This document shows, one piece after another, positions 1-64,000 of a DNA stretch of 64,000 nucleotides (position 1 is the stretch's first letter; every line of letters begins with the position of its first letter). The stretch comes from Zingiber officinale (taxonomy: Eukaryota; Streptophyta; Magnoliopsida; Zingiberales; Zingiberaceae), in assembly GCF_018446385.1 (NCBI RefSeq), contig NC_056000.1, forward strand, positions 75,340,688 through 75,404,687, written 5' to 3'. Position numbers and translations under genes: made by a program. The notes under the pieces were generated by a model that ran no database searches, had not been told where the DNA came from, and worked only from the letters and a program-made list of their open reading frames with translations.

Positions 1-62
1 AATTCGAGAAGGGCTGAAAGATCATATGCCTTCGACTTACGCTGTCCTCTCTCTCTCTTTTT
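1..62 (-). pseudogene. SLX9-like exon 4, partial second copy
   Basis: Read on the minus strand from 62 to 1, this is the start of an exon matching exon 4 of the SLX9-like gene at 24194-28085. It follows a TGCAG acceptor and keeps the frame through a basic stretch and the KAYDLS motif. It differs from the other copy by R to G, L to S and S to L changes, the last just after KAYDLSAL. The window ends inside the exon, so I cannot tell whether this is a live paralogue or a fragment. Similarity continues into the intron to about 306 and then stops. No exon 3, 2 or 1 equivalent was seen to the right, which favours a truncated copy. Confidence 0.75.
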
Positions 63-306
63 CTGCATAAACAAGAACAGTTAACTTCAAGATTATAATC
101 TCGTAGTTTTTGATCCAGCCACTTTTGGAACACAGGATTAATCCGGAAGAGTTCTAGAGTCCATTCTATTCTATATACATTATTATGTCAATCACGAGTA
201 GTTTGTTGCACGTGTGTGTCCTGATGTCTATGATATAGTGTTAGCCCATATGGGTACATTGATGACATCAATTTGTCTACTGGCAATCCTTCCTATATTT
301 AGTCCT
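63..306 (-). repeat. Duplicated SLX9-like intron 3 segment
   Basis: This non-coding stretch is highly similar to 24606-24900 in intron 3 of the intact SLX9-like gene. Shared landmarks include the TTTTTGATCCAGCCACTTTT and TCAATCACGAGTAGTTTGTT blocks. The intact gene has a short extra stretch around 24715-24775. Together with the exon fragment at 1-62 it shows a genomic duplication, not a retrocopy. Confidence 0.85.
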
Positions 307-565
307 AGTAAATCGGACGTTCCTTCCAGGATGGTCAAGTGACTAACATGTGATGTACTGTTAATTTGAGTTATGAAATTTAAATTTTAGTATAGTCAAA
401 ATAAATATCTTATTTATGTGTTAGTCATTATTCCAAGAATCATTATTAAAAAAAATTTTAAAAGTAATTTTAAAAGACCTACAACAATGTTTATCAGCCA
501 CTGTTAAACCTATTGCAACGGTTTTCCAACCATTATAAATTTTGGTGGTGCTAAAGATAACTAAA
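307..565. other. AT-rich sequence, no gene seen
   Basis: AT-rich sequence between the end of the SLX9-like duplication and the 73-bp repeat array. I see no supported coding region. Confidence 0.5.
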
Positions 566-845
566 GCGATTATTAACCACTTCTGATTGTTTGCCATTAG
601 AAGCGGTTAGAAAATGTTTCTAATGCATATATTTAGAAGCGGTTAATAACTGCTTCTGATTACTTGCCATTAGAAGCGATTAGAAACTGTTTCTAATGTA
701 TATCTTTAGAAACAATTAATAACTACTTCTGATTGTTTACCATTAGAAGCGGTTAGAAATTGCTTGTGAATATATTTTACAAGAGTGATTTTAAAATGAT
801 CTTATATCATTATGAGCGGTTTAAAACCGCTTCTAATATCGAATT
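566..845. repeat. 73-bp tandem repeat, CACTA-like subterminal array (tentative)
   Basis: The phrase CTTCTGAT recurs at 580, 653 and 726, giving an exact 73-bp period over about three units. Each unit carries AGAAGCGGTTA-type motifs in both orientations, and a near-perfect palindrome (GCGGTTTAAAACCGC) lies near 817-831. Short motifs clustered in both orientations are typical of CACTA (En/Spm) subterminal regions, but no clear CACTA terminus or transposase was found. Confidence 0.5.
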
Positions 846-899
846 TGAACCAATTAAAAAAATGATACTATATCATATTTATCTATATTTATTAAATTT

Positions 900-1150
900 C
901 CAAAACAGATACAATACCAAATTAAATAAATTCACAATATTCACATTTCAATTCACAAAATTAATTTATATTCATAACATATTGCATTACCAAAACCACA
1001 TATAATGTTCATATTACATTTCAAAATATTAATATATCTCATTTATAATTTTTTTCTACCGTGTACAACAAAACCTTCTTCAATTTCTAAAACATATGTA
1101 ATCTTCAATAACATGTCTTCTCCAACCTTCAATAATATATTCATTGTGAC
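900..1150. other. AT-rich sequence, no gene seen
   Basis: Short open frames occur here, but they have no recognisable domain, are AT-biased, and overlap on both strands. I read this as intergenic or decayed transposon sequence. Confidence 0.5.
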
Positions 1151-1159
1151 AAAAGATAA

Positions 1160-1290
1160 ATATACTGATTTTTGGAATAGTGATTTACACATAAAGGAGG
1201 TATTTATCTCAGCTTTATCGAGATTCAAATCCTAGATCTTATGATGATAATATCTCAGGTGCTAATCGCTAGATCGTCCCGAAAAGATTT
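1160..1290 (+). repeat. SINE-like fragment, tRNA-derived
   Basis: The segment starting TTTGGAATAGTG resembles the right part of the insertion at 36191-36319. It then continues into GATTCAAATCC, a good match to an RNA polymerase III B box. The upstream ACACATAAAGGAGG stretch could be a degenerate A box. No flanking target duplication was identified. Confidence 0.45.
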
Positions 1291-1677
1291 CAATAACATA
1301 TTCAATACATATAACCAAAGAGAGAAGTAATGACATCAAGAGGATCTAATGAAAGGAGGAAACCACGATGTGTGTCATCCAAGAGACGCTTTAGCCATAT
1401 GCAAATATATATACATTATATCCATCAAAGCTGACTGCACAAATAGTTAAACATCACAAAAGAATTCCCTTGAAAATGTGCATATAACAAGATAAAGTGC
1501 TGAGAAGTCAGGAAAATGTTATTCACATACATAGTAAAACAAGATGAACAGAAATCAAAATTAATTAAAAATTGTCCTTTAAATCTTTATATTTAGCATC
1601 TGAAAAGAAAATATAAGTGAAATCATAGCTCATACAATCAAGTGTTCATACATGTTTAAAAATATTAGCAATTGCCC

Positions 1678-1876
1678 CAGGATGTAGCACAGATAGTGGA
1701 CGCATAACATCTCTAGCGTAATTATTAGGGGTCGATTCTCAGAAACTGACGACCTGAGTTTTACTCCACCATGTTCCTATGATCTGTGTACCTACAAGTA
1801 CCTCTACCTGCAAGTACCTCCCTCCATATCCGTGGGGTCGGCACTATGAGAGCCGACACTAGGGGGGCGCTACATT
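1678..1876 (+). repeat. SINE-like element with A and B boxes
   Basis: TAGCACAGATAGTGG near 1694 resembles a polymerase III A box, and GGGGTCGATTCTC near 1729 resembles a B box at plausible spacing. A GC-richer body (GTGGGGTCGGCACTATG) follows and stops abruptly in AT-rich DNA. This is the layout of a tRNA-derived SINE. No A tail or clear target duplication was found, so this is moderate support. Confidence 0.45.
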
Positions 1877-2666
1877 TCTAAATTTATCATGCATAGATAC
1901 CTTAGGGTTTTGATGTACATTAACTCTACTTCTATCATGATATCTAAATTCAAAATTTTTCATTGTTACATAATGATAATCATTATTTTTCCTAGTATGC
2001 ATGAGAACATAAGAATTTGAATTACAATTCAAGTTAGGGTATACCTCCCTTACCCTTAAAGCTCCCCCTCGACTCGAGCTTCTCTTCTTCTTTTTCTCCT
2101 ATTTCTTTATTTGCGCTAGCTTCTTGAGCTCTCCCTTCCTTGGGCATTTTGTATGATAGTGTCTCATTTCTCCACACGTGAAGGCATCTAATGTGTTTCT
2201 TCTCCTTCTTCTTCCTACAACTCAAATTAGATTCTAAAGAAATTGAATTGAGTTTAGAAGATACCTCTTTTTTACCCAATAGACATCTACTCTTGTAGTG
2301 TCCCTTCTCATTGCACTCGAAACAAATGATGTAGTCTTTCGACTTGACTTCGGTGGAGGTGTTTGCTAGGTTGACTTCTAAGACTTCTTCTTCTTCTTCA
2401 CTTGTCTTGGATTCTTCTTCAACCTTTGAGGATGTCTCCTCATCCACACTTGTGGATGACATTTCCTCATTCTCCTTCTCCTCCTCCTCTACTTGAGTCA
2501 CTTCATCCTTTTCTTCAAATTTTTCTTCCTCTTGTATAGGCATAAGTTCTTTGCCTAGAACTTTCTTCACTTTGCTCCACAATTCGTGAGCATTCTCATA
2601 CTTACCTACACAACTCACAACATCATTAGACAAAATATCAATTAAAATAGATATTACCTTTGAATT

Positions 2667-3997
2667 TGTTGGTGCAATCAACCTCTAGGGTTTCGATGTT
2701 TGACAATATACCTAAGTTTGATCAATTTGACCAAGGATTGACCCAAACAGGACTTGATGTTTGGGAGAGAGAAGTCTAGTTATGACTAAATGACTAGCAA
2801 AGGTAAGTCCTGACCAAAGGTTAGGTAAAGTGGAAGTCCCGGTGAGTAAAGTCAGGTCCTAGTGAGTGAATCTAGGTGGTGGAAGTCCCAGTGAGTGAAG
2901 AAAGGCCCTAGTGAGTGAAACTAGGTGGTGGAAGTTTCGGTGAGTGAAGCCGGGCCGTAATGAGTGAAGTTAGGTATAGGAAGTCTTGGTGAGTGAAGCC
3001 AGACAATGGAAGTCCATGTGAGTGAAACTATGCAACCTTAAGGGGAGATAATCCTAAGTTATACTTGAATTCTGTTAATACTGTTTTATTTATTGTGCTA
3101 ACCCAGTGTTGCAGGGAAGTTTAGCTAGGTCGACGGGCTGACCGGATAGTTGTCATGAAGTCCAGATAGGTCGATGGGCTGACCGGATGTCTGACAGACA
3201 AGTTAAGATAAGTCACTAGAGGGGAGTGACTTGGTGAGGATGCATTCCCAGTTAGGGAACTTAGGCGTCGATCCAACTTAGAACCATTTCGGGAATCTAA
3301 GTTGAGATCGTGACTAGATTCCAGTTTCTGTGAGATGGAATCTAATTACTACTCTTTTACTATAATTATGCAAACACTTTATTTTGTAGGGTAGTATAAT
3401 TTGCATTTGCCTCGGATTAACATTTTCTTGTAGGAAATTGAGTTGTTGGAAAATGGTGGTCGGGGCGCTTGGAGGGGATCCAGGCGCCCAGAGCTAGTTC
3501 GGTCGCTCGAAAGGGATCTGGGCGCCCGAAATACAAAATTATATCCCCACGCAAACGTGAAGCGCGTTGGTTGGCCAGGCCTACGTCACGGTCCAGACGC
3601 CTAGAGCACTCCTATAAAAGGAGCCTTCCTCCAGAGCTATGGACAACAACTTCTTCCTACGACTGCTCTGTTGCACTCAGATCTTGCGACGCTGCAAAGC
3701 CTCTCCAACAACTTGCGGCTCAAGTTCTTTTCAATTATTGTCGGTATTTCTATTAAGAGTTCTTATACTTATTTTTGTAACCCTTTTTAGGAACTGCTAG
3801 TGAATTGCCCAATGAAAGCACTCGACGAGTGTGGACCTTAGAGTAGGAGTCGACTAACACTCTGATCCAAGTAAAATTGGTTTGTGTTAGCATTGTGTTG
3901 TTTATTTTTTCGCTGCGTACTCGATTCTGGACTTCGAATTCTTAAATGATCGCTACTCAGCACCCCACCCCCCCCTAGCGAATTCTATGATCCAACA
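2667..3997 (+). mobile_element. Solo LTR, SIRE-like copia, 1331 bp
   Basis: It begins TGTTGGTGC and ends CCAACA, and is flanked by a perfect 5-bp duplication GAATT (2662-2666 and 3998-4002). It interrupts the copia gag. Inside are degenerate GTGAGTGAAG-type repeats at about 2840-3030 and repeats of the GGTCGACGGGCTGACCGGAT type at about 3128-3190. A TATA box sits at 3613. No internal retroelement genes remain, as expected after LTR-LTR recombination. Confidence 0.92.
3613..3620 (+). promoter_or_regulatory. LTR TATA box
   Basis: TATAAAAG in the context CACTCCTATAAAAGGAGCC, about two thirds of the way through the 2667-3997 LTR. This is where the U3 core promoter is expected. Confidence 0.6.
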
Positions 3998-4259
3998 GAA
4001 TTTGCCTTTGACTGTGAAATTTGCTCTTCTGTCCAATATTGCGGTCGGAGTTTCTTCCCTTTCCTGTCTTTTGGGACTTCAAATGGTTCCTCGATGACCA
4101 TCATGGTGTCCCAATCCATCTCGAAGAAGTTCTTCATTTTCACCATCCAAAATGTGATGTTCTATAAGCTTCCTCCTTCATACTTCGGAGGTGCAATCAA
4201 GTCAGCCATCTTTTTGTAGTTGCTCTTCTCGGCAATTAGTTCAGTGAAATGCGACCTTG

Positions 4260-4271
4260 GCTCTGATACCA
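4260..4271 (-). promoter_or_regulatory. Copia primer binding site (initiator Met tRNA)
   Basis: The minus strand reads TGGTATCAGAGC, the classical plant copia primer site complementary to the 3' end of initiator methionine tRNA. It lies directly between the LTR end at 4274 and the gag start at 4209. This fixes the element's orientation as minus. Confidence 0.9.
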
Positions 4272-4273
4272 AT

Positions 4274-7200
4274 TGTTGGGATCTTGTATGGCTGGCTAAA
4301 AGGGGGGTTGAATAGTCATTTCCCCCAATCAAACGCTCCCTACATATTTGTTAGTTGTGTAGCAGAATAACACAAAAACAAATAGAAAGCTAATCTAAAA
4401 ATAAGAAAGAAATGCAAACCACTAACATGTTTGTTTACGTGGTTCAGAGATAACTTGCTTCTACTCCACGATTGTCTGTAAGGTGGACAATCCCTCAATC
4501 CGTCGGTGGATTAGTCACCGGAAACTCTGGCTAGCTCAAGCCTCCTTATGGGTGGAGAAACCTTACCACAACACTTACTAAGACCTCTTGGATTACACAA
4601 GCACTTGAGACTTTGGTGACTTCTAATTAGGCTTTAACCAAGTTTAATTTTGTCACCTTGGCCAGCCATCCCAAGTTTCATCTTATAGAGCTTGGGAAGA
4701 AACAACAAGGTTGTTTACCATTACTAGTCGATTGGTCTTTGCACTAGTCGACTGGTGCCAGCCCAACGGTATTCTAACGGCACTTTACTAGTCGATAGGT
4801 CCATACACTAGTTGACTGATCCAGGCCGTTCGGGAACAGAAACTCTCTGTGCTTACCCCCAGTCGACTGATCCCAGTATCAGTTGACTGGTATAACCCTA
4901 AACCTAGGGTTTCCCTCCCCGAGTATATTTCTCTCATACTCAGACCCTCAAGACTCACTTGACTCTTCTTTGCAGCCTTGACCTCTTGCCTTCAAGCTTG
5001 CTTCCTTTGGCTCTCGTCCCTCAGATGCATCCAAGCCCGCGGCTCGTCCCAATGTTATCCTTCGCATATGCCTCGAAGTCCTTCCCTCGACCCTTGTCCT
5101 TGCTACCTTGTCCATGGTCCCTCGGATGCTTCATCCTTCACCGTGTTGGCGCTGGGAATTCCGTTCTGTGTAAATCCCCTATACAAAAATTTGTACAAGC
5201 ATATAACTTTTCCTAGCAACTCACATGCTTGATCAGACATGTGTTTGATCAATCAAGCAAATTCTTAATTGATCAAAGCGCACCTTGATTGAAGCACAAG
5301 ATCGCTGACCTCTTGTGTTGGTGTTCAGGATCCATACAAAGAAAAACAAACTAATTGCGCTGCAGAATAAATAACTATTTGTACCTTTTCCTTGCAGCTA
5401 AAGACCTCTTGATCTTCTGCTGTATCCCTCTCCTCTTCTTGGACATCGTGTGGGCGATGATCTACCAAGACAAGACACCCAAATCTTTCTTCTTGTTTCC
5501 AAACTTTCGGCTACCAAGAAAATCTAGAATAGGATGCTTTCTTCTCTTCTTCTTCTCCTCCAAGCAAACCGGTCACCAAGTGCTTCTTCTCTTCTTCTTC
5601 TTCTCCTTTAAGCCGTGACCACCAAGGTGAGATGGGCGCCGACCCTAGAGGGAACAAGAGGATGTGTGCCGCCGGCCTTAGGGAAGGAAAAATAAAGAGG
5701 AAGAGGCCGACCACCAAGAGAATAGAAGAGAGTCTTAGGTTATATTTTAGAGAGCACCCCCCCCCTTCTTCTTCTTTTATAATCTTTGATGGCAGCTAAA
5801 AAGGAAAGATTCTAACAAAATTCTATTTTTAAATAAAATTTTCTTTTATTCTTATTATGGATGGTTAAAAAGGAAAGATTTAATAAAATTAAAATCTCTC
5901 TTTTAAACCATTATAAATAGTTATAAAAGGAAAGATTATAACAAAATTTTATTTTAAATAAAATCTCTCTTTTATTCCTATTATAGATGGTTACAAAAAA
6001 GGAAAGATTTTAACAAAATTAAATCTCCTTTTTAAACCATTGTAAATAGCTATAAAAGGAAAGATTTAAAAAAAAATATTTTAAATAAAATCTCCCTTTT
6101 TAATTTCTATTATGGCCAACCCCTAGCTTGGGCACTAAGCAAGGCTTGGCCGACCCTCATCTTGGGCACCAAGCAAGACTTGGCCGGCTCCTTGCTTGGG
6201 CACCAAGCAAGGATGTGGCCGACCCCTTTCTTGGGTAGGAAACAAAATCAAAATGGGTGAATGCGAGGCTTTATAGGAGCTACAGCAGGGACCGAGAGGA
6301 GGAATTGATTTTATCCTCTTGATGAACTTGAGCTTCCTGTGTTCAACCCGAACACCCAACTCAAGTTCATCAATAATAACTCATATCACTAAAGAGTTAT
6401 TATTGAACTACCGTACTAATCTCATATTACAATATGGGCTCCTACTTATCATGAGTGCGTTAATCTCCCTGTGTTTAAGATATCACATGTCCGTTAATTA
6501 AATGAGTTACTAACAACTTACTTAATTAACATTTGACTCCAAGAGTAGTACCACTCAACTTTATTATCATGTCGGACTAAGTCCACCTGCAGGGTTTACA
6601 TGATAATCTTTATGAGTTCCTCAAGGGACATCATCAACCTAAATAAATAGGACACAATTTCCTTTTATAATCAACAACACACCATATAAATGGTACTATC
6701 TCCCAACTTATTGGGCCTATTAATTTAACGAATAAATCTCACCCATTGATAAGTTAAAGAAATAAATACTAAGTATATGTGTCTGTTATTATATCGGGAT
6801 TAAGAGTACGCACATCCATAATAACAGAGGTTCTGTTCTTTTATGCAGTTAGTATAAATCGAACAACCTCAAATGGTCCTGCTCAATACACACATAGTGT
6901 ACTAGTGTAATTTTATAGTCAAGACAAACTAATACAAAGTTACACTACAACCGTTCCAATGGTTTGTCCCTATCAATTTTAGTTGTGAGCTACTATTTAT
7001 AATTTATAAGGAACTGATAACATGATCTTCTGTGTGACACCACACACCATGTTATCTATAATATAAATTAAATGGACAACTGTATTAGACATTTGACCAA
7101 AATGATTCTCATTTCAAAATAAATGTTCATACAAAAGCTAGGCTTTTAGTATACATCCCAACACACCGGATCTGAAACCATCAAGCTAAGTCATATGCGT

Positions 7201-7320
7201 ATCCTGTAAACCTGTACACTTATATACACATATTAAATACAAGGGTGAACTTAACTTAAACCCTTTGCCCAAATAGTAAAACACATAGTCGTACGGACCA
7301 TTGGGATTGCTCCAATACAA
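4274..7320 (-). mobile_element. 5' LTR of the split copia element, interrupted
   Basis: This LTR starts (plus-strand view) TGTTGGGATCTTG next to the primer site and runs to 5143. It resumes after the nested solo LTR at about 7164-7168 and fades near 7320 (GCTCCAATAC), where I cannot place a firm end. It contains several copies of a TAGTCGACTGG-like motif at about 4720-4890. Confidence 0.65.
5144..7163 (-). mobile_element. Solo LTR, copia-like, 2020 bp
   Basis: Read on the minus strand it begins TGTTGGGATGTATACTAAAAG and ends GCGCCAACA. It is flanked by a perfect 5-bp duplication CACCG (5139-5143 and 7164-7168). It is the same family as the plus-strand LTR at 61413-63722. It sits inside the LTR that starts at 4274. 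Open frames in it have no recognised product. Confidence 0.92.
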
Positions 7321-7389
7321 ATTGCAAGAGAATTTTCTAACTTCTTTTCAAGGCTATTTTTCACCTCTCTCTAGTCAGCTCACCTAGAC

Positions 7390-10300
7390 CTACAAGGGGG
7401 TTGAATAGTGTGTTTCACTAACTCCCTTTTCTGAAAGTACGTAGCAGAAATAAAAAAAAAACACAACAAGGAACACAATTTCTTTTTACTTGGTTCATAG
7501 CTCAGCGGCTGCTAGTTCAAGGCCTATGGTCATTAACAACTTCCAATGGGAAATTCACTAATGTCCTTTCTCAAAGAGAAAGAGGTTGTCTTTTACAAAA
7601 GATAAGGAACAATAACAAGTTTACAGTTCCTATTAAAAACCGAGTACGAAAAGGACAATATACAATATCAGTAAATCAAGAGCATCAACGAATTAAGATT
7701 AGGAGCATAATCGTCATTATTGGAGTAGCTCTTTGGCGTTGTGTCAGAACTTCAGAGCAAGATGAGAGTAGAAAGTAGATCATTAGTCGTGTTGAAGGCT
7801 CATGTTCACAGCCTTTTTAAAGGCCATTCAGGGTGCCTGGATCAGACTTGATCGCACCCAGCTCGAACTGAACCGATCCAACGCCGTCAAGCTTTATCCA
7901 TCTCGGGCACTTGGAACCCTTCCGGGCACTGGATCTGTCGTGTCAAGACACGTCGCAGACCAACCAAGTTTAGCCACATCATTTGCTGGATCATACCATT
8001 TTGGGCACCTAGAACTATTCCGGTCACCTAGAACCCTTCCAGGTGCCTGGATATGCTGGTCCAGACTTTTTTGCTCCTACATCATAGAGTTAGCATAGAA
8101 ATAATAGGATAAGCAAATGAAAAGTTACAACTCTCTCAATCTTGACTTAGGATTTCTAGTAAAACCCTTGGTTTGATCGACGCCTACTGTTCCCTCAACT
8201 GCAACGCGTCCTCAGCATTCTTCCTGTAACGACCACCCTTCTTACTACTACTACTCTCTAAGGATGACCGTTACTTAACTACTAACTCTACTTAACCGGT
8301 ATGATTAAAAATCACATGGAAACCCTACCGAAAAATTTCGACAGAATCTCCCCTGTACCAGTGACCTTAAACTGACATACATAACATAATATACACAGCC
8401 ACAGGCGGCTGGAACACATATCAAACACACAAAAGGAATAACATCACCACGCAGTTTAATGAAATCAAATCATGCAAGTAATGAATAGCGGAAACAAAAT
8501 AAAAACATACAATTAACTAGCAGCGGAAGACTAAATGACTCATCTAATACATTCTTAATAAATGACAATCTTAATAAATTCTTAAACTAAGTCCCAAGGC
8601 TTCCATAGTCCTGGCATCACACACCATCTGCGCCACCTTGTCGCCTTCCTTGCTAAATCTTTTCTTTTCCTTTATCTGCAGTAAGAGGAAGTGTAGTCTA
8701 TAAGCAAAATTTGCTTAGTAAGCGCTATCTAACTCACAAAATCACGAATGTGCATGTATACGAAAAGAACTAGAAACTATATGCTCTAAAAAGAAATAAA
8801 GCATAAACATAACTGCTCATGTCAAACTAATAGCAAAGAAAAGCTAAGGAATCTACTCATGTAATTCTAATAGTTAATCATGCTGCTCATCTAATAGGTA
8901 AACATGAAAACTACTCATCTACTAGATAAACATGGTAGAATAAAGAACTAAACTTATTGATTTTTAGAACTATATGAATTTTATTTCATTTGTTCTAAAC
9001 TTAATCTTTAATACTTTATGTTTATGTAAAACTCGTTTTACTTGTTCAAAAACTTATACTTATAATACTTTAAAATAATAATCAACTTCTTCTTGGGCCC
9101 AGGCATAGTACCATCTTATGCGCGTTCCCTAATAGGTTGGGGTAGCGAGCCACCAATCCTAAAAGAGCATACCTCGGTCTACCAGGGCCAAGACCTCGGA
9201 ATTGAACACCTGGATTTGTTTAACGACAACCTCAGAAGTCGGGTACTAGCCTCTTCTTAAAAGTAAAATACTTATAATCTTAATTACTTCTTCTTTAAAT
9301 GCCTCGGCATTTTAATAGGCACCTTGTGTGCCAAAAATCCCTCAAGTCTTGACTTTGGGATCTACTTAAGGCCTCGGCCTTTTCTTTCTTTTCTTTATCT
9401 TTCTTATACTTTTCTTCATCTTTCTTATACTTTTCTTATAAAAGAATGTCTCTTACAAAACTGAAATGTTTAAACAAATTCTAACACTGAAATGCTTAAA
9501 CAAAAATCTATATACATAACATAAATCTGCATGCAAAGCTTAACAAAAATCTGCATATTAAGCTTATCTAAAATTTGCATACTAAGCTTATCTAAAATCT
9601 GCAAGCAATACTTGCAAAAGTCTGCATATCATACAAGCTTAAACTAAATCTCAAACTTGTTAGAACTAAAAACCTTAAATCTTGCTACAACAGAACTAAA
9701 AGAAAGAGAGCAAGGAATGCATGCTACTCAATAATCTCTAGCTATTCCAAAGCTGTACAGTGTAATCCGAAAGCAAAGAAAACAAAGCACACTAATTACT
9801 CTTAAACTTCTAGCCGTTCTAATGTTGTACAGAAAATCTAAAGCAAGGAAAACATTATAATTCAATACTACTCATGCTATTCTAGTAGTAAGGAAACTAC
9901 ACATGCTTAACTAATAACACATAGGGAAAGTCTAACAACGTGCTAGAATAAAGAGAGATTATAACCTGCTGAACTGGAAATAAGAAACTTGAAAACTGAA
10001 GCTATAAAAACTAATCACCAACTAAAAGCTAGGGTTCGGATGGAAGCAAGCCTAAGCACAATCTGATGACTAGAATTCGGATCATAGCCATTGAAACAAC
10101 CAAGGTACAAACTGAAATCTGGCTTGCTAAACTACAAACTGAAAATTTGGCACAGCTGAAAATTTAGAAGAAACAATCGAATCCCCTTTAGAAATGCTAC
10201 AACAGGACACTCAAAAGGAGCATTCAAATCTGAAACTACTAGCAGGTTCCGTAAAGCACATTCCGAAAGCAAAGAATGGAAGCCAAAGCTCGAAACTACA

Positions 10301-11908
10301 AGTCTAAATCTGATCAGCGTTTCGAAAGCAACAGGTCTACTGAAACGTCAACGATCAAAGCTTAAGACTCGACAATATGGACTTCCCGAAACTCAACCAG
10401 TGAGAAGAAACACGGCACATAAAACTCAACCAAAAGCCCTAAATATGTGATTGTAACCACACCCTATCTTATACCTCCTATAAAAAACTCACGGCAGAAA
10501 ATTCAAAGGGAATCACTGCCCCATTCGATAAGCTCCGGAAAAACAGAATGCTAACAAGAAATCCGAAACACATGTCGAAACTAAACAAAAAGGAACCCAA
10601 ATTGCAACTACTCAGCAATACATGATCCGAAACACAAGAAAAACGATTTGCGGCAGCAACCCTAATCTAACCTTCTTCACAGGACAAGTTCGGAACACAA
10701 AAGAAATAGAAATCCGAAGCTATCCTACTGTAGGTGAGTAAGCGACTTACCTTGCTGTTCTTGAGCTTACTACCGAAGGAGAAAGGCAGCTCTAGGGTTT
10801 CGGAGGAGCTCATGATCTCGGCCTCTTCCCTTCGTGTCCACGCGTCCTCCTTGACAAGGCGCTCACGGGCTTCTTCTTCACTGTCGCTCGAGAGGAGAAG
10901 GCGCACGGGAGGAGGAGATAGAGGTGAAGCCCTAGACCTCTTCTTCGTTTCTGCCCGAGAAAAGCCGACGCCGTCGCTCGCGATCGGGAGAGGAAAGGAG
11001 AGGGAAAAGGGTTTTCGGTTTTAGGGATTTACCACCTTAACTTATCCCTATTTATAATCTTCATATTCTGTTAACTTGTTAAATAATTATCCTACCTTTT
11101 CTAAATAGAAAAATTTGTTTGCCCACCTGGTCAGCCGGCTTTTAACCGAATCAAAGGTTTGGGCTTCGATTCCTTCGCCGCGCACTTTTTATTCCAATTT
11201 ATTTTAAACGTTCCAACTATAGCTTAAATATATTTCACTTCCTAATTTACTAGCAACAACAGCCAGCACAGTTGGTTAGTAGGGTTTTGACCGAGTCAAA
11301 GGTCGCTGGTTCAAACCTCGGCTTGGATATTTTTTTGTCAAAACTTCTTTCGTTTAGTAAAAATACCAAACGACCTCCAAAAATTACATAAAAATACTCT
11401 ATAAATTTCTAAAAATCTCTAAAATTTTTCTAAAGCATTTTTAGATTTTAATAAGGTATTTTAGGACTCCAAATCATGAAATTTGGGGTGTTACACTTCC
11501 TTTCAGAAGAAGCTCTCTACTCAGGAGAATTTACTTGACTTGCCAAAGATCCGATCCTCCAGACTTGTATGGACTTTCTGCTCAATATCTGATCCTCTGA
11601 CCCTAGGGCTTCATTTCGATGTCCGGTCCTTGCTGACCCATTGACCCGCTAGACATTCAATCCATTGACCCGTCTAGACTTTCCGTATGGTGTTCTCGAT
11701 CTGCTAAGACTTCTGCCTAGTATCCGGTCCAGCTGACCTACTAGGACTTTCATTTGCCTAGTATCCAATCAGTTTGACCTACTAGGTCTTTCTTGGTTGA
11801 GCTACCAGTACACTTAGTCAACATTGTTAGATTACAAATAAACTTAACTTTGAACTTTTGCCAATATCAAAATCCAGATTCAATTATCAGGTACTCTATG
11901 CACCAACA
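7390..11908 (-). mobile_element. SIRE-like LTR, split by a 3.3-kb solo LTR
   Basis: The outer sequence 7390-8224 continues at 11496 and ends CACCAACA at 11908. It has the layout of the other SIRE-type LTRs here: a GGGGGTTGAATAG block near one end and ATCCGGTC/CTAGGACTTTC-type degenerate repeats near the other. The left boundary is uncertain and no target duplication was found. Confidence 0.55.
8225..11495. mobile_element. Long solo LTR, gypsy-type ends, 3271 bp
   Basis: It starts TGTAACGACC and ends GGGTGTTACA, with a perfect duplication CTTCC (8220-8224 and 11496-11500). TGTAAC...GTTACA ends are common in chromovirus-type gypsy elements (Tekay/Del). No gag-pol remains. The stretch 10730-11030 is much more GC-rich than the rest and has short open frames on both strands, which I do not treat as genes. 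The length is high for one LTR, so a LARD-like non-autonomous element is an alternative. Confidence 0.85.
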
Positions 11909-12112
11909 CTTAGTCTTTCCGAGGATGTACCCCATTGTTCCTAATCCTTTACCTTTTGCTTTTGGAGTCCATGAGACTTGGTCTTTTCGGGGATATACCT
12001 AACGAGGTTGTTCACAATTCTTTATCTTTTAAAGTTCATGGGGACTTAGACTTTTCGGGGATATACCCAATGGGTTGTTCCGAATCCTTTATCTTCATGT
12101 GCAGAGAATTCA
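11909..12112 (+). repeat. 68-bp tandem repeat, three copies
   Basis: CTTAGTC/CTTGGTC/CTTAGAC plus TTTTCGGGGATATACC-like blocks start at 11909, 11977 and 12045, an exact 68-bp spacing. The array begins immediately after the LTR end at 11908. Open frames crossing it arise from the repeat. Confidence 0.85.
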
Positions 12113-12179
12113 GTAGAGATTCTGTGGACGGAGCCCCATCTCTGCTATGGCGGGTGGGTTGGAGCTCTCCTTAGATTGA

Positions 12180-13180
12180 TCGCATCATCAGCTGCTAGAG
12201 AAAAACTGCAGAAGCCATGGCAAAATGAGGAAACATATTTCACCTGTATGTTAAGATTATAACAGGCGGTCTTTGTCATTAAGAATTATGGGCTTATATA
12301 TTAAAATTATAACAAACAGTTATGTTATTAAGAATTAAGTACAATGCAGTGATCTGATCGATGGTTTAATTGTGAGCTAAATAAATAATATGGATTTTGT
12401 ATGTGAAGGTCTATTGTCCTATTTCTATTATCTGATGGGCAATAACTTAAACCAGCCTAAGGTAAAGAATGGACTTGGATCCTAACGGGCTGGGGTAACA
12501 AAACTTCTTTTTATCCCATCTGAAAGAAGATCACGGTTGTATTTCTTTGGAAGATCATCCTGCTGGAAAGGTTCTATTTCTTGATCTTCAGATTGTTCTA
12601 GCAACAATCCTAATGGCAACAACTCTAGATTCAGGTTAGATTTGGATTCGGGTTAGATTTTATAATAGTTCTTTTGTTTAAATCGCCATACATCAATGAT
12701 ATGATCCGGTTTAGAATTGTTCCGAATCTACGTGGTATTCATGAATCAAGAAAAATTCACTTTTAAGAACTTCATCACTCAAAGTGAAGAATAGTCGGAT
12801 ACAAATAAGCTTTCACAATGTTAAACTGCAAAAATTGAAACCACATCAACTATACAACATAATATCGGGCTGATGAAGAAGCTCGAAAGAGAATTGAAAT
12901 ACAAGAAACTTCCGTTGCTCAAGTTTTCAGAATCCCCAGCATCATAGAAGCCACTCCATCAGTGCAAAGTTTATTCCCATAACTTTATAAAAAAGTAGCA
13001 TTTATGTGTAAACTCCACAGATTTTTTTTTTCCCAGCACACACACCAACAAAACCAAAAGTACTTCAAAGCGATAAGAAAGGGACCGTCTTCAAGAACTT
13101 CAAGAGAGAACTGCAATGATCAAAAGCTAAATACGACCTTGTGGCAACATCACCGCAACATACTGACACACTGTACAATG
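12180..13180. other. Intergenic, 3' side of the CNL gene
   Basis: About 1 kb with no supported gene. A short local duplication (TTAAGATTATAACAGGCGG and ATTAAAATTATAACAAACAG) lies at 12250-12330. Part of this could be 3' untranslated sequence of the minus-strand CNL, but no clear polyadenylation signal was pinned down. Confidence 0.5.
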
Positions 13181-13184
13181 AACT

Positions 13185-13390
13185 ATGACTATGTTTGGTT
13201 GGGTGTAATGTAATCTAACTTGTAATGTAATCAAATTTGTAATATAATGTAATGTAATCTTGATTGCATTACTACGTTTGGAAATATAATGTATGTAATA
13301 TTTGATTACAAGGATGATTACATTCTTTTGTTTGGTATATATTATTTTTTATCAGGAATGTAATTTGTATTATTATAAAATGACAAAAAT
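13185..13390. repeat. AT-rich MITE-like repeat
   Basis: Repeated GTAATGTAATC motifs are bracketed by TGTTTGGTTGGG on the left and TTTGTTTGGTAT on the right, which is MITE-like. The termini and target duplication are not resolved. Confidence 0.35.
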
Positions 13391-13457
13391 GTCCTACGAC
13401 CTCTACTGACGGTCGCCGCACTTCTGTCGGAGCTTGCGGCAGCTACCGGCTGCGGTC

Positions 13458-13550
13458 GCCGACCGCCGCCGCTGCCGCCGTCGGTCGCCGACCGCCGCCG
13501 CTGCCGCCGTCGGTCGCCGACCGCCGCCGCCGCTGCTGCCGCCGTCGGTC
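13458..13550. repeat. 29-bp GC-rich minisatellite
   Basis: Two exact 29-bp units begin at 13458 and 13487. A third, expanded to 35 bp, begins at 13516. Each starts GCCGACCGCCGCCGCTGCCG and ends GTCGGTC. The units are CpG-dense and partly self-complementary. The array ends 55 bp beyond the CNL stop codon. Confidence 0.9.
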
Positions 13551-13604
13551 TCTCAAAAGCACACTGCAACCAGCCAAAAAATTCACCATCTTGACAATGA
13601 TTCT

Positions 13605-16250
13605 TCAATCCGCTTGCTTGAAGAGTTCCTGGAAGGACAATGTTCTTTCATCCGACCAATCTAGCTCATCCTGCCATTCTCTGTCACATTTGATCTCTGT
13701 CAAGTTTTCAGCAGCCAATGTCAGCTTCTTTAGCTTGGGACAATTCCTCACTTCCATCGTCTTCAGGGAAGGAAATGCTATTACTTGATCTCCGTCACTC
13801 AAATTCTCCAACTCCGGTAGCTTTCGAAGCACAATTTTTCTTAGTCTAGGGAAGATTGTAATAGTCTCTGTAGAATTAGTTGCATTGTTTACCACCTTCA
13901 TTAGCCGATCAATTGCATTGCAATCTTCAATTTCCAGCTCAAGTAGATTCTCTAAACACCTGTTCTTCCAGATAATCTTAGCTTTTGGGAGAGCCAAGAG
14001 ACGAAGATATTCAAGGCACGACAGAGCATTGAGAACTTGAAGATCACCACCAATGATTACCTCTTCAAGATCATGGAGTCGGATCAAAGCGACATTGTGT
14101 ATGTTTTCTCCAAGACAAAAAGTAGATGGAATGTCGAGACTCGCCAAGCCTCCGCAACCTTCAATCTGGAGACAATACACAGCGGCTGCAAGCCTTTGCG
14201 ACTCGCAGAGTCTTCGAAGAGCAGCTACTGAGCTCATGGTGATGTTAAGAACCTTCAATTTCTTCAATTTCTTCAAGCTTTCTACCTCGTCAAGAAGTAT
14301 CCCCTCTCCATCCAATTGCTGGTCTCCGACCACCCTCCACCCACTGTAACTGTTAAACATATCCAGCCATTGCAGTTGGTGAAGACAAGGAATGGCATCG
14401 CCAGGAATACTTCTCAAATGTGTAGTTGATGTCATCCTCAAAACTCTGAGATTCACCAGAGCTTGAATCTCCCTCGGCAGAGATGCAATCCTAGTGCTGG
14501 ATAAATCAAGCAATCGGAGCTGGGAAAGATTGCCAATCCCTGGTGGAAGCTCTTTTATGGAAGAATTCTGAAGATCCAGGACTTTGAGACGAGGCATGTG
14601 GGAGAAAAACTCATCGGGTATGTTCTTGAGAGGATGATTGTTTTGGAGAAGCAAGTAGATCAAGTCAGGGCACTGAGGCTCGTCGGGAAGAAGAGCTATG
14701 TTGTTCCAGCCCAAAGATATCCTCTCGGAGATTCTCCACTTCTCCGCTCCAGGTGCTTCTTCAAGACCATGTCCAGCTCTTATCAGCCATTTGCTCTCCT
14801 TCTTCCCGCAATCGCATTGCATCCCCAGTATCATGGAGCGAACCATAGGGTGCATTTTGAAGAACTCGTCGTCGATTCTTTGTATCAGAGACGCTGCGAG
14901 TAGCATTCCGAGCAGATATGAAGCTTTGTCTACACTTTCCAACCAGGTCTCAGAGTCGTTGATGAAACCTTCGCCGATCCAGAGCCAATTAACCTGGTAT
15001 TTGCTCAGCCGGTATCCTTCCGGCACCAGAGCGAAGTAGGACGCACACGTTAGCAATGTGTCGTTCAGATGGTCGTAGGAGAGTTTGAGAGGATGATAGA
15101 CATTCTCCTCCATTCTTGGAAGCTGGAACGGAGCCTCCTCCATGGTGATAAGAACATGCCTCCACTCTTCGATCTTCCTTTTGGTCGCCATTGTTTGCGC
15201 CATGGTGATGAGCGCCGCTGGCAAGCCGGCGCACTGTCGGACCAAAATTCTAGCCAAGTCCAGTATCCTTCGGTCGGTGCCAGCAAGATCCAGTTTTGCA
15301 TTGAATCTGAAGAGATCCCAAGCCGCCTCCTCCGGTAAGCATTCCAGTTTGATCGTCTTCTCTGCGCCCATGCGGCTGCAGACCTCCTCCATGCGGGTGG
15401 CGAACACGATTTTGCTCTTGCACGGCGGCTGGGGAAGTGGAATTCCCAAGATCTGGCAGTTCAAGGGCTCCCATACGTTATCCAGCAACAGTAAAAATCT
15501 CATCTTGCTCAACACGCGGAAAAGGCGGCCGGCTCTGTTCCTCTGCGGCTCCTCGTCTTTCCATGTGAGTTTCAATCGATCGAATAGGGACTTCTGGAGC
15601 TCCTCCGCATTGTACTCCGTCGGTAAGTCGACGTAGATGACTACATCCAGATTGTTCAGTTCCTTCTCTGCGAAATCATTGTTGAATCTTATCAGAAGGG
15701 TCGTCTTGCCAACGGCTCCCATGCCGTGGATCCCAATGATGCTGACGTCGTCATCCCTTGCATGGCCTAGCAGGGCCTCTACTGCCGTATCCATGCCAAC
15801 AGTTTGAGGATTCGGCATCTTGAAAAGACGATCGACTTCCAGGTCATCAGCCACGTCGGCGAACTCTCCGGCCTTCCTTTTTAAATCTGCCGCCACCGTG
15901 AGCGCTGCCTCAGCTCTGTTTCTGAGGGGGTAGCTGGAGCACAGATTGACCGGAAAGTTGCAGAGACACTTAAACATCCGGCGGTATGCAGTGTTTATGT
16001 TTTCAGCCTCGGAAGTGAAGTCTTCGACGGATTTAAGCCAGCCGAGGACTTCTTGCTTTGGATTGAGCTCATCCCTTTTGGCTGCCTCGATTTGCCTATT
16101 GATATCCTCGCTTTTGTTCTTTAGTTGGACAAGCTCTACGGCCAAGGAGGAGATGATTCCCTCGAATGAGACGATGTAATTGGAAGATTGGAAGCAGCAA
16201 TCCTTTAGAGTATTGAAGAGTGCAGTGATGCCGGCAATGATAGTGGCCAT
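13605..16250 (-). CDS. CC-NB-LRR disease-resistance protein (RPS2-like CNL)
   Basis: A single uninterrupted 881-residue frame encodes an intracellular immune receptor of the coiled-coil NLR class, which in general senses pathogen effectors and triggers defence. A coiled-coil-like N terminus (about 1-140) has no EDVID motif, as in RPS2-type CNLs. The NB-ARC domain follows: P-loop GMGAVGKTT (176-184), kinase-2 LLLLDNVW (253-260), RNBS-B KIVFATR (280-286), a GLPL-position motif GLPAAL (342-347) and an RNBS-D-like CASYFALVPEGYRLS (402-416). The MHD position reads MHP (466-468). Leucine-rich repeats run from about 520 to near the C terminus. The start codon is the first ATG and is followed by a typical MATIIAGI opening. 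Length and lack of introns are normal for the subclass. The D to P change in MHD and L to A in GLPL are unusual and may alter nucleotide-dependent control. No frameshift is present. Confidence 0.95.
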   Translation of the reverse strand: MATIIAGITALFNTLKDCCFQSSNYIVSFEGIISSLAVELVQLKNKSEDINRQIEAAKRDELNPKQEVLGWLKSVEDFTSEAENINTAYRRMFKCLCNFPVNLCSSYPLRNRAEAALTVAADLKRKAGEFADVADDLEVDRLFKMPNPQTVGMDTAVEALLGHARDDDVSIIGIHGMGAVGKTTLLIRFNNDFAEKELNNLDVVIYVDLPTEYNAEELQKSLFDRLKLTWKDEEPQRNRAGRLFRVLSKMRFLLLLDNVWEPLNCQILGIPLPQPPCKSKIVFATRMEEVCSRMGAEKTIKLECLPEEAAWDLFRFNAKLDLAGTDRRILDLARILVRQCAGLPAALITMAQTMATKRKIEEWRHVLITMEEAPFQLPRMEENVYHPLKLSYDHLNDTLLTCASYFALVPEGYRLSKYQVNWLWIGEGFINDSETWLESVDKASYLLGMLLAASLIQRIDDEFFKMHPMVRSMILGMQCDCGKKESKWLIRAGHGLEEAPGAEKWRISERISLGWNNIALLPDEPQCPDLIYLLLQNNHPLKNIPDEFFSHMPRLKVLDLQNSSIKELPPGIGNLSQLRLLDLSSTRIASLPREIQALVNLRVLRMTSTTHLRSIPGDAIPCLHQLQWLDMFNSYSGWRVVGDQQLDGEGILLDEVESLKKLKKLKVLNITMSSVAALRRLCESQRLAAAVYCLQIEGCGGLASLDIPSTFCLGENIHNVALIRLHDLEEVIIGGDLQVLNALSCLEYLRLLALPKAKIIWKNRCLENLLELEIEDCNAIDRLMKVVNNATNSTETITIFPRLRKIVLRKLPELENLSDGDQVIAFPSLKTMEVRNCPKLKKLTLAAENLTEIKCDREWQDELDWSDERTLSFQELFKQAD

Positions 16251-16327
16251 TTTTGCTGGAGAAGTAGAGCAGTAGACGATGAATGATAGAGGAGATTACG
16301 TTTCCAGCTGCAATCTTGCTGAAAAAT

Positions 16328-16340
16328 AAGAAATAATATA
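16328..16340 (-). promoter_or_regulatory. Possible TATA box of the CNL gene
   Basis: The minus strand reads ACTATATTATTTC about 85 bp upstream of the CNL ATG. A TTTTTCAG sits between them, so a short 5' intron cannot be excluded. Position is the only support. Confidence 0.3.
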
Positions 16341-16639
16341 GTGTGTGTGATAGAGGGATCGGAGTTCTTTACAATGAAAGCAATGGGGAAGCTTTGTTTT
16401 TTTTTTTTTTTAACTTTTTTTTTCTCAATGCGATGGGGACATGGAATTTGCCTAACAGTTACAATGTATCTACTAGCATTAATTTTCTTTATCTTTTCTT
16501 TGTGACGTATTACAGAGAGTTGAAATGTTTTTTCAACAACAAAGAATACAGGTGAGCCACGCAAAATTGAGTTTGACAAGTTTTTTAACAGATAACAAAC
16601 AAGGTTTACTTTCTTGGGGCCAATAACAATTGTCATTCA

Positions 16640-17290
16640 TACAATTCTTTTTTGATATTCTGAAGTCATCGTTACAAGTTCACAATTCACAACATTGTCA
16701 ATCCAATGAATAGCGATAGCGTGCAAGGTTAGTTCAATAATTCATTTCGTGACACTTCATGACATAAATTTATTGTATTTGTAATTCACATTACAGCCTA
16801 TATTTGTAATTCACATCACCTATATTAAGATGGTCGTAGCAATTTTTTATTTTAATAATTACTAAGTTTTGTTTATGTTTGTTTGTAGAGTCTCACACAA
16901 AGAGTGTCATGTTGATCTTTAGGTTGTATTCCTTGACATATACTTGAGGTGTTATTACTGGGGCCATACCTCTAAAGTTTAGATTCAAAATTCAAATATG
17001 ATTGATCTGGTCCAAGACGGTTGACTGGGGTAAGTTAACTACTGCTGTTGGAGCGGACTTTGATTAGTTTTCTGTTGAGTCATCTTTTCATGAGTTCACT
17101 CCCGACGAGTAAACTTTTGGTGAGTTGACATCTATCAGATTTGCTATCGAGAGATGTTAAGTTTGTCGTATACAATTTATCAAGTATATTAAATTTTTAA
17201 TCATTTAAAAGTATTTTATCTGAGAGATATTTTCTCCTTAATTTTTTTTGATAGATGTTGACTCGTATCAATGTTCGTACTAATATAATA
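16640..17290. other. Intergenic, no gene seen
   Basis: AT-rich sequence with a small direct repeat (TATTTGTAATTCACAT) at about 16776-16815. The 3' LTR expected for the copia relic to the right was not recognised here. Confidence 0.4.
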
Positions 17291-20200
17291 TCACTTTTGA
17301 TGAATTATTCAAGAATCTTGTCCATGTAATGGGACTGACTAAGAACAAGTCTTTTTGTTATTCTAAGAATTTTGATTTCTAAAATCCCATCAGCTATGTT
17401 CATGTCGTTCATGTCAAATTTTGGATTTAACATATCTTTAGTGGATTTGATTATCTTATAATTATTTCCAATAATAAATATGTCATCTACATATAAGCAT
17501 AAGGTGACATAATCATTCTCTGTGGCTTTCATGTAGACGTATTTATCATATTTATTGATTTTGAATTCACATTCCTTCGTGACATTGTCAAATTTCTCAT
17601 GCCACTATATCGGTATTTGTTTCAAGTCATATAATAACTTCACCAATCTACAAATCTTATTTTTCTATCCTAGCACAGAAAATACTTCAAGTTACTCCAT
17701 ATAAATTTCCTCTTCTAAATTCTCATTTAGAAAAACTGTATTTACATCCATCTGATATATTTCTAGTTTTCATAAAGTAGCAATACCTAACAAAATTCTA
17801 ATGGAAGTTATTCTCGACACCGGAAAATATGTATCAAAGTAATCAAGGTCTTCTCATTGTTGGTATCCTTTTAATTACCAATTTAGCCTTGTATTTATCA
17901 ATCGTGTCATCTGATTTTATTTTCTTTTTGAAAGTCCACTTGCAACCTAATTATTTACTTCCCAGGAGAAGATTCACAAGTTCCCAAGTGTGATTTTGTA
18001 AGTGCAATTGTCTCTTTCTAGTGAGGTTAATCAGAAGAACTTACTACTTCTGAGTACCTTTGAGACTCACTTTCCAATATGAAAGTAATAAAATCCATTC
18101 CGTAGAATTTTTCCACCCAAACTCTTTTATTTCGTCTAAGCTCAACCTCAAGTGGTTCATCATCTTCTTCTTCCTCTTGTGTTTCTAATGCTTGTTTTGA
18201 GAGGCTTTCTTCCTCTCGGATCTTACACAAAAACTCATGCTTGAAGAACTATACATTTCTAATTCTATTATCGAGTTTTTATGTATAACCAGTATTTGTG
18301 ACTCATACACTAAAAATCGATACGCACTGTTGTTATGTGCATATTCAATAAATATGTAATCAATAATTTTTGGTTCTATCATAATCCTTTTCAGATTAGG
18401 TACCAAAACTTTAACAAGATACCCCCACATTCATAAATATTTGTAGGACTATTATCTTTCATTCCACAACTCATAAGGACTCTAGTCTATTTTCTTTTAG
18501 GGCACCTTATTTAAAAGATAATTAGCTGTTAACATAGCTTTCCCTCAATGAACTTTGGCAGTCCAAAGCTCAATAGAAGAGCATTCATCATTTCCTTAAG
18601 AGTGTGATTCTTTTGCTGAGTATAAGAAGCTGTTGTTTCGTGTCTAATCTCATATTCAGCAAACAACTCAGTGAACGGTGATACATAATCACCGTCCCGG
18701 TCACTTCAAACAATCTTAATCTTCTTATTAAGTTAGTTTTCTATCTCATTCTTATATAGAATAAATTTCTCTATAGTTCCATCCTTACTTTTAAGAAGAT
18801 ATACATAACAGTATTTTGTGTTATTATCTACAAAAGTGATGAAGTACTTATTCCCACCACGTGTCAGTGTACTATTTAGGTTGCACACGTTGGTGTGAAT
18901 TAAGCCAAGTGGTTCACTGCTTCTTTCAACATGTTGAAATGATGACCTTATCATTTTTGTTTCAACATAAATTTCATACTTGTGTTTCGGATAAAGGTGA
19001 AATGTTAGTATGCTTTATATGCTAATTAATCTACATAACACATTATAGTTAACATATCCTAGTCTATCATGTCACAAACACAAAGACTCAAGCATATAAA
19101 CGAAAGAGTTTACAGTTTTATTAATCTTAGGCTTAATTGTCATTACACTAAGCTTAAATAACCCATTGGTTACATAACTCTTTCCTAAAAATATTTTATG
19201 ATAAAATAACTCTGTCCGACTCAAAAACAATGCGAAAGTTATGCTTGTTTAATAATGATCCAGACACTAGATTCTTCCGAATCTCTGGAATATACAACAC
19301 ATTGTTGAGAGTTAACTCCTTGCTCGAGGTCAAATTCAACACAACTTTTTCTTAACCCATGATGTTAGAGGTTGCTAAGTTCCCCATGAACAATTTCTCT
19401 TCATCTTTGATTTCTTCAAAGTTATGGAGCAACTCCTTATTGTAGCAAATATGTCTGATGGCACTGGTATCGATCTACCATTGTTACGAGTTTGAACCCA
19501 CTAGGTTCAGCTTGGAGACCACAATGCATAGGTCGTCCATTTCTGGTCCCTCATTCAAGTTGACCTCTTGCTTCTTCTTTAACTTTCTATATTTTAAAGA
19601 TTTGTGACCGACTCTGTCACAATTGAATCACTTCCCAGAGAATATCTTCTTGCTTATGCCTCCTCTGGGTCTCATCTTGGAAGACTTTAAATTCTTTTTC
19701 TTTGAGTTTTGACTGTGCTTGACCACATTGACTTTCACAGTAGCCTAAGAGAACAACTTTCTCTTGGAACTCTTGTTGTCTTCCTCGATTCGAAATCTAA
19801 CAATGAGTTCTTTCATGTTCATCTTCTTCCACTTATGCTTCAGGTAGTTTTTGAAGTCCTTTCAACTGGGAGATAACTTCTTAATGATTGCTACTAGTTG
19901 GAAGGTTTCACTCAACACTATACCTTCTGAGTAAATCTTGTGTAAAATCACCTGAAGCTGCTGGACTTGGTTGATCACCGTCTTAGAATCAACCATCTTG
20001 TAGTCCAAGAATCAACCCACAATGAATTTCTTGGCCCCTACATTCTTTCATGTCCAAGAACTCCAAAAGCTCCTTAGTCGTTCTCTTTGCGCTATACATG
20101 ATGTATAGCGAGTTGACAAGGCTATTGAGGATGTAGTTTCGATATAGATATTCAAAATGAGTCTATACCTCCACTGCACTGATGGTCTGAACACTAACAT

Positions 20201-20404
20201 TCTCAACATACTTGGGTGTGTCCTTGGTCAAGTATCGAGTCAGATTGAGTGTTGTCAAGTAGAAGAACATCTTCTGCTATTACCTCTTGAAGTTTAACCC
20301 AGTGAACTTCTCTGCCCTTTCCCTGTGATTGATTGGAACATTTCCAATCAGGGCGGAGGGACCCTTCACTCATTGAGAATGTTGCATCTCAACTGTTTCT
20401 GTGG
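17290..20404 (-). pseudogene. Decayed Ty1/copia gag-pol
   Basis: On the minus strand, from 20404 downward, the order is copia-like. A gag start (ERAEKFTGLNFKR and FFYLTTLNLTRYL) comes first. A degenerate zinc-knuckle region follows at about 19600. The integrase core is at 18954-18733 (GGNKYFITFVDNNTKYCYVYLL). The pre-RT linker is at 18430-18027, and reverse transcriptase is at 17532-17305 with the catalytic YVDD in LCLYVDDIFIIG. Stops and frameshifts break the reading frame many times, so no intact polyprotein remains. The RNase H end and 3' LTR were not found. Confidence 0.85.
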
Positions 20405-20435
20405 TCATCTCAACAGAACAAATCTATTTCAAGAT

Positions 20436-21478
20436 TGTTGGACAATCTGTTGCCGGAGATAGAGGGGAAGTTTAGCTGAATTGAAATTACACAATATCAA
20501 TTCCAACTTATCTGTCGAGAGGACCTGAGCAGATAATCTCAGGCTGATGGCCTTAAAAGTCAGGCCAAGCTGCTAGGTTGTTTAGAAGATGGTTGTCTAC
20601 TACACAGTTTAAGTGTAGAGTGGAGACTCCCGAGTGTAGACTATCGAGTGTAGATTCTCGAGTGGATGCCGAGTTAGGAGATGCTGAGTAGAGTCGACAA
20701 TCCGAGTCGCTAAGTTGGGAGATGTCGAGAGGAGTTGGGAAGTCGAGTCTGGAGACAGAATTATCGATCAAAAGATGTTGAGGCCTACTTTCAAGTAATT
20801 TCTTTGAAACAGATTCGCCCCACCTTCGGTTGTACTTTGAGGTTCTTTCAGGTCGTTTGTTTTCCAGGATACAACGGCAGAACCATGCACACAACCAAGC
20901 ACTAGTTCTTCATGGCAAACTGAGAATGCACCTGAGTGCTATCATGAGTTATTTAGCCGAGCGGATGCACCACTGAGATGAAAGAATCGGAGAACAAAGG
21001 TGGAATAATTCCTTTGTTATTGCTTTCGCTTTTTTGTTTTCTCAAGATCTAGCCTCCTTATATAGGAGGGCTCATTCCTGGCTGCAATGAATGGCTGAGT
21101 TATGGTCATTCAATGATAGATTTAATGTCGGTCATTATTGCAGAGACATTACGAAATCGTCATTAGTAGATTTTATGTCAGTCATTATTGTTGAGACATT
21201 ACAGAGTCGCCAATAATGAGTTTAATATTTTTGTTATACTCTTGAGCAGGTAACAAAAAGATATTCAGGTGGCAAAACATTGGTTCATTCACTTGGGCAA
21301 ATTTTACCTTGACCGATCCGACATTTGACGCAGGTCACACTCACACACAAGTCAACTTAGTTTAGTGCAAATACATACCTTGAATTTGCACCACCTGAAT
21401 ACCCACATGTGAGATAGAGTCTCTCCCCATATATATATGTTCACAACATTAATGCATATACCATAATTTAAACCAACA
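20436..21478 (-). mobile_element. 5' LTR of the decayed copia element
   Basis: It starts TGTTGGACAATCTG and ends AAACCAACA, about 1043 bp, directly upstream of the gag start on the minus strand. It contains short GAGTGTAGA/TCGAGT repeats at about 20620-20740. The partner LTR was not found, so no duplication can be tested. The primer site is not the usual Met-tRNA type. Confidence 0.65.
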
Positions 21479-21539
21479 ATAAATTCATACATAATAGAGT
21501 CTCTTCTTCTCACCATCATTATTCCATTCACATTTTAAA

Positions 21540-22085
21540 CAGTTAGGGTGTTGCTAAGGGGTTTCGATTTTCTTTACTGAAGGATCATCGTTAAGATCGA
21601 TAGCATCCCAAAGCCTCGGGGGAAAACCTGGCAGTCGTTGTTGGTGCAGTTGTTGCTGCTCATTCATGGCGGCAACATCGACTACAGGCCGTGGCGGTGG
21701 CAACAAGAGTCCAAAGGGTTGTGAGGTATCCAAGGCGAAAGACTTGTCGTTGACATTCTTGTGTTGCTCGTTGAGGCAGCAGAGATGCTCCAATTGCACG
21801 ACCCTGAGGCCGTGCTACGGGGTCTTATTGAGCATGCTCCTCTTTGAGGACTCGATCGCTGCTACTGTCGAAATCGGCACGCATGAGTCGTTCGATGGAA
21901 TGTCGAGCCCAACCTTGATCTGGGGATGGCCTTCGAGCACCATGGCTGAGAACACGGAGTGTCTCCTCAAGGCAATGCGGTGGTTGAAGCATGGGGTGTC
22001 TCCACATGAGGTCTTGGAGTTGAAACTCGATGCGTCCAAGCATGCCCTCCCTCATGCCTTGGCCACTTGCACTAATGACTAGTAG
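21540..22085. other. GC-rich coding-like stretch, unidentified
   Basis: Balanced-composition sequence, unlike its AT-rich surroundings, with open frames on both strands. The plus-strand 138-residue frame (21666-22082) and minus-strand frames at 21799-21554 and 22055-21825 overlap. The minus frame ending RLWDAIDLNDDPS looks the most protein-like, but I recognise no family. It may be a decayed gene or retroelement gag. Confidence 0.3.
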
Positions 22086-22394
22086 TCACCTGTAATTTTC
22101 CACCTCCAATTGGCATAAGGACAGATTGGAGGGGGCGCTGGGGTCGAGTGAATCATCTTTTGCCACGTGGCTGAGAACACAGAGGCAGAAGCAGTAGTAG
22201 CTGATTGGCGTTTTACAAAAGAGGAGGCGAAGGAGCAGGAAAGATATCCATATCCAAAGGAAAAAGGTAGGCTATTTTTCCATATTCAAAGAGATGGTGA
22301 TGAAATCTTGTTCCAGAGCGATTTGTCGCCCATATTCTCATTCTCGAGCGCAAGCTTCAAGAGCTCCATCTCCAATTGTATTATAGTATTAAAA

Positions 22395-23560
22395 TAAGGA
22401 AAAATTTACATGTAGTCCTCAATCCATAATTTAAATTTTATAATAGTTCCTATTCATAAAAAATTTTGTTTCCACTCCTCAACTAAACATAATGAACACT
22501 TAATTACCTAATTGCCCTCATATTTTTTTAGGTACAAAAAGTTTAAAAATGAGTATAATTCCTATTAATTTTAACACATTAAACTAAAATCTATTATATT
22601 TTCTATCAAATTGAGTGTGACTCTTTTTTCATCTCAATTGGAAAATATATTAGAGTTTCTTTAAATGATGCTCAATTGAATAGAAATTATACTAGATTTT
22701 TTTTAAATGATGCTGAATTTAGAAAAAATTATATTAAGTAGAAAAAAAAATCATGTTCAATTTGATAGAAAATATATTCAATTCTAATTTAAAATATTGA
22801 ATTTAAGAGAATTATACTCATTTTTAGACTTTTTGTATCTAAAAATATGAGGGGTGATTAAATAACAATGTTTGTAGAGGGAGTTGAAACAAATAAAACT
22901 TTGCATGCAGGGAGTGGAAACAAAGTTTTTTAGATATGAGAACTGCGTGCAAAGTTGAATTTGTGGTTAGGAAAATTTACATTTAGTCCCCAATCACAAC
23001 TTAAACTTTACATACAGTCCCCAGTCCAAAAAACTTTATTTTCACTCCCCAACAAAACATAATGGACACCAAATTACCTAATTGTCCATTATATTTTTTA
23101 GGTACAAAAAGTTTAAAAATGAATATAATTCCTCATAATTTAATACATTAAACTATAATATAGTATATTTTCTATTAAATTGAGTATCACTCTTTTTTCA
23201 CCTCAATTAGATGAAAAATATACTAAATTTTCTTTAAATGATGCTCAATTGGATGAAAATCATATTAGATTCTTTTCAAATGGTGCTGAATTTAAAAAAA
23301 ATTATATTAAGTGGAAAAAAAACATACTTAAGTTGAAAGAAAATATACTCATTCTAATTTAAAATGTTGAATTTAAGAAGAATTATACTTATTTTTAAAT
23401 ATTTTTACTTAAAACATATGAAGAACAATTAAGCAACGATGTTTGCATGAGAAATTAAAGCAAATAAAATTTTATATGCTGGAAGTAAAAACAAAATTTT
23501 TTTAACATAAAAACTACATGCAAAATTAAAATTGTTGTTAGAAATTTTTTCCAATTTACT
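22395..23560. repeat. Tandem dimer of a 575-bp AT-rich repeat
   Basis: Two copies, about 22400-22972 and 22977-23548, follow each other head to tail. Each opens AAAATTTACAT(G/T)TAGTC and shares TTAGGTACAAAAAGTTTAAA and TTTAAATGATGCTCAATTG. The ends of a unit are partly inverted (TTTGTTTCCACTCC near one end, its complement near the other), suggesting a foldback or MITE-like origin. The 60-residue frame inside has no recognised domain. Confidence 0.8.
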
Positions 23561-24193
23561 GTTAAAATAAACAGGTTTAACTTATTTAAAATATTATATA
23601 ACTTTTTATATTTAATTTTTTTATCGACTTAATTAAAATTACTTAAATATCACTAAAATCAATATTATCCAAATTATCGGGCGACATTCTTGAATGTCTA
23701 ATATTAAATTCATTTCGAGGAACGTTCCAACCATTAATTGGACACAAGCTATTGAAACAGGGTTCGACCACCCTGTGAAAACACAGGTTATATAATGATC
23801 GAACAGATTATCTTTGGTTACAGTTTCAAGTGATCCAAACACAAAACTAAATCAAAACCAAACGTAGAAATTAAAAAGGCAAGGGGAGAAGAAACACCAA
23901 GCAAACCAACAATGACCTATCACCTTCATGGACGGGTGATGAAGAATTGTGCAACTAACAAGGTCATGCATGATGCCCATCCACTACGAGGAATAGGACC
24001 TTGCGGACACCCTTGATGATGAATGGAGGCTAAACTGAGATGCTAATGGCGACGGCAAAGTATCCCAGGGGTTATGGCGACGATCAACTATGACCACTGA
24101 TAAATGCCAACGGGCTGATTAGTGCAAGGGATAAACTTAAGAGTATGGTATTAAATGCCAAATAGTTGAAAGATGCGTGTAGGAAGCAATGCG

Positions 24194-27100
24194 TCATATA
24201 TCCATCAACTGAGAGCCAGATGAGGGTTTCTTCTTCTTTTTTTTGCTCTGTTTTTTTCCGGAGATCCGTTCCTTGACTGTTTCTGGAGGAGGCTGAGTCC
24301 TCCTTAGATGTTCGTGGATGGCAGCGAGTGGATCCATCTGGAACACAGGATCATCCAACACCCGCTTCAAGTGAGCACCTTCTATTTGGCTATAAAATGC
24401 ATCGCATCAGCAGGTGAAGATAGTAGAAACGGAAAGAAAATTATAAGAGCTCAAGTAATTACACTAGTTTCTGCCTGTCCTTGGAGTTTGGCTTAGAGTT
24501 TTTGGAACTAATAGGCCTCTGGATGGTGTTCAAATCTGGAAGAAATTCGGAAAGGGCTGAAAGATCATATGCCTTCAACTTACGCTGTCTTCTCTCTCTC
24601 TTTTTCTGCATAAACAAGACCAGTCAACTTCAAGATTATAATCTCGTAGTTTTTGATCCAGCCACTTTTAGAACACAGGATTATAATCTGGAAGAGTTCT
24701 AGAGCCCATTCTATATACAGTACAAATGCAATGCCTCCTTTAACTTTCCTACTAACATATACGTGTTAACTATGTAATATGTCAATCACGAGTAGTTTGT
24801 TGCCATGTGTGCTTCCTGCTTACCATGATCTAGTGTTAACTCATGGGTACATTGTATGTCTTCAATTTGTCTAACTGGCAATCCTTCCAATATATAGTCC
24901 TTACCAGCAATCTGACAATATATATCATATTCATATATATAGTCCTTAAAAGTAATCTGACATTTTGTATCATATTCATCTTTACAATGGTAGGTTTCAA
25001 AAACTATCAACATTAGTTCAGTGAATTTAATTATAATTTTTCTAATCATTGGAATTTGACATAATTATAAATTAATATGTTTTGATTTTCCAGTACAATG
25101 ATTAGTGTAAGTATAAACCTAAAAGCACGACTAGATATTGATTACTGAATTCATAATGATAACTTTTTCACATTTATCATAGTTACATACCATGAAGAAT
25201 ATGTTCGAGTTAAGTGTTTTAGTTTGTAAAAGCCACAGAATTTTTTTTTGGCAAATTCTCACAAAATAATGGCAACGTTTAAGTTGGAGAACATGTCCAA
25301 GGTACTGAAGTATTTTCAGAATATTGTCAAGAATGATTAAGCAATTTTCAGGATGAAAACATATTTGCAACTAACAGTGATATCACCCTATCATTCAAAA
25401 ATCCTAATGATATACTAATTGCTGATGCAAATAATAGAAGAACCATCCCTAACATTATTTATCACGATCAAACAATGACTAAGCAAGAAACCAAAACAGT
25501 AAAAGAAAATAAAGTTCTGTTACCTTGCCAATTGATTTTTTTGCACTTAAGGAAACAACAGCATCTTTAACTTCTGAAATGATGACATCAAATCAAAATT
25601 AGATCCTTTTTTTCAAGTTCAAATTTACTTGATGAAGCCAAACACATTTAAATTACAATCATAGAGGGTAAAGGAATACCACAACCTCATGATTATGATA
25701 AGTAGATCAAAATAGAAGAAATCACCAGCATGAAAACTCAGCTATGCATAAGCAATACTCAAACAATTTAAATATTCCCATGGTAATAATATTTTAAGCA
25801 TTGTCAACGTTCCCATGCATAAGCATGCTGGTGATTTTTAAAAAAATTGTCCTTTCCACATTGTCAACGTTCTAAACATGAACTGACCCAAGTTCTGTTT
25901 CACATATGAAAAGTAAATAACAATAGACCATATAATAAATTTCAAATCCAGATAGTTGGGCATGTTATCATATTACATCATTACAAGCTACAAGTAGGAC
26001 TTTAAGTTTGCTATCCCAAAATTTTAAATAAGGATAAATTGTCAAAATTAATAAGAATTGAAGTAATTAAGGTGTAATGGTCAATTTTTGAGGTTATATT
26101 TAATTTATTTGAGGAGATTTAATTGCAACTAGAGGTTGATTATAAGTTAGGTTGAGTTAGACACAAATTTAAGTCAATTTGGCTTTTATTAGAGTTGTAT
26201 CAAACCACTATTGATGTTAATTCGAGTTTATCTTGCCAACGAGTCAACATAATATTAGGAAATTAGCAACTTAACAAAGTTTCATTATCCTATTATCTTC
26301 AACTTGATTGAAGTCCTAAAGATAGTATATCTATGCATGTCATTAATAACTAAACTTGCTTTAGAATCAACTGAATTGCTTGGTAAGTATCAACAAACAC
26401 AAATGAAATGAATAAACTTATATCTAAATACAAAGCAACAACGATCCAAATGAAAAACAACTTACTTGCATAGAACTTCTGTTTCTTTTCTAGTTTGCGA
26501 TTAAAGCTTTTGGAATCCTTTATTGAAGAATTAGATCTGCAGAAGAGATCAAGCTTACACTCACTAGATGATAATTTGCAAAATAATCAGCATGTTGAAG
26601 AAATTAATTTGTACAGCCTACATCTAAACATGTTCGTCAATGTTGATGACATGTAAGCAATGAAGGTGGTGTATCCAACAATATTGAACGTTGACAATGT
26701 GGAAAGGACAATTTTAAAAAAAAAAAAACAATAAGATAGCATCTGGAATATCTTGTTTCTATTTCAGGAAGCTTGAGCATTTTCGCAGCTTTATATAATT
26801 CAATAGAAATTTTCTTTTATATCTATCAAAAGAGGAAGGGAGTCACTGAATAATATAAGCATGCAACAAAATCTAGAAGATAACTCATATACAAGTTAAC
26901 TATAAGAATCATCATTTTTGTAGACATACTGAAACACATGGAAAATTCATGTCGATGGAAGTATTTACTTTTTAGATATATAAAATTATTTACTTTTTAG
27001 ATATATAAAATTATTTACTTTTAGATTCATCAAAGTATTTGCTTTGATAGACCTAAAGCATTATTCATAGAAGGAATAATTTGTTTTCAGTATATTTATG

Positions 27101-28085
27101 AAGTTCATTAGAAATTCACCTTTAGATCTATCAAAAAGGGGAGAGGGAACTCCTAAATAATATGTAAAAAAGTAATATTTGTGAAGATCTTTAAACACGT
27201 ACTTTGATCAAGTACATTTTATCTAGGTTGCCATAACATAAGTCATGTGTCAAACTCAATTTGAGCTAGTAATGTGAATCTTATTCCACTGCATGGAAGA
27301 CTGGAAACATAAATCACACTAAAAGGCTAGGTTCATATCATTGACAGGAGGTAATTTTTAAGATTAATTAAGGTATCAGTTTAACTTAAATAAGAATCTA
27401 TATGATATGTTTATACATGCTCAGTGTTTTCAAACAATTAGGATCACAATATAGAACAACCGATGTCCCTTTTGTTTAACAAGAAATAGATTGAGAGTCC
27501 TTAGAGAAGAATATCATCATCATAGATCCTTTATCTGTGTCACTTGGCGGTTGCCTATAAATTAACCTCGTGATTTACCTCCGGGTGAGCATAATCACCC
27601 ATATACATCAAAACAAAGTGATTAAAAACAGCTCAAGGAAATTGAAGTTTATTTTTAGAAATTATTAGTGAACATCTGCAATCAAGGATGATAGACTTCT
27701 CGTTTCATATGTTACATAAAGCATGGGTCTCTTTTTTTTTTTTTTTTTTTTTTTTTTGGTAATTCAGGTATCCGATAGACCCAACTAATGGGTCTCTACT
27801 TCCATTTGCATGTGGTTGCAATTCTAGCTGCTAATTTTGCAATTCCAACCACTGGTTCACACTTATCAAAAGCTTGCAAATCAAACAAAGAGGTATCATT
27901 TCGGCTAACAGAAACTGATGAAAATTAATAAAAGAGATTCAATCAACTCATGCAGGTGAACCATCGACTGTTAACATAATAGAGAGACTAGAACAGGGGG
28001 AAATGCATGATCCTAGAAAAGGATAGATGAAGGGAGAAAGAAGTGAAACAACTTACTCCTTTGCGCACTTTTTTTCTTTTGCCAT
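24194..28085 (-). CDS. SLX9-like ribosome biogenesis protein, five exons
   Basis: I assembled this gene from splice sites. Coding exons are 28085-28057, 26536-26466, 25573-25524, 24605-24463 and 24389-24194, totalling 489 bp and 162 residues. Donors are GTAAGT, GTAAGT, GTAACA and GTAATT; acceptors are TGCAG, TTCAG, TGCAG and TATAG. All phases join without a stop. Conserved features are RKLEKKQKFYAKVKD (about 24-38), SLSAKKSIGKKKRERR (about 41-56), KLKAYDLSALSEFLP (59-73), DPVFQMDPLAAIHEHL (111-126) and a lysine-rich tail. These match the plant SLX9/FAM207-type family, nuclear and nucleolar proteins linked by homology to small-subunit rRNA processing. Length fits the family. Introns total about 3.4 kb. 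A partial second copy lies at 1-306. The identification is by recalled family motifs and was not checked by search. Confidence 0.82.
25845..26713. repeat. Inverted repeats flanking SLX9-like exon 2
   Basis: A perfect 28-bp inverted repeat begins AATTGTCCTTTCCACATTGT at 25845-25872, and its complement is at 26686-26713. Another partial copy (ATTGTCAACGTTC) lies at about 25800. The pair encloses exon 2 of the SLX9-like gene. Confidence 0.8.
26960..27020. repeat. Short tandem repeat in SLX9-like intron 1
   Basis: TATTTACTTTTTAGATATAT followed by AAAAT repeats about every 24 bp, two full copies and one partial. It lies within intron 1. Confidence 0.7.
27731..27759. repeat. Poly-T tract
   Basis: A run of more than 20 T within intron 1 of the SLX9-like gene. 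On the gene's own strand it is a poly-A run, and could be a retroposon tail. Confidence 0.8.
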
Positions 28086-28429
28086 CGCTTCACAATGCAG
28101 TTGGAACCCCCTGTGGTCAAGAAGCACAACCATAAATCGAAACAAAAATACATGAATTATACAAATACAACAGATTATGGAACATGACCACATGCAAGCA
28201 TCCTAACTCTAGTTCAATTCGAAGTGCAAAATAATTAAAATTATGCTAAGAAAACAACCCTAAAGCATGCTACGTGAAGGAGAAGTGCAGAGAAATATTC
28301 TCCAAATTCTATGCCTAAGGAACCGAAATCCCAATATTTCAACAAATCAATGTGTCTGATCAACAACGTGAATCCAAACATGGTAGTGCATAGCAAGGCA
28401 ACACAGGACAGAATCAAAACCTCAATTGC

Positions 28430-29620
28430 GCAGATGGAAGCAACAACAAAATTAGGGTGATAGAGGAGCACTAAACAGGTAGGACAGAAAAGGTCGTCAG
28501 TCTTGAGGAAGGGTGAAGCCGCCACCGACCCAAGCTGGCCCTTTTTAAGGGATATTTTCATTTTAAAATTTAATTTAAAATACCCCCAAATCTTTGATGC
28601 AAACCCAAAAGCTGTTTTCAATCTTGTTTATTTACCTATCAAGTTTGTCCAAATTTGTTTATTAGAAAACTTATCGAGCTTATTCAACCTTATTTATTAA
28701 AATTCTTATCAAGATCGAGCCGAGTTGGAAGTTTTTATTGAGCTCAACTAACAACCTTGTTTTCTTATAAATTAGGTTAAATATTTATGTAATATGTGGA
28801 ACTTATTTTTTTTATTTTCAACCTATTATGAATTATTTAAGATTATAACAATTTATAAATTACTATGTTTTGTATGTGTTTGAATAAAAAAATAAGAAAT
28901 AAATTTAATTTTTTTATAAATTATAGGACCATGCTGATCTAGATAATTGATATAAAAAGCCTTCAACTGTTTTTCGCCAGTAGCTATGAATCTCAAGCAT
29001 CCACAAGACCACAACACACAAAAGTTTGGTCGAATGCCATTAAACATGTTACTGTGCATAGATACTCTAATCAACCAGACAAATCCCTTGTTCAGACTAC
29101 AGCACCAATCTAACTATCATCAGTAGTAGAAGCAATCACAACAAAAGAAATGATCACCTTCTCTATACTACCACAGATTATCAACACCCAGGAAATACAG
29201 AACTGCCTACATATCAAGCCATGAATTGCCTATCGACAACCAGGCGCGTTCTCTTGTCAAGTAATCTACCGAAATAATGACAAATCGCAACAATCCTACG
29301 CGGGGCGAAAGCCTAGGGTTGAAAATCCAAACAAACAGCCGGCGGGCGGCCCTAGGGCTTTATTTCATGAATCAAAAGAGCGAGGAAGGAATCAGGGAGA
29401 CGAGATCTCACCAGAATCAAGCAGGTGAGGGAGAAGAGAATAGTGCTTCCGCTTAGGACGGAGATCAAGTGAGAGGGTATCGCCAGCCACAGCGATCGCT
29501 CCCAATGCGAGGATTCTTGAGACTTTGGGCGATGAGAGGAGGCGGCATCGGCCGCTACTAAACAGGTAGGACGGTATAAAGGCCGGCAGGGTTGAGGTGA
29601 TGGGCGAAGCCGTCCTTTTA
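28430..29620 (-). promoter_or_regulatory. Duplicated 5' region of the SLX9-like gene
   Basis: Two GC-rich blocks, 28474-28545 and 29569-29625, share CTAAACAGGTAGGAC, GAAGCCG and CCTTTTTAAAGGG-like sequence about 1.1 kb apart, each followed by similar AT-rich DNA. They lie upstream of the coding start, and a CAG acceptor 26 bp before the ATG suggests a non-coding first exon. A donor-like GGTGAGATC at about 29404-29412 (minus strand) would fit. Which block is the active start is unknown. Confidence 0.45.
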
Positions 29621-29715
29621 AAGGGAAATTTTCAATTTCAATTTTGATTTTAAAATGATCCCAAATTTCAGAAATTTTCTCTTTCAACCCTGTATGTCTG
29701 ATAAAATTATCTTTA

Positions 29716-30357
29716 ACATGTATTTGATTAATACATTGGGAGTTATTTTTGATAATTTTGATTATCCATTTAAGATTCTCAATAAAAATTTTATTTGATT
29801 TAGATAATCGATGATTTTCAAATAATGTTCCAGGAATCGAAAAACTTCGAAAAACTAAGATTTTTCTTGATTCCGGCCTTAACGAATTTTTTTTACCCAA
29901 AATATTCTCGGATAAGAAAAAAATGTGATAAAAAAGAAAAACGTATAGAAAAAAATGAAAATTTTAAAAAATAAAATTTACAAATTAAAAAAAACATAAA
30001 AAATATATAAAAATAAAAAATAAAAAAATTTGTAAAAAACTAAAAAAAATAAAAAAAATGTAAAAAACTTAAAACATTAAAAAAAATAGAAAAAACAAAA
30101 AAAAAATTAAAAATGAGAAAAAAAATATAAAAAATGAAAAATTATTTTAAAAAAATAAAAAAATAAAAAAAACGTTTAAAAACATTAAAAAATTAAAAAT
30201 TAAAAATTAAAAAAATACAAAAAAATATAAAAAAACTTAAAATTTTAAAAAGTAAGAAAACTTAAAAAAATTAAAAACATAAAAAAATAAAGAAAATAAA
30301 AAAATAAAGAAAAACATGAAAAAGAAAAAAAAACATAGAGTTTAAATAATAATAAGA

Positions 30358-30391
<34 letters not shown>

Positions 30392-30599
30392 AATAGTTGG
30401 TTTAGTAACTAAGGGTAATATAGTAAAATATTAAACTAGGTTATTTATTAAAACCTTCAAATAAATAAGTTTTTGTTGCATTACCTAGATTTAACTAAAT
30501 AACATTTTGTTATATTTTAATCCTCATAATCTTGATTATGTGATTACCTGGTAATCACATAGCCAAGGTTATACATGATAATTTGAATCAAACATACCC
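29716..30599 (-). mobile_element. PIF/Harbinger (Tourist-like) MITE, 884 bp
   Basis: It is flanked by TTA on both sides (29713-29715 and 30600-30602). The right end AATCAAACATACCC pairs with the degraded left end ACATGTATTTGATT. It aligns end to end, in reverse orientation, with the element at 57044-57956, including the CGATGATTTTCAAATAATGT region. The core is an extreme AAAAATAAA-type tract with an (AAT)n/(ATT)n palindrome at 30345-30400. Confidence 0.8.
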
Positions 30600-30859
30600 T
30601 TATAGTATAAGTATAATCAGAGCGGAGTAGGATTATGGTTAACCGGGCAGTAGTCAAGAGGCTGACTACGTCAAATCTAGATTACAATGAAAAACAAATG
30701 AAAAACATAAAAGGAAGAGGAATTAACCCGGGGCGACAGCATCAAGGTCGATGGCCATTGCTCATAATTTAGAATCAACCTGTGTAGATCATCTAGACCA
30801 ATCATGAACTACTACACAGTTATAGCAACTATAATATTATAGTTGTTACAACTAAGTTG

Positions 30860-31625
30860 AATTTTTTTAAAAAATATCATAACTTTTGATTCCGGTTAAA
30901 CCATGCGATGCACGATATATCAAATTGAACTTCATTCAGAGATCTTCAATTTGATATATTGTGCACCTCGTGATTCAATCTTAATTTAAAATTATGGTCT
31001 TTTAAAGTTTATCCAATATATATGTTGTAACTTGTATCAACTATGAAACCATAGCTAATATAACTACAAGTTATAACTTTAAGATTACATAACTTTTGAT
31101 TCGGGTTAAATCATGGTACTCACAATATATTAAATCGAAAATCTCTAAATCAACTTAGATTTGATATATTGTTCGTTCCGTTGTTCAATCCGAATTAAAA
31201 GTAATGACTTTTTAAAGTTTAGGAGTTTAATATTCACATTGTAGCAACTAAGGTTTTATAATTACTACAACTACATGACAAGACAGTTGTAACAGTTACG
31301 AAACCATAACGGTTACAATGTGAATGCTAAACCTTACACTTTAAGAGATTTATAACTTTTGATTTGGATTGAACCATGAAATGCATAATATATCAAATTG
31401 AAGACCGTTCAAATATCTACAACTTGCTATAAGGTGGAACTCATAACAACTAGGTTTTAGAATAAAAAATATCATTTAAATTTTTTTCGGATGCTCCAAA
31501 TAATTTTAGTTTAAATTTTTTTCCATGTTATAATAATTACGGAATTTTAGTTGTTATAACTATGTGACAGTTCAATTATAACCGTTAAAATATTATAGTT
31601 ACTATAACTATATAGTAATTGTGAT
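30860..31625. repeat. Cluster of imperfect palindromes
   Basis: Three related inverted repeats lie at about 30885-31000, 31085-31210 and 31340-31430. Each has AACTTTTGATTC(C/G)GGTTAAA in one arm and ATCAAATTGAA or AGATTTGATATATTG towards the loop. GTTACAA/TTGTAAC palindromes lie between them. No coding potential was seen. Foldback or decayed hAT-like MITEs are possible. Confidence 0.6.
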
Positions 31626-31639
31626 TCTTAACTGCTATA

Positions 31640-32745
31640 AAATATGGATTTAGATGAGAAAAATCGAAGAAAGATAGTAAGAGGAATAAATTATTACTTT
31701 ATGTGGGGAATACTCCCATTATTTTATAGGAGATAAAATATCCTTTTAATAATAAATGATGTCCTTTCTATTTTTTGGCCCAACGTTATTATTGGTCATC
31801 TCTAGGGACTGGAAGACCTTCAATTCAATAGATAGTAGCACCATAGAAATAATGATACGAAGAGATGCCCAAGCTACCCAATATTTTAACAAAGCCCTTT
31901 TAGAATTCTTAAAAGACGCGTCTTATTTTTGAAATTTATCAAATCTTGTATTTGTTGTCGAAATACCGACTCAATTCACTTCGTTGGCTCTCTATTGGAA
32001 GTGATTATAGTTGATTGATAACCGATTAAAATAACTCTAGCTGATTAAATGCGATTCTATCAATTGGTTGTTGTTATGTGTTTATTGAGTGTTCCAAGCG
32101 ATATTTTCAACAAAATGTGTTTGATGGTTAGAGATGTCAAAATACTGACCAGTTGAAAATCACATTCAATCAAGTAACGTCGGATAATTGATTGTAATAT
32201 GATATAATCAATCAGTTTTTTTTTTAATTCAAATATTTAGTTATTCAAATCGATCCATTTTGAAGATGATTAATTTATTTTATTAAAATTTTTCATCGAC
32301 TATTAAAATAAATTAAAAGATACTGACGGAGATCCATCCAATGATGATATCAGATAAGATAATGATTACCCTACGGACTAATGAAAATATGAAATTAAAA
32401 AGAAAGCAAGAATAAAATTTGAAAAAAAAAATAAAGAGAAAATATGATAGTTTGTCAATAATAAAAACTTTGTTAATAATTAAAGGATGAGTTATCATAT
32501 AACTAAACATGTATTTATATAAATTATAGACCATAAAACAGAAACGAAAGAAAAAAAAAAAAGAAATCTCAATATATGGAACTCAATTCCTATCTTATAG
32601 AGTAATAAATGAAATTCTTCTAGAAAATAAAATTTTTTAATAGAAATTGAAATTAACAAAATATGACACTCATTTCTTAGAAACAATTCGGAGTCGGAGA
32701 ATCCTCGTACATGTTATGAAATACACAAAGAAAAATAAGAATAAA
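31640..32745. other. AT-rich intergenic, no gene seen
   Basis: Two short minus-strand open frames (32313-32534, 32495-32686) are Phe/Ile-rich by-products of AT content. No supported feature. Confidence 0.5.
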
Positions 32746-32749
32746 TATA

Positions 32750-34159
32750 ATAAAATCTTAGCTTGCTCTCTTTTTGTTGCTTAAATCTACCTCTTGGTAG
32801 ATGGAAATGCAACAACATTGAGCTCTAAGAACCGACATTGAGTGTTGTGTCGAGATCTACTTCGAAAAAATCTACAAAAACCCTTTTATAGGGTTCTTGG
32901 ACGCCTCCCAATTGATTAAGCTCACTCTTAATCGATTATCACGTCATCCGACCGTCTAACACCTGTAAAACGACTCTTTTTTAGAATTCTAATTGATTGG
33001 TGAATCATCCCAATCGATTCAGAGAGCCTTAATCAATTAGTCCAATCAATTAAGCCTTCTTAATTGATTGCCTGAATCAATTTCCTCTTCTCACCACAAA
33101 GCACTACCTAATCGATTGACCCAATTGATTAGAAGTGGTTGAATCGATTGAGCCAATCAATTCAACCTTGTTTTTCACGAATTTCTCTTCGTAAATCTTC
33201 TAGCCCTAATCGATTGGTCCAATCGATCTAGCTCGACCAATTGATTCAAACCCTTTTTGCGTTCTCGCAAGAACCTCGTAATCGATTAGCTTAGGGTAAA
33301 GCAATTGCCCCAATCGATTGCATAATCTTAACTTCCTTAATCCAAGTCTAGGGTTCCCTTACCCAACATTAGGTCAACTGTGACATGTTGGCACTTCTTC
33401 ACCAAGTGTTCAGTCTTTCATAACCTATTTGGACTTTTTTCCTCTTGCCAAGTGTCCGGTCCTCCACAACCTACTTGGACTTTCGAGTATCAGGTGTTCG
33501 GTCCTCCTTTGACCCACTTGAATTTTCCAATTCCTAGCTTCACTCACTAGAACTTTTCACCACATAGCTTCACTCACTAGGATTTCCTCACTGTTTTGCT
33601 TCATTTGTTAGGACTTCCAACTGCCTAGCTTCATTAGGACTTTCCAACTGCCTAGCTTCACCCACCAGGACTTTCCAACTGTCTGACTTTATCCACCAGG
33701 ACTTTCCAACTATTTGGTTTCACCCACCAGGACTTTCCAACTACCTGCTTCACCCACCAAGACTTTCCATCTGTCTTACTTCACTCACCAGGACTTTCTA
33801 TCTGCCTGATTTCACTCACCAGGACTTTCCTCACTGCTCGACTTTACTCACCGGGGCTTCTCACACCAAGTGTCCCGTCAACATTGACCCATTTAGTTTT
33901 TCTTTTTTTTGTCAACCATCCCGCTGATCTTGTCCTTGCCTAACCTCTAGTTAGGACTTTTTTATTCAAGTATTCAGCCAACCTTGACATATTTGACTAC
34001 TCTCTCATATCAAACTAGTCAACGTTTGATCAGTGGAGAATTGCACCAACAATATGCTAAATGGACAATTGCACTTGTAATCTCCATATATTTTCAAATA
34101 TCAAAACTCAAGCTTACATCAAACTAGTCAACTTTGGTACAGGAACAATTGCACCAACA
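32750..34159 (-). mobile_element. SIRE-like LTR, left end not resolved
   Basis: It ends GCACCAACA at 34159 and closely resembles the LTR at 37398-38942. Common features are many CAATCGATT motifs (32930-33320) and a degenerate CTTCACTCACTAGGACTTTC array (33530-33850). The left end is not recognisable, so it may be truncated. Confidence 0.65.
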
Positions 34160-35039
34160 AAACTCTAACCCATACATAATAGAAATATCAAAATTACCAT
34201 AAATACTATAAAAATAAAAATTACTAAAAATAATAAAAAGATTTTCGAAGGCTCTAACGAGGGTCACAACATTGCTTTTTGAGCCTGAAATTTAACGGTT
34301 GTAGGTTCCCCCATAATCAATGTTCTAAAACTCATCTTATACAGTCACCTAGGCACCACTTAGGCATTACGCATCTACCACCTGCACCAGAAACCTACAA
34401 GGCAGGTGACCTAGGTGGTTGGAGCCACCTTGGCAGCCCTCGGCATCAATGTTTTTGGGCTTTTAATTTAAAAAGGCATGTTTGTCCGACCAATAAATCA
34501 CTAAATTTAAAATCCCTAAGTTATCTGTTCATCTGTGTCTTCCTCTTCGTCTGCTCTCATCATCTCATCGCTGTAGCTTTGTAGCTTAATCGATTCTGGT
34601 AAGTTTTTTTATTTTTGTTATTTATTTTTTTGTTTCATCTACTCCTCATCGTTGTGGGACATCTTCAACGGAGTCGGATGCGTCACGGGATGCGTCTATA
34701 GCCACCGGAAGAGTCAACAACAGCTGGAAGCATCGTTGGATGCGTTTGACGAGGTCTCACGATGCTTCTGACGGCGTCGGACATGTCCCGCGACTCTTCC
34801 AGGTCCGTCGGAAGTAACAACGGACTTCATCGGACACGTCGAATGTGTCTCGAGATGTTTCCAGTGGTGTTGAACGCCTCCTGTGACACGTCCGGTGACA
34901 TCCAATGACATTGTCATGAGTTTCTATACTGTGCATAAATAATTTTAGGATTTAATTAAATCAAACAACTCCCAACTGGTATAGTTCCAATAATATACTT
35001 TCATAAAGTCTAAATAAATTATCCCAGTTAAATATATAA

Positions 35040-35490
35040 AAATATATTTAAATATATTTTTATAATAAATATTATTAATTTATATAAAATAAATTAAAAT
35101 ATATGAAAAATATATTTAAAATTTAAAGAATTCTAATAAATATTATTAATTTATATAAATCAGATTAAATATATAAAAATATATTTGAAATTTTAAAAAT
35201 TCTAATAAATATTATTAACTTATATAATATAGATTTAAAAATATAAAAAATATTTTAAAAATTTTAAAAATTAGATTTATAATTACATTTTTTTTATAAA
35301 TATTATTAATTTATATAAATCAGATTTAAATATATAAAAAAATTAAAATTTAACAAATTTTAATAAATATTATTAATTTATATAAATCAGATTTAAATAT
35401 ATAAAAATATTTTTAAAATTTACTTTTTTTTAATAAATATCTAATACATTTTATTAATTAGATTAAGATATATATAAAAATATATTCAAT
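35040..35490. repeat. 70-bp AT-rich tandem array inside the hAT
   Basis: Units contain TAATAAATATTATTAATTTA then ATAAATCAGATTTAAATATA at a period of about 70 bp, roughly six imperfect copies. The array lies upstream of the transposase coding remains. Confidence 0.75.
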
Positions 35491-36190
35491 TATTCTCATA
35501 CTTGTTAATGCTATTTTGTACTGTATAATTATATTATATATATTTTTTAGATTTGTTAATTATTCCAAAGTTCTTGAATTTATTCTTAAATTACTTTTAA
35601 ATTATTGCAATGACAAGCAATCAATCTGTGATAATATCTGTCACTTAACTCGAATCTAGAATTCTTAGGAGAAAGTCAAATGACATCGGATTAGAGTTTG
35701 AGATGTTGATTGATCCTAAGAATCTCGACAAAATTAAATACAAGTTGTGTGGAAAAATGATGTTGGGAGAAGTATATAAGATCAAAGAGCACATTGAAAA
35801 TATACTTGGAAATATATCTGGTTGTCGAAAAGCATCTCAAGAAGATAAAAATAAGTACAAACAGACTATTTTAGAAGGGAGGAACAAAAAGAAAAATAAA
35901 ATAATGGAAGAACAAAGTTGTAGAGCAAAGATGACTATTTCTCAAGATGAAGAAGAAGATCTTGAAATTGAAGGGATGGATGGAATTAAAAAACCTCTTC
36001 CACTTGGCCCTGTGGATAGATATGCATCGGTAATTGCTCCAGAAAATATAGGTTCAAGTGGAAGCAAAGTGCTTCGCTAAAAAATATAAATGAGACTCTT
36101 TTCAAAAAGAGAACTCAACAAGTTCAACAATATATTAGGAGATGAGTTTATAAAAATAGAATCCCATTCAATGCTATTGATAATGATAGC

Positions 36191-36319
36191 TTCAATTGTG
36201 GCAAAAGGCGAATACGCTCGTCCCCAGTGCCCCCGCCAACCTGTCCCAGGGCCAACACGGAGGAGGTAAATCACGGGCGGCTACTAGTCTTTGGAATAGT
36301 GACTAGCACATAAGGGAGG
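36191..36319. mobile_element. SINE-like insertion in hAT transposase
   Basis: A GC-rich segment of about 130 bp (CCAACCTGTCCCAGGGCCAA, GGTAAATCACGGGCGGCTAC) interrupts the transposase frame. It is bracketed by copies of GCTATTGATAATGATAGCTT-CAA, the second of which resumes the frame (DNDSFKQL). Duplications over 20 bp long are typical of L1-type target-primed retroposition. The right end contains TAGCACATAAGGGAGG, resembling a polymerase III A box. It shares sequence with 1160-1200. Confidence 0.75.
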
Positions 36320-36596
36320 CTATTGATAATGATAGCTTCAAGCAACTAATAGAGGTAGTGGGTCAATTTAGACCAGGATTCAAGCTTCTAACTCAATATC
36401 AATTTAGGGAGTCACTGCTAAAAGTCAAAGTTGAAAGAACAAAGCAACTGCTGAAGAAACATGAAAAAAAATGGGCAAAGAATGGGTGCTTGATTATGAT
36501 AGATGCATGGAGTGATAGAAAAAAAAAATAAACATATTAAATTTGTCTATTAAGTGCAAGGAGGGTACTATATTTTTAGAGTATAAGAAGTCTTCT

Positions 36597-37397
36597 GTTG
36601 GATAAGTGGGAAACCTACATACCCTTGCAAGAAAACCTAGCTCAAGGGGGAGCTTAGGTAAAGGGGGAGCAATTGCTCACTTGTTGACAAAGGGAGAGAA
36701 GTTTCACTCTGTCGAAAATTCTAGCTCAAGGGGGAGCTTAGGTGAAGGGGGTGCCTAGGGTTAGGTTCCATGACTTATGCATGAGTATATATGTATGTTT
36801 ATTTGTATTATTAATACATTTATGTTTCCCTAACTTAAATGGATTGTCAAGTATCAAAAAGAGGGAGATTGTTGGAGCAATTTAGGTACCCTAGGTTTTG
36901 ATATTTGGACAAAGATTTAAGTTAGATTTATTGTTGTATTTGATATGCATTGTGAGTGTGCATGATACAGGTATAACAAAGAGAGTCAAGTATAACCTTG
37001 GCAAAGGAGGAAAGTCTAATGGTGAGTCTTGGCAATGTAAGTCCAAAACATGTAGTCTTGACAACATAAGTCTAAGTGTGACTTGGTAATGGATAAAGTC
37101 CCGGAGATGAGCCTCTTGGTAGAGGAAGACTCGACAACAATGACAAGACAGATAGAAGCTCCAGAAGGTAATGTGTGAAGGATGGGGAGGTATCCGAGGG
37201 ACGGACGCTGATAGAGTAGGCTAGAAGGCTAGATCTAAATTGTACGGGCAAGGATGAGTGTATGAGAGACTGTACTCAGGGTAAAATTCCAGTGTTACTA
37301 TAGTGTTACTGTAGTAGTCGCCTAGTGTTTTCATTAGTCGACTAGTAGCCGATCGTTGACTTGTAACAGTCGAATTTCACTTAGGACTAGTCGATTG
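36597..37397 (+). mobile_element. 3' end of a SIRE-like copia element
   Basis: The tail of an internal region contains two copies of CTAGCTCAAGGGGGAGCTTA (36637 and 36721). It is followed by a polypurine tract AAAAAGAGGGAGAT (36856-36869) and the LTR start TGTTGGAGC at 36870. The LTR is cut at 37397 by the next element. The left junction with hAT at about 36596 lacks a TG end, so the 5' part was deleted. Confidence 0.75.
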
Positions 37398-38942
37398 TGT
37401 TGGGACCGAAATGTAGCTAGAGGGGGGGTGTGAATAGCTCTTCACAATCTTATGCTCTTCGTTGTTTTGTTTCTTCGATGATGTGCAGCGGAAATACAAG
37501 AAAACAAACACACAGCGCTAACACAAGGGATTTACTTGGTATCCACCTCAAGAAAAGGTGATTAATCCAAGGATCCACACACCCACGCACCCTCCACTAT
37601 GAAATCACTCTTTTACGGTAACTACCGAAGGCGGAGAAGCCTTACAATACTCTCAATACAACAAGAAATAAAGAGAAGCAAATACAAGGGGAAAGCTTAC
37701 AAGATTTACACAAGAAACCCTAACCCTAGCTTCTTTTTCTTGTTGTAACTCGCCTCTTGACTTGGACGTGCCTCCAAGATCCTTCAAGAACTAGCGTGAG
37801 AGTGGAGAAGAAAGTTGTGGAGAAATCGCCTGTGTCGCTCGTGGAGTGGAATCGAAGACGTGCCGAAGAAACGCTCGCCAACGGCTAATATTTGCGCCAA
37901 CGGTTGGATCTCAATCGATTGGATTACTCCCAATCGATTGGGGAGGCTTTGGATCGATCGGCTGATCAATCTAGAGTGCGTCTGTGCTCTCAGGAATTGC
38001 CTAGATTGATCGGTCAATCGATTCAGAACTTATCGCGCGAAATCGCAGCTCCCAATCATCGGTTGATCGATTGGAGGCTCTGAATCGATCGACCGATCGA
38101 TCCAGAGCTATTCTGTGCGATCGCGAACTTCTCCCAATTGATCCACCGATCGATTGGGAGGAGGCTTATCGCGGGGACTCACCCAATCGATCAACCGATC
38201 AATTGTGCATGAGCCAATCGATCGGCTGATCGATCTAGCTCATAGTTTTGCCCAAAACCAAGTCCAAAGTCTCCTAAACCAACATCCGGTCAACTATGAC
38301 CTGTTGGTACATCATGCCTAGCATCCGATCACCCTTGACCTGCTAGGACTCCCTCACCAAGTGTGCGGTCAATTTCTTTCATCCACTTGGACTTTTCTCC
38401 TCGTGCTAAGTATCCAGTCAATTCCTTTGACCTACTTGGACTTTCATCAGATGTCTGGTCAACCTTGACCCATCTGGATTTTCTCGTACCTGGTTTCACT
38501 CACCGGGTCTGCCTTCACTCACCAGGACTTTCACTTGCCTAGCTTCACTCACTAGGTCTTTCACCTGCCTTCACTCACTAGGTCTTTCACCCGACTTTAC
38601 TCATCAGGATTTTCTTCTGCGTAACTTCACTCACTAGGACTTTCCACAACTTCCTGGCTTCACTCACCAGGACTTTCACCTGGCTTCACTCACCAGGACT
38701 TTCTTCTGCCTAACCTCCCAGTTAGGACTTTCACCTGACTTCACTCATCAAGATTTTCCAGTCAAGTATCCAGTCAACCTTGACCTACTTGACTCTTATT
38801 CGCAATCTCCCCACATGAACAATTACACCTACAATCTCCATGTATTGTCAAACATCGAAACTCAAACATCAAGACTTGAGTTTGAACCAATTCAAGCTCA
38901 GTCAACCAGGTTAACCTTGACTTAGGGAATATTGCACCAACA
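37398..38942 (-). repeat. 3' LTR, 1545 bp
   Basis: TGTTGGGACC...CACCAACA. It contains many CAATCGATTGG / TCGATCGGCTGATCGAT motifs (37905-38235) and a CTTCACTCACCAGGACTTTC array (38490-38780). It is flanked on its right by the polypurine tract of the minus-strand element. Confidence 0.9.
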
Positions 38943-38955
38943 ATTTCCCCCTTTT
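38943..38955 (-). promoter_or_regulatory. Polypurine tract
   Basis: The minus strand reads AAAAGGGGGAAAT directly before TGTTGG of the 3' LTR. This is the plus-strand primer position. Confidence 0.8.
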
Positions 38956-39749
38956 GATGTTTGGCAATACCTCCTTTAAGTTAGGCTAATCTCATGGCCT
39001 CAACCTCCTTCATGCCAATATATTAATGAGGATTTCCTCCATTCTCCTCCTTTTCTAAAGGGCAAACTCTCTCTTAGGTAATGAAGGTCTAACTTAAACC
39101 CTACATTCTCCCCCTATTGGCACACATCAAAAACTCTCCCCCTGAAGAGTTATCCAACGTTGTTTACAACTTCACTCGTTGTTCACAACGCAATAACGAA
39201 GGTCTCATACCCTTCATTATTCTTAACGCTCATCCTTGAGCATATACCACTTGGTATATTCACACACAATTCAAATGAAGGTCTCATATCCTTCATTGTC
39301 ATCAAATGCTCATCCGTGAGCATACACCACTTGAATAATGAAGATATCCACTCTCTATTATATTCAAATGCCCAACCTCGAGCATTTTCGCTAAAGAAGG
39401 TTAACCACCTTCCAAGGTGTATGAAAAATATACTTTCATGTCCTTAAAGAGTAACTCCCCCTAAAGACATGCACGTTACTTCTGTCATTGTACCAACAAT
39501 GACTTAGAATCCGTAAACATATAGGAAACCCAAATTTAGAAGTTTTGAGGTTCAAAAATTCAATATTGAAATCAAACCTCAACCTAAACCTCTACTTAGT
39601 CTTTCTTAACCAATCCATCCTGGTTTTCATCATGAAAAGTCCCCCTAAATGTATACAAATATGTTTTGAGGGGTAAGGAATGGTTACCTAGACTAAAGGT
39701 GGTTCAAAATGCTGAAATCAAGCTTTCCCAGCCAAAATCAGCATTCTCA

Positions 39750-39930
39750 ATCGATTGGAGTTGGGTTCCAATCGATTGAACCCATCTGAATCGATCCACC
39801 GATCGATTCAGACTGCGTTGATCGATCGGTGGATCGATCCAGCGAGCTTCTGCTCGCGAGAGATGCCTTCTCAATCGATTGCTCGATCGATTGAGGTACT
39901 CCAATCAATCGGGTGATCGATTGAAGCTCT
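39750..39930. repeat. CAATCGATTG-type palindrome cluster
   Basis: Several CAATCGATTG and TCGATCGGTGGATCGAT motifs recur here inside the internal region of the gag-only element, as they do in its LTRs. They make alternating palindromes of ATCGAT type. Confidence 0.6.
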
Positions 39931-41173
39931 GAAAGTGTTGAAATTCACTTTTAGTCAATTTAAGAAACTCCCTAAAAATTCTACAAAATTTAAAAAATCA
40001 TGAAAATTCATGTAGACATTCCTTAGGGCATATACTATCAAGGAAAAATAGTTTTTTTATGAAAATACTTTCTATTTTCCAAGATTGACACAAACTTGAA
40101 AACTTGTAAAAACTTTAGTGTTTTCTTCTAGTTTGGGTTTAACTTTTCAATGATGATTACTATCAAAAGATAGTCTTCATCAAGGTTTTCTAAAAGCATT
40201 TTAAAACCTTTTTCAAAACCAATATCCAGCCATGTTCTTTGGGCTCAATGCACATGACTTGTACATTAGCTTTCCCAATGATTGGAAAACACTTAACTAG
40301 TGTTGCTTTGATGAATTTAAAACTCAAAAGAATACACTTAATCAACACCTTGAGTTTTGTTCATCACCCTAACATCTCACTTGTATCTAATGTGTATGAA
40401 ACCACATACAAGTCACCTTATAGTTCTTTAGTGAGATGTAAACTTTATTTTTGCCCTAATCTAGGGATCATGCATATATATCTAGGCATTTTGAGATTAG
40501 GAACATCCACCAAGGATGTTACTTGTTAATAAATGTCATTTGTCCTTAGTTTGCAAGGAATTAAAATAATGCATGATGCGTTATGACATACATCAAAGAT
40601 AAATAATTTTCAAAAGAAAATTTCCTATGACTACATGATGTATGTATGATATGACATAGTATTTTTGTGTTTTTCATAATAAGGCATGAGTGCAAGAATA
40701 AATATGATGTCATGACATATGATGGGCAAACAAAGTATGACAACTTAGCATAAATAAAATACCTAGAATGACTATCTAAGTATCCTTAAACTTTAGCTAA
40801 CTTAAAGTTTAAACCTAGATTTCCCACTATTTCTCAAAAAAAATGCCAAAACCCAATTTTGACATTTCCTTTACTTTTCCTACATTGTGCCAATTTAAAT
40901 TAAGCATATTCCTCAAATTTTGACATAAATTACTCTTTTAAAGAGTAACAAATTAAAATAAGGCTTATATTTGCCTTTAACTTCCCAATAAAATGCCAAA
41001 ATCCTAGCTTGACATTTCTTAAAATATGACACATTTTAGTCTCTTCAAGAGTAACCGTTTATCCTTTTCATTTTCAAAGGTTAATAGTAACCTTGAAAAT
41101 ACTCTCCGAGTGTCAACTTCATCAAAGTTGGGTTAACTACCCTTCTAATCGGAGTTGACACTCTCTAACCCAT

Positions 41174-43024
41174 CTATGAGATAGAGAAAATGCTCCTAGG
41201 AATCCAAACCCTATTGGTGCTCCTTGGATGCTCTAGGTACTCACTAGGGATAACTTCCCTAGATACCTTCCTAGTGACCTTGTTAAGCTTCTTAGAAGCC
41301 TCGGTCATATTTTCTAGGTCAACTCTAGGGATTTCTTTCCTTGTGACCTTCTTTGTGACTTTCTTAGACTTCTTAGAAGTCTTAGTCACGTTTGTTGTTG
41401 CAAAAATACTTCTAGGGATAATTTTCCTTGCATTTTTGACTTGATCACTAGGCCTAGAGTTAGTTTCATAACTATATGGAACTCTATGGTAAGAAGACAC
41501 ATCCTTTTTGGTTTTAGGTTTGTATCCCAAACCTCTATGACCCTTGGATGACCCTTGTTGTCCTAACCCTAGATTTTGCTCATTTTGCCCTTTTAGGATA
41601 TTTTCCATCCTTTTTAGGGTCTTTTCTAATTTATCAAGTCTTGACCTCAAGACTTGATTTTCTCTCATTAAATCCTTAGTTTTTGGTTTTTCATTTAATC
41701 CTTGAGCAATTTTATTTTTAATCTTGTAACTAAAACCCTTGGAATTCTTGCCTAAATTTTTATCTACCTTCCTAGACCTAGGTGTGGTAGGTTTAGCATG
41801 AAGAGTTACATGTTTTTCCTTAATGCTATCATGCTTCCTATTTTTATGGTAAATAGTATTAAAATGATATAAATTAGAACTAGCATGTTTTTTACCATTA
41901 TTTAAAGGGGTAGGCTCAACAAATGATACCTTGCGTTTTATCTTGGAAGCTCCTTCTTGAGTTGTGCTTCCTCCTTGAGCCTTGACCGCTTTCTTTCCCT
42001 TTGGACATTGACTATAATAGTGTCCCTTTTGATTGCAAGAGAAGCACACAATGTGCTCCTTGCTCTTCTTTGTTCCGGGAGCAGTCTCTTTGGGCTTCTC
42101 CTTACCCTTTAGTGCCACTTGGCTCTTCTTCTTGGTCAATTTTGGGCATTTGCTTTTGTAGTACCCATATTCCCTACACTCAAAACATATAATATGATTT
42201 TTATTCTTAATTAAACCATTTTTATCTTCATGTGTAGGGATGACACTTGCTCCTCCATTTGATGTTTCTTGATTTTTGGAGGATGCAACATATTCTTCTC
42301 CATTTGACCCGGATGTAGAAGCTTCTCCTTCTTCTTGATCCGATGTCAACAAAGGTCTCTCCCCTTCAATCCTAAAGGTGGAGACCTCATCTTCCTCTTC
42401 ATCCTCTTGTACATGAAACAAGGAATATGCTCCTTCCTTGCTCTTTTGGTTGCACTCCTTTGAGGATGAAGCTTCTAGGACTTCTTCTTCCGATATTAAG
42501 CACCTCTCAACCTCAGAGTCCTCTTCTTCCGATATCAATGAATCACCCTCATTTGATTCTTCTTGGATTGGTACAGTGGAGGGGATCTTATGAATCGTTG
42601 TCAATTTTCTCCAAAGCTCCTTGGCATCCTTGAATTCTCCAATTTGCTCCAAAATGTGGCTAGGTAATAGATTGACCAAAAGCTTGGTCACTTTATCATT
42701 TGCCTCGCTCCTTTAAATTTGTTCTTGGCTCCACTTGCTTCTCTTGAGAACTTTGCCCTTTGAACTTGTTGGAGTTTCGAAGCCTTCCATGAGAGCAAAC
42801 CATTGCTCTATCTCCACCATCAAGAAATTTTCGATCCTTGATTTCCAAAGATCGAAGCTCATCATTGTGAACGGTGGAGGCACCCTTGTATCGAATTCAA
42901 GTCCATCTTGGAATTCCATTTGAAGTTGAGCTTCTTGAATGAAGTCTTCGACTTGTGGAATTGCTCCAACTTCTTCACCCTCTAGCTTTTTGCCCCTTCC
43001 AGCGATGATTCCGGTGAAGAGCAA
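41174..43024 (-). pseudogene. Copia gag with one in-frame stop
   Basis: A single frame of 617 codons from ATG at 43024 to 41174 is interrupted only by a TAA at 42715-42713, in SQEQI-stop-RSEANDK. It carries the copia gag region (FDLWKSRIENFLMVE, FKDAKELWRKLTTI) and a long acidic segment. Two zinc knuckles follow: CFECREYGYYKSKC, with Tyr replacing the zinc-binding His, and CFSCNQKGHYYSQC, intact. A basic, coiled-coil-like tail comes last. The gag is otherwise open, so it decayed late. An alternative is that the first 104 codons and the remaining 505 residues act separately. Confidence 0.88.
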
Positions 43025-43030
43025 CCTTGC

Positions 43031-43042
43031 TCTGATACCACT
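43031..43042 (-). promoter_or_regulatory. Copia primer binding site
   Basis: The minus strand reads TGGTATCAGAGC next to the 5' LTR and just upstream of the gag ATG. It is the same initiator Met tRNA site as at 4260-4271. Confidence 0.9.
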
Positions 43043-43043
43043 T

Positions 43044-43708
43044 ATTGGGACCGAAATGTAGCTAGGGGGTGAATAACTCTTCGCAATCTTGTGCTCTTCG
43101 TTGTTTTATTTCTTCGATGATGTGCAGCGGAAATACAAGAAAACCAACACACAACGCTAACACAAGGGATTTACTTGGTATCCACCTCAAGAAGAGGTGA
43201 CTAATCCAAGGATTCACACACTCACGCACCCTCTACTATGAAATTACTCCTTTACGGTAACTACCGAAGGAGGAGAAGCCTTACAACACTCTCAATACAA
43301 CAAGAAATAAAAAGAAGTAAATACAAGGGAAAAGCTTACAAGATTTACACAAGAAACCCTAACCCTAGCTTCTTCTTCTTGTTGTAACTCGCCTCTTGAC
43401 TTGGATGTGCCTCCAAAATCCTTCAAGAACTGGCGTGAGAGTGGAGAAGAAAGCTGTGGAGAAATCGCCTGTGTCGCTCGTGGAGTGGAATTGAAGAAGT
43501 GCCGAAGAAACGCTCGCCAACGGCTAATATCTGCGCCAACGATCGGATCCCAATCGATTGGATTGCTCCCAATCGATTGGATTGCTCCCAATCGATTGGG
43601 GGGGGCTTTGGATCGATCGGCTGATCGATCCAGAGCGCCTCTGTGCTCTCGGGAATTGCCTAGATCGATCAGCCAATTGATCCAGGGCTTATTGCGTGAA
43701 ATCGCAGC
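43044..43708 (-). repeat. 5' LTR, truncated to 665 bp
   Basis: It matches the first 650 bp or so of the 37398-38942 LTR. The terminal TG has mutated (TATTGGGACC). It stops abruptly at AAATCGCAGC, where the hAT transposase frame resumes. Confidence 0.85.
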
Positions 43709-43739
43709 AGCTAAATTGACTAGAGAAAAGTGACTTAGG

Positions 43740-45018
43740 TGTTGGTGCAGTTTACACTAACAGTTTGACCCAGGTTTTGATGAATGACAAGTAAGTTAAG
43801 TTATGTTTTGTTGTGATCTAACCACTTGATTAAGTGTGCAAGAGAAGTCCAAATAGGTCGTCGGGCTGACCGAATATCTGGTAAGAAATCTAGCTAGGTC
43901 AATAGGCTGACCGGATAGCTGGTACGAAGTCCAGATAGGTCGACGGACTGACCGGATATCTGGAAAGAAATCCAGCTAGGTCAACGGGTCGATCAGATAG
44001 TTGATATGAAGTCCAGACAGTTTGATGGGCTGACCGGATGTCTGAGAAGTTGGTAAGTTAAAGGTAAGTCACAGGAGGAGAGTGATCTTATGAGGACACA
44101 CCCCAGTTGATGGAAAGTAGGCATCGGTCCAGTTTAGGTCCATTTAGGATACCTAAACTGAGACCTTGACTAGTTCCTGGTCTTGGGAGGATAGGAACTA
44201 ATTACTGCTCTTTATTATTAATTATTATTATCCTAATATTTGTTTTGCAGGGTATTTGGACTAATGTTATTTTGTAGGACAAAAGAAGTATATTTACCTT
44301 CGGATGAACAGTGTCTAAAGGTGCCTTTAAGTAGTGAAGGCGCCTTCGTACTGTTCATAGAAGACGCCTTTCGCAGGGTGAAATTTTGACCTCGCTGCGG
44401 ATAAGTGTCAGGCTGTTTGAGATCAAGTTTAACCCATTGGAGGCACCTTCAATGGCTATGGAAGGCGCCTTCCATGCCTTATATAAGGCAGTCTTGAGAA
44501 GGCATTCATAAAACACTGATATACAAGCTATCGCGCATCCTTTTGAGCCTCCGACTGTCCCAGGCTTCTGCTACGACTCTGCTATGAAGCTGCTGCGCCC
44601 GACAATTTCTTCAAAAACTTCTGATCACGATCGGTAGACTGACACTGACACACGAGTGCTCCTACTTCTATTTCTAAAAGTGTCGGTAACATTTCATTTG
44701 TGTGCTCGATTACTACAAAAGGACAAGTGCAGTGTGTTGCACTTGTTCGAACTTTTTTTATACTCGATTTCTTCTTTCGGAGGTATCAGAAGAGACCTTT
44801 AGTGGATTATCCATCGATAGGTCCACGAGACCTGGGTCTTGAAGTAGGAGTCGCTGAAGGTTCCAAACCAAGTAAATCACTTGTGTCTTTCTCATGTCTT
44901 TTTAATTTTAATTTCATATGTACTTTCCACTGCATACACTTTGATTTTAAAATGAGAAAATAAGTTTTTAAAAAATCACGTGATTCACCCCCCTCTCACG
45001 TGTGCGATTGATCCAACA
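43740..45018 (+). mobile_element. Solo LTR, SIRE-like, 1279 bp
   Basis: It begins TGTTGGTGCAG and ends GATCCAACA. Flanks are TTAGG (43735-43739) and CTAGG (45019-45023), a 5-bp duplication with one mismatch. The hAT transposase reads across the junction once the LTR is removed (LR then IFWSSCATH). It holds AGGTCGACGGACTGACCGGA-type repeats (43855-44040) and a TATA box (TATATAAGG) near 44481. Confidence 0.9.
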
Positions 45019-47497
45019 CTAGGATCTTTTGGAGTTCATGTGCCACTCACACTGTTAATTTCATGCTTGAAAGTATTGGCAAGCTTCCATGATATAAAAA
45101 GATTATTAAGCAAGCCAAGTTTTTTACCATTTTTATTTATGCTCACCATAAGACTTTGTCATTGATGAGAAGTTTCAAAAAAGAAGAGAGACATAATCCG
45201 ACCAGGAGTTACTAAGTTTGCATCAAATTTCCTCACATTGCAAAGTTTGATTGTAAAAAAAAAACTAGTTTAAGGGTCATGTTTACAAGTAATTTGTGGG
45301 AAACATGTAAATGGTCAAAAACAAATAAAGGAAAATTGACTTACTTTACTGTGATGAGCATGAGTTTTTGGAATGGTGTGACATTTTGTTTAAAAATATT
45401 TACTCCTTTAGTGAGAGTTCTTCGATTGGTAGATAGAGACAGAAAGTCATCCATGGAGTTTCTATATAGGGAACTTCTTCAAGCTAAAGAAGATATCAAG
45501 ATGACCATGAATAATATGGAATCAAATTATCAACCTATCATAATGATTATTGAGTCAAAAATAAAGGATAGACTTGATACAACATTACATACTACTGTCC
45601 TTTTGTTGAATCCCTATTTTACTATAATGATAGTTCTATTGCTCTTTATGAGGATATTGCAACAGAGATTTTTGAATGCATGAAAATTTTGCATGCTAAT
45701 GAGTTAGATCTACATGATATAATTATTAACAAGGAATTTGTAAAATATAGAGACAAGACTGAGTTATTTGGCAAAACATTGGCAACAAAAGTATGTGGAA
45801 AGAATGATGATAAATTTGCTCTATGTGCATGGTGGAGTGCATACGGTGCTCACACACCCAACTTGCTAAGAGTGATATTGAGAATACTTTCATTAACTAT
45901 AAGTTTATCTGGGTGTGAAAGAAATTAGAGTGCATTTGAAGGGGTAAATTTTAAACTTTAAGTCTTTAATTTGTTTTAAAGTTTATATTTATGTCACTAA
46001 CTATAATATTTATTTTTTTAAAAAAAATCATATAAAGAAAAGAAATAGGTTGGATGCCAACAGGTTGAACAATATAGTATTTGTCCAATTTAATGCTAGA
46101 TTGTTGAACAAATAAAAAAGAGAAAAAGAAAGGAATGTGGATGTCCTCCTTGTAAAAGATGTTTCAAAATCACAAGGTTGGATTGTGGATGGTGGGGAAG
46201 ATGCTGAAGTTGAACTAGGTTCTGGACTCGTGACAAATGGTTGATGAAGCATGTGGAGTATATGATAATTTATAGCCCCGAAGAATCTCTGGAGTGCGAG
46301 AACTTCACGAGGATGACTTTACATCCGAAGAAGAAGAGGAGGATCATAATGATGATATTGAGTTTGTGTCCGATGAAAAGTAAGTTGTTAAAAATTATAG
46401 AGAAGAAGAAGTAGAATAAATGTGATATTTTATTAGTTGCGTAATTTAAAAGTTTGAACTCATTTTAAATTTAATATGTTATGTAATTTTAAACTCATTT
46501 TAAATTTGATGTTATTGTGTTAGAGTTATAGTATGTGATATATTATGTAATTTATGTGGATACCATAAAATTAGCCTAGCGATGCTTAATTTTCGTCTAG
46601 GCAGCCTAGGCACTAGGTACTAGTCTAGCACCCGACTAGCGCCTAACAAATTTTAGAACATAGCCCATAATAAATGTAGATATCAGAATTATGCATGTGT
46701 GGCTGTTGATAAAGTCTGATTACGAGTCCCAAGTTAAAAGTTTTAATCCTTCGACAATTTACTAAAGGGCACACGTAGCTTTCTGAATTTACCAAAAAGC
46801 ACATGCTACTTTGATATTTACTAAAGAATGCACCTTTTAAGTGCATTTCCCATTTTATCCTTCTGACAGATCTGACTTTTTACTTTTCTCTATTATTTCT
46901 TACTCTCTCTTCTATTCTTCTCTCCTATGCATGTAACTAATCTTATTTTTCCTCTCCTCTCTTCTCTTTCTTCTCTTTTTTTTCATACGTGCATGTATAT
47001 CAAGCCCACGATGTTTAGAGTTTAGTTAATTTTTTGATAACATTTTAATACATTTGGAGAAGTCAAAATAATCAATAAATAGCATATTTGAACTCTTTAT
47101 AACCCCAGAAATCGATCCATTATTTATTTCAGCTTCTACAGAGGTATAGAATTATAATAATGATGAATAGACAAAACTCCTCATGCGTGGGCCTAACATG
47201 GAGGTTTTTTTACTGATTTTTTTATTACATTTTAACACCTTATAGATGTCAAAATAAATAATGGATAGCATATTTGAACTCCTTGTAACATCATAAATCC
47301 ATAGGAACTGAAATGGGTACAGTCGTTCCTGTGGATTTATGATGTTACAAGGAGTTCAAATATGTTATTCATTGTTTATTTTAACATCTATAAGATGTTA
47401 AAATATATATAAAAAAAAAGAATCAGCAAAAATGTCTAAATATTGGGTCTGATATAAATCGTATCAGCTTGAGTACTAATATTCCCCCCATACCCAG

Positions 47498-47617
47498 CTT
47501 GCAGAGGTAAAAGGACACCAGAACTGGGTGAAAGTTTCAAGAGAGTACCTCAAGTTTCCAGGGGGAGGAACTCAATTTAAACAAGGTGCCCTTCACTACA
47601 TTGATGTCATCCAAGAG
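47498..47617 (+). pseudogene. Captured exon of PMT-type methyltransferase, copy 1
   Basis: Forty open codons after a CCCAG acceptor: LAEVKGHQNWVKVSREYLKF, then PGGGTQFKQGALHYIDVIQE. The motif pair HQNWV and GGGTQFK..ALHYID is characteristic of plant PMT (DUF248, QUA2-related) Golgi putative methyltransferases, where it precedes the SAM-binding core. Only this exon and pieces of flanking intron are present, so it cannot encode an enzyme. SREYL, where the other copy has SGEYL, is a private change. Confidence 0.8.
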
Positions 47618-48336
47618 GTTGAGTACTGGTCTTAAGTGATTGTGACTTGTATGATTGTTTAATTTAAGCATTTGCTTGTTCCTTCTACCTGTATGTGCTT
47701 GAGGATTTTTCATTCTTGATTGCCCAAACTAGTGGCATACAGTGTTGGAGCAATCATAGACACATCCATAATGAAATGAAGAGTTCCTAAAATAGTTGAG
47801 CATTCCTAATAGAGTGAGACCCACATTGGGCCTAATATGGAATCATATCAGGCTCACGTTGGGCCTGATATGGAATCATATCAGGCCTAACATGGACCTG
47901 ATATGATTCATATCAAGCCTAACGTGGAGATTTTTTGCTGATTCTTTTTTCTTATATTGTAACACATTCTAACAGTCAAAATAAACAATGTATAACATAT
48001 TTAAACTCCTTGCAACATCAGGAATTCACAGGAATTGAAATGGGTACAATCGGAGCTTTCTAGGTCCATTAGTGGATTTTGATCGAAATTCACTGATGGA
48101 CCTAGAGACCTCAGATTACACCCATTTCAATTTCTGTGGATTCCTAAGGTTACAAGGAGTTCAAATATGCTATTCATTATTTATTTTGGCTTATCAGATA
48201 TGTTAAAATGTAATAAGGAAGAATCGGTAAAAATCTCCAAGTTGGGCATGATATGATTCAATCAGCAAAAATCTCTAAATATTGGGCCTAATATGAATCA
48301 TATTAGCTTGAGTACTGATATTCCCCCCATACCTAG

Positions 48337-48456
48337 CTTGCAGAGGTAAAAGGACACCAGAACTGGGTGAAAGTTTCAGGAGAGTACCTCAAGTTTCCAA
48401 GGGGAGGAGCTCAGTTTAAACAAGGTGCCCTTCACTACATTGATGTCATCCAAGAG
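48337..48456 (+). pseudogene. Captured exon of PMT-type methyltransferase, copy 2
   Basis: Forty open codons, 839 bp downstream of copy 1 in the same orientation. It keeps VSGEYLKF but has PRGGAQFK where copy 1 has PGGGTQFK. The surrounding intron-like DNA is also duplicated (about 48265-48690 against 47420-47900). Neither copy has a stop or frameshift. Confidence 0.8.
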
Positions 48457-49345
48457 GTTGAGTACTGACCTTAAGTGATTATGACTTGTATGATTGTTTA
48501 AATTAAGCACTTGCTTGTTCCTTCTACCTGTATGTGCTTGAGGATTTTTCATTCTTGATTGCACCAAACTAGTGGCGCAGTGTTGGAGCAATCATAAACA
48601 CATCCATTATGAAATGAAGAGTTCCTAAAACAGTTGAGCATTCCTAATAGAGTGAGACTCACATTGGGCTTGATATGGAATCATATTAAGTCTAACATGT
48701 GTTTGATATGATTCATATAAGGCCTAATACATTTAGAGAAGTTAAAATAAACGATTGCGCCCATTTAAGTTTCTGTAGATTTCTGATGTTACAAGGAGTT
48801 CAAATATGCTATCCATTGTTTATTTTGACATCTACAAGGTGTTAAAATGTAATAAAAAAATCAGTAAAAAAAACCTCCATGTTAGGCCCACGCATGAGGA
48901 GTTTTGTCTATTCATCATTATTATAATTTTATACCTATGTAGAAGCTGAAATAAATAATGGATCGATTTTTGGGGTTATAAAAAGTTCAAATATGTTATT
49001 TATTGATTATTTTGACTTCTCCAAATGTATTAAAATGTTATCAAAAAATCAACGAAACTCTAAACGTCGTGGGTCTGATATGCATGTACGTATGAAAAAA
49101 AAAAAAAAAAAGAGAGGAGAGGAAAAATAAGATTAATTACATGCATATGAGAGAAGAATAGAAGAGAGGGTAAGAAATAACAGAGAAAAGTAAAAAGTCT
49201 GATTTGTCAGAAGGATAAAATTGAAAATGTATTTAAAAAAATACGTTCTTTAGTAAATATCAAAATAACGTATACTTTTTGATGAATTCAAAAAGCTACG
49301 TGCATCCTTTGATAAATTATCATTGATCCTTTAAAATTTAAAAGG

Positions 49346-49973
49346 TGAGATTAGATTGATGCTCTATTAAACGATCAGTATTTTCAGAATGATCATTTCA
49401 CTGAATAAAAATTCTTATGGTATATCATAGTTGAGATTCAACGCTCAAATACTTAATTAACAATTTAGAAAGTCTAACCGCTGGATGCACCGGAAGCCAG
49501 ATATAATCAGGCAGTTGATGGTTTGCCCTATAACATTTGATGAAACTTTCGGACAAAGGATATTTTAGAAACTAAATATATCCTTTATAAATTCATATAT
49601 CCTTTAAAAGTTTGTAGAAATCTGAGAGTCAGAATGCCGAAGAATGTATGTATTTATTTATTCCATTTTTAGCAAACTGTGAATCGCAATTGTCTGATGT
49701 CGTTGACAGTATTCCAGTTTCTTTCTCCCACAATTATTAACAAAAAAAAAAAAAAAAAGTCAAAAGGGACCCAACACATCCCATCCTGCGGCATCGCCCT
49801 CAGAATATTCCCCCGTCTCCTCTTGTACAACCCCCAACGTTCAACAAGCAGACAACGTTCGCTTCGGCGTGAGGATCGAAGTTTGGTCGCCGCCTCGTTC
49901 CTTAAATCCCCCCTCTCTCTGTCTCTTCGTGGGAGATCGCGTAGAATCGGAAGAGGAAGAGGAAGAGGAAGAG
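49346..49973 (+). promoter_or_regulatory. Upstream region of the PHF1/SEC12-like gene
   Basis: No other gene was seen. A poly-A run lies at 49741-49757 and a GC-richer probable 5' leader at about 49790-49973. An in-frame ATG at 49869 would add 35 mostly acidic residues. The ATG at 49974 gives the start expected for the family and is preferred. Confidence 0.5.
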
Positions 49974-52900
49974 ATGGAGGGCGACGACACGGCGGGACCG
50001 GCGACGTGCGCGGCGTGGATCCGGGGACCGGAGAAGCGGCTGCTGGTGGTGATGGGAAGGGCGAGGAATCACTCCTGCCCTCCCGTGATCGACATCATCG
50101 AGTTCGACCCCAAGACCGCTTCTCTCTCCCCCGATCCCCTGGTTCGTATTCGGTCCCCTTGCTCGTCTTTTGATTATACCCGTTGGTTTTTGGGTTACGT
50201 TGACCAAGAGTGACATTGAATTGTGTCGCAGGCGAGGTTCGTGATCAGGGATGAGGAGGGAGGCGACCCACTGGGGATCGCGGTGCACCCTAGTGGGGAC
50301 GAGTTCGTTTGCTCCACCGCCAGCGGCTGCAGGTGAACTTTTCATCTATTTTACAGTTTAGGGGTTTCAAAAGATTCGGGTAATTACTACCTGCCACGTT
50401 ACTTTGTCGTTGATGAAGATCTCGATTGTTGGGAAAAAAGAAGAAGTTAATTTAGATGATTTAACTTTATCTAAGATAGTTTACCCAAACAAGCCTCAAC
50501 TTGTGGTGAGTAGAATTTAATGCAACACTGGTATTTTAGATGTACTTTGAAATCATGAGGCTGTATATTGATTATCTTGGAAAGCAACTTCCACCTGACT
50601 TCAATGCTGATTGATATGGCGTGGAATGTGGGGCCCCCGAGGTTGAGGTCAAAGTCATGGAAGCCGATTGATGTGATAGTCAAAGTCAAGGAGAGGTCAA
50701 CATTCGGTGCTAGCATGATCATATGTCTGGACCGGGTGTTCTAGCTGATCAGACCTCTTGTCTGATCGGATCCTGAGCCCCTCAAGATCGATGAAACCCC
50801 AATCGATATAAGTGTCCTTCAGAGTCGAGTTTGCTTAGTCACTCGGGGTGGGGCTAGCTCGGTTACACCTTTCGGCCAAGTATCCTAGCCGATCGGGCTT
50901 ATGGTCCGATCAGATGTGCTAAACATACGGTCCGACCGGACTCTGTAGCCAAGTGAAGAGGTCCGACCTATTTCATAGTTAAGATTATAAAAAAATAGAA
51001 CTTTTTATTTATGGTACGTTGAAATGGATCATTTTGTGATAATCCTACATGCTTAACTAAAAAAATTAGTAATGAAAACTCATGATATTTCAGACCTATT
51101 TTCATGTGAAAGATTCTTGCAATTCCTTTTCCCTTTATATTTTGTCTTCAACAAATCAAATGCTTCCTCTTTTGTAGAATGACAAATTTATTGTTTTTTT
51201 GCTTTTAACTTTCAGTGAGAAATTTCAGAAAACAGTTCATCTCTTTTGTTTGCAGATTATATGACTTAGATTATCACAATTTGGGTATAAAGATCCTAGT
51301 CAAGGATCTTCCAGCTATCCAGTCCATTGGCACTCAGAAATGTCTGGCATTTAGTACAGATGGTTTGAAATTTGCTGTTGGTGGAGAAGTATGTATTTTC
51401 TTGCATCCTAGACTATTCATTAATTGTAATTCTCTATCCAGCAACCGATTTGAACTTAATTAAAATATATAAATTGAAAATAGAGAAAACCTATGCTGAT
51501 GTGTAGGATAAGTCTATAACTCTATAAATACAATGTGTGCACTACACAATCATATAATGAGTGTGCTTTGATGCTCTGCTTCAACATCTACTTAATTGAA
51601 CAGTGAAAGTGTTTTTTTTATTACTTCAGGATGGACATCTTAGAATAATTCATTGGCCAACATTGAATTTGCTCTTAGATGAGCCAAAAGCTCACAACTC
51701 TTTTAGAGACATGGATATCAGGTAAAGCAGCTCTTTTGCATCACTCTTTATTTCTCCTCTTGTAATTACATTATCATTGATATGCTCTTGCACAGAATAG
51801 AGGGCTATCGGAATCCCACACTACTTTGTGTTTGACTTGATGTGAAGAGCATCATGTCTGCTTATCTTGCATATTTTCAACCACCCATAAGTTGATCCGA
51901 TATTTTTCATGTTAAGCAGCTTGAAGTTTGTATCTGATGACCTAATTAAATTTGTTTTCCATTTGTCTATTCTGATTGGGGTAGAAATATATGGGATAAT
52001 TTGATAACACATTTCTGATAAGAAGAGCCTTAGGTAGAGATATGGTTATTAACCTCCAATAACATTTAATTCTGCATATAAATGAGATTATTATGAAATT
52101 GCTTTAGATTAATCTTATGAAATGTAATGTATTCCTGATTAAGTATGAGTTGGAACATGAATAAACTTGATATTAAAGTATCTGAAAACTTGTCAAAATA
52201 TGAACTACTGAACTACATGATAGAGTTGCAGAAATATTCTTAATTTGGAACTTTAGTAACTAGTTAACGGTAACTGGGATCAATTTTTCCTGAGCTAACT
52301 GATTAATTATGAGTTTTTCCATAGGTTACTTTCAAAATAGTACGATCACTAGATTTACCTCTTAAGTGCCACACGTTACTTATAATAATCATCATGGTGA
52401 TGGGTTGATGCTTACACAGTACATTTTCTTTGAACTTTATTTATCAGCTTAGACTCAGAATTCTTAGTTTCAACATCTACTGATGGTTCTGCAAGAATAT
52501 GGAAGATAGCTGAGGGTGTTCCATTAGCCTCATTAACTCGCACTGCAGTAAGCTTCCCCTTCAGGGTCATGTATTTGTTGTTTATAAAGTTCCGAGGTCT
52601 GTTGTTTATAATGTCTTTTCTATGGCATGTTTCAGGATGAGAAGATTGAGTGTTGCCGATTTTCTAGAGATGGAACAAAACCCTTCTTATTTTGCACTGG
52701 CCAAAAAGGTTGCTAACCATCAACCTAAAAAAGTCATTTCAATTACTACTTATTTTCTGAATAGTCTCGAATTTGGCTGAAAATAGGTAATAAAGCGGTA
52801 ACTACAGTATGGGATATTAGTACATGGAACAGAATTGGTTATAAGAAGCTAATGGGAAAGCCTATTTCTGTTCTTTCAATTAGCTTGGATGGGAAGTACC

Positions 52901-55002
52901 TTGGACTGTAAGTGCTCTTGGAAATTTGTTAATCCAATTGTTTATACGTGTACTTAATTTTTCAATGAGAATAAGCCTTGTTCCACTCTTAGTAAAATGC
53001 AATAGTTGGTAAATCAAATTCACATATAAAAACCATCAAATGTGCTGAAGAAAGTTCTTCAGGTCATTTTGCACTGATGGAGACAATTGACACTTTCCTC
53101 TAAAAGTCTGTAAGGGCAAAAATAAAGTTCCATAGGCCAATTTTTAATTTGGCATACTTTGGATAATGATAAACCTATTTTGGAAAATAATGTTGTCTAA
53201 TAGTTCCATGTTGAAAGTCAATGTTTGAGAAGTTGAAGAATCAGTCAAAAGGTGTGTAATCATGTCTTTATTCTTTGTAAGAAATCCTAAGAGTCGATCA
53301 AAGTTTATGAGTCATGTATGTTTTATTTCCTATGTTCTAAGAGTCCACCATTTAGTATAAATGTGTATTGTTGGAGAGATAAACCGAATGAAGGGGAGAC
53401 CACTGCATAGATTCAGTTGATTGAAGTGTAACCCCAATTGGAAATAAAAGAGAGCAACAGTGGTTGTAGGTGGTGGTGTGCAAATGTTATAGGTGCTATG
53501 GAAGAGGCATTAGATCTATTGATAAACCTAATGGCGTAAGAAGGGAATGGGTTGGAGAAGGAAACAATAGCTTGATAAAAGTCAAGGGAGGAGAGAGGCA
53601 AGGAAGAAGAGACGTGGGATTCAGATTGTGTAGATACCTCTTGGTGCAGAGAAGGGGGTAGAGGAGAGGGGACAGTTGAGGGAGAAAGCAGGGAAAGAAA
53701 TTAGATGAAGATGAAGCAACTTCAAGTTGATTTCAGTGATCGTGCAAGCCGCCTTTAGATAACCATTAGATCCAAGATTCCTGCCAACTTCACTAAACCC
53801 ATCACATGTCCATTTTTAATACTAAGCACCCAGCAAAACTAAACTAAGATTCCTGGATAAAAATTTAATTAACTTTTTCAATATGAGGTTGCTAAATAGC
53901 TATGCTTTACTACTATTGCAACAATTTCTTCCGCCTGTATCATCTCTCTTTCTCCATATCCAGCTCTATTGTAGTTCCTATATCTTGTTTTATTAGCCCA
54001 TCCTACCATCATTATGCAATTTCCATGCTCCATAGATCATATTCTCTGATAATTGTTGAATGAGCTTGTATTTACATGCTAATAAGTTAAAGACAGTGAT
54101 ACGTGTGTAGAAATAGTTAATTCTTAGCTTATACATGTCATTCCTTTGTCAACGAACATTTGGCTATCATTCCTTGAAACAGTGGCAGCAAAGATGGTGA
54201 TATGTGTGTAGTCGAAGTGAACACAATGTCAATTTCTCACTTGAGTAAGAAGCTTCATCTAGGCACTCCCATTTCATTGATGGAATTTGCTCCTAAAGAA
54301 AGGTATCGACATGGTTTACATCCTTAAAGTAAGCTAGACATTTCCTTGATGCTTCTTTTTTTTCCCCCTCTGAATTACCAAGTTTTTATTTCAAGACAGG
54401 AAGGAAAATAGTCTCATCTGCAACTTAAGATGTTTGCTAATTAAAATCTAATAAAAAATGTTTGCTCAAATCGATTAGCAGGTAGCAAAATATTAAGGCA
54501 ACTGATGGGTTGTAATTGATAAGCTGGAAATTGCATGCTTTAGATAGTTTTTTTTCCCCTTTATTAGCACTTTCGTTTAATAACTTGTCAATTTACATTT
54601 TACAAATATGGAGTTTTCACGCCCAAGATGTTCATCCAATTAGTTCAAACTTTCCCTTGTGGATCATGCAGGGTTGTTATTTCTACTTCCAGTCAATGGG
54701 GGTTCAAGCTCACCAAACTCAATGTACCTGCAGATTGGAAAGGTATATCATTCTATTTCATTCTTAATTTTCTCATCTTGTATGATTTAGGGCTTTGGGT
54801 TTTGATGCCTTGTTTTCCTCGTACAGAGTGGCAGATCTACTTGATATTGGTGGGCCTCTTTTTGGCTTCACTAATCGTGTTCTATATATTGTATGAGAAT
54901 TCTGATTCATTCTGGAACTTCCCTCTTGGCAAAGACCAACCTGGAAGATTTCGACCAGTGGCCTTCACCGATTCTCAACCTTCAGACGATGGCCCCTGGT
55001 GA
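49974..55002 (+). CDS. PHF1: SEC12/PHF1-like ER membrane WD40 protein, ten exons
   Basis: Exons: 49974-50141, 50232-50332, 51256-51388, 51630-51721, 52448-52547, 52636-52708, 52787-52907, 54183-54302, 54672-54742 and 54827-55002. These give 1155 bp and 384 residues, with GT-AG introns and all phases joining. Residues 1 to about 325 form a WD40-type propeller (TCAAWIRGPEK, CLAFSTDGLKFAVGGEDG, VSTSTDGSARIWKI, VLSISLDGKYLGLGSKDGD). One transmembrane helix at about 330-347 and a 37-residue lumenal tail follow, the SEC12 family topology. SEC12 activates Sar1 for COPII budding; PHF1 is the plant relative that helps phosphate transporters leave the ER. The first blade reads VVMGRARNHSCPP and lacks the glycine-rich potassium loop of true SEC12, which favours PHF1. 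The symbol is less certain than the family. Confidence 0.92.
50580..50985. repeat. Retroelement-like insertion in PHF1/SEC12-like intron 2
   Basis: A GC-richer segment with CTGATCAGACCTCTTGTCTG, GATCGGGCTTATGGTCCGAT and GGTCCGACCGGACTC, the short palindromes common in LTRs. It lies in an otherwise AT-rich intron. No ends were identified. Confidence 0.4.
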
Positions 55003-56460
55003 GGACTCGAGACTCATGTCAAGTTCGGTCCAAGACTCACAATAGCCTACCTATCTCAATATCCTCTAAATTGTTGCACTCGAGTGTTTTCATTTATGCA
55101 AATGGTCCAGAGATTGATTGCCAACGCCTAAGGTAATTTTATTTTTTCATGGAGACTATTCAGGGATAAACAAGGGCAATGCCTGCCATGGCACTGTTAG
55201 TGGGTTCACCCTCTGGAGGAATGAAATCTCACACATATTTTTCAATACAAAATATTAAGTTTAATTTGACTGAAACACAGAAAAGCTTTTTTAGCCATGT
55301 CTATAATATAACCTGCAAACTCCATACTCCACCTAGATAGAGCCTTAGGGGTACTACCAGGGCCCATATATGATACATGATATATGTGGCTGTGGGGACT
55401 CAGTGAACACTGACAGGATTGGAAGAGCAAAAGAAGTGGTGTCAGACGAGGAGTATATAATTTGCAAAAGGATCGAGTGGAGTCAGATGGATATTATATA
55501 TATGCACATATGTGTTGCCTCGAGAGGAACTGAAGGTGAGCATGCATATCTAAAAGCTACTGCTCTCCTTGCCTTGCTCGAATGTCACTAGGTCAGCTGC
55601 ATGTGAAACCTGGAGATGGCAGAATACATATGTAGAAACTTGATGCTCGGTTCAGGCCATTTGTCAATTAGTTCACTGTTCAATATGGATTGTGGGGAGG
55701 GAGAATGAAAGAGAGACTTCATGATGAATGAGTGCGAGAATGAATCATACAGCAGAGGCAGGCATGCAGCCATATGCATTGCCTAGGACGTCTCTCTCCC
55801 TGTGCAATTCTATTGATTAATATTTCAGATTTATTAGGCGGGATCACATTTCTACGGATGTATATTTTTTAAAAAAAAATCCCTTCCACCTATAGTTATT
55901 TGATGGTCGAATATAAATTGATGTTGTAATTTATTTTTCGTCACATAATCTAAGACGGATTAAGTGTAATATCTAGATCAACATGATAACTTTTTACTAC
56001 CATTCTATTGATTAATACTTTCTATTCTAATCCTGAGCCAACTAGATGAATCAACTTTAGCCATGCACACCATTGCCACCTACAAGCAATGTGTGGTAAT
56101 TAATGATGTGGATAGAGGAGGTGTTCCTGCAAGGGTTTTGTCAATGTTGGATAGATAGTTAGACCAACCTCATTTTTCCACTAGTTGTCAGATGAATGAA
56201 TTATCATGCCATTGTCGTGGTATAATGATTAGATCCTCTAATAAATAATTAAAAGATTTAAGGTCTAAATCTGAACTATCTTATATTGTAAGAGATTTTT
56301 CCTCTAGTGAGAAGCAGATCTAAGAACATTGATTGTATGAATGAATTTTCACGAGTATTTTCTGATTTACTTTGATGATCAGTAAAAAAAAAATTTATCG
56401 AGCACATTAGTCATTTCTAAAATTAATCGATTCAAAAAACTAAATATATACTAACTAAAA
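55003..56460. other. Downstream region of PHF1/SEC12-like gene, no gene seen
   Basis: The first few hundred bases probably include the 3' untranslated region. Short open frames here (55242-55779) overlap on both strands and have no recognised domain. Confidence 0.5.
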
Positions 56461-56499
56461 ATATAAAAATAAAATAAAAATGAATTATCTTCACCTTAC

Positions 56500-57035
56500 C
56501 TGCAATTAGGGTATCTTGCATGACATTACTAGATGCTGTAGAAGTATATGTTGAAATTTTATGTCTTTTTAAGGTGGTGCGAATCTCAAAAATCTTATTC
56601 ACATACATGAACAAGGACTTTCCTTCTCCCTTTGTCATTTGATACCCATTCCAAAGCTCCATGGATGGTCGGGAAGGTGACAAAATAAAGGGAATATATA
56701 TAACAAGTTAAAATAAAATAGAAATAATATATTTTAATCAAATTTAATTTAAGTGTAAACATAAACCTTTGTCATGAGGATGCTGGAATCAGAACTAGTG
56801 AATGTGGTAGTAATGCAAGCAATAAAAAATAATAATGAGAAGGAGATAGTCAGAAATAGATTCCAATGGTTTTAAGTTGAAAAGGAGAGGTGGGGTGAGG
56901 GCTGTGTGATTTCTGGTTATGGAGGGCGTGGCTAGTCCTCCATGGATGGGTACGCAAGTTTGGTTTGGGCATGCAATCATCGACTGGATAGCTGTGAGGG
57001 TGTCACAGGAGATCCCAAAAGATTTTCTTAAAGAT
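56500..57035 (-). other. Exon-like minus-strand segments, unidentified
   Basis: Minus-strand 56683-56515 reads ELWNGYQMTKGEGKSLFMYV, ends just before a GTAAGG donor and could be one exon. A second frame at 57040-56795 includes AIQSMIACPNQTC. I recognise neither. They may be gene fragments or chance open frames. Confidence 0.25.
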
Positions 57036-57043
57036 ATCACTAA

Positions 57044-57253
57044 GGGTGTGTTTGGTTCAAGTCATCATGTATAATCTTGGTTATGTGATTACCAGGTAAT
57101 CACATAACCAAGGTTATAGGGAATAAAACATAACCAAATGTTGTTTGGTTCAACTTAGGTAATGCAACAAAAACTTGTTTGTTTGAAGGTTTTAATGAAT
57201 ACCCTAGTTTAATATTTTACCGTATTACCCTCAATTACAAAACCAACAATACA

Positions 57254-57293
<40 letters not shown>

Positions 57294-57956
57294 TATTTAT
57301 TTTTTAATGTTTTTTTACTTTTTTTTCCCTGTATATTTTTTTTTACTTTTTTATGTATTTTTTTATTTTTTAATGTTTTTATATTTTATATTATTTATAT
57401 TTTTATATTATTTATATTTTTATTTTTTTATTTTTTACATTTTTTAAATTTAAATTTTTATTTATTTATTTTATTTTTAATTTTTTTTTTAAATTTGTAC
57501 AATTTTTAAAATTTTTTTTAATTTTTTAAAATTTTTATAAATTTTTTTTTAAAATTTTTTTTAAAATTTTTAAAAAATTTTAAATTTTTAAAATTTTTTT
57601 AACATTTTTAAAATTTTTATTTTTTATTTTTAAAATTTTTATTTTTTAAAATTTTTTACAACATTTTTTTATTTTTTTACATTTTTTAATATTTTTTTTA
57701 CATTTTTTCTCTTTTTTTTCATGTTTTTTCTTATCGGAGGGTATTTTTGGTAAAAAAAATTTGTTAACTCCGGAATCAACAAAAACCTTAGTTTTCTGAG
57801 GTTTTCCGATTCCGGGCTGCATGACCCTTTTGCTGACGTGTCGGGCATGGAACATTACTTGGGAATCATCGAATACCTAAACCAAACAAGGTTTTTGTTG
57901 ATAACCTTGGATGGATAACCAAGATTATCAAGAATAACCCCGAACCAAACGCACCC
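57044..57956 (+). mobile_element. PIF/Harbinger (Tourist-like) MITE, 913 bp
   Basis: Terminal inverted repeats GGGTGTGTTTGGTTC and GAACCAAACGCACCC are flanked by TAA on both sides (57041-57043 and 57957-57959). Subterminal GGTTATGTGATTACC palindromes follow. The core is an (ATT)n run at 57256-57292 and a long T/A-rich tract to about 57720. No transposase is encoded. It is the same family as 29716-30599, in opposite orientation. Confidence 0.92.
57256..57304. repeat. (ATT)n microsatellite
   Basis: About twelve ATT units in the MITE core. The matching (AAT)n/(ATT)n tract of the other MITE is at 30345-30400. Confidence 0.9.
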
Positions 57957-58199
57957 TAAAATCTAAAGACAACCAACTCCTCTTCTATTCCCTTCTCTCT
58001 CGCTCTCTCATCTCCATCCCTATCTCTATCTCTCCATGTTGCAGGTGTCAACCCTCAAATCTCTTTGACTACTTTCCTCTTTATCCTTGTACACGTCAAA
58101 AAACTTTCCTTTAATAAGGGCAAACCCTTTTTTTGATTCATATTCATGTTTCTTATACTATTAGGTTGATGGATCATTAATATATTTTAATTATAGCCA

Positions 58200-60660
58200 G
58201 TCGAGTCCCCTCTAATATTCAGTCGGATCTTATTCTCGGACGGAGTCGGTTCGACTAAGGACTGTTGTCATCCTGAGAACTTCGTCTCTTTGAGGACTGA
58301 ACATCTGCTCGGACAAGGAGTCCTGGTTGGCTAAGGAATGACTATCTAGAGGACTCTACATTTTTGAGGAGTCAACATCCACTCGATTTTTGGTATACTT
58401 CAACCTTCTCGGACTTCAATGACGAGGAAGTGGACCAGATTTGCCTTACCTATCAACTCTCTGATGACCACCACATCATTATACTCTCACGCCTCGATCG
58501 TCCCAACCTTCCTCCAACCGGCTACATTACCCTTTTTAAAGACCATTTTCTGGTTGGTCCTCACTTTCCATTGCACTCATTCTTTTCCAAAATTTCTCAC
58601 TACTTTCACATCCCCTTCCAATAATTAGCTCCCAACTCCATTAAGTTATTATATGGGGTCATTGTTCTCCGCTTATACCGTGTCCCTTTGCATCCTCAAA
58701 TCTTTCACTATTTTTATTATCCCAAAAAATCTGAACCAGACGTCTTTCTTCTCCAAACTCAAATGGGTTCCGTCTTTTTTGATAAAACGTCCTCTTTCAA
58801 CAAAGCTTAGAAGTTTCATTAGTTCTATCTTCGAGCCATCCCTCCTATATCCTTTCTGATCGACTAACAGATGTAACTTCCCTCACTCCCGAGTTGGGTT
58901 AATATCGTTGGGATCCCCTATATGTCACCACCTCGGAGACTCTGTCTGATCTGAAATTCAACATCGGTAAGTTGCTTCTGGTGGACGACTTGTATATTTT
59001 CAGGCTCGGTCACATTCAAGGTGGACTTCCCTACAGCTTTGATAAGAAATTTATCTTCCCTTTGATGTTATATCTAACTGATTTCCTTTTCTTGTTTTGC
59101 AGTCAGAACCATGTAGAAAGCATGTGCAGCCGAGTCCGCAAAGATGGACGATGAGGAGATGAATCAACGTTCAGAAGTCGAACTGGCTTGTTGCGACGCA
59201 TTGACGATCGGCACAACCAAGGAGTCGGCCAGCGAGGAGGGTGCCAGCAGAGCCGTGGGTTGTGATGCGGCGGCCAATACTAAAGAATTGCTACCCCTCA
59301 ACCTTCCACGGTTCCTGAATAGGTCCCTTCCGAGTCCACCACATCTGACGCACCTTTGCGTTTTTGTCACAAGAGATGTTGACCGGATACGCCTGCACCC
59401 TCGACTTCAACCACTCCACCTCCACGTCATCCACTCTTCGAGCGAGGGGAGAGCTTAGCTCCCGCTCTCGCTGGACACGGGATCAACCTTAAGGGTCTCG
59501 CCCCCCACCCCCGACCAGACGCCGGTGGATCCCTCCACCCCCTCACGAGGTGGGCCCCACATCCGAAATTACTTCAAGCCCACACCAAAAACCAAATCAA
59601 CCTCGAAGGGCCCAGGACCCGTAAAGTCAACGACACGTTGAGGTTGCCCTCTCAGAGCTGGCTATGTACTAACCCCTTCGAGCCCCTCTCGCTTCAACAT
59701 ACAATCAAGATGAAGGATCAGCTAGCTCAGGTCTAGGCAGATTACGTGGTAGATACAGCCGAGCGCACCCTAGAGGAAGTAGCTGACCGCTTCTCTCAGG
59801 ACATCATAGGGGTGAGCTTTCTCTATCACATGTATATCACATAGATTTTTCCATTCTTTGCACCTCGTTTCAACCTCTTCCTTTAGTCAGTTTTGGGTGA
59901 CAGGCTTGTTCATGAACCAAAAGATGGCAGAGGTAAGCTACGCTTACCAGACCCTGAAGGGTTCTGTGGGAGAAGCAAGGACTTTCTGAGTGTCTCCAAG
60001 AAAAAATGGTTCATTTGAGGAAAGAGTTGGAGAGTTAAAACGAGCTATTGCTAAGGGCAAAGAAGGTCCTTACTGAAGAAAAGGAAAAGAAGACTTGCTC
60101 AGGTGAACTCTATAGTAAAACTTTAAAAATGACTCCAGGCTATTGAGTCCCGTCTCTAGTCTGAGAATGCTTGTAAAGTAAGGACCATATTGGACCTGGA
60201 CTAGAAGAATACTGAAGCCAGAGCCCTCTCTTTAAAGTTAAAAGAGGCAAAGATGACCCATGCCTCCGAGTTAGCTGCCAAAACAGTCGAACTAACCATG
60301 AAGGACTTATAGCTTGGGGAAAAGCAGTAAACCCTAGATAACAAGATGTCGAGCTGGAGGCGCTAAAGGTTGAGATGGATAGCTACAAGGCGGGAGAAGA
60401 AGAGAGGCTTGGGGCCTACAGGGTGGATTATCTATGCTCTTAGGAATTCAATATTGTCCTAGGCCAGCGAACTTCAAAAATGTTTGGCTACGGGGTAGAG
60501 GGGGTCATGAAGCAACTCAGAGAAGCTGACCATCTCACTGTAGACCTTCCCATGAATTTTATCAACTGCAAGAAGATCATAGAGGGTGTTTGAGATGATG
60601 CTTTCCTGGACTTTTCTTAGAATTTTCTTAGTGTTCTTAGAAAAAATTTTCTTTCGGGGT
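58200..60660 (+). pseudogene. Decayed gypsy-like retroelement coding region
   Basis: Around 58364-58860 the plus strand encodes GYITLFKDHFLVGPHFPLHS and, across a stop, LAPNSIKLLYGVIVL. This resembles the plant 'putative gypsy type transposon' N-terminal domain. A frame at 59144-59458 starts MDDEEMNQRSEVELACC. From 59930 to 60600 a charged, coiled-coil-like stretch is readable between stops and frameshifts. No protease, RT or integrase was recognised. The frame is too broken to be active. Confidence 0.6.
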
Positions 60661-61014
60661 TGTATTCCCCGAGCGCTGTAAAAACTTATGATATTTTATC
60701 ATAACTATCTTTTATTGCCCTTTGGCTCTCGTACTCTTCTGTTTATGTTGTGCCAAGCTATATGTATGAATTTATGCAAGTAGCGCTTAAACAGATGTCG
60801 CACGACTAACCATCACCCTGATCAATTAGAAAACTTTTGCTTTAGCAGGTATCGTGCAACCCTTGGCTAGAGGTTGACTTCCTCTTCGTGGCCTTACCAT
60901 ATGCTTATTGATAAAATATCGACTAGGTGAACAATGAATAGGTATCCATCGAGGATTTCAAATTTAATCGATTTATCCAGCCAATTGGCTGCGTGGTGCA
61001 AGTGAGTGGCTAAA

Positions 61015-61410
61015 TCATGCCGAGCAAGCGATTGAATCATGTTGAGTGAGCAACTAAATGGTGTCGAGTGACTGGCTAAATGGTGCTAAGCAAGCAGTTG
61101 AATTATGCTGAGTGAATGGTTGAATCGTGCCGAGTAAGCGACTAAATCATGCCGAGCTAATGGTTGAATAGTGTCGAGCAAGCGGTTGAATGGTGCTAAG
61201 CAAGCAAATGAATCGTGTCAAGTGAACGGCTAAATCGTGTTGAGCGAGCAGCTGAATAGTGTTGAGTAAGAGGCTAAATCATGCCGAGTGAGCGACTAAA
61301 TGGTGCTAAGTAAGCAGCTGAATAGTGCCGAGCGATGACTGAATCGTGCCGAGCGACGACTGAATCGTGTCGAGCGAACGACTGAATTGTGCTGAGTGAG
61401 CGGCTGCATA
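61015..61410 (+). repeat. 22-bp tandem array, about 18 copies
   Basis: Units such as GTGCCGAGTAAGCGACTAAATC and GTGTCGAGCAAGCGGTTGAATG repeat every 22 bp, with two units shortened to 21. Divergence between units is moderate. Because 22 is not a multiple of three, the array is probably non-coding. It is cut by the LTR at 61413. Confidence 0.9.
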
Positions 61411-61412
61411 AT

Positions 61413-63722
61413 TGTTAGGATGTATACTAAAAGCCTAGCTTTTGGTATAAACATTTATCTAGAAATAAGAATCACATTGGTCAAATGTCTATATTTATGA
61501 TCAATGTAGTTGTTCAATTAATTTATATTGTAGATAACATGGTGTGTGGTGTCACACACAGAAGATCATGTTATCGGTTCCTTATAAATTATAAACAGTA
61601 GCTCACGACCAAGATGGAAAGGAACAAACCATTGGAAGGTCGTAGTGTAATTAGGTATTAGTTTATCTTAACTATATAATTACACTAATACACTTAGAGT
61701 GTATTGAGTAGGACCATTAGAGGTCGTTCCTTTTATACTGACTTTATGAAGGAACAAAGACCTCAGTTATTATGGAAGTGTGTGCTCTTAATCCTAATAT
61801 AATAACAAACACATATATTTGATATTTATTTCTTTAATTTATCAATGGGTGAGATTTAGTTCGATAAATCAATAAGCCCGATAAGTTGAGAAATGATATC
61901 ACTTATAGTGTGTGTTGTTGATTATAGAAGGAAACTGTGTCCTAGTGATCTAGGTTGAGAATGTCCCCAAGAGGAGCTCATAAGGATTGTCATGTTAAAC
62001 CCTACAGGTGGACTTAGTCCAACATGACGATGAAGTTGAGTGGTACTACTCTTGGAGCTAGATATTAATTAAATGAGTTGTCAGTAACTCACTTAATTAG
62101 TAGGCATTCGTAATCTTAAACACAGGGAGACTAACACACTCATGATAAGAAGGAGCTCATAATGTAATTTGGGATTGGTGCGGTAGTGCGATAATAACTC
62201 TATAGTGGAATGAGTTATTATCGATGAACTTGAGTTGTGTGTTCGGGGCGAGCACGGGATACTCAAGCTCATTGGAAGGCCAAAATCAATTTCTCCTCTA
62301 GGTCCCTGTTGTAGCCTCAATAAAGCCTCAAGTCCATCTAAAGAAAAGCCTATCTTGGTGTCCAAGAAGGGGCCGGTTCATTGCTTGGTGACCAAGCAAT
62401 GGCCGACCACATATTCTCTAGAAGTGGCCGGCCCCAAGGGGGCCGACCGCAATATTTAAATTAGGAAGGTTGTTTTTGAATTTTTACAATTTGTAAAAAG
62501 AGAGATTTTAAAAATTTATAAAATTTTCCTAATTTAAATTAGGTCACAAGGTTTTAAAAGAGAGTTGTAAAATTTATAAAACTTTCTTTTAAAAAGAAAT
62601 ATTATTAGAGATGTTTTAAATTTTAAAACTTGGTTTTAAATTTTAAAACTTTCCTTTTAATATCCACATTGAAAAAAATGAGAGTTTGTAAAATTTTATT
62701 AGAAGTTTTCTTCTTTTAAATTTTATAAAAAAAAGTTCTTTCTTTCCCTTTTAATAGGTGGCCGACCACTTTGCTTGGTGCCCAAGCAAGGGGCCGGTCA
62801 AATAATTAAACATCAACAAATAGTTGTTTAATTAATAAATCAATCTAGGATTGATTAATTAAAAGGAAAGAAAAAGAAAAAATTGAATGAGTCTAATTTT
62901 TTATAAAACTCTTTCCATAATTTCCCGTTGGGAAACTAATATAAAAAGGGGGGGGGAGGGGAGGCCTTAAAAAAACATAACAATTGATATTGTGTTGTTG
63001 GAAATCATCAAGTGGCCGGCCCCTCTCCCTCTCTTCCCTTTGCTCTCTTTTGCTCCTTTGTGGTGGTGGCGGTCGAATTCTAGAGAAGGAGGAGAAGCTT
63101 TCCGGGTGGTGTTCGTCTTGGAGGATCGTCGCCCACACGACGTCTAAGAGGAGGCGAGGGATACGGCAGAAGATCTTGAGGTTTTTAGCATACAAGGAAG
63201 AGGTATAACTAGTATTTAATTTCCGCATCATACTAGTTAATTTTTCTTTGTATAAATACCAAATACAAGAGACATTCGATTCTTGTTTTTCGAATTTAAT
63301 TTCGACGTTGTGTTCTTTTTCTTTTTTTCCTTGTGATTTGATTGTTCCTTTTGATTAACCTAGAGTTATATAAGGAAATCAAATATTAACTTTCCTTAAA
63401 AGGCTTTGTCAAGTCGGTGGTGGTTGCTCCCATATCCAAGAAGGCCAAGTGCCTCGCCATGCAGTACTGGAAGCCAATTTTGGAAACTAATATTTAATTG
63501 AATTTATAACCTAGGTGATTTGGATCAAACGTGTTAAGTTCCGCAGGAGATCCAAATCTAAACCTAAAAGAACATATAAGTTAAACTTGGAATCAAACGT
63601 GTTAAGTTCTGCAGGAGATACAAGTTTAACTTAAAAGAACACATGGTAGCTAGGAAAGGTTCAGATCATGTACAAAATTTTTGTACAGTGGAGCCATTGG
63701 GTTTTCCGAGTAGCAACCAACA
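61413..63722 (+). mobile_element. Solo LTR, copia-like, 2310 bp
   Basis: TGTTAGGATGTATACTAAAAG...GCAACCAACA, flanked by a perfect duplication ATAAT (61408-61412 and 63723-63727). Same family as the minus-strand LTR at 5144-7163, sharing the AGATAACATGGTGTGTGGTG and GGATACGGCAGAAGATCTTG regions. It is about 290 bp longer. The short open frames at 62093-63231 belong to it and have no recognised product. Confidence 0.92.
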
Positions 63723-63764
63723 ATAATCTCTTTGTAAATGCACGAAGGACCCCACCCATGACTC

Positions 63765-64000
63765 GGCACTAGGTTACAAGAGTTGGGAATTGAACCTTCG
63801 ACTGAATGGTCGAAGTGCATGGGAAAATCCGCTTATAACTTGGCGCTAAGGCTCGAGAGTATGAAATTGAACCTTCGACCGGATGGTCAAAGGGCACGTC
63901 GAAACCCACTTATAACTCGGCGCTTAGGCACGAGAGTCTAAAATTAAAGCTCCGACCGGATGGTCAAAGGGCACGATGAAACCCGATTATAACTCGACGC
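63765..64000 (+). repeat. 77-bp tandem array, continuing past the window
   Basis: GGC(A/G)CT-anchored units start at 63765, 63842 and 63919, with the next at 63996, an exact 77-bp period. Each includes TTGAACCTTCGACCGGATGG-like sequence, TCAAAGGGCACG and CTTATAACTCGG. It lies to the right of the solo LTR and probably belongs to the same gypsy-like element as the 22-bp array. Confidence 0.88.

Follow-up and report, generated by a model that had tools for sequence, protein, structure and literature searches.

A probably nonautonomous ginger Pack-MULE with a doubled methyltransferase gene fragment beside the probable relic of a Remorin cargo

In a 64,000-nucleotide stretch of the genome of ginger (Zingiber officinale), a monocot, hereafter called the window, we identified an element that is, by its sequence features, a probably nonautonomous Pack-MULE of the Mutator superfamily, its mobility being read from 9-bp target site duplications and long arms. 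We regard it as very likely that a piece of a PMT gene was set over an older Remorin cargo, was then doubled and flipped, moved and methylated, and now persists as a decayed passenger. The element comprises positions 46752–49322 (2571 bp), shares its termini with other genomic copies, and is inserted on both haplotypes. Its left terminal inverted repeat (46753–47327, forward strand; arm A plus module B) aligns with the right one (48750–49321, reverse strand) over 577 columns at 89.6% identity; the enclosing inverted arms seen in the initial annotation are thus real, with a length of ∼575 bp compared with the about 500 bp given there. The same arms are found at other ginger loci, a first look giving 2348 arm-bearing candidates, and across the family they measure ∼440–575 bp and come with inner hairpin modules. 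In the window, the element is flanked by 9-bp target site duplications, TTAATCCTT (46743–46751) and TTGATCCTT (49323–49331), which agree at 8/9 positions (shifted controls have a mean of 2.74 and a maximum of 7/9).

The interior can be explained by the arms, hairpin modules, the PMT piece, and a probable relic. We recovered both inner inverted repeats noted earlier, a hairpin formed by B and b′ (47217–47417, self-inverted match 86.3%) and a loopless palindrome (47898–48265, 80.0% over 370 columns). A collapsed third hairpin module (48725–48860) runs into the right arm and retains a third b′ copy (48753–48855), its B being reduced to ∼30 bp. The only arm sequence repeated in the window element is B (90–135 bp) together with a similar stretch of A. 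These parts are not chance features, because the same parts recur elsewhere in the genome. A search of positions 46000–50000 against Rfam at gathering scores returned no match, nor did a plasmid search with the element; the pattern of the repeat ends had one match among viral contigs, in a 6-kb contig, which we took as chance after inspecting 401 surrounding bases.

MULEs are described, in passages of PMC3310237, by target site duplications of 9–11 bp, and we found 9-bp duplications at all eight distinct insertions tested (seven PMT-bearing and one without PMT). Six are exact by script, one (L025) is exact by eye, and the window/L010 insertion matches at 8/9. For L025, the terminus chosen by the script gave 0/9, and a terminus ∼16 bases further in shows TTTTAAAAA on both sides by eye, with the shifted control likewise reaching 9 at that neighboring terminus. 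The arms are long terminal inverted repeats as in MULEs, where they typically measure 100–500 bp, and the element carries a host gene fragment with its donor elsewhere in the genome, as Pack-MULEs do. The earlier label "Pack-TE-like" can thus be sharpened to Pack-MULE, with arm boundaries and target duplications shared by other copies. Two unrelated repeat insertions, which the initial annotation had named as one way to be wrong, are rejected, since the arms recur at other sites with the same boundaries and 9-bp duplications; the other, an exon matching no PMT gene, does not apply either. We considered large C3 and C10 members as autonomous transposons and rejected them on their repeat structure, the direct repeats inside them measuring 884 bp and 2.0 kb (∼92.5%), as nested LTR retrotransposons would show. 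Long inserts in L017–18, L021–22, and L040 hold long, LTR-retrotransposon-like direct repeats.

The element carries two direct exon copies at the positions first proposed (47498–47617 and 48337–48456), lying 839 bp apart in 300-bp units of 94% identity. Both translate to Methyltransf_29 (PF03141; E = 3.9e-16 and 1.3e-12), and both are open over 40 codons with different replacements, as had been noted. When the frame is extended upstream, copy 1 stays open for 45 codons, and copy 2 has a TAG stop (48334–48336) directly before the proposed start. The complete PMT piece measures 257 bp, namely 137 bp of exon and ∼120 bp of the next intron, and is joined to an 82-bp stretch, seg2. Copy 1 of the exon fragment (47481–47617, forward strand) covers PF03141 positions 64–108, lacks the 5′ end of the donor exon and is 92–93% identical to the donor alleles, intron part included; the donor match stops at the end of the intron part (47618–47737), and seg2 follows (47736–47817). 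Copy 2 of the exon fragment lies at 48320–48456 and its intron part, placed by aligning the repeat units, at 48457–48576, with seg2 at 48578–48655 (C15:75389265–75389342, 96%), all on the forward strand. Intron sequence had been proposed on both sides of the exon. The 3′ flank is indeed donor intron; the left flank is not, as its codons SPHTQ still match the PMT gene and the donor, and only the 3′ flank is intron because the capture begins within the exon. A PDB sequence search with the exon gave unrelated proteins only (best E 0.57). A run of six C was considered as a frame error in the element and rejected, as the donor has the same run.

The PMT donor gene whose existence the earlier reading implied was found in a genome-wide exon search. 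All 40 candidates were scored, yielding 29 element-borne copies, two donor alleles, and nine paralogues; the 29 copies sit in 16 elements, which represent 11 distinct insertions. The donor is a single armless gene with one allele on each haplotype (L011/L013) and contains, around the captured segment, four further parts of PF03141 in order. Five positions separate both alleles from all element copies, and the donor splice acceptor lies outside the captured piece. A processed retrocopy of the PMT gene was rejected, since the piece contains donor intron. The left junction is identical in all 27 aligned element copies and seg2 is found at every PMT-bearing locus, so that one capture is enough to account for them. 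Two or three PMT copies are present in nine of the 11 distinct insertions, in parallel in four and with some inverted in five, namely L014/L021–22, L017–18, L020, L024, and L026. An 11-base sequence at the left junction, TTGAGTACTGA, recurs 138 bp into the donor piece as possible templated filler, with shuffled sequences matching in 3/2000 cases over 2 kb of donor and in 0/2000 over the captured interval; we take this as a hint only, because a stretch close by also matches the donor over 11 bases, on its opposite strand.

At each of the 20 scored sites lacking PMT, seg2 adjoins a Remorin fragment (coordinates compared by eye; scoring covered 40 of 274 seg2 candidates and 40 of 60 cargo candidates), and the four of these places that we fetched belong to the same arm and hairpin family. 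The Remorin match in elements begins at profile position ∼50, the split point of many ginger remorin genes, and seg2 thus fits a remorin intron. On this basis, an older Remorin cargo probably gave way to PMT, the order being suggested by the relic. We envisage that template switching, in the course of break or replication repair within the hairpin-rich element, brought in the PMT piece, which was written over most of the Remorin sequence. The piece may then have been doubled and flipped as hairpin modules exchanged or slipped against one another, a transposase from another element would have moved the Pack-MULE, and the copies, once methylated, would now decay as passengers.

Like known Pack-MULEs, the ginger family combines long inverted arms and 9-bp target duplications with an intron-containing host gene fragment, a surviving donor, and several copies; it differs in that its cargo is doubled or tripled in most insertions, often inverted, and adjoins a probable relic of earlier cargo. 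Multi-TIR MULEs and the tomato PM-ZIBP family, as presented in parts of Ferguson and Jiang (2012, PMC3310237), resemble it in having multiple Pack-MULE copies, repetition of arm sequence, and a single captured gene fragment. They carry a complete external and internal inverted repeat in tandem at their ends, an arrangement that the window element does not have; in ginger, the repeated cargo of the interior alternates with short hairpin modules derived from the arms. Repetitive arms, internal tandem duplications, junction microhomology, and proposed template switching are also features of Drosophila FB4/Pack-TIR and its FoSTeST model, as outlined in sections of PMC8277862, but FB4 is an animal element, whereas the ginger family belongs to the plant Mutator superfamily and has probably replaced its cargo. 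The way in which Pack-MULEs acquire gene fragments is still described as unsettled in passages of PMC13317346, PMC3310237, and PMC8277862. Ginger offers an apparent before-and-after pair in one genome, Remorin-cargo members and PMT-replaced members; the two junctions are available, as are the PMT donor, present on both haplotypes, and a relic of the former cargo. Because the family naturally includes parallel, inverted, and single arrangements of the same cargo, ginger RNA data could directly test whether captured pieces silence their donor.

Such silencing by the family is possible, as judged from modeled folds. Mu killer is an inverted-duplication silencing locus that targets a transposon; as in this and other such loci, inverted copies within a transposon could yield duplex RNA, but the ginger match is a host gene and the duplex considered here is a predicted one. 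In the predicted fold of the window element, the two arms pair with each other (537/575 bases of the left one), and of the 137 bases in each exon stretch, 87 and 76, respectively, pair with other partners; the exon copies are parallel, with no antisense copy in the element. The exon copies of inverted siblings could in principle fold into duplex and give rise to RNA against the donor, and it is through small RNA from these members that the donor gene would be affected, if at all; the two siblings folded have predicted pairing of 343/351 bases (L026) and 237/243 bases (L020). We consider it unlikely that the family is regulatory, with transcribed inverted siblings forming a PMT duplex from which 21–24-nt RNAs lower the donor and the window copy being a by-product or added target. 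In its favor, inverted copies occur in five of the 11 distinct insertions, 96/137 21-mers of the donor exon are found in one or another element copy but none in the nine paralogue exons, and small RNAs from MULEs carrying gene pieces are reported in portions of PMC4858842 and the review PMC13317346. Against this, perfect 21-mers in common with the donor number only 12–61/137 for each main copy in inverted elements, the window copy lacks an antisense exon, and the copies look methylated and decay without constraint. We would give similarly little credence to a family in which a fixed internal site exchanges one stolen cargo for another and the newcomer is then flipped into head-to-head copies, producing a hairpin against its donor; if true, gene capture would lead, along a path inherent in the element, to gene-specific duplex RNA at several loci simultaneously.

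It seems very improbable that the window owes its two exon copies to independent captures or nested insertions. The PMT copy tree lends the idea some weight, as copies from the same element are resolved as sisters only in L026, in a tree of poor resolution (11 of 32 inner branches open). Against it, both copies have the same junctions, as do those in other elements, and the repeat unit (84.9% identity) takes in the hairpin modules. Within the tree, copy 1 of L010 groups with copy-2 sequences, away from copy 1 of the window (86/75), which hints at conversion between copies.

It is hardly credible that the exon copies still encode part of a protein kept by selection: the 45 open codons of copy 1 would suit this, but 16/28 copies contain a stop, the splice acceptor was not captured, and substitutions are near neutral expectation. 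Measured against the copies' own consensus, nonsynonymous, synonymous, and stop changes number 88, 37, and 21 (60, 25, and 14%, with 63, 29, and 9% expected), the excess of stops being counted over changes that are non-independent, as the copies share ancestry. We see no sign of coding constraint, and the element in the window most likely serves no coding role. Of 400 changes, 251 are C:G to T:A, with 106/657 at CHG and 145/3219 at CHH sites in a consensus free of CG sites, a pattern that suggests methylation-type decay.

The element under study lies at 46752-49322 of the window. Its outer arms (46753-47327 and 48750-49321) are 89.6% identical in an alignment of 577 columns and enclose an internal unit, composed of a hairpin and a PMT-bearing stretch, which is present twice head to tail (47326-47890 and 48131-48727, 84.9% identity) and is followed by a third, collapsed hairpin. 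The initial annotation had proposed a Pack-TE-like element with a captured and duplicated methyltransferase (PMT, PF03141) exon; its arms, two exon copies and inner hairpins are all present in the sequence, and the element is real and was nearly correctly named. It has only two short matches (21 and 42 bases) to the rest of the 64-kb window. By eye, the arm ends (46753-46840) consist of ∼30-bp units that start roughly with TTTACYAAA and contain GCAC, and which are perhaps repeated transposase-binding sites.

We searched the genome (3,090,333,446 bases; the window corresponds to C15:75340688-75404687) with the 120-bp exon. All 40 candidates were scored, and all are located in the window or in the fetched loci L010-L039: 29 are element-borne (16 elements), two are donor loci, and nine are PMT relatives, which share 75-84% identity and lack arms. 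The donor loci, L011 on chromosome C7 and L013 on C8, match the exon plus the next ∼120 bp at 92-93%, likewise without arms; they are 96.1% alike across 7.9 kb, and from their sequences we read them as two alleles of one gene. This gene appears complete, judged by open frames of L013 that match PF03141 positions 1-59, 107-199, 290-384, and 435-505 in order. A window exon copy matches positions 64-108. The ginger assembly is haplotype-resolved according to its description (PMC8342452), and chromosome pairs such as C15/C16 were therefore taken as two haplotypes. Merging element loci on paired chromosomes with common surroundings (window/L010, L014/L021-22, L015/L016, L027/L030, and L028/L029; 89-97%) reduces the 16 PMT-bearing elements to 11 distinct insertions. 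L010, on C16, shares its flanks with the window element and lies in surroundings that are 94-96% identical; it is thus the allele of this insertion. One PMT-bearing element (L017-L019 joined; C3:141.07 Mb) has a long insert with a tandem repeat array (period 64 bp; 11232-12635).

A scripted test for target duplications in 11 element copies returned 9/9 matching positions for eight, 8/9 for the window element and L010, and 0/9 for L025, where the end had been chosen automatically; with the neighbouring end, L025 shows 9/9 by eye. Counted per insertion, duplications are present in 8/8 cases, seven of them exact (window/L010, L014/L021-22, L020, L025, L026, L027, L028/L029, and L040-41, which lacks the PMT piece); L012, L015, L016, L017-18, L024, and L030, with missing or unrecognised ends, were left out. 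Shifted controls gave means of 2.6-3.9 of 9 and maxima of 6-8, but 9 in L025, and several target duplications are AT-only. With 9-bp duplications and arms longer than 400 bp, the family is thus Mutator-like as defined in PMC3310237. It is also large, since a genome search with the arm alone gave 2348 first-look candidates, of which 40 were scored.

At the left capture junction the donor reads ...CTACAG followed by ATATGGTACAGCAATTCCCCCCATACC, and the majority sequence of the elements reads ...ATCAGCTTGAGTACTGATATTCCCCCCATACC. The shared stretch starts at ATTCCCC, within the exon, and therefore the donor splice acceptor, whose position we infer from the reading frame, was not captured. The codon just before the point where the initial annotation began its exon (47498 in copy 1) is CAG in copy 1 and TAG in copy 2. 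The left junction is common to all 27 aligned element copies (L024_4675m and L028_3868m, in which the match starts later, and three late pieces were omitted), and the donor match reaches its right limit at 47737. At five positions the two donor alleles differ from every element copy, which is consistent with a single capture but may also reflect changes in the donor.

The PMT piece is followed by 82 bp (47736-47817) that show no match to the donor. In a genome search with this stretch, 40 of 274 first-look candidates were scored, 20 within PMT-bearing elements and 20 outside. Comparing coordinates by eye, we found that 17 of the latter adjoin a match to Remorin-bearing cargo, and the other three a Remorin_C match. 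Four of these 20 places were fetched (L042-L045), and all belong to the same arm/hairpin family. Their Remorin cargo is an antisense stretch of ∼463 bp in L042-L044, the last 222 bp of which also occur in L045; Remorin_C was detected in the two cargo translations scanned (E = 8.7e-12 in L044 and 1.6e-10 in L042). A search with the L043 cargo gave 60 candidates, and the 40 scored all match at 88-100% (query, L042, and L044 included). A split near profile position 49 is found in many ginger remorin genes, and in the elements the match starts at 49-53; the 82 bp are thus compatible with an origin from the intron preceding the last remorin exon. The remaining Remorin cargo is absent from all fetched PMT-bearing loci. 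The simplest order is Remorin first and PMT second: the PMT piece would have overwritten most of the old Remorin cargo, leaving 82 bp behind. At the right junction, CAC was seen by eye to be common to the PMT donor and the Remorin form, which suits template switching; the corresponding hint at the left junction is weak. The Remorin_C-bearing group (L042-L045 and the 40 places scored with the cargo, fragment antisense) is a larger sister group within this MULE family, and many of its copies retain a 103-aa open frame.

These elements are unusual in that one captured gene fragment was likely replaced by a second one; their cargo is also unusual in being doubled (at least two PMT copies in 9/11 distinct insertions) and flipped head-to-head (5/11). 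Parallel copies are found in window/L010, L012, L015/L016, and L025 (first copy broken up), inverted copies in L014/L021-22, L017-18, L020, L024 (three copies), and L026, and a single copy in L027/L030 and L028/L029. In a tree of 39 rows (35 different), the L026 copies are sisters (99/96); sister copies were resolved in no other element, and the order was unresolved for several. Window copy 2 clusters with L010 copy 2 (97/90), and the doubling therefore took place before the two haplotypes diverged. L010 copy 1 falls with these two (86/75) rather than with window copy 1, a hint of conversion between copies.

Among the 28 copies that exceed 200 bp in length (four shorter ones were dropped), 16 contain at least one stop in the exon frame. 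Relative to the consensus we counted 88 nonsynonymous, 37 synonymous, and 21 stop changes (60, 25, and 14%), where the spectrum of the non-coding part predicts 63, 29, and 9%; these counts are descriptive, as the copies are related and the changes are not independent events. C:G to T:A accounts for 251/400 changes (106/657 CHG and 145/3219 CHH sites), and the consensus of the copies has no CG sites. Judged from sequence, this pattern resembles that left by cytosine methylation in the absence of coding constraint. The element is an old passenger of a known kind and is probably methylated.

The initial annotation had also proposed a regulatory role. The window element has a predicted folding energy of -1274 kcal/mol (five base-shuffled versions: -543 to -570). 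In this fold, 537/575 left-arm bases pair with the right arm; the two exon stretches, of 137 bases each, have 87 and 76 bases paired elsewhere. The window element contains no antisense PMT copy. Two of the five inverted insertions were folded: in L026, one PMT copy has 343/351 bases paired with its partner copy, and in L020 a shortened copy has 237/243. The two donor exon alleles contain 137 distinct 21-mers, 96 of which have an exact match in at least one element copy (61 and 65 in the window copies). None is present in the nine paralogue exons; a putative small RNA would thus be specific to one gene. Small RNAs are described for elements of this kind in a review (PMC13317346) and in a study with rice data (PMC4858842).

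We found no published report of this ginger family in a literature search that was thin in subscription papers, and this absence is weak; 'Pack-MULE' together with 'Zingiber' returned one match, on grasses by its title. To the right of the element, on the plus strand from 49974 onward, one frame of a gene that we take to be SEC12/PHF1-like weakly matches WD40; this gene appears to begin 652 bp from the element, and the insertion is present on both haplotypes. On the minus strand, 41174-43105 holds a Copia-type gag-like frame with zinc knuckles (matches in 41177-42712 are weak), and 13605-16295 an 896-aa open frame with NB-ARC and RPS2-like leucine-rich repeats, a gene of the disease-resistance type.
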